DNA of 23,205 nt from a virus, in IMG/VR virus record IMGVR_UViG_3300044620_001448, positions 1 to 23,205 of that record. The stretch is one strand, 5' to 3'. The position numbers were made by a program, and so were the translations under genes. This document shows, one piece after another, positions 1-23,205 of this stretch. The number at the start of each line of letters is the position of its first letter. The stretch's first letter is position 1. The notes beneath the pieces are model-generated. The model was not told where the DNA came from and did no database searches. It worked only from the letters and a program-made list of their open reading frames with translations.

Positions 1-136
1 TGTGAAACCGCACCACTAACAACCGTAATGTTTCTTTGTGCGTCTAGATTCAAACCGCTTCGAATTATTTCACGACCTGGCGTCCACAGCCGCCCCTGCA
101 ACCGCGCCTCATCATATCGAGAAACACCACGCGGCA
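1..136. other. non-coding left end, downstream of late operon
   Basis: This stretch lies beyond the stop codon of the last leftward gene. It is visibly more AT-rich in its first 80 bases than the neighbouring coding DNA. I see no convincing gene, no hairpin with a U-tract, no tRNA and no repeat shared with the other end of the window. The plus-strand reading frame that starts here runs antisense through the first gene and is a shadow. The stretch may mark the border of the structural operon, but nothing in it proves an attachment site. Confidence 0.3.
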
Positions 137-556
137 TCAGGTGATGTCCTCGTTGTAGGGGCGGACGTAGAGTTCGTTGCCGCTCGCCGCCGTGCTGACG
201 CCCGCGTTGTTCACGATCTGAAAACGCAAGGGAAAGGGGTAAAGGCGCACAAACGGGAAAACCACCACCTTGGCCCCCGCACCGCTGGCCAGCGCCGTTG
301 TGTGGACGTCAACCGCACCTCCGTTCGCATCCGGCAGAACCGTGCCGTCCCCGGCAAAGACCCGCAAGGTGATGCTGCCGCCCGTACCGGGCGTGATCGA
401 CCCCAGTTGCACGGTCACCGCCGCCTGAAGATCAAGATTGCTGCTGTTGTCATAGGCGATCAGCGCAGAGGCCGATCCGTTTGCCAGCGAATTAAGCGCC
501 GTCCCCGCCAGGTTGCCACTGCGGGCTGACGGTGTTGCCCATTTTGCGACGCTCAT
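137..556 (-). CDS. small beta-rich phage protein, probably virion-associated, function unknown
   Basis: This encodes 139 residues, the last gene of the leftward operon. The protein is rich in Ala, Gly, Thr, Val and Asn, with alternating hydrophobic strands (for example TVQLGS, ITLRVFAGDG, KVVVFPFVRL and FRFQ-like segments). It has no signal peptide, membrane segment or cysteine. That composition fits a beta-sandwich virion protein such as a decoration, fibre-tip or carbohydrate-binding protein; this is inference. Its ATG overlaps the stop of the upstream gene as ATGA, so translation is coupled. It lies downstream of the lysis cassette, a common place for late accessory virion genes. I cannot name a family. 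Confidence 0.75.
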   Translation of the reverse strand: MSVAKWATPSARSGNLAGTALNSLANGSASALIAYDNSSNLDLQAAVTVQLGSITPGTGGSITLRVFAGDGTVLPDANGGAVDVHTTALASGAGAKVVVFPFVRLYPFPLRFQIVNNAGVSTAASGNELYVRPYNEDIT

Positions 557-1011
557 TCCTTTGCCCCCCGTGCGATGCCGACATCGCGGATCGTGACCCC
601 ATTGGAAAAACCGTTCGCTTCCGCCCAGGACTGCGGACGATCCGCCAGCCCCATCAGAAGGCCCTTGGTGCCCGCCGTCAGCACACCCGCCGCCACCAGC
701 CTGGTCAGAAGCGCGTCGGTGGCGTCATGGATTGCCGGGTCGGTCGCCCGGATCGTGGCCGTCCCCATGATCGTGTCGCGCAGGATGATGCAATCCCCCC
801 GCAAGGCATCGGGCAGCGTTTCGTTTTCGGCGGCCAGCACCACCCCCGCCCATTCGCCCGTCGAAAGCAGGGCCTCGCGGGCATCCGCCGTGGCCACATC
901 CACCCGCCTCAAGGGCAAATCCGGGTCCGGCGCATTCAGCACCGCCGCCGCTTCGGCTTCGCCGAGGTTCACCACATCCGGCTCAAGCAGCCGGTCACTC
1001 AGCAGGGTCAT
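553..1011 (-). CDS. conserved phage hypothetical protein (tail-fibre-region type)
   Basis: This encodes 152 residues, acidic and mostly helical. The N-terminus (LLSDRLLEPDVVNLGEAEAA) is followed by a short Pro-containing linker (NAPDPDLPLRRVDVATAD), a long helical middle and a C-terminal stretch reading LVAAGVLTAG, later WAEANGF and VTIRDVGIARG. From memory this pattern is shared by a widespread family of small phage proteins encoded near tail fibres, with no established function. The start is supported by GGAAGG eight bases upstream of the ATG. It overlaps the preceding membrane-protein gene by 17 bases and the next gene by an ATGA. No transmembrane segment or catalytic motif is visible. Confidence 0.75.
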   Translation of the reverse strand: MTLLSDRLLEPDVVNLGEAEAAAVLNAPDPDLPLRRVDVATADAREALLSTGEWAGVVLAAENETLPDALRGDCIILRDTIMGTATIRATDPAIHDATDALLTRLVAAGVLTAGTKGLLMGLADRPQSWAEANGFSNGVTIRDVGIARGAKE

Positions 1012-1474
1012 ATGATTTACCTTCCGTTATCTCTCTGGCAATCCTGGGGTATATGTAGACCGCCAGCGAAACCACGGTCACGCCGAGCCACATCAAGACC
1101 CCAAGCCCGCCACCGACCAACCCAAGCAATACCTCGGGGCGGTAGGTGGACTCTTTCAGCGACACCAGCGGGCCAGCCGCACCAAGGGCGACAAAGTAGA
1201 TGTCATTGATCGTGTCGCGCCGTCTCCAGCCTTGGCGCAGATATTCGATCACCACACCATAAGCTACAACCACGCATACCCAAAGTGGAAGGCGGTAGGG
1301 CATTTCGCCATAAAGCGAGGCCCACAGCCCGCAAATCGCGCACACCACCGCCGCCGCCCACGCCCAATGGCCGCTCTGGTTTGTCAGCGCCTTGTACCAG
1401 TCACGCGGGAAAGCCTCTGGGGTATTCAGATCACTCCAGAATCTTTGCCAGATTTGCCGGGGTTTAGGATTCAC
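995..1474 (-). CDS. membrane protein of unknown function, GTG start
   Basis: This encodes 159 residues with about four membrane-spanning stretches: residues ~36-53 (WAWAAAVVCAICGLWASL), ~61-78 (LPLWVCVVVAYGVVIEYL), ~92-104 (IYFVALGAAGPLV) and ~114-140 (VLLGLVGGGLGVLMWLGVTVVSLAVYI). The N-terminus is aromatic and basic and is followed by WYKALTNQSGHW. The start codon is GTG, forming a GTGA overlap with the stop of the gene before it. The position close to the lysis genes would allow an accessory membrane role (lysis timing, superinfection exclusion), but there is no family evidence. It is larger than a typical holin. Confidence 0.7.
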   Translation of the reverse strand: MNPKPRQIWQRFWSDLNTPEAFPRDWYKALTNQSGHWAWAAAVVCAICGLWASLYGEMPYRLPLWVCVVVAYGVVIEYLRQGWRRRDTINDIYFVALGAAGPLVSLKESTYRPEVLLGLVGGGLGVLMWLGVTVVSLAVYIYPRIAREITEGKSYDPAE

Positions 1475-1872
1475 GCGCCACCTGCGGTCAAGGTAAAGGC
1501 GGTGATCGTCACCTGCTGGCCCGTGGCAATCGAAACGGTGTCCAGTTGCATATCACCGCCGTCTCCCGTGGCAGTCACCGTACCCTGAAGGTGGCAGGTC
1601 GCGCCTTGGTCGATGCTGAAATGCGCCGCCGTCCCCGTGGCATCCGCCGCCGCGTCCTGCCATGTGCCAGACAGGGCCTTTGATCCAGCCGACGCAGCCC
1701 CAAGCCAATCCGAAGGAAGCACCAGCGTTGCCAGCACCGTACCCGACCGGGCTGCGGCGCAGTTGGCCGGGACAGACCCCGTGCGGATTGTCAGTGTCGG
1801 GGCAGTACCCGCCGCTGTCTCGATTGCATCAAGCGCGGCGTTCCGTGCCGCTACCGAAAATTGAAAAGCCAT
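1471..1872 (-). CDS. small phage structural-type protein, unknown function
   Basis: This encodes 133 residues. It begins MAFQFSVAARNAALDAIE and continues with beta-strand-rich Thr/Ala/Gly sequence (TLTIRTGSVP, TVLATLVLP, GTAAHFSIDQG, GDMQLDTVSIATGQQVTITAFT). The pattern of an N-terminal RNAALDAI helix, a mid TAAHF-like strand and a C-terminal GGDMQLDT..I..GQ.V strand matches, from memory, a recurrent small phage protein family found beside tail genes and annotated only as hypothetical. AAGGA lies about nine bases before the ATG. It follows the Rz1-like gene at once and overlaps the next gene by four bases. Confidence 0.78.
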   Translation of the reverse strand: MAFQFSVAARNAALDAIETAAGTAPTLTIRTGSVPANCAAARSGTVLATLVLPSDWLGAASAGSKALSGTWQDAAADATGTAAHFSIDQGATCHLQGTVTATGDGGDMQLDTVSIATGQQVTITAFTLTAGGA

Positions 1873-1873
1873 G

Positions 1874-2068
1874 TCAGATGTCCTTGCAGGTTGCGTCGAT
1901 CAGTTCGACAAGGTTAGCCCCCGTGACCGCCACACGATCATCCGTGGTTTCAGCCAGTGCCGCCGCATGAAAGGCACGGGCTTGAAGCGTCGCATCACAG
2001 GTCGCGCTTCTTGGCGCGGTTGCGCATCCGCTGACGAGCAGCGTCAGGATCAGTATGGACAGGCGCAT
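1874..2068 (-). CDS. Rz1-like outer-membrane lipoprotein (o-spanin)
   Basis: This encodes 64 residues. A short hydrophobic signal sequence (MRLSILILTLLVSGC) ends in a clear lipobox LVSG-C, so the mature protein would be a lipidated outer-membrane peptide of about 50 residues. It begins inside the Rz-like gene in another reading frame, overlapping it by 74 bases, which is the typical embedded Rz/Rz1 arrangement. A strong Shine-Dalgarno (AAGGAGG) precedes the ATG. Known role of the family: it bridges to the inner-membrane partner and fuses the two membranes in the last step of lysis. Unlike lambda Rz1 it is not proline-rich, so the assignment rests on the lipobox, size and overlap. Confidence 0.72.
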   Translation of the reverse strand: MRLSILILTLLVSGCATAPRSATCDATLQARAFHAAALAETTDDRVAVTGANLVELIDATCKDI

Positions 2069-2216
2069 TTGCGGCCTCCTTCATTGCCTCTTGATATTCA
2101 GTGGCATCGCGCAGGTCGGCCCGCTGGCTGGCATCTCTGCGCCCTGTGACGTAAGCGGTCACGATGGCGGCAATCGCCCCCAGCCCGGCCACGATGTACG
2201 GCCAAAGCTCGATCAT
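1995..2216 (-). CDS. Rz-like inner-membrane spanin (i-spanin)
   Basis: This encodes 73 residues. There is one N-terminal membrane anchor (residues ~4-23, LWPYIVAGLGAIAAIVTAYV) followed by a charged helical domain rich in Arg, Asp, Ala and Glu, ending in a basic tail (RQRMRNRAKKRDL). This topology and the out-of-frame lipoprotein gene embedded in its 3' part fit an i-spanin, though it is short for one (lambda Rz has 153 residues). It is coupled to the holin gene by an ATGA overlap. Its anchor resembles the anchor of the protein encoded at 2979-3209, suggesting an old duplication. A short accessory holin is the main alternative. Confidence 0.62.
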   Translation of the reverse strand: MIELWPYIVAGLGAIAAIVTAYVTGRRDASQRADLRDATEYQEAMKEAANAPVHTDPDAARQRMRNRAKKRDL

Positions 2217-2419
2217 GCGCGGTTCCGGGTCATGTACCCGGCAATGGCGGACACGCCCAGCACGGTCCAGCCGATCAGGTCAGCCTTGTAGGGGCCCAGC
2301 GGATGATCGGGCCAAAGCACGTCAAGCGCGCCGAAGGCGGCATTGACCAGCGCGCCGGACAGCACGACGGCCCAGATTTTCCGCGTCGGTGCGGCGGTCG
2401 GTTGGTTTTTCAGGGTCAT
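2213..2419 (-). CDS. holin-like protein, two membrane segments
   Basis: This encodes 68 residues from the ATG at 2419. I chose this start because it forms an ATGA overlap with the endolysin stop and has GGAG a few bases upstream. A longer in-frame start at 2458 would run inside the endolysin gene. There is a polar, slightly basic N-terminus, TM1 at residues ~16-36 (IWAVVLSGALVNAAFGALDVLW), a short loop with WPDHPLGPYK, TM2 at ~49-64 (IGWTVLGVSAIAGYM) and a basic C-terminus (TRNRA). Two TMs, small size and position beside the amidase and spanins match a class II holin, which permeabilises the inner membrane so that the endolysin reaches peptidoglycan. Assignment is by topology and context only. 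Confidence 0.7.
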   Translation of the reverse strand: MTLKNQPTAAPTRKIWAVVLSGALVNAAFGALDVLWPDHPLGPYKADLIGWTVLGVSAIAGYMTRNRA

Positions 2420-2982
2420 TTCAGCACTCCGAAAAGGTCGAGAATTGCGTCCAGCCATGTGCGCGGCGCTTTGGCCGCGACGAGGGCGGGCTTGGGGGCC
2501 ATTGCCGCCGTGATCTGCGCCCGCAGGTTATCCCCGACCGTAACCGGGTCGCCCGGTGCCTTCATGCCGGGAAGCCATGTAATGTCCCACTTGCCCCGCT
2601 GTTTGATCTTGAGCGTCGGCTCCACCTCGGCATGGGTCAGCACCGTTTCGCGCGTGACCGGGATACTGTACTGGCGGCACAGATCGGCGCAGAGCGTAAC
2701 CAGAGCGTCTACCTGTGCCGGTGTGATCGGCCACTTGCTTTGCACAAAGGGGCGTTCTTGCGCTCCGTGCATCGCCGCGACTGCCACACCGATATTGCCG
2801 GTGTTGCCGTTCCGGGTATGCGCGGCATAAACCCCGTCTTTCACGCTTTCATTGTCTTCCGGGGTCAGCTTGCCCGTGAATACCTTGCCGTCTCCACCGA
2901 TCACAAAGTGATAATGCTTTCGGTCCTGATCGTTCACGGTATGTGTGCCGGCGGTCCAGTGCAGGATCAAGCGCTTCATCAT
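2416..2982 (-). CDS. endolysin, N-acetylmuramoyl-L-alanine amidase (Amidase_2 type)
   Basis: This encodes 188 residues. The fold signature begins at the N-terminus (LILHWTAG), followed by HYHFVIGGDGKVFTG, AHTRNGNTGNIGVAVA, and THAEV with KWDITWLPG. Likely zinc ligands are H8, H117 and D133, with K131 close to the active site, as in T7 lysozyme-type amidases. A Pro/Ala-rich linker (~150-168) leads to a short C-terminal hydrophobic helix (LDAILDLFGVLK). There is no signal peptide, so export must depend on a holin. Two consecutive ATGs occur; the first overlaps the previous stop as ATGA. It cuts the amide bond between muramic acid and the stem peptide. The family call is firm. Confidence 0.92.
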   Translation of the reverse strand: MMKRLILHWTAGTHTVNDQDRKHYHFVIGGDGKVFTGKLTPEDNESVKDGVYAAHTRNGNTGNIGVAVAAMHGAQERPFVQSKWPITPAQVDALVTLCADLCRQYSIPVTRETVLTHAEVEPTLKIKQRGKWDITWLPGMKAPGDPVTVGDNLRAQITAAMAPKPALVAAKAPRTWLDAILDLFGVLK

Positions 2983-3209
2983 TTCCCGCTCTCCCTAAGC
3001 AAAGTCTTAATGTCAGCTTGGATTATGGCCAGAGTTGCGTTTGTATCCGCCCGCGCCTGCATGATTGCTTGCATATCGTCGTGGCGCTGCGCATTTATGG
3101 CGTCAATTCTGGCATGGGCAGAATTGGCCTTCGCTTCCAAGCGGAAAAACCATCCTATAGCCGCCACCCCTGCGACAATGTATTGCCAGAGCTGATCAAA
3201 AGCATTCAT
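2979..3209 (-). CDS. small anchored coiled-coil protein, possible accessory lysis protein
   Basis: This encodes 76 residues. One N-terminal membrane segment (residues ~8-22, WQYIVAGVAAIGWFF) is followed by a long helix with heptad-like spacing (residues ~24-72, with ARIDAINAQRHDDMQAIMQARADTNATLAIIQADIKTLL in two parts). The layout resembles XhlA/antiholin-like proteins and i-spanins; I cannot decide between them. Its anchor matches that of the Rz-like protein at 1995-2216 (both contain LWxYIVAG followed by a small-residue stretch). It sits directly before the amidase, so a lysis role is the simplest inference. The ATG follows immediately after the TAG of the upstream gene. Confidence 0.68.
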   Translation of the reverse strand: MNAFDQLWQYIVAGVAAIGWFFRLEAKANSAHARIDAINAQRHDDMQAIMQARADTNATLAIIQADIKTLLRESGK

Positions 3210-3698
3210 CTATGCACCCGCCTCAATTTGCAAGGCTAGACGGAACAAATCATCAAGCTCTGTTTCGCTTGCCCCGAATTGCACCCGGAAAGCGTCCATA
3301 TCTGGATGCGCGCGCACGACTTGCGTAACTTTGTCAGCCCAAAGCACGATACCCGCATACGGATCGACGGCGCGGGCGGCGGCTATGGTCTGCTCCACCC
3401 GGTCCAGCAAGTGAGCGAACCCTGTGGCAGGGACTTGCTTCATAGCCTGCCAAAACGCCGCAGCGAACGGGTTCATCTGCGCCCGTTCTGCGGCAAGGAT
3501 TTCTTCTGCTGTTGGTGCTGGCGGGCCCGGTTCAAACGGCAGATCGTCGCCCATTTGGGCAGCCATCGCCTGCGCCTGATCCCAGAAACGGCCACCCGGA
3601 ATAACGTGGTAAGGCCCGCCCCCCACAATTCCGACATAGGTTTCGCCGAGGACTTCATCAAACCGGCGATATGTCAGTCTTTCCAGAAAATCGCTCAT
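3210..3698 (-). CDS. conserved phage hypothetical, tail-fibre-adjacent
   Basis: This encodes 162 residues from the ATG at 3698, chosen because it makes an ATGA overlap with the fibre-like gene; a longer frame to 3839 is only its antisense-like extension. The N-terminus contains YRRFDEVLGETYVGIVGGGPYHV, a Pro-rich linker at ~residues 58-66 (PFEPGPPAPTAEE), then a long helical domain (AERAQMNPFAAAFWQAMKQV, ending in DDLFRLALQIEAGA). Position directly behind a fibre gene suggests a fibre-assembly or virion accessory function, but no tail-fibre-assembly motif is clear. No membrane segment is present. Confidence 0.72.
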   Translation of the reverse strand: MSDFLERLTYRRFDEVLGETYVGIVGGGPYHVIPGGRFWDQAQAMAAQMGDDLPFEPGPPAPTAEEILAAERAQMNPFAAAFWQAMKQVPATGFAHLLDRVEQTIAAARAVDPYAGIVLWADKVTQVVRAHPDMDAFRVQFGASETELDDLFRLALQIEAGA

Positions 3699-4375
3699 TC
3701 CCGTATCCTTATTGCCCAGCCGCGCGCAACGTTCGTGGTGCCTTGGGCGGGGAAAATCACCGTGCCGCCCGCCTGAATGCCCGTTTCCTGAACGTACGAA
3801 ACCCCAGCCCCGGTAAAGCCGGTGTAGCTGTAAAACCATTGCCCGCCCGCAGGGAGAGCATAGTTCACGCCCTGCACGTTGATGTTAATCACATTACCAA
3901 GAAAGGCGACCAGCGCTGGCACGGGCATGGCCCCCATGGCGATTTGTGCAGCAGCGGCGCTGGCGGCGGTGAACAGCGCGCCCCCTGTTGCGGTCGCGCC
4001 AAGGGCCGTCCGCGCGGCGGCGGCATCGGCGGCGGTCATAAGGGATTGGCCGGTGGCGGTCGCAACCATCGCCCGAAGCTGCGTCATAGTTATGGGCTGT
4101 GGCTTGTCGGCTGACCCATTCGGGTTGCCCCAGATAGTGTTCGCGGCGAGTGTTTCCGGGGTGAGTTCCACCCATGCCGTATTGGCATTGTTTCGCATCC
4201 GCAGAACGGGCGGGGATACGCCGTTGTCCAGCCAGAGTTGCCCGCCCACCGTAGGGCTGGGGGCGGTCGGGCCGGAATTGGCGGAGAAAAGCGCCGCCAA
4301 AATGGTGTTCAGGTTGTTGCGGAACGAAAGCCCAGAAAGATTCGCCGCAAGGCTTTGGGTGGCCGTTTGAGCCAT
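3695..4375 (-). CDS. tail fibre-like protein
   Basis: This encodes 226 residues. The N-terminal part contains ANSGPTAPSPTVGGQLWLDNG with later TPETLAANTIWGNPNGS, a pattern common to phage fibre and collar proteins. In the middle are Ala-rich trimeric-stalk-like repeats (MTAADAAAARTALGATATG and FTAASAAAAQIAMGA). The C-terminal ~80 residues are beta-rich and aromatic (GGQWFYSYTGF, GTVIFPAQGTTNVARGWAIRIRE), suitable for a globular receptor- or sugar-binding tip. It directly follows the central tail-tip gene (ATGA overlap), where lambdoid phages keep side or tip fibre genes. The fibre call is by composition, motif and position. Confidence 0.75.
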   Translation of the reverse strand: MAQTATQSLAANLSGLSFRNNLNTILAALFSANSGPTAPSPTVGGQLWLDNGVSPPVLRMRNNANTAWVELTPETLAANTIWGNPNGSADKPQPITMTQLRAMVATATGQSLMTAADAAAARTALGATATGGALFTAASAAAAQIAMGAMPVPALVAFLGNVININVQGVNYALPAGGQWFYSYTGFTGAGVSYVQETGIQAGGTVIFPAQGTTNVARGWAIRIRE

Positions 4376-6951
4376 CAGATTGCTTCCTCTGCCACTAGAC
4401 GTAATTGCGAAATTGCGGGAGTGAAGCCCGCGTCATTTGAGGTCAGCATTGCGCGCGCCTGTACGCCCCAAGCCTGAATTTCAGTGTTTTCCACCCTGCC
4501 CCAATCAGACCAAACCGGCGAGCCAATGGGGTTGGTTTGAGTCGTCCGAAACTCCACACGGCAATCAACCTCACCGCCGCCCACGCCGTCCAAGTTGATC
4601 CATTCGTCTATTGAGCCAGGGCGGGTGTCAATGTTGTCCAGAACCCAGGTTGCGGTCAGGTCAATCACGCTGCGCAGTCGTGCCCGTTTGACAGACCCAA
4701 AGTTAAGCGCAGAGGCGAATTGATAGGTGCCGGTTGGATTAACTCCGCCTAATCCATCTAGATTGGGGATCAAGTCAAAGCTGGGTTCCGCGTCCACATT
4801 GCCCGACAAGTCCAGCCGCAATGTGCCGCTGTCCACAATTGCATTGGTTTTGGCCCCGGTAAATGTCGTGTCCTCTTGCAGCGTGTTAAGCGGGGCAAAC
4901 GGAATGACCTGCACCCCGTCAGTACGCAGAACCGTTTCCGGCCCCATAATGCCGCTGCTGTCCACGGCCCGCACAATGTAAGCACCCGGCTTCAACGGAA
5001 CCACAGCGAGCGTGGTTGATCCGGGCACCGAATCCATGCTGACGGAATTGGCCCATGCCGGAACCCCCGCAGCCGAATGGCGCACCGCAATTTGCCCGCC
5101 CACGCGCACATCCAGATCGAGCGGCATTGCCCATTTCAGCACTGCCATCCCGCCGGCCGATTGCAGCGTGACGTTCGACAGCGCCGAAGGCGGGGCAGCC
5201 AGCCCAAATATTTCCTTCGCCACCGTCACCCAAGCCGACCGAACGCCAATCCGGGTAATCCCGCTGACCCGCCATTCCCGCGCGCCAATGGGAACGTCCA
5301 GATGCTCAAACATCAGATCGCTTGTGCGCCCGAGAAGCTGCCACTCGCCGCCCGGCTCGCGCGTTTGCACGTCATAGTCGGTCACGAATGCCGAAGGCGC
5401 AGCGTTCCACGAAATAACCGCGCGGGCCTTCACAGAGTTGCGGGTTTCATACAGGTCTTCCGTGACCGTCAGCGCGTTCGGGGCTGCCACGTCATAGGCG
5501 CTTGGCAAGGTCGTGCGCGGCGCGGCTTGGTAAATCTGCGCCTCGGATGCGGACCAATCCCAGATCAGGGGCGACGTTTCTTCAAGCGCAAGCGTCGGCT
5601 GGATATAGTCGCCAATTTCAAGGCCGACCTTGACCACCGTAAAGGGCTTGTCGGTGTAGCCGTGCCGGGGATAGGTCAGGTTGACCGTATCCATAACCGC
5701 CGCGCGCCATGCCGACAGCTTCCCGGCGAATGTCACCTGTATCTGCCGCCGCTGGCTTTCCAGGTGGATTTTCGCAAGCCGCTGCGCCATTGAAGCCGAA
5801 ATGGTGAACGGCAGTTCAATGTCCGCCCAAACCCGCTCGCCCTTGTCCTCGGCAAGGTAAACGTTGCTGGCATAGGCCGGGAAGTCATCGGCCACCCAAT
5901 CGTTCTCAGGGCTGACAAACTTCCCGCGAACCCCGTTGAAGTTCTGCGCGCGGCTGCGTTTAAGCACCGACCGGATGCCGCCCGCCACCAGATCATCCGC
6001 CGTCAGCGTTGCGCTGGCAGGACGCCAAGCGCCTGCGTAAATCCGCCACTGGCCAGACTGGTAAACCACGCTCCCAGCGAAGGCCGTCAGCATGTCGGTA
6101 ATCACGTCCACCGGCTGTGCGCCGGTATCGATGACTCCGTTCATGCTGTAACGCGGTTCGGTCCCGCCGCCGACCTTGGCCACGGTTTCATCGCAGATAT
6201 TCGCCGCCGCAATCAGTTCGGGCAGCGGAATGCCGTCATCTGCGCCAAGCTGCGCCCGGACCCCGAACAGGGGATGCGCCATGTAGTCCGCGACACACAG
6301 GGCCGGGTTTTCCGTGTAACCGCTCACTCCTGTGCGGGGGTCATACACGTCATCTTTGCCTTCAATGTCCACGGTGACATTGGGGACGCCCGAAGGGTAG
6401 ATATCCGCATTGTAGTTGAACCGAATTGCAATTGCGGCGCAGCCGACAAGCCGATGGTCAGCTGTCCATTCCCCACCGGAAAGACCACGCAATTCAGGGA
6501 ACGGGGAACCCGCGCCAACGCCAAGGTGCTTTTCCAGCCCGATGTTTCCAGCGAAGCGGGGCTGGGCATTGCCAGCTGCGTCAAATGCCAGTTCACCGTT
6601 CAGATAGACCGCGCCGATGGATTTGACCCTGTGCCCAGACAGCGCAACGACCAAGTAGAGCTCGTTGTTTGCCCGGTCCGAAGAGGTTGTCTTGGTGGAC
6701 ATGTAGACAATCGTGCCGCCCACGCGGGCGCGGCCATAGATCATCCGCCGCGATGCAACCGGCTCGCGCACGGAAACCATGCGGCCCTGAATCGGCGCAG
6801 CCCCAGTTTCGCGCCCGCGCATGAGCGCAGAAGACGCCGCCGACAAAAGCAGCGACCCGCCCAGGTTCAGCGCAAAAGCGCCAAGGGCGGTTGAGCCGAT
6901 TGCAGTGATCGCGCCGACGATTCCGCCGACGACGGGCGCAAGAAATGGCAA
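4375..6951 (-). CDS. central tail-tip protein, lambda J / GTA megatron type
   Basis: This encodes 858 residues and is the largest tail gene. The N-terminus is hydrophobic and Gly/Ala-rich (VVGGIVGAITAIGSTALGAF), followed by SVREPVASRRMIYGRARVGG, a hallmark near the start of J-type proteins. A large hub domain to ~residue 480 includes NVTVDIEGKDDVYDPRTG and FNGVRGKFVSPEN. Fibronectin type III-like modules follow (WNAAPSAFVTDYDVQTREPG; VARVGG-type strands), then a beta-rich receptor-binding region. The start is TTG at 6951, supported by GGAGGG eight bases upstream. The family forms the end of the tail, contacts the receptor and is a main host-range determinant. It is shorter than lambda J (1132 aa). 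Confidence 0.9.
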   Translation of the reverse strand: MPFLAPVVGGIVGAITAIGSTALGAFALNLGGSLLLSAASSALMRGRETGAAPIQGRMVSVREPVASRRMIYGRARVGGTIVYMSTKTTSSDRANNELYLVVALSGHRVKSIGAVYLNGELAFDAAGNAQPRFAGNIGLEKHLGVGAGSPFPELRGLSGGEWTADHRLVGCAAIAIRFNYNADIYPSGVPNVTVDIEGKDDVYDPRTGVSGYTENPALCVADYMAHPLFGVRAQLGADDGIPLPELIAAANICDETVAKVGGGTEPRYSMNGVIDTGAQPVDVITDMLTAFAGSVVYQSGQWRIYAGAWRPASATLTADDLVAGGIRSVLKRSRAQNFNGVRGKFVSPENDWVADDFPAYASNVYLAEDKGERVWADIELPFTISASMAQRLAKIHLESQRRQIQVTFAGKLSAWRAAVMDTVNLTYPRHGYTDKPFTVVKVGLEIGDYIQPTLALEETSPLIWDWSASEAQIYQAAPRTTLPSAYDVAAPNALTVTEDLYETRNSVKARAVISWNAAPSAFVTDYDVQTREPGGEWQLLGRTSDLMFEHLDVPIGAREWRVSGITRIGVRSAWVTVAKEIFGLAAPPSALSNVTLQSAGGMAVLKWAMPLDLDVRVGGQIAVRHSAAGVPAWANSVSMDSVPGSTTLAVVPLKPGAYIVRAVDSSGIMGPETVLRTDGVQVIPFAPLNTLQEDTTFTGAKTNAIVDSGTLRLDLSGNVDAEPSFDLIPNLDGLGGVNPTGTYQFASALNFGSVKRARLRSVIDLTATWVLDNIDTRPGSIDEWINLDGVGGGEVDCRVEFRTTQTNPIGSPVWSDWGRVENTEIQAWGVQARAMLTSNDAGFTPAISQLRLVAEEAI

Positions 6952-6954
6952 GGG

Positions 6955-7353
6955 TTAGACCCTCCAAGCCTTGTCAGCAGGTTCCAGCGGCCAGAACACC
7001 AGGCCCTCGGGCGACAGAAACGCGGCCTCGGCCCCGACGCACACGCCGAACGAATCCCCCCGCAGAACAATGTCCCCGCGCTGCGCCAGCCAGATCGTGG
7101 CCAACGGGGCACCAAGAATTGCCGTGGCAGCCTCCTCATGTGACGCGGCCTTAAGCCGCCTGCGCAGCACCATGTGCGCGCCTCGCGCGGTGCGATACCG
7201 CCCGCGCCATGCCTTGGCAGCGTCTTCGCCTGTCAGCGCAAGGCGCGTATCAAAGGCAAAGGTGGCGCAGTCGTGCGCGCCCCACCGGAAGGGCTTGTTG
7301 CGCGCATCTTCAATGGCCTGCCAAAGCAGGCGCTCCCAGCCGTCAACACGCAT
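6955..7353 (-). CDS. tail-tip cysteine peptidase-like protein (NlpC/P60-related, DUF6950-like)
   Basis: This encodes 132 residues. The motif RWGAHDCATFAFD (residues ~23-35) places a probable nucleophile Cys at residue 29 with His at 27, as in small NlpC/P60-related phage proteins. The canonical downstream HxGI histidine block is replaced by GDSFGVCVG (residues ~99-107), so hydrolytic activity is uncertain. Family members in this position, between the hub gene and the central tip protein (as with RcGTA g14 and lambda K), help the tail pass the peptidoglycan. A short AGG-type ribosome-binding site precedes the ATG. The subfamily name is from memory. Confidence 0.75.
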   Translation of the reverse strand: MRVDGWERLLWQAIEDARNKPFRWGAHDCATFAFDTRLALTGEDAAKAWRGRYRTARGAHMVLRRRLKAASHEEAATAILGAPLATIWLAQRGDIVLRGDSFGVCVGAEAAFLSPEGLVFWPLEPADKAWRV

Positions 7354-7357
7354 TGGA

Positions 7358-8083
7358 TTACCTGTCGCTGGACCAGTCTTTGGTGGCGTTAAAGGCTAAC
7401 TGCTCTTCACGAATCTGCGCGTCGGTCTTGCGAGCCGCAAAAATGCTGCCAGTGGTCGCAAAGTTTTGAGCCATCTTGCTCGCCACGGAAACCCGCGCCT
7501 GCGAAAGGGCCGATCCAACCGCCGATCCGGCACCCCAAGTGATTTCCTTGTCCTGCAAACCCGCCACAAACTCAAAGCCCCGATCACCGGGGAAAATCTG
7601 TTGCTGGCTTTCGTGCGTGTACCGCCACTCGCGCGGGCGCCGCAGATCAATCAGGCGGCTTTCATACGTAATCGTGATCACGCATTCGTCTTCGCTGTCA
7701 TACACGTCGGGAACGTCCATCCGCCCCGATGCGGCAAGGACCGGGTCAATGATCAAGGCCCCGCTGGTATCCATAAGCCCAAGCCAAAGACGGCCCTGAT
7801 CGCCCTGCAAGGCGTCCACCGATACCGCTGCCAGCAGGTCGGCGGGGATCCCCGAAAGCGTCACTGTCCAGCCAGACGCCACAACCTCGGTCGTTTCCTC
7901 GATATTGGACACCGCAAGCAGGGTGCCCGCCCCGGTCCATGTCTGGCCCGCCCAAGTTATGGGCGCGTAGCCCGTCCAGAGCCGGACGGTGCCCGCGCCG
8001 AACACGCCCTCAAAGAACAGCGCGGGCCGCACCACATGATCTTGCAGCGCCGCAAGGAAGGCGGCGGAAGCTGCTCGTGTCAT
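7358..8083 (-). CDS. tail hub-type protein (position of lambda L / GTA g13)
   Basis: This encodes 241 residues. It contains FEGVFGAGTVRLWTGYAPI and WTGAGTLLAVSNIEETTEV, followed by VTLSGIPADLLAAV, GRLWLGLMD, ECVITITYESRLIDL and a C-terminal DAQIREEQLAFNATKDWSS. The sequence of short beta-strands resembles hub proteins that sit between the distal tail and the central tip. Identification comes mainly from synteny: tape measure, this gene's upstream partner, this gene, peptidase, tip protein, as in rhodobacterial GTAs and lambdoid tails. It overlaps the upstream gene by ATGA. There is no cysteine cluster of the lambda L iron-sulfur kind. Confidence 0.75.
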   Translation of the reverse strand: MTRAASAAFLAALQDHVVRPALFFEGVFGAGTVRLWTGYAPITWAGQTWTGAGTLLAVSNIEETTEVVASGWTVTLSGIPADLLAAVSVDALQGDQGRLWLGLMDTSGALIIDPVLAASGRMDVPDVYDSEDECVITITYESRLIDLRRPREWRYTHESQQQIFPGDRGFEFVAGLQDKEITWGAGSAVGSALSQARVSVASKMAQNFATTGSIFAARKTDAQIREEQLAFNATKDWSSDR

Positions 8084-8667
8084 AGCGCCTCGCGCGCCGA
8101 AAGGCTGAAGTCGTGCTTGTCCACTCTGCCAATGACAGTCGGGATGGCCGAGGTGGCGCGAAGTAAAACGCCGGGGTTAACAACGTTCAACGCTGCGTTA
8201 TCTGCCGGGCTGGTGCGCAGCGCCGGGACAAAGCTGAGCGTGGCAGCCCCGGCGACGGGAACTGCGTTGGCCGTCACCCGGTAAAGCCGGGTATTTGAAC
8301 CAGTGCCCAGCGAAAAGAAATCACCCGCGCGCAATCCGGTGCCCGCCCAGCCATCTGTCACAAGGGTTGTACCCGCCTGTCCCGCCCCGTTTACCTGCGG
8401 GGTGCCAAGTCCAGTCGGGTTCAAGATGGACGGATCGCGGAAGATGAAGGCAGTAACCGGCCCGCCCAAGGCGTCAAAGAAGGCCGAAAGCGTGCGGGCG
8501 TTTTGCCCTTGGGTTGTGGCGAACTCGATCTGATATTGCCACCAGCGCCCGCCCCAATCCTGCACTTGCTGGGTTCCGGTGAACGGGCTTGATTTTGTGG
8601 CAGTGGCAGATGCCAAGTATCGCTCGACCCGGCGAACCAAGGTGATTGGAAGCTCTGGCGCGGTCAT
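8080..8667 (-). CDS. distal tail protein-like (position of GTA g12)
   Basis: This encodes 195 residues. It contains LVRRVERYLASATATKSSPF, QVQDWGGRWWQYQIEFA and FFDALGGPVTAFIFRDPS, then a beta-rich loop region (TTLVTDGWAGTG, GDFFSLGTGSNTRLYRVTA) and a C-terminal RVDKHDFSLSAREAL. The WGGRWWxYxIEF strand and the AFIFRDPS element are typical of small phage baseplate/distal-tail proteins that cap the tube and carry the hub. It directly follows the tape measure gene, with a TGATG overlap, which supports the role. An exact Pfam assignment cannot be made by eye. Confidence 0.76.
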   Translation of the reverse strand: MTAPELPITLVRRVERYLASATATKSSPFTGTQQVQDWGGRWWQYQIEFATTQGQNARTLSAFFDALGGPVTAFIFRDPSILNPTGLGTPQVNGAGQAGTTLVTDGWAGTGLRAGDFFSLGTGSNTRLYRVTANAVPVAGAATLSFVPALRTSPADNAALNVVNPGVLLRATSAIPTVIGRVDKHDFSLSAREAL

Positions 8668-10391
8668 CAGTACCCCCGCGCGGTCGCGGCGCGGCTGGCC
8701 TGCACAGACCGCTGGATAATGCTTGGCAAGGCCTCTTGAAGGCGGCGGGCAATCAGCGCGTCCGTTCCCTCAACCGCCCCACGCGCGTCAATGGTTATCG
8801 CCACGCTCGGGGCCGCTGCGGCAGAACGCAGGGCGGTGTTGTTGGTGACGTAGCCATTCCCGCCCATAGTGACAATCTCCGGCCCGTTTTCGCCGACCAT
8901 GTAGGACCGCCCCGCCAAGACAGGCCCGCCAGAGGCACGTCCGCCGCCGAAAAAGGGGGCCAGGACTGCGCCAAGCCCGCCTTCCCCGAAAAGCCCCAAA
9001 TTCAGCCCCTGGAACGCATTGCGGGCCAGTTGATCGGCCAGACTGGCGAACAGGTCCGCCAGCGCCTCCTTGCCGGACTTCGAACCCGTCACAATACCCG
9101 CGAACACGTCTTCGAACCGCTTGTTAAGCTGCTCTGCAAAGCGATCCGTTTCCTGCATCTGCTCCTGGAACAGCATCATGGCCTGCACCGCTTCCGGCGA
9201 CTCCTCAACCACCGACCGAAGCGGGCTGCACACGCGCGCGGGCACGGCTGCCCGGCTTGCGGTGTTGCGGCGGGCCAGATCGTTCTGCGCCCCTGTTCCG
9301 CCCGGTGCCCGGCTGCCGTAAGCGTCCAAAGCCTGCCCGCCGGGCGAAAACTCAAATCCCATTACCGCCAGCGCAGCCTCGGCGGCTTCCCGGTTTTCCT
9401 GCGCCAAAGCCGCCGCCTGTGTGCGCAAATTGGCATACAGGCCATAGGCGTCCGCAAGGGAGGCATTCATGTCGGCAACCGCATCGGCAGCGCCGCCGGT
9501 TTCCGTGGCGACCTCGCCTGCGCGCTTGGCCATTTCTCCGAGCGCAAAAGCCGACTCACGCAATGGCTCTGGCAGTTCCCGCCCGGACGGAACAAGGGCC
9601 TCCATAACGGCCAGCGCTTCGCTTGCGGCTGCCGCTACATCCCGCACGCCCTCGGATCGCCCAACTGCGTCAATGGCGTCGGCCAGCATCAAGGCTTTTT
9701 CTGCGGTCAGCCCTATCGCCGATTCCGCTTGCCTCAAGCCTTCTTCTGTACCGGCCAGAGTAATTTTAAGGCCAACTGCATTCGGTGCGCTCTCAAGCGC
9801 TTTCCGCGCAATCTCCACTTCGGCAAAGCGGTCCCGAACCTCTTGCAGGGGCGCGTTCAGCGCAGTGACGGTGGACAGAAGCTCATCGAAAGTCTTGCCA
9901 AGGGCCACCCCGGCCAGATAGTCGGAAAAGCTGCGAACATCTTCCGCGAACTCGCCGAACTTTGCGGTCAACTCCGCCGTGGACGAGGCTGCGGTAAGGA
10001 CGAGCGCCTCATATTCATCAAGGCCCTTCGCGAACTCAGAAACCGCCTTGGACGCAGACTGCGCCTCTTCGCCAGCCCCGAACAGCGCCTTGACGACCGG
10101 AATCAGAATTGCCGCCGTCGTGCCGAGCGCAATGCCCAGCAGGCCGAACCCGGAAAGCAATTGCGGCAACTGTTGCGCCAATGCCTGCGATGCAGATGTT
10201 CCGGCCCCCACCTGTACGGCAAAGTCCTGAATCTGGAAGCCAAGGTTTTGCAACCCGCCGCTGGGCATCCGCGAAGCCCGGTCCAGATCGCGGAAGGCGG
10301 CATTGCCCGCCGCGCCGATCCCGGTCAGTTCTTCCCGAACCTGTTTCCCGCCGACAGCGGCAAGACGAATGGAAACCTGTTTTTCAGTCAT
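8667..10391 (-). CDS. tail length tape measure protein
   Basis: This encodes 574 residues from the ATG at 10391, chosen over the ATG at 10403 because GGAAAG lies six bases before it and it overlaps the chaperone stop (ATGACTGA). It starts TEKQVSIRLAAVGG with a helical N-terminus, has a hydrophobic stretch ~82-105 (LLSGFGLLGIALGTTAAILIPVV), long Ala/Glu-rich helices, and a C-terminal domain with GGGRASGGPVLAGRSYMVGE then NGPEIVTMG, the usual tape-measure ending. It fixes tail length and is expelled during DNA entry. Residues ~375-400 (TASRAAVPARVCSPLRS) look unlike their surroundings and may be read out of the ancestral frame. It is short compared with lambda gpH (853 aa), predicting a shorter tail. 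Confidence 0.9.
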   Translation of the reverse strand: MTEKQVSIRLAAVGGKQVREELTGIGAAGNAAFRDLDRASRMPSGGLQNLGFQIQDFAVQVGAGTSASQALAQQLPQLLSGFGLLGIALGTTAAILIPVVKALFGAGEEAQSASKAVSEFAKGLDEYEALVLTAASSTAELTAKFGEFAEDVRSFSDYLAGVALGKTFDELLSTVTALNAPLQEVRDRFAEVEIARKALESAPNAVGLKITLAGTEEGLRQAESAIGLTAEKALMLADAIDAVGRSEGVRDVAAAASEALAVMEALVPSGRELPEPLRESAFALGEMAKRAGEVATETGGAADAVADMNASLADAYGLYANLRTQAAALAQENREAAEAALAVMGFEFSPGGQALDAYGSRAPGGTGAQNDLARRNTASRAAVPARVCSPLRSVVEESPEAVQAMMLFQEQMQETDRFAEQLNKRFEDVFAGIVTGSKSGKEALADLFASLADQLARNAFQGLNLGLFGEGGLGAVLAPFFGGGRASGGPVLAGRSYMVGENGPEIVTMGGNGYVTNNTALRSAAAAPSVAITIDARGAVEGTDALIARRLQEALPSIIQRSVQASRAATARGY

Positions 10392-11045
10392 CCGACTTTC
10401 CATTCATCTGCCGCACCATGGCGGCTTCAATCGCGGGCAGCATTTCTGAGGCCAAAGCCTCGTCAACACCGGCAGCGCGGGCCATCGCCAGCGCCGCCGT
10501 CATATCGAAGCCGATCACCGCGCCCGGCATTGCCCTGACCTGTCCCCCAAGACGGGTTGCCAGTTCCCACACCTGCCAGCCCTCCCAAGTTTCTGGGCGG
10601 TGAACGATGTAGGCGCAGTTCTCGCAGGGTGACGGGCAAGAGCCGCAGTATTCAGCGCCCCCGCCTGGCAGGTAATGCCATTCGGCAAGGGCGCTCAGGC
10701 GTTTTTTTCCGCACTCACCAACAGGCCGCGCGTCACATATTCCGCTGAAAACTTCCGAGCGATGACGTAGTTGTCCATCAGCGCCTCGATCCATTCCGGG
10801 GAAGGCTCAATCACCTTCCCGTCGGCATCGCCCACGCCTTCCCATTCCAGAATGGCAAGTTTTGCCACCTCAACGGTCAGCGTAAAGAACCGCATGTCGG
10901 GCGAAACATCATCGGACAGCGCCCGCATCGCGGGGGCGGTGGACGCCGCCGCCATAATGGCAGAGGTCAGGGGGGCCACCCGAAGGCGCACACCGTCCGC
11001 GACATCAAGCCAATATGGCTGTTTTTCAAGATTGAGCCGGATCAT
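10384..11045 (-). CDS. tail assembly chaperone, long form by -1 frameshift (lambda GT type)
   Basis: The predicted product of about 220 residues is made when ribosomes slip back one base on the heptamer at 10707-10701 near the end of the short chaperone gene. After the slip, reading continues RLSALAEWHYLPGGG, a Cys cluster (YCGSCPSPCENC, spacing C-x2-C-x3-C-x2-C), then WEGWQVWELATRLGGQ and a helical C-terminus ending at 10384. The downstream frame alone has no credible start: the only upstream in-frame ATG (10794) lies antisense-like inside the first gene. In lambda and many siphoviruses the GT form loads onto the tape measure and recruits tube protein; it is absent from the finished virion. 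The gene order before the tape measure fits exactly. Confidence 0.82.
10695..11045 (-). CDS. tail assembly chaperone, short form (lambda G type)
   Basis: This encodes 116 residues ending SAEKNA at the TGA 10697-10695. The N-terminus (MIRLNLEKQPYWLDVADGVR) is beta-like, then helical (TSAIMAAASTAPAMRALSDD, FFTLTVEVAKLAILEWEGV, EWIEALMDNYVIARKFSAEY). The length, the position between tail tube and tape measure, and the frameshift site near the 3' end define the G-type chaperone, which coats the tape measure during tail assembly. It overlaps the previous gene by ATGA. The last codons before the stop carry A-AAA-AAC in the reading phase needed for simultaneous -1 slippage. Confidence 0.82.
   Translation of the reverse strand: MIRLNLEKQPYWLDVADGVRLRVAPLTSAIMAAASTAPAMRALSDDVSPDMRFFTLTVEVAKLAILEWEGVGDADGKVIEPSPEWIEALMDNYVIARKFSAEYVTRGLLVSAEKNA
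10701..10707 (-). promoter_or_regulatory. programmed -1 ribosomal frameshift heptamer A AAA AAC
   Basis: On the minus strand seven A residues preceded by GG and followed by C are read in zero frame as GAA AAA AAC GCC TGA. The heptamer A-AAA-AAC has the classical X-XXY-YYZ phase, and the -1 frame continues open for 105 codons to 10384. The zero-frame stop lies only two codons beyond. Slippage is therefore expected to give a minor fused product, as in lambda G/GT. I did not identify a clear downstream stimulatory pseudoknot; GC-rich sequence just 3' (10700-10650) could form one. Confidence 0.8.
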
Positions 11046-11251
11046 TCTTCACCATGATGTTTTGTGTCTGTTACGACCAAGTCCAGCCAAGCCGCCTGAA
11101 CGGTAATCTCGGCAGACACCGCGAACGGCTTGGCTTCAATCGGATGAATAACAATTTTTGTCACACCCATAAGCTGTTTACCGTCCACCAGAACCCTTGT
11201 GTTGGTCGAAGTCCCGTCGCTGATAATCTGCACATGTCCTGCGCGGCGCAT
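11042..11251 (-). CDS. small phage protein between tail tube and chaperone genes
   Basis: This encodes 69 residues. It reads as a compact beta protein: HVQIISDGTSTNTRVLVDGK, GVTKIVIHPIEAKPFAVSAE, ITVQAAWLDLVVTDTK. Its ATG overlaps the stop of the tail-tube gene (TGATG) and its stop overlaps the chaperone start (ATGA), so all three are translationally coupled. I do not recognise a family. The location suggests a tail-assembly or tube-associated role; it could be a small adaptor or minor tube component. It has no membrane segment and no cysteine. Confidence 0.72.
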   Translation of the reverse strand: MRRAGHVQIISDGTSTNTRVLVDGKQLMGVTKIVIHPIEAKPFAVSAEITVQAAWLDLVVTDTKHHGEE

Positions 11252-12192
11252 CAGTAGCTCGCAACCGTGTTGACAAGAACGACCGTTGCCATTCGGGCGG
11301 GCGACGTTGCCCGTGCGGCTTGCCAGTCAAACGTGACCTGCATCCCAGATGGGCCGGAAATCTCCCGGCGCGGTCGCGGCAAATACACCGCGTGGGCGGT
11401 GATCGTAAGACTGGCATTCGCGCCAATGGTCCACGAAAACTCAAGCGAGCAGGGAACGCCGTTGACGGCTTGGGTCAGCAGGGTGGTATCCGCAAACCGG
11501 GCAACGATGTTGCCATTCATCATCGCCTTTGACGGGTCCAAGCCGTCAATCCGTCCATCCGACCGGATGGTTTCGACCCGGTCCAGGTTGTTCATATAGT
11601 TGACTTGGGCGGACACGATGTTCGCCAGCGTGGCCCCGTCCCGGCGAATGGCCCCGTTGAAGTGGCCGAACCGGGTAAGGGTGGCAAGCTGCGCAAGTGT
11701 GCCCGCTGCTGTGCTTGTGCCCAGCGTTTCGCCTTGGGCAATCAGGCCCACGGTCGCCTGCAAAAGGCCTGACCGAGTCATGCTGAACGACAACCGATCC
11801 GCCATAACCCCTGAATACATCGGGAAGCTGGGCACATCGGGCATTTGCACCTCAATCGAGGCGCTGGGAAGCGTCCAGTTGCCCGAGTGGAAGGTGTGGG
11901 TCTTGGGCGTGGTCCCGGTCGTGGTGGGCTGGCCGAACAGCAGTTTCAGCCAATACCCAATGCCATCCGTGTCAATCGGAATTACATGATCGCCGTCCGC
12001 CGTCAGGGCATCCCGGATTGGCGCAACCGGGTCGCGGCCAAGCCCAAGAATGTCATCATCCAGCAACGGCTGCCCCGCCGAAAGCGCCGTGGAAATGAAA
12101 GGCAGTTGAGTGTATCCGCTGGCGGGCGAGGTGCCGTAGACGGTTTCATAGGCAAACGCGGTGACGGTTCTCGCGCCCTGCTGACGTGCCAT
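11251..12192 (-). CDS. major tail (tube) protein
   Basis: This encodes 313 residues. It starts ARQQGARTVTAFAYETVYG and continues with PFISTALSAGQPLLDDDILG, YWLKLLFGQPTTTG, FTIGANASLTI-like strands and a conserved-type ending RREISGPSGMQVTFDWQ. That order (ETxYGT near the N-terminus, a region of inserted Ig-like strands, and PSGMQVTFDW near the end) is typical of siphovirus tail tube proteins, which stack as hexamers around the tape measure. AGGAG lies nine bases upstream of the ATG, one of the better ribosome-binding sites in the operon, as expected for an abundant protein. The cluster position after the tail terminator supports the call. Confidence 0.87.
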   Translation of the reverse strand: MARQQGARTVTAFAYETVYGTSPASGYTQLPFISTALSAGQPLLDDDILGLGRDPVAPIRDALTADGDHVIPIDTDGIGYWLKLLFGQPTTTGTTPKTHTFHSGNWTLPSASIEVQMPDVPSFPMYSGVMADRLSFSMTRSGLLQATVGLIAQGETLGTSTAAGTLAQLATLTRFGHFNGAIRRDGATLANIVSAQVNYMNNLDRVETIRSDGRIDGLDPSKAMMNGNIVARFADTTLLTQAVNGVPCSLEFSWTIGANASLTITAHAVYLPRPRREISGPSGMQVTFDWQAARATSPARMATVVLVNTVASY

Positions 12193-12208
12193 TTTAGGAA
12201 CTCCTGTA

Positions 12209-12643
12209 TCAGCCTAAAGGATCGGCGGTGGAATAGTGCAGGACTACCGCAATCACGGCAGCCCGGATTGTTTCAGCGCCGTCAACGGGAAGGTCAGACG
12301 GCTGAGGCGCTTCCGGTTCTGACCAGTCGCACCGCCCGCCCAAGGTTCGGTGCGCCGCCAAGGCTGCGCCAATCCGTGTGCAGATCGCGTCAAAGACCTC
12401 GGCGCGGCTATCCGCCTGCACCAGCACTTCGATTTCGGCGCGGTGCTGATAATGCCAGCGCAAGGGTGACATTGTGGCCTCGGCCTCGCCCGGCGCGCCG
12501 TCCCGCACAATCACAAGCCCATCTGCCGGGATAGTCACCGGCAAAGGCTCAGCGCGCAAAACCCGAACAGCAGGGACAGCACTCAGACCGGCGCTGATCA
12601 CCTCGTACAACGCTTGCAGAACCGTTTCCCGCGTGGAAGCCAT
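12209..12643 (-). CDS. tail terminator / minor tail protein U-like
   Basis: This encodes 144 residues from the ATG at 12643, one base after the upstream TGA; the longer ATG at 12667 would lie inside the previous gene. It contains TRETVLQALYEVISAGLSAV, PVTIPADGLVIVRDG, HYQHRAEIEVLVQADSRAE, FDAICTRIGAALAAHRTLGG and TIRAAVIAVVLHYSTADPLG. The alternation of an N-terminal helix, a beta hairpin and a second helix with a C-terminal VxLHYxTADPLG strand is characteristic of phage tail terminators, which cap the tube and join it to the head. The gene lies immediately before the tail tube gene, which fits. Confidence 0.78.
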   Translation of the reverse strand: MASTRETVLQALYEVISAGLSAVPAVRVLRAEPLPVTIPADGLVIVRDGAPGEAEATMSPLRWHYQHRAEIEVLVQADSRAEVFDAICTRIGAALAAHRTLGGRCDWSEPEAPQPSDLPVDGAETIRAAVIAVVLHYSTADPLG

Positions 12644-12644
12644 C

Positions 12645-13265
12645 TCATCCCCGCCATCTTGCGGCAATCAATCCGGGAAGCGTTGCCGCGATGCGGCGCG
12701 CCGCCGGGTAAAGGTTCAAGCGCTTCGGAAGCTTGACTTGCGGGACAAGCAGGAAGATCGGCACCGTCGCGCGCCCGCGCCCCGTCTTGGACCGTGACGC
12801 AACTCCAAGGCCCTTCTTGCTCTCACGCCCATCGGCCACGAGCAGGCTGGGGCCAGTGCGGCGATATACAAAGCGAAGGCGCAAGCCTCGGCGGCGTTCC
12901 CATTCACCGGGAGTAATCTTCGCCCCGCGCGGGCCTTTGCCTGCGGCGGGCAAGGGAATGGCTAGCCAGAACCCATCCTTGGAGCGGATCAGCGGGCCAC
13001 GATCATGACCACCGATGATCTTGGGTGCCTTGGAGTAGACCAGCGCAACGGCATTCATGCTGGGCTGATCGGGCGGGTACACCTTCAAGCGCGTAGCACC
13101 CTGCAACCGGGTTCCCAGGCCAGCCGCGCCAATCTGCTGTCGCCAGTCCGCTTGAACTGCAACCCCGGCATCCCGGATTGCCCCCTTGACGGCCCTTTCC
13201 CCGGCAAGGAACCTTTGTGCCACCAGCTTCTCAATGTCGCCCTCAATCCGGACAACGATCTTCAT
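12645..13265 (-). CDS. phage protein of DUF6441 type, head-tail joining region
   Basis: This encodes 206 residues from the ATG at 13265 (ATGA overlap with the upstream stop). The basic protein contains VVRIEGDIEKLVAQRFLAGE, KGAIRDAGVAVQADWRQQI, GPLIRSKDGFWLAIPLPAAG, a highly basic LRLRFVYRRTGPSLLVADG and FLLVPQVKLPKRLNLYPAAR. From memory this pattern belongs to a family of phage proteins (DUF6441) found where HK97 gp10-like tail-completion proteins normally sit. Position between the head-closure and terminator genes suggests a neck component. High Arg/Lys content could reflect contact with DNA or an acidic partner. Confidence 0.75.
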   Translation of the reverse strand: MKIVVRIEGDIEKLVAQRFLAGERAVKGAIRDAGVAVQADWRQQIGAAGLGTRLQGATRLKVYPPDQPSMNAVALVYSKAPKIIGGHDRGPLIRSKDGFWLAIPLPAAGKGPRGAKITPGEWERRRGLRLRFVYRRTGPSLLVADGRESKKGLGVASRSKTGRGRATVPIFLLVPQVKLPKRLNLYPAARRIAATLPGLIAARWRG

Positions 13266-13576
13266 GCCGGGACCAGATTCAGCGACCAAAGCAGGCGCTC
13301 AGAGTCGCGATCGGGATCGCCTTGGACGCGGAAACGATCCTGTCCGATGACAAGAATGTCGCCGGGCGCAGGCGCGGGCACCTCGGACACGCGAACATCA
13401 ACCGTTGTGGTTTCCGACCGGAATCGGCCTTGTCCAAAGTCCGTGACTTCATCGGGCGCGCGGCGGACAACGCGGCAGGCCACGCCCGGCCCAAAGCCCT
13501 GTTCAAGCCACAGGGCATCCACCGCCATGTTTGCATCGGCAAAGATGGCATCCATGGCGGCGGCAAAGACGGTCAT
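13262..13576 (-). CDS. head-tail joining / head-closure protein (lambda FII position)
   Basis: This encodes 104 residues. It has a short N-terminal helix (TVFAAAMDAIFADANMAVDA), then beta strands (CRVVRRAPDEVTDFGQGRFR, TTVDVRVSEVPAPAPGDILV, RFRVQGDPDRDSERLLWSL). The PxPGDxLVIGxxRFRVQG motif is characteristic of small phage head-closure/stopper proteins. It lies between the decoration protein gene and the DUF6441-like gene. Stop-start overlaps (TGATG upstream, ATGA downstream) couple it to both. The role is inferred from size, motif and order. Confidence 0.78.
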   Translation of the reverse strand: MTVFAAAMDAIFADANMAVDALWLEQGFGPGVACRVVRRAPDEVTDFGQGRFRSETTTVDVRVSEVPAPAPGDILVIGQDRFRVQGDPDRDSERLLWSLNLVPA

Positions 13577-13896
13577 CAGGGAGCGCCATTCAGGCGAACA
13601 CGACCTACGGTATCACCGGAGGCCGCAGCGCGGGTAGCCACCCCAATCTTGTTTGCGTTCGATACGTTTGTGACATTGGTGCCAGACCAGTAAAGCAACT
13701 GCCCGACAGTCCACGCTTGGCCAGTAGCCTTGGGCAGGTCAACGACCCCCACAGTCTGCAAGTTCACATTGGCCCCGGACGCCGCATCGGTAATCGCAAC
13801 GCCGAAAAGCGATCCGACAAGAACGCCGCTGCCAGATGTCACTGTGGACGGCGCTGGGACAGTTACAATGTCACCCTGCTGTACGTAGTTTTTCAT
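13576..13896 (-). CDS. capsid decoration protein, DUF2190 type
   Basis: This encodes 106 residues. It starts KNYVQQGDIVTVPAPSTVTS and continues GVLVGSLFGVAITDAASGAN, a linker with VGVVDLPKATGQAWTVGQLL, YWSGTNVTNVS and IGVATRAAASGDTVGRVRLNG. The order QxGDxxxVPAP, GxLFGVA, GxVxLPKA and GxATxAAASGDTxGxVxLNG identifies the DUF2190 family, whose members decorate the capsid surface. It is encoded just after the capsid gene. GAGGA lies about eight bases before the ATG. The hairpin in the short gap upstream may tune its level relative to capsid. Confidence 0.88.
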   Translation of the reverse strand: MKNYVQQGDIVTVPAPSTVTSGSGVLVGSLFGVAITDAASGANVNLQTVGVVDLPKATGQAWTVGQLLYWSGTNVTNVSNANKIGVATRAAASGDTVGRVRLNGAP

Positions 13897-13921
13897 TTCT
13901 CAGTCCTCATGAAAGGGTTAT

Positions 13922-13942
13922 GGGCGGGCCGTCGGCCCGCCC
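13922..13942 (-). terminator. strong intercistronic hairpin after the capsid gene
   Basis: A perfect nine-base stem (GGGCGGGCC and its complement) closes a three-base loop within the only real gap between the capsid and decoration genes. On the minus strand it is followed by ATAACCCTTTC, with no strong U-tract. It may be a partial terminator or an RNA-stabilising hairpin that raises capsid mRNA over downstream genes; full termination is unlikely because all tail genes lie downstream without another visible promoter. Confidence 0.6.
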
Positions 13943-13954
13943 CAACTGTCACGA

Positions 13955-15379
13955 TCACGCGCCGGGGTTCTTCCAGCCCCCGCGGAAGTCGGTGGCCCCA
14001 CAGCCAAAGTCGGATTCAACCTTGAACCAGACGCCTTGGCTGTCAAACGGCGTATCGGTGGTAACGCGCGGCCCGGCTGCGCCGCGAAGATAGCCGTAAG
14101 CAAAGTTTGCGGTCCGCATCGGGTCAGCAAACACATACCAGGAGTTGTCCGTGATGTAGGGCGTCACCACGACGCGCATGGTGCCGGGGAACGGGTTCAC
14201 GTTGCCCGCCTGTTGGGCTTGAATCGGGGACAAAATCTGCTGAGCCTCCGTTTCTTTCAGCGGGCCAACCAGAAGAATGGCTGCGGGCAGATTCAAGAAC
14301 TGCCCATCCGTTCGCCCCGCCGCCGAAGGAAGCCCGCGACGCTGGCGCAGCGCAGCGCGCGCCGCAGTAAGCGAGGCAATCGTGATTGCAGCACCACTCG
14401 CCGCCTTGGTGTTGTCCGCCGCGTTCGTGTTGAACGCCTGACGCCCGGTTTCAAGCAGAGTCGGCCCGTCGGCGTTTGCGCCGGAGAGGAACATCCCTTG
14501 CCAGAAAGCCTGTTCTTCTGTGGTCGCCACGGTGTTTGCGCGGTCAGCCAAGAGCCGGTCAATCGCGCCGAGATCATCATTGATCAGGGTTTGGCGCGTG
14601 ACTTGCAGCGCAATACCGTAAGGCCGCAGCGACAAGCTTTCTTTCTTGTCGCTGGTCGTGCCGTACTGAATACGCCCGCCTTCGGGTATCTCCTGCAGAA
14701 GAGGAATGTCCCCCATCGCCGAGACTGGATGTGGACGGAAATCGTTGAAGTCCATCCGCATAGAGATTTCGCGATAGGTCGGCGCAGCCTTGGCATAGGT
14801 ATCCAGAAGCCGTTTATTCAGCGCGTTTTCCAAGACAGAGGGGAAATCGCTGGTCGAGTGAAAAGCGGCCTCAACGGCTTGCAGGCGGTCATAAGGCGTC
14901 CGCATCGGGCCGCGATAATCAGCAGCAGTTGCAGCCATTTCCACCAAGGACATGCTCATGTACGGGCGCGCCGACCCATGATCCGGCTCACAGCGCCCGA
15001 GTTGCGCGGTGAGAGCCGAAGCCATAGCGGTTCGCCGGGTATCACGCTCGTCGCGCAGAATGGTGGCGGTCGGACGGCCTTTCATGGGAACGTCCGCATC
15101 GCCCTTTTCCTTCCAAGCTGCGGTGATTTTGTCCAGCGCGGCTTCCAGCGATGCGCCCTCGTCAATCAAGCCGGTGGCAAAATCGCTTGGCAAGCCAGCA
15201 GCCGCCGTGGCGTCGAGGATGCGCCGAACGCGCTGGCGCTCGTGCTTCATAAGCGCTGCCTGCGCAGATTCAGCGCGCGCCGCCTTCGGATCGGTCGCGG
15301 GCGCTTCGGGCTGGCCGACCACGCCCTTTTCGTCATCTGCGGAGATAACCTCCGCAGCAGTATCGGGTTTCGCACTCAT
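13955..15379 (-). CDS. nested scaffold-capsid product from an internal start
   Basis: Inside the protease-capsid gene, AAGGAG (minus strand, 15391-15386) lies six bases before an in-frame ATG at 15379 (codon 223), giving a 474-residue product beginning SAKPDTAAEV. This is a better ribosome-binding site than most in the operon and lies exactly at the border between the protease and the scaffold-like domain. In lambda, Nu3 scaffold is likewise made from an internal start inside the protease gene C. The shorter product would supply capsid subunits in large excess over protease. It is a prediction from sequence; no protein evidence is available here. Confidence 0.65.
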   Translation of the reverse strand: MSAKPDTAAEVISADDEKGVVGQPEAPATDPKAARAESAQAALMKHERQRVRRILDATAAAGLPSDFATGLIDEGASLEAALDKITAAWKEKGDADVPMKGRPTATILRDERDTRRTAMASALTAQLGRCEPDHGSARPYMSMSLVEMAATAADYRGPMRTPYDRLQAVEAAFHSTSDFPSVLENALNKRLLDTYAKAAPTYREISMRMDFNDFRPHPVSAMGDIPLLQEIPEGGRIQYGTTSDKKESLSLRPYGIALQVTRQTLINDDLGAIDRLLADRANTVATTEEQAFWQGMFLSGANADGPTLLETGRQAFNTNAADNTKAASGAAITIASLTAARAALRQRRGLPSAAGRTDGQFLNLPAAILLVGPLKETEAQQILSPIQAQQAGNVNPFPGTMRVVVTPYITDNSWYVFADPMRTANFAYGYLRGAAGPRVTTDTPFDSQGVWFKVESDFGCGATDFRGGWKNPGA

Positions 15380-16045
15380 GGCGATCTCCTTGTGCTGGCG
15401 GGGGACTCCCGCGATCATGGCCAGAATGGCCTCTGGTTCCGGGGCAAGCCCCAGGCTCTCGGACGCCGCGCGCAACTTTTGCGGCGCGTGGGCGTACATA
15501 CGGTAATCAAAGGTCGCGGCAGGCTCGGCTTCCGCGTCTTCCGTTGACGTGGCAAAACCCATTGCGACAGCCTTTTCACCGCTCAGGATGGTTTCCTCGC
15601 GCATTATGGCGCGAGCCTCATCCCGGCTGATTCCGGCGCGGGCGGCGTAAACCTCGGCATAGGCATCGCTCATGACGCCAAGAAGCTCGGCTTCCTTCAG
15701 GTGATCGTCTTCGGTGCCGCGACCGGCGGTGTAAGGCGTGGCCGGATCGTGTATCAGCATCCACGCGCCACGCCGCATAATGATTTCATCGCCCGACATG
15801 GCGATCAAAGACGCGGCAGAGGCCGCAACGGAATCCACAACGACCGTCACACTGCCGGGGTAGTCCCGCAGCGCGGTGTAGATGGCCTGCCCCTCGGTTG
15901 CGACCCCGCCGCCAGAATTGATCCGAACCGTAATATCGCCCCGCATCGAGGCCAAATTGTCGCGCACCTCCTTGGCAGTGAAATAGTCCTCACCCCAAAA
16001 CGACACGCCAACAGTGCCATACAGCACCAACTCATTCGGCTGCAT
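13955..16045 (-). CDS. fused ClpP-like prohead protease, scaffold and major capsid protein
   Basis: This encodes 696 residues in one uninterrupted frame. Residues ~1-185 are a ClpP-type serine protease: INSGGGVATEGQAIYTAL, then DSVAASAASLIAMSGDE with probable nucleophile Ser76, and WMLIHDP with His99. Residues ~223-330 are charged, helical and scaffold-like (KAARAESAQAALMKHERQRV, ASLEAALDKITAAWKEKGD). From ~330 to the end is an HK97-fold capsid protein (SDFPSVLENALNKRLLDTYA, PHPVSAMGDIPLLQEIPEGG, DSQGVWFKVESDFGCGATDF). A GGAGGTGA site precedes the ATG, which overlaps the portal gene by 14 bases. The protease would cut scaffold from capsid during maturation. Similar fusions are known in some alphaproteobacterial phages; an internal start is also present. 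Confidence 0.9.
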   Translation of the reverse strand: MQPNELVLYGTVGVSFWGEDYFTAKEVRDNLASMRGDITVRINSGGGVATEGQAIYTALRDYPGSVTVVVDSVAASAASLIAMSGDEIIMRRGAWMLIHDPATPYTAGRGTEDDHLKEAELLGVMSDAYAEVYAARAGISRDEARAIMREETILSGEKAVAMGFATSTEDAEAEPAATFDYRMYAHAPQKLRAASESLGLAPEPEAILAMIAGVPRQHKEIAMSAKPDTAAEVISADDEKGVVGQPEAPATDPKAARAESAQAALMKHERQRVRRILDATAAAGLPSDFATGLIDEGASLEAALDKITAAWKEKGDADVPMKGRPTATILRDERDTRRTAMASALTAQLGRCEPDHGSARPYMSMSLVEMAATAADYRGPMRTPYDRLQAVEAAFHSTSDFPSVLENALNKRLLDTYAKAAPTYREISMRMDFNDFRPHPVSAMGDIPLLQEIPEGGRIQYGTTSDKKESLSLRPYGIALQVTRQTLINDDLGAIDRLLADRANTVATTEEQAFWQGMFLSGANADGPTLLETGRQAFNTNAADNTKAASGAAITIASLTAARAALRQRRGLPSAAGRTDGQFLNLPAAILLVGPLKETEAQQILSPIQAQQAGNVNPFPGTMRVVVTPYITDNSWYVFADPMRTANFAYGYLRGAAGPRVTTDTPFDSQGVWFKVESDFGCGATDFRGGWKNPGA

Positions 16046-17477
16046 TTGTCACCTCCGGCTGCTGACTTGGCGGATCGCTTTCAAAACTCAGACCCGCCGC
16101 GTCTGCCCTTCTTTTGTCCTCGACCTGCTCCTTCAGCAGGTCTTCCGGGTCAAAGCCCAGTTCACGAACCACGCCCTGCCGCGAAGCCAGGCCAGCCCTG
16201 ATCTTGTCCCGCAGCGCCGGAATCTCTCGGGTGGGATCAACCAGCATTCGATGTGGCGGCACCCACTCCATGGTTAAACCGCGCGGCGTCTTCTGCCCCG
16301 TCGATGCCTGCGCCGCCTCGAACAACCACCCCGCAATAGGCTGCATCATCTGCGGAATCATCAGCAGCCATTGCAGCGATGAAACCGTGCGCTCCATTTC
16401 CATCCGGCCCATGCGGGCCGAAGAAAAATTGACGCCCGACATGTCGCCGGTCAGCGCCTCATAAGTGACACCGAAGCTCGCGGCGCATGAGCGCAGGACA
16501 ACCCGCATGAACTCTTCGTACCCGTCCACCTTTGGCGGGCTTGCGAAAACTATATCCTCGCCCGGTGCCAGGTTTTGAATACGCCCCGGCAGGATAGATG
16601 ACGAAAGGCCCGGCACGTCCTGCCCTGATTTCTCATCTTCCGAAGGGCGGCGGAATGCGGCGAAACACGCGGCCACTTTTTGCCGGACAAGCTGGGCATC
16701 CTGATAATCGCTCAGGTCTTGCATCGCCAGAGCAACGGGAGCAAACCAGCTTATGCCGCGCATCTGGCCGGGCCTGTCCTGCCGATAGATATGCAGGATT
16801 TCGCTTGCCGGGACGCGCCGCGACTCCCAACCCGTGCGCGACCATCCGCTTGCGCCGGGATGATCTGTATACATCCAGTAGGCTACACGCCGACCGATGC
16901 CGTCAAACTCAATACCCTCACGGATTGTGTTGCCATCCGCCAAAGCGCCGTCCTTGGATGTGTCCAGATAGTCCGCTTCCAGTATTTGCACCTGAAAAGG
17001 AAGGGGAAGGCCGTCCCCCAGGTTGCGGCGACGGCGGCGCAGGAAGACCTCGCCCGACTCCACCACAGACGCCATAACAAGGCGCTGCATCCCATAAAGG
17101 TTTGACCGCCCATCAGCATCGATTGCCGTTGTGTCAAGGTGAGCCTGAAACGTTTTCCGCAATCTCTCAGTCGCAGCAGCATCGTCGGCGCGCACCTTCC
17201 AGATAATCCCGTCGCCAATGACATTGTTCACGATCACTTGCTGCGCCCGCACCGCAAAGGGCGTGTTTCGGATCATGTCGCGCGCAACATAGGCAAGCCG
17301 GGATCGCTTGCTCGCAGCCCCGTCAGCGTCCGATGCCACAGGACGCCACGATTTGGCGCGGTCTCCAACAGTCGCGGCATCATAGTGCATCAGCGCATTC
17401 AGCGCGGCTCGGTTCCGTGCCCTTTCCAGCGCCAAACCAGGCGCAAAAGCTCCCAAGACCCGTTCAAAAAGCGCCAT
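16032..17477 (-). CDS. portal protein, lambda gpB family
   Basis: This encodes 481 residues. The N-terminus reads LERARNRAALNALMHYDAAT, followed by RLAYVARDMIRNTPFAVRAQ, NNVIGDGIIWKV, a long central domain (LEADYLDTSKDG, GIEFDGIGRRVAYWMYTDHP, ILHIYRQDRPGQMRGISWFA), and the helical ring segment with GVTYEALTGDMSGVNFSSAR. These are hallmark blocks of lambda-family portals, the dodecameric ring at one capsid vertex through which DNA is packaged and to which the connector binds. Order terminase, gpW, portal, protease matches lambda. Its stop lies inside the next gene's start region, so translation is coupled. Confidence 0.93.
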   Translation of the reverse strand: MALFERVLGAFAPGLALERARNRAALNALMHYDAATVGDRAKSWRPVASDADGAASKRSRLAYVARDMIRNTPFAVRAQQVIVNNVIGDGIIWKVRADDAAATERLRKTFQAHLDTTAIDADGRSNLYGMQRLVMASVVESGEVFLRRRRRNLGDGLPLPFQVQILEADYLDTSKDGALADGNTIREGIEFDGIGRRVAYWMYTDHPGASGWSRTGWESRRVPASEILHIYRQDRPGQMRGISWFAPVALAMQDLSDYQDAQLVRQKVAACFAAFRRPSEDEKSGQDVPGLSSSILPGRIQNLAPGEDIVFASPPKVDGYEEFMRVVLRSCAASFGVTYEALTGDMSGVNFSSARMGRMEMERTVSSLQWLLMIPQMMQPIAGWLFEAAQASTGQKTPRGLTMEWVPPHRMLVDPTREIPALRDKIRAGLASRQGVVRELGFDPEDLLKEQVEDKRRADAAGLSFESDPPSQQPEVTNAAE

Positions 17478-17480
17478 TTT

Positions 17481-17687
17481 TCAGGTTCCGCGATCATAGG
17501 ACGGATTGAAATGCGTTTCGCGCCCCGACCCTGACGCAGAATTGACCTCGCGCTGCATCATTCCAAGCGCCTGCACCATTTCCGCGATGGAACGGTACTC
17601 GACAGTCTTCCCTTCATAGGTCACGCGCTGCGTACCGCTGGAAATTGCGGCCTTTAGCGCGTCGATTTGGCCCTGCGTAAAGCTCAT
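17481..17687 (-). CDS. gpW-like head completion protein
   Basis: This encodes 68 residues. It reads FTQGQIDALKAAISSGTQRV, TYEGKTVEYRSIAEMVQALG and then a polar tail ending NPSYDRGT. The two helices around a beta hairpin containing TYxGKxVEYRSIAEM are the signature of gpW, which binds the portal and closes the capsid after packaging. It lies between large terminase and portal as in lambda, with an ATGA overlap to the terminase stop. The length equals that of lambda gpW (68 aa). Confidence 0.9.
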   Translation of the reverse strand: MSFTQGQIDALKAAISSGTQRVTYEGKTVEYRSIAEMVQALGMMQREVNSASGSGRETHFNPSYDRGT

Positions 17688-19531
17688 AACCAGCTATCCT
17701 GCCCCGCCCATCTTTCGGTTTCCGCCCGAACGCGCTTCTGCTCAGTCGTGATCTCGATATTGACAGGCTCTTGCCTGATTTGCCCCCTTGGCAGCGATTT
17801 GAGCGCCGCCAAGGCATACACCCGGCAATCCAATGCCTCGTTCCGCTTGCCCTTGGGCAGAATCCAGACCGCGTAGGGGCGGCCTTCCTTGTACTTTGTG
17901 ACCTTTTGCTCCGAAGTGACCTGCTCAACCCAGCCGGGGTCATATCCCGTTTGCGGATCGGCGGGCAGGTGGCAATAGCCGGGTCCGGGCTCCACAATTT
18001 GAAACCGGGCATAGATCGTGTCTTTGGCCGTATCGACCCCGACCATGTAAACCAGATCGCGGCTTTTGGCCCGTGACGCACGCAGGGGCCATATTGGCTT
18101 GCCTGCCCCGCCAAAGCCCTTGATCGCATACACGCGCCGCCCTGCCCTATCCCGGCAGAACCGCATGACAGCCTCGGCATGGTGCCCACCGCTGTCGATG
18201 CACGCGGCCTTGACCCTTACCTTCCGGCCAGAAACCGTCGCATAGGTTTCCAGCAAGAGCGCGTCCAGGTCATCCCAAACTGCTTTTTGCGCAGGGTCAC
18301 CGTAGAGCACGTGGTAGCCAATGCCCCAGCTTTCTTCTTCCCGGCCCCAGCCAACAATCTCGACCTCCAAGCGGTCATCCTGCGTGTCAACCCCGGCGGT
18401 GGCGGCAATGACCGCGTCCGGAAGTTCATCGGGGCCGTAAACTTCTCGCAGGCCGTCAACCAAGCCAAGGTCAACAGTCTGCCCCCGCTCTTCCCAAGTC
18501 TCCCCGAGCGCGGTGTTAACCCATGTTTGCAGACGCTCCGGATCGGCTTTGCTGTCAAGGAATGTCTGGACCGTCTCCCCAAGCTTTACCCAAGGCGAGT
18601 AAAGCTCAGAAAGGTGAAACCCCGCCACGCCGGCAAACTCAGCGCTGGCAACCCACTTCCCGCGCCGGATCGCGCCCCAGCGGCGCGCGTCACTCCACAG
18701 AGAACCACACCCGACACAGCAGTATTCCGCACCGTGCGCATTTCCATCTGTCCACCGGACCTGCGCCCACCGCAAAACCTGTTCGCGCCCGCAGTCAGGA
18801 CAAGGGACATGAAACCGGCGCTGATCGCTTTCGTTGAAAGCCGCCTCGATCCGGCTGGACCCCTTCACCGTGGGCGTGCTGACAAGCGCAACCTTGCGGT
18901 TCCAGAACGTCGTTGTCCGCTTCCGGGCCAGCGAAACCGGGTCACCCTCTGTCCCAGCGCTAAGCGGGTATCGGTCCACCTCATCAGCCAGAAGCACCCG
19001 GATTGGGCGCGATGCCAGAGAAGCCGCCGAATTGGCACCGGCAATGGTCAACTGCCCGCCCGGAAACCGCTTGTGCAGCATCGTGTTGCCGCTGTCCCGC
19101 GACTTCACGTCGTTGACCTTGCCCCGCAGCGCGGGCGTGTCCCGCAGCATCGGCGCAAGCCGGTCCTTGGAAAACGCCTGCCCCATGTCCAGGGTAGGTT
19201 GCAGCACCAAAATGGGCGAAGGGTCCTGATCAATATAGAACCCCAGCGCATTCAGACACAACTCGGTCTTCCCGACCTGCGCCGAACTCATCACCACAAC
19301 CGTATGCACCGCCGGATCGCTCATCGCGTCCATGATGCCGCGCATGTACTCCGTTCGGCTCGTATCCCACCGCCCCGGCTCCGCAGAAGCCTCCGGGCTA
19401 AGCACCCGCCTCGCGTCAGCCCACTGGCTGATCGTCATATCCGGCGGCGGGGCCAGAAGCCTCCACCAAGTCGCCGTTATCTCCGAGGAGCGCGGCGACA
19501 GAGGTTTCGCTAAGCTCTCGCAGTGCGTCAT
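17684..19531 (-). CDS. terminase large subunit, GpA family
   Basis: This encodes 615 residues from the ATG at 19531, chosen because GAGAGG lies seven bases upstream and because the conserved-type block WWRLLAPPPDMTISQWADAR lies after it; the ATG at 19438 would cut that block. Motifs: SSAQVGKT (Walker A, ~82-89), VLLADEVD (Walker B, ~179-186), a four-Cys zinc-like element (CPDCG ~244-248 and a CCVGCG further on), and the nuclease-domain start AGVDTQDD. It uses ATP to pump DNA into the capsid and cuts concatemers. It overlaps the small subunit gene by 116 bases in another frame, far more than the neighbouring overlaps. GpA-type terminases usually act at cos sites. Confidence 0.93.
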   Translation of the reverse strand: MTHCESLAKPLSPRSSEITATWWRLLAPPPDMTISQWADARRVLSPEASAEPGRWDTSRTEYMRGIMDAMSDPAVHTVVVMSSAQVGKTELCLNALGFYIDQDPSPILVLQPTLDMGQAFSKDRLAPMLRDTPALRGKVNDVKSRDSGNTMLHKRFPGGQLTIAGANSAASLASRPIRVLLADEVDRYPLSAGTEGDPVSLARKRTTTFWNRKVALVSTPTVKGSSRIEAAFNESDQRRFHVPCPDCGREQVLRWAQVRWTDGNAHGAEYCCVGCGSLWSDARRWGAIRRGKWVASAEFAGVAGFHLSELYSPWVKLGETVQTFLDSKADPERLQTWVNTALGETWEERGQTVDLGLVDGLREVYGPDELPDAVIAATAGVDTQDDRLEVEIVGWGREEESWGIGYHVLYGDPAQKAVWDDLDALLLETYATVSGRKVRVKAACIDSGGHHAEAVMRFCRDRAGRRVYAIKGFGGAGKPIWPLRASRAKSRDLVYMVGVDTAKDTIYARFQIVEPGPGYCHLPADPQTGYDPGWVEQVTSEQKVTKYKEGRPYAVWILPKGKRNEALDCRVYALAALKSLPRGQIRQEPVNIEITTEQKRVRAETERWAGQDSWL

Positions 19532-19952
19532 AAATCGCCTCTCGGACAATCCCCTGCGCCTCAGCCGGGGCGTCCACCATCGCCACAAGCGGCGCAACCT
19601 TGGACGGCACGCCGATCAATCGGGCGCGGACACGGGCAAAAGCCGCCGCCACCGCCGCGTCAACGTCACCCCGCGCCAGAAGCTCGCCCCGCGTCTGAGC
19701 GTTGAGCATTTCCAGCCGGTCGGCCTCTTCCTTGGCTTTGCGCGCCCGCTCGGCGGTCAGATTCAGATCGTCATCAGGATCGCCGGACTTGTTCCCAGCC
19801 AGCGACCGAAGGTGAGCGCAGTACGCCAACCGAGCTGCGTCCAGATCAAGCCGTCCCGAGGCGTCCAAGCGAATGACCCCACGACGCACCATGTCGCCAA
19901 CAGCCTGACGCGTCACGCCGATATGGTCGGCAAACTCCGTCTGCGTGGCCAT
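19416..19952 (-). CDS. terminase small subunit, Nu1-like
   Basis: This encodes 178 residues. The N-terminus is a winged helix-turn-helix (TQTEFADHIGVTRQAVGDMV then RRGVIRLDASGRLDLDAARL), followed by a coiled-coil-like charged segment (LNLTAERARKAKEEADRLEM) and a helical C-terminus with RARLIGVPSKVAPLVA. This is the arrangement of small terminases of the Nu1 type that bind the packaging site and recruit the large subunit. It is the first gene of the structural operon and directly abuts the non-coding strip that may hold cos. Only a weak GAGGG sequence, about ten bases away, precedes the ATG. Confidence 0.87.
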   Translation of the reverse strand: MATQTEFADHIGVTRQAVGDMVRRGVIRLDASGRLDLDAARLAYCAHLRSLAGNKSGDPDDDLNLTAERARKAKEEADRLEMLNAQTRGELLARGDVDAAVAAAFARVRARLIGVPSKVAPLVAMVDAPAEAQGIVREAIYDALRELSETSVAALLGDNGDLVEASGPAAGYDDQPVG

Positions 19953-20113
19953 GCAGCCGAAACCCTCTATGGAAAGTTGTGCCTAGATTTATAATGAGCG
20001 TAGCTTCCCCGTATACCTTGAGCGCCGGGAAGGACCCAAAGCCCCCCCTAGCATTGGGGCACCCCCCCACCTCACACAACATCTTGTGTCCGGGGGGGGC
20101 GGAAAGGCACTTG
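19953..20113. other. non-coding strip upstream of terminase, candidate cos region
   Basis: These 161 bases carry no gene. They contain an AT-rich patch near 19985-19996 with TATAAT on the plus strand, three runs of seven or eight C or G, and a hairpin at 20062-20098. In cos phages the packaging site lies upstream of the small terminase gene, so this is the most likely place for it. I cannot identify a nicking site, overhang or terminase-binding repeats by eye. Confidence 0.4.
20062..20098. repeat. hairpin of C-run/G-run with inner ACACAA/TTGTGT arms
   Basis: An outer pair of C7 (20062-20068) and G7-8 (20092-20099) encloses an inner perfect inverted repeat ACACAA (20074-20079) and TTGTGT (20084-20089) with a four-base loop. 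A further C7 run lies at 20042-20048. The structure could be a transcript terminator for the HNH gene, a packaging-site element or a replication block. The inner arms alone form a recognisable six-base palindromic site. Confidence 0.55.
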
Positions 20114-20647
20114 TCAGCCGCTTGGCGTGTCTATGGACCAGCCATCCAGCCCGATCTGGGCGCGAATGCGGCGCCCCTTGGCTGCGGCTGACTCGCGTTG
20201 CGTCTTTGCCGCATGGCATGGGGTGCAGATGGCTTGCAGGTTAGCCATATCGTCAGCCCCGCCCTTGGACTTTGGCAGGATGTGATCGCACTCACGGGCC
20301 AAAAGGACGGTGAACTTGATGGGGCGAGCAATACAAAGAAAATTGGTATTGCTGGTTCGGCGAAACCGGTCACGACCTACAGCTTGGATGCTGTGATTTC
20401 GGTCGGCTACCGCGTAAATTCCAAGGCGGCAACCCGCTTCCGCCAGTGGGCAACGCAGACGATCAAGGCCTTCATTGAGCAAGGCTACGTGATCAATGAG
20501 AAGGTTCTCAGGGACTCGCCTGAGAAGCTTAACAAGCTTGCCGCCGATCAGGGCGATTAGGATTATCTGGCTATCCTGGCGGACTGGCTGCCCATAGAAC
20601 ACAATCCCGCGCCTCCCGGTCACATCCGCCAACCATCCGGAATGCAA
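20114..20647 (-). CDS. HNH endonuclease-domain reading frame, probably 5'-truncated and chimeric
   Basis: The open frame is 177 residues, but only the C-terminal ~75 look authentic: LARECDHILPKSKGGADDMA with NLQAICTPCHAAKTQRESAA is a classical HNH nuclease motif (CDHI as the His block, the NLQ Asn, CxxCH), ending IGLDGWSIDTPSG. The N-terminal ~100 residues, from about 20345 to 20647, are the antisense of a RhuM-like fragment and have no HNH features. HNH proteins beside terminase are often needed for cos cleavage in siphoviruses. Here the first zinc Cys pair usual in phage HNH proteins is incomplete, so activity is doubtful. The true start is not recoverable. Confidence 0.6.
   Translation of the reverse strand: MHSGWLADVTGRRGIVFYGQPVRQDSQIILIALIGGKLVKLLRRVPENLLIDHVALLNEGLDRLRCPLAEAGCRLGIYAVADRNHSIQAVGRDRFRRTSNTNFLCIARPIKFTVLLARECDHILPKSKGGADDMANLQAICTPCHAAKTQRESAAAKGRRIRAQIGLDGWSIDTPSG
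20352..20560 (+). pseudogene. RhuM family fragment
   Basis: The plus-strand frame contains KPVTTYSLDAVISVGYRVNS followed by KAATRFRQWATQTIKAFIEQ and GYVINEKVLRDSPEKLNKLA. YxLDAxISVGYRVxSxxxTxFRxWAT is the hallmark of RhuM-type proteins (usually ~300 aa or more), a widespread phage and island family of uncertain function. Only about 70 residues remain: the frame upstream is antisense to the HNH gene, and a TAG follows soon after, so both ends are missing. No ribosome-binding site serves it. It is best read as a gene remnant. Confidence 0.72.
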
Positions 20648-20677
20648 AACGCCCGCGCGGTCTGACCGGCGGGCGTT
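20648..20677 (-). terminator. rho-independent terminator-like hairpin, possibly bidirectional
   Basis: The arms AACGCCCGC (20648-20656) and GCGGGCGTT (20669-20677) pair perfectly, with GGTC/GACC extending the stem inward around a one-base tip. On the minus strand the right half is followed by TTTT-type sequence (GTTTTGC), so it should end the small minus-strand transcript from about 21.1 kb. On the plus strand it is preceded by AAAA and followed by TTCTG, so weak action that way is possible. Confidence 0.72.
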
Positions 20678-20696
20678 CTGATGGATGATGCCAACA

Positions 20697-20725
20697 GATA
20701 TGACTCAGGCGGATTTAAGCGTCAA
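20697..20725 (-). promoter_or_regulatory. weak candidate promoter toward terminase
   Basis: On the minus strand TTGACG (20725-20720) is followed after 17 bases by CATATC (20702-20697). If used, it would start RNA at about 20690, just before the hairpin at 20677-20648, which would then act as an attenuator ahead of HNH and the late genes. The -10 match is poor. The same TTGACG also forms an inverted repeat with a TTGACG on the plus strand at 20735-20740. No better promoter for the late operon is visible between 19.95 and 20.73 kb. Confidence 0.3.
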
Positions 20726-20729
20726 TCCC

Positions 20730-20990
20730 CTATTTTGACGGTGGCGGCGGGCCGATGCCATATTTATGCACCGCGCCCCTATCCATAGGGGGCTGCAGAC
20801 GGATACCCGCCAGCAGTGCCGCGCAGGCCAGCTGCGTTCTGACCGCCGTGTCCCCGGTCACACCATGCGCCTTCCACAGGCGGATCGCCTGCGGCGACAC
20901 ACCCAGCAGATCGGCAGCCTGCTTTTCAAAACGGAGATGGCCCGCCGCGCGCATCGCGGCGAGCCAGTCTGAAACTTCCTTCGGCGTCAT
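20730..20990 (-). CDS. small helix-turn-helix DNA-binding protein
   Basis: This encodes 86 residues from the ATG at 20990 (MTPKEVSDWLAAMRAAGHLR); the frame extends further upstream, but that part is a shadow of the neighbour. Residues ~20-40 (FEKQAADLLGVSPQAIRLWK) form a clear helix-turn-helix of the Cro/YdaS kind: A-A-x-L-x-G-V-S-P-Q-A-I-x-x-W. The tail is a helix (TQLACAALLAGIRLQ) and a Pro-rich end. It is a plausible regulator of the divergent promoter near 21.35 kb, which carries a palindromic operator. The ribosome-binding site is weak; the gene overlaps the upstream one by 65 bases. The terminator at 20648-20677 lies downstream. Confidence 0.68.
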   Translation of the reverse strand: MTPKEVSDWLAAMRAAGHLRFEKQAADLLGVSPQAIRLWKAHGVTGDTAVRTQLACAALLAGIRLQPPMDRGAVHKYGIGPPPPSK

Positions 20991-21117
20991 AGAGCGCAAT
21001 ACGCACCCTGTCGCGGTATTCGCCCTTGACCGCCCAGCCATGCGCTTCCAGCACCTGCCCCAGCGACATCCCGGCCAGACAGACCATATCCACGAAAGAC
21101 CTGTCACTGATCCCCAC
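20926..21117 (-). CDS. small protein of unknown function upstream of the HTH gene
   Basis: This encodes 63 residues. The first ~42 (GISDRSFVDMVCLAGMSLGQ, VLEAHGWAVKGEYRDRVRIA) look like a real helical protein of a type that, from memory, recurs in rhodobacterial phage regulatory regions. The last ~20 (from LYDAEGSF) overlap the HTH gene out of frame and look less natural, so the 3' end may have been changed by a frameshift or deletion. Expressed first, it could drive translation of the HTH gene by coupling. No family name can be assigned. Confidence 0.42.
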   Translation of the reverse strand: MGISDRSFVDMVCLAGMSLGQVLEAHGWAVKGEYRDRVRIALYDAEGSFRLARRDARGGPSPF

Positions 21118-21344
21118 CCGGCTGCGCTAGGCTTGGGCGCACTTCAGGCGTTGTGGACGTACCTAAGCGCCCCTGTCCGGTTTTTCTCCGGCCCTTCGCA
21201 GGTCTTATAGGGCGCACCATTGGCTTGTCGGCGTCCCGTGCCCGGTCCTGCCCATCCATATACCGCAACCTGTAGCGGCACGTCAACCACTACCCGCACG
21301 ATGCGGTGCCCCGGAAAAATCTTTATCACGAAATGTTACAACGC
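21118..21344. other. regulatory gap between divergent gene sets
   Basis: About 230 bases with no credible gene separate the minus-strand HTH pair from the plus-strand small-gene run. Short frames here on the minus strand overlap each other in different phases, lack ribosome-binding sites and have basic, low-complexity products, so I reject them. The sequence between 21300 and 21344 becomes AT-richer toward the plus-strand promoter. I see no clear promoter for the minus-strand pair. Confidence 0.4.
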
Positions 21345-21373
21345 TTGCCGTGACCAGTCACGATTGCTATATG
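21345..21373 (+). promoter_or_regulatory. sigma-70-type promoter with extended -10
   Basis: TTGCCG (21345-21350) and TATATG (21368-21373) are separated by 17 bases, and TGC directly precedes the -10, giving an extended -10. Transcription would begin at about 21380, roughly 40 bases before the first small plus-strand gene. The DNA around it is locally AT-richer than the rest of the window. It is the best promoter I can see on the plus strand and probably drives all genes to the right end. Confidence 0.6.
21349..21362. promoter_or_regulatory. palindromic operator inside the promoter spacer
   Basis: CGTGAC and GTCACG form a perfect six-base inverted repeat with a two-base centre, lying between the -35 and -10 elements. 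A dimeric repressor bound here would block RNA polymerase. The small HTH proteins encoded at 20730-20990 and 22712-22933 are natural candidates. A second small inverted repeat (GGGCA, four-base loop, TGCCC; 21387-21400) lies just past the expected start site. Confidence 0.55.
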
Positions 21374-21422
21374 TGATCCATCGAAAGGGCAATTATGCCC
21401 GCCAGACATGGAGAAACACACG

Positions 21423-21644
21423 ATGAAAGCACCTAGCCAACAGCGGGCGTCCTTTCTTGCCAGCATCGACTCCGGGAAAGAAGTTTCTGAAATGGTCTTT
21501 CTCGGCGAGCTTTCTGGGTTCACCGGGTCCGACCGTGCATGGTTGCGCCGCGAGGTGTCCAAGGGCCGCATTGTCAAAAGGCGCGACTGCGGCCCGTTCT
21601 TCAAATGGGTTTACAGCCGCCCTTGGATATGGAGCGCCGCATGA
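21423..21644 (+). CDS. small phage protein, first gene of the early-type run
   Basis: This encodes 73 residues from the ATG at 21423, chosen because GGAGA lies before it; an in-frame ATG at 21408 overlaps that ribosome-binding site. The protein reads KAPSQQRASFLASIDSGKEV, SEMVFLGELSGFTGSDRAWL, RREVSKGRIVKRRDCGPFFK, then WVYSRPWIWSAA. The middle could be a small winged-helix or HTH-like fold (LSGFTGSDRAWLRREVSKGRIV), but the match is too weak to claim. It is translationally coupled to the next gene by ATGA. The family is not recognised. Confidence 0.6.
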   Translation: MKAPSQQRASFLASIDSGKEVSEMVFLGELSGFTGSDRAWLRREVSKGRIVKRRDCGPFFKWVYSRPWIWSAA

Positions 21645-21907
21645 CCGGGCCCGATTGCGATACCACGATGCAGCTTGACCGCGACGGTTTTGTGGCGCGC
21701 GGTTATTCGGTCGAATACTTCTGCGCCCAGGGCCATCCCGCCCGCGCGACGGCAGAAGAACAACACGGCATTTGGTATGCCAAGATCGAACGACCTTGGC
21801 GGGGCGGCACGTGGCGCACTGTCGCCACCCCCTGCATGAGCCGGGAAACGCTATGGGCGTTTTTCGCAGAGATCACCGCAAACCCCACGTTCCGGGGCGA
21901 CGCATAA
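21641..21907 (+). CDS. small phage protein of unknown function
   Basis: This encodes 88 residues from the ATG overlapping the upstream stop (ATGA at 21641). It contains FVARGYSVEYFCAQGHPARA, HGIWYAKIERPWRGGTWRTV and ATPCMSRETLWAFFAEITAN. Two Cys and two His are present but not in a recognisable zinc-finger spacing. The alternating strands in the middle suggest a compact alpha/beta protein. Longer frames beginning further upstream are shadows of the previous gene. The function is unknown; it may be an early host-takeover or replication-accessory protein by position alone. Confidence 0.58.
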   Translation: MTGPDCDTTMQLDRDGFVARGYSVEYFCAQGHPARATAEEQHGIWYAKIERPWRGGTWRTVATPCMSRETLWAFFAEITANPTFRGDA

Positions 21908-21932
21908 CTTAGGGCACCGACGCCCGGCAACT

Positions 21933-21947
21933 ATGGAGAAACGATGA
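21933..21947 (+). other. minimal ORF embedding a ribosome-binding site
   Basis: ATG GAG AAA CGA TGA forms a four-codon frame whose GGAG is the Shine-Dalgarno of the next gene and whose TGA overlaps that gene's ATG (ATGA). The block ATGGAGAAAC followed by CGATG occurs also before the gene at 21423. Such a frame can arise by chance. Confidence 0.3.
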
Positions 21948-22147
21948 TGGCATATCAGATTCACATGATTACTAATGAGCGCCCAGAATGGTTTGCGATT
22001 GGCCCGCAGGGGCGGCACGCGCGCCCCTATGTCTATCCAACATGGGAAGATGCCTGCCTTGCCATTACACACATTAAAGACGGCATGCGCCTTGCCGGGT
22101 ATGATGTTGATTTCGGCATTGTCTATGAGTTTGTCAAAACCGCCTGA
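21944..22147 (+). CDS. small phage protein of unknown function
   Basis: This encodes 67 residues, with GGAG nine bases upstream; a second ATG follows at once, so the start may be 21944 or 21947. It reads AYQIHMITNERPEWFAIGPQ, then GRHARPYVYPTWEDACLAIT and HIKDGMRLAGYDVDFGIVYE. The pattern of a beta strand, a PxWED helix and a final beta strand suggests a small alpha/beta domain, but no named family. It stands about 35 bases behind the previous gene, so it is probably co-transcribed. Confidence 0.6.
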   Translation: MMAYQIHMITNERPEWFAIGPQGRHARPYVYPTWEDACLAITHIKDGMRLAGYDVDFGIVYEFVKTA

Positions 22148-22221
22148 AGCCAAGCCCCACAAAAGCCTCCGTCACCCGGCGGGGGCCGCTACAACACAAA
22201 CCCATGAAAGGACACTAGGCC

Positions 22222-22452
22222 ATGAAACTGCACGTCATATTCAACAAGATGATCTGTGACGACTCCAACTTTCCGCAATGGACACGCCAACCTGCGCCAT
22301 ACGGCACCAAGTCTCGCTTCTTCGACGGCTTTAGCAATGGCTTTTGGAACCGCCCTGACACTGGCCCTGTATGGACAGGCGACACGTTCCCAGAGGCATA
22401 TGGAGAAGGCTTTGCCTTGGGGCAGGCAAAGCGCGCCGCCTTGGCCATTTGA
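22222..22452 (+). CDS. small phage protein of unknown function
   Basis: This encodes 76 residues, with AAAGGA about nine bases before the ATG. It reads KLHVIFNKMICDDSNFPQWT, then PYGTKSRFFDGFSNGFWNRP, DTGPVWTGDTFPEAYGEGFA and a helical LGQAKRAALAI end. It is aromatic-rich (F, W, Y) and Gly-rich in the middle, and is soluble. No motif is recognised. A 75-base gap separates it from the previous gene; a five-codon frame (ATG AAA GGA CAC TAG) lies over its ribosome-binding site. Confidence 0.58.
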   Translation: MKLHVIFNKMICDDSNFPQWTRQPAPYGTKSRFFDGFSNGFWNRPDTGPVWTGDTFPEAYGEGFALGQAKRAALAI

Positions 22453-22466
22453 ATGACGCACCGGCA

Positions 22467-22489
22467 GAGGGGCGGCATTGTCGCCCCTT
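22467..22489 (+). terminator. intercistronic hairpin
   Basis: AGGGGCG and CGCCCCT pair perfectly around a seven-base loop (stem 22468-22474 with 22482-22488), followed by a short TTCCCC. It stands in the gap after the gene ending at 22452. There is no U-tract, so it is more likely a processing or stabilising hairpin than a full terminator. Confidence 0.4.
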
Positions 22490-22500
22490 CCCCGTGCGCC

Positions 22501-22533
22501 ATGCACGATGACAGGAAAGGACGGACGGCATGA
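22501..22533 (+). other. ten-codon leader frame coupled to the next gene
   Basis: A frame of ten codons (MHDDRKGRTA) contains the ribosome-binding site GGAAAGGA of the next gene, and its TGA overlaps the next ATG (ATGA at 22530-22533). Translation of it could reinitiate into the gene. Its own start lacks a strong Shine-Dalgarno sequence, so it may be coincidental. Confidence 0.3.
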
Positions 22534-22715
22534 TCCGCTTAGGTTCATACACGATAGACGATCAATGGAACCACCCGCCGCAAATTGGCAGTTACCGCTA
22601 CGTCATCCGACGCGACGGGGCCGAGGTGGCGGGCGCGCATGATGAAGCGGTCACGTTGCTGATTGTGCGGGCGCTGAACGACGCTGAAGCGAACCAGCGG
22701 GCGGTCGCACAATGA
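22530..22715 (+). CDS. small phage protein of unknown function
   Basis: This encodes 61 residues, with GGAAAGGA in front of the ATG. It reads IRLGSYTIDDQWNHPPQIGS, YRYVIRRDGAEVAGAHDEAV and a helix (TLLIVRALNDAEANQRAVAQ). A small strand-helix domain with a repeated YRYVIRRDG-like strand is suggested. It is coupled by ATGA to the HTH gene that follows, implying joint expression. No family is recognised. Confidence 0.57.
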   Translation: MIRLGSYTIDDQWNHPPQIGSYRYVIRRDGAEVAGAHDEAVTLLIVRALNDAEANQRAVAQ

Positions 22716-22933
22716 CCCCAGAGCAATTCAAGGCCGGGCGCAAGTCGCTCGGCTTGTCCGTCACGCAACTGGCCCATATCCTGAACACCGCGCCCGACAC
22801 TGTGCGAAAATGGGAATTGCCGGATTATCGCAGCACGGCGCGCGGAATCAGTCCCGTGGCGCAGCGCGTCATGCAATGGATGATGACAGGCTACAGGCCG
22901 CCAGAATGGCCAGGGGGAAGGGATGAAGTCTGA
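22712..22933 (+). CDS. helix-turn-helix DNA-binding protein (Cro/XRE-like)
   Basis: This encodes 73 residues. It begins TPEQFKAGRKSLGLSVTQLA, and HILNTAPDTVRKWELP completes a Cro/XRE-type helix-turn-helix (L-G-L-S-V-T-Q-L-A-H-I-L...T-V-R-K-W-E). The C-terminal part (ISPVAQRVMQWMMTGYRPPE) is a helix ending in a short Pro/Trp tail, common in small phage regulators of the MTPxxF-LRKSLGLS type. It could bind the palindrome at 21349-21362 and adjust its own operon. The overlap with the preceding gene is four bases (ATGA). Confidence 0.72.
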   Translation: MTPEQFKAGRKSLGLSVTQLAHILNTAPDTVRKWELPDYRSTARGISPVAQRVMQWMMTGYRPPEWPGGRDEV

Positions 22934-23135
22934 CCGCACCCGCAAGGCCGCAGAGCGGCAGCGCAAGCGCGCGGCGGGGCTGGCGCCTCTGGAGGTGTGG
23001 GCAGCGCCCGAGCACCATGCCGCGATCCGCGCCTTCGCCCGCAGCTTGGGCCCGGTGGGCGGCCCCCCCGCCCCCCCCCCGGAGGGGGGAGGCCCGCCCG
23101 GGGGGGGGTGGCGGCTAGCACCCGGTGGCGGCTAG
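22923..23135 (+). CDS. small basic protein, C-terminus uncertain
   Basis: This encodes 70 residues as read. The first ~42 (KSDRTRKAAERQRKRAAGLA, PLEVWAAPEHHAAIRAFARS) form a basic helix followed by an LEVWAAPEHHAAIRAFA unit similar to small phage proteins that start with an ERQRKRAAGL-like segment. GGAAGG just precedes the ATG, and the gene overlaps the HTH gene by 11 bases. From about 23045 the frame runs into C/G homopolymer runs and the 17-base tandem repeat, so the last ~28 residues are low complexity and probably not the true C-terminus. Confidence 0.5.
   Translation: MKSDRTRKAAERQRKRAAGLAPLEVWAAPEHHAAIRAFARSLGPVGGPPAPPPEGGGPPGGGWRLAPGGG
23059..23108. repeat. dense C-run/G-run stretch
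   Basis: Runs of C7, C10, G6 and about nine G alternate within 50 bases and can fold on themselves. A degenerate form of the adjoining 17-base unit (CCCGGTGGGCGGC) begins at 23051. Such runs are prone to polymerase and sequencing error. Confidence 0.6.
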
Positions 23136-23205
23136 CACCCGGTGGCGGCTAGCACCCGGTGGCGGCTAGCACCCGGTGGCGGCTAGCACCCGGTGGCGGC
23201 TAGCA
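23107..23205. repeat. 17-base tandem repeat at the window end
   Basis: The unit CCCGGTGGCGGCTAGCA is repeated five times exactly (23121-23205), preceded by 14 bases of a sixth copy (23107-23120), and stops on a unit boundary at the last base. The unit length is not a multiple of three and holds TAG, so it does not code. It contains the palindrome GCTAGC. Confidence 0.9.

Follow-up and report, generated by a model that had tools for sequence, protein, structure and literature searches.

Is the tail assembly chaperone region of this phage, in which a short open frame is overlapped near its 3′ end by a second frame in the −1 register, expressed as two genes or as one gene with a programmed frameshift? 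The window analyzed here, which is the whole of IMG/VR record IMGVR_UViG_3300044620_001448 (23,205 bases), belongs to a siphophage-like virus. Its structural operon lies on the minus strand, in the order of terminase, portal, protease–capsid fusion, connector genes, tail tube, chaperone, tape measure, and distal tail genes, and the homologues indicate that the host is probably an alphaproteobacterium. We propose, with a probability of roughly 0.95, that the tail-assembly-chaperone gene pair is expressed by programmed −1 ribosomal frameshifting.

Architecture of the chaperone locus

The chaperone pair follows the tail tube gene and immediately precedes the tape measure gene (Table 1). The 0 frame of the chaperone closes with GAA AAA AAC GCC TGA, in which the stop codon is TGA 10697-10695. 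Starting with CGC 10701-10699, the −1 frame is open for exactly 105 codons. These positions agree in full with those of the earlier note, which had placed the heptamer at 10707-10701 in the exact slippage phase and had given the −1 frame a length of 105 codons. The placement of the heptamer is more than chance would provide: the 3430 codon-phase positions of eight structural genes in the window contain just two in-phase heptamers of the X_XXY_YYZ type (Y = A or T), and AAAAAAC occurs only once. At the other end of the −1 extension, the tape measure ATG 10391 overlaps it by 8 nt, and the in-frame ATG 10403, located further upstream, is also possible as an alternative start of the tape measure gene.

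Table 1. Features of the chaperone region, in coordinates of the window
Feature	Position	Strand	Basis or remark
Tail tube protein gene	11251..12192	-	PF18906 Phage_tube_2, E=3.3e-52; upstream of chaperone
G-like tail assembly chaperone, 0 frame, 116 aa	10695..11045	-	phrog_313, E=2e-9; conserved in about 70 loci
ATG, likely gene-finder start of downstream gene; judged unused	10792..10794	-	absent in L070-L073
Slippery heptamer A_AAA_AAC	10701..10707	-	read directly; AAA and AAC are in-frame codons
T-like −1 frame extension, 105 codons + stop TGA 10386-10384	10384..10701	-	DUF7697 (PF24752), E=1.3e-20
Putative stimulatory hairpin	10654..10695	-	arms 10695-10684 / 10665-10654; inner stem 10680-10676 with 10670-10666
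Cys cluster C-x2-C-x3-C-x2-C in −1 extension	10615..10647	-	29-row alignment
Tape measure protein gene	8667..10391	-	phrog_1538 tail length tape measure, E=1.8e-22

A 69-aa ORF (11042-11251, minus strand) is located between the tail tube and chaperone genes and overlaps at both ends. No homologue of this ORF was found in any of about 150 fetched loci, and in the relative L073 the tail tube gene adjoins the chaperone directly; the ORF therefore looks like an insertion in this phage. Elsewhere in the window, a 696-aa ORF (13955-16045, minus strand) spans both the head maturation protease and the major head protein without a change of frame (phrog_133, phrog_4523). An Rz-like spanin ORF (1995-2216, minus strand; phrog_1026) overlaps a 64-aa lipoprotein-like ORF in another frame (1874-2068), and the two are likely to be a two-gene spanin pair near the endolysin (2416-2982).

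What are the two products? The short product was assigned to the tail assembly chaperone family via phrog_313, and the −1 extension is a member of DUF7697, scoring 73.4 bits versus the curated cut-off of 27. Pfam gave no match for the short chaperone G, and no match to lambda G or T. In the alignment of the extension, three residues of the Cys cluster are invariant and the fourth is present in more than 90% of the rows, with a longer spacing in a few distant members. This Cys4 cluster is probably a zinc-binding metal knuckle. The AlphaFold models are confident, with pLDDT values of 89.7 for G and 90.9 for the extension. In the fold search of the G model, the HK97 chaperone 2ob9 was the sole tail chaperone of the PDB to appear, with a TM score of about 0.4 and a non-significant E value of 4.0. 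The PDB fold search of T yielded nothing, and sequence searches for solved structures yielded none for either G or T. Among viral models, the best fold matches of T include the tape measure chaperones of enterobacterial phages, with E values of about 0.04. In these searches, no significant sequence or fold kinship to the lambda or HK97 tail chaperones was found.

Conservation of the slip site and the frame of evolution

We compared 34 viral or phage representatives, which are non-redundant and thinned to under about 85% identity, and 80 bacterial-genome loci, which were found by patterns built on the −1 protein, with the heptamer not used. In counts that are not independent, the homologues being related to one another, an in-phase heptamer occupies the same junction in all 34 representatives (28 AAAAAAC, 5 GGGAAAC, and 1 AAAAAAA) and in 79 of the 80 genome loci (75, 3, and 1, respectively), while the 80th locus has Ns next to the slip site. 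The codons at the site are GAA-AAA-AAC in 28, GAG-GGA-AAC in 5, and GAA-AAA-AAA in 1 of the 34 homologues. Outside the heptamer, in the pooled representatives, GAA accounts for 41% of the Glu codons, AAA for 28% of the Lys codons, and GGA for 8% of the Gly codons. The site codons are thus conserved despite being minority choices elsewhere in the same genes, which is more than chance would produce. The earlier note had suggested the slip site of homologous phages as a check, and both the heptamer and the −1 overlap are kept there.

Two homologues have no usable in-phase heptamer, owing to one extra A in L038 and a local deletion in L048; each of the two could be a sequencing error or a true change. 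In L038 (3000-3729), the eight A's at the slip site merge the chaperone and the extension into one 242-aa frame, which may mean that frameshifting was genuinely lost or that the homopolymer was misread in sequencing. The uninterrupted reading of L038 is what might be expected if a sequencing error had broken one continuous gene in the window. However, over 100 loci, each sequenced independently and some of them from isolate genomes, show the same A7 (or GGGAAA) break, and the probability of such an error is negligible.

The 0-frame stop, by comparison with the slip site, is labile. It lies 6 nt after the heptamer in the window and in about a quarter of the tree rows, while in most members the 0 frame continues for a further 60-110 nt, through the hairpin described below. 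The position of the stop has changed about six times on the tree, and at least three of these changes are forced by well-supported branches. The slip site persists across the tree and the hairpin persists in most members, so the conserved unit is the slip signal rather than the place of termination.

Does the downstream frame have its own start? If the region consisted of two separate genes, then translation of the downstream frame would begin at ATG 10794 or follow from re-initiation once the 0-frame stop had been reached. This ATG does exist: before the heptamer, the −1 frame of the window contains no other ATG, GTG, or TTG, and mechanical ORF calling yields a 136-aa ORF. The claim of the earlier note that the downstream frame lacks a start is therefore literally incorrect for the window, but the ATG is not conserved. 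In L070-L073, the four relatives nearest to the window (G identity 64-66%), the −1 frame contains no start codon, and 54 of the 79 genome loci have no ATG, GTG, or TTG in the open −1 stretch upstream of the heptamer. Moreover, in several homologues (L052, L075, L003, and L064, and, among the genome loci, L092 and L145) a stop shuts the −1 frame directly at the heptamer, within 0-15 nt of it in the former group, and inspection by eye revealed no properly spaced Shine-Dalgarno-like sequence before ATG 10794.

The substitutions provide a further distinction. In an ungapped comparison of the window with L073, the differences upstream of the heptamer are distributed over the three 0-frame codon positions as 24/12/41, and those within the ORF overlap as 7/4/12, while the differences downstream of the heptamer are distributed over the −1-frame positions as 15/12/43. 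The third-position bias thus switches frame at the heptamer, from the 0 frame before it, including the stretch of the 136-aa ORF, to the −1 frame after it. Because ATG 10794 is absent in the nearest relatives and the overlap segment evolves in the 0 frame, we judge that this codon is not used, and the two-gene arrangement is highly improbable. A gene finder would, as the earlier note warned, report two genes and give the second a wrong start at 10794. Conservation of the −1 protein sets in at its very first residue, R1, and the segment reads mostly R-[LI]-x-A-L-A-x-W-H-[FY]. As in pairs of the lambda G/GT kind, the downstream −1 frame is conserved as a protein and is judged to lack a start of its own, with the window itself carrying an unconserved ATG.

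The hairpin downstream of the slip site

A hairpin of 11-12 bp begins 5-6 nt past the heptamer, and its fold in the window has a z-score of −3.18. In the synonymous-codon shuffle test, the z-score at this place is −2.33 for the window, with a mean of −1.45 over the 34 homologues, while the mean further downstream is −0.24 to +0.22; the excess folding is present only at the place of the hairpin. On an alignment built without reference to the structure, standard pairs occupy 85% of the cells, as compared to 45-60% when the arms are slid by 1-3 columns, and double-sided changes are found in 20 cells, as compared to 8.5 ± 1.9 in shuffles. The pairing scheme came from folding the window itself, a choice that favours this structure somewhat, and the RNAalifold consensus is only weakly stable; the covariation is therefore good but not overwhelming. 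Some members, such as L062 and L043, support the hairpin weakly, and Rfam gave no match.

The hairpin is predicted to stimulate frameshifting, and this function is likely. The earlier note had suggested a pseudoknot within 10700-10640 instead, but the longest helix between the loop and the downstream sequence is no longer than in the shuffled sequence, and a simple conserved hairpin takes its place. As a separate candidate, we considered a Shine-Dalgarno-like upstream stimulator; a weak dip in the pairing energy appears 11-14 nt upstream, with two offsets uninterpretable, and we do not claim it. We set aside an MFE-based measure of the spacer in 101 loci, since weak outer pairs blurred it.

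Could the RNA polymerase, rather than the ribosome, generate the fusion? In transcriptional slippage, the polymerase would add an A in the A7 run, and ordinary translation of the altered message would produce the fusion. The run of seven A's is in place, and poly-A runs can serve both mechanisms (PMC3711429), although A7 is shorter than the run length cited in the same paper (n > 7). In addition, the conserved hairpin at its distance of 5-6 nt fits a ribosomal stimulator, and the G_GGA_AAC variants (5/34 and 3/79) retain the tandem-slippage pattern without a homopolymer. Since these variants have no long homopolymer, transcriptional slippage is very unlikely to be the conserved mechanism.

Proposed mechanism and comparison with known systems

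On the comparative evidence, programmed −1 frameshifting is close to certain by bioinformatic standards. What was observed directly are the sequence elements and their conservation, the frame in which each segment evolves, and the covariation of the hairpin. The slippage itself, its efficiency, and its role in assembly are what we infer from the sequences, in the following manner. Most ribosomes would terminate at TGA 10697 after translating the 0 frame, yielding the short chaperone G. A minority would slip back by one base on A_AAA_AAC, aided by the hairpin, and would thereby enter the −1 frame and produce a 220-aa fusion ending in the Cys4 domain. By analogy with lambda, we expect each form to bind the tape measure protein and the −1-encoded domain to recruit the tail tube subunits. 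At related chaperone sites assayed by others, the frameshifting was 6-7% (PMC3711429). In E. coli, A_AAA_AAC is much less shift-prone than A_AAA_AAG (PMC5009743), and we counted this against the frameshift model here.

Nearly all homologues (L002-L156) carry AAC as the second slip codon, and AAG was absent from every examined site, in contrast to the preference of E. coli. A tentative explanation, less probable than not, is that a cassette might be standard in alphaproteobacterial prophages, in which A_AAA_AAC or G_GGA_AAC is separated by 5-6 nt from a hairpin of 11-12 bp, and that the slipperiness of AAC might reflect a decoding property of alphaproteobacteria, such as a modification of tRNA-Asn. 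The uniform AAC codon thus poses a small, testable question on decoding outside E. coli. A different idea, that AAC is used because the hosts have a dedicated tRNA-Lys CUU, was abandoned: the pattern was present in 6 and absent in 7 of 13 host genomes, in a search with a strict pattern that may miss genes.

The finding is real but ordinary, and is a correct further case of the well-known lambda G/GT-type tail-chaperone frameshift, since such frameshifting has been familiar in tailed phages for many years and the Rhodobacter relatives are already deposited with a joined gene. Its meaning mostly concerns annotation, as a gene finder would report two genes with a wrong second start and miss the 220-aa fusion. 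Alphaproteobacterial prophages very often carry this family, and the genome collection contains at least 562 stretches that match it; one well-supported site therefore helps to correct many records.

How does the locus compare with the known systems? The lambda G/GT tail chaperone frameshift is established, and so is its wide conservation among tailed phages (Xu, Hendrix and Duda 2004, as cited in the review PMC5009743). Like lambda G/GT, the present pair lies between the tail tube and tape measure genes, has a short 0-frame product with a −1 extension near its 3′ end, and uses an X_XXY_YYZ slippery site. Unlike lambda, it has A_AAA_AAC in place of the lambda site, a Cys4 DUF7697 extension, and a conserved hairpin, and Pfam detects no sequence kinship to lambda G or T. 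The earlier statement that the site mirrors lambda G/GT is thus valid for the position, the logic, and the function class, and we limit the likeness to these because no Pfam-level or significant fold kinship was found.

In Acinetobacter phage Loki (gp12/gp13), AAAAAAC adjoins the stop of the short chaperone (PMC5313236), as in the window, while the host class differs and the fold match of the T domain is weak (E = 4). The Caulobacter phages, which also infect alphaproteobacteria, were described in 2012 with the same heptamers at the frameshift of the chaperone preceding the tape measure gene, AAAAAAC in the phiCbK group and GGGAAAC in Colossus (PMC3556154); we compared them by the published description, and they were not found as close sequence relatives in this analysis. 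The Rhodobacter capsulatus phages RcBaka, RcKemmy, and RcOceanus (MW677509, MW677517, and MW677520) share with the window homologous G and T parts, the gene order, and the overlap of 8 nt between chaperone and tape measure genes, as seen in RcBaka. They differ in the use of G_GGA_AAC and in the 0-frame stop, which lies about 90 nt past the heptamer, as compared to 6 nt in the window. Their depositors annotate a chaperone joined from two pieces, the 722 nt of which equal the 240-aa fusion that we computed independently, and the paper on these phages refers to the chaperone frameshift as the usual state (PMC8601537).
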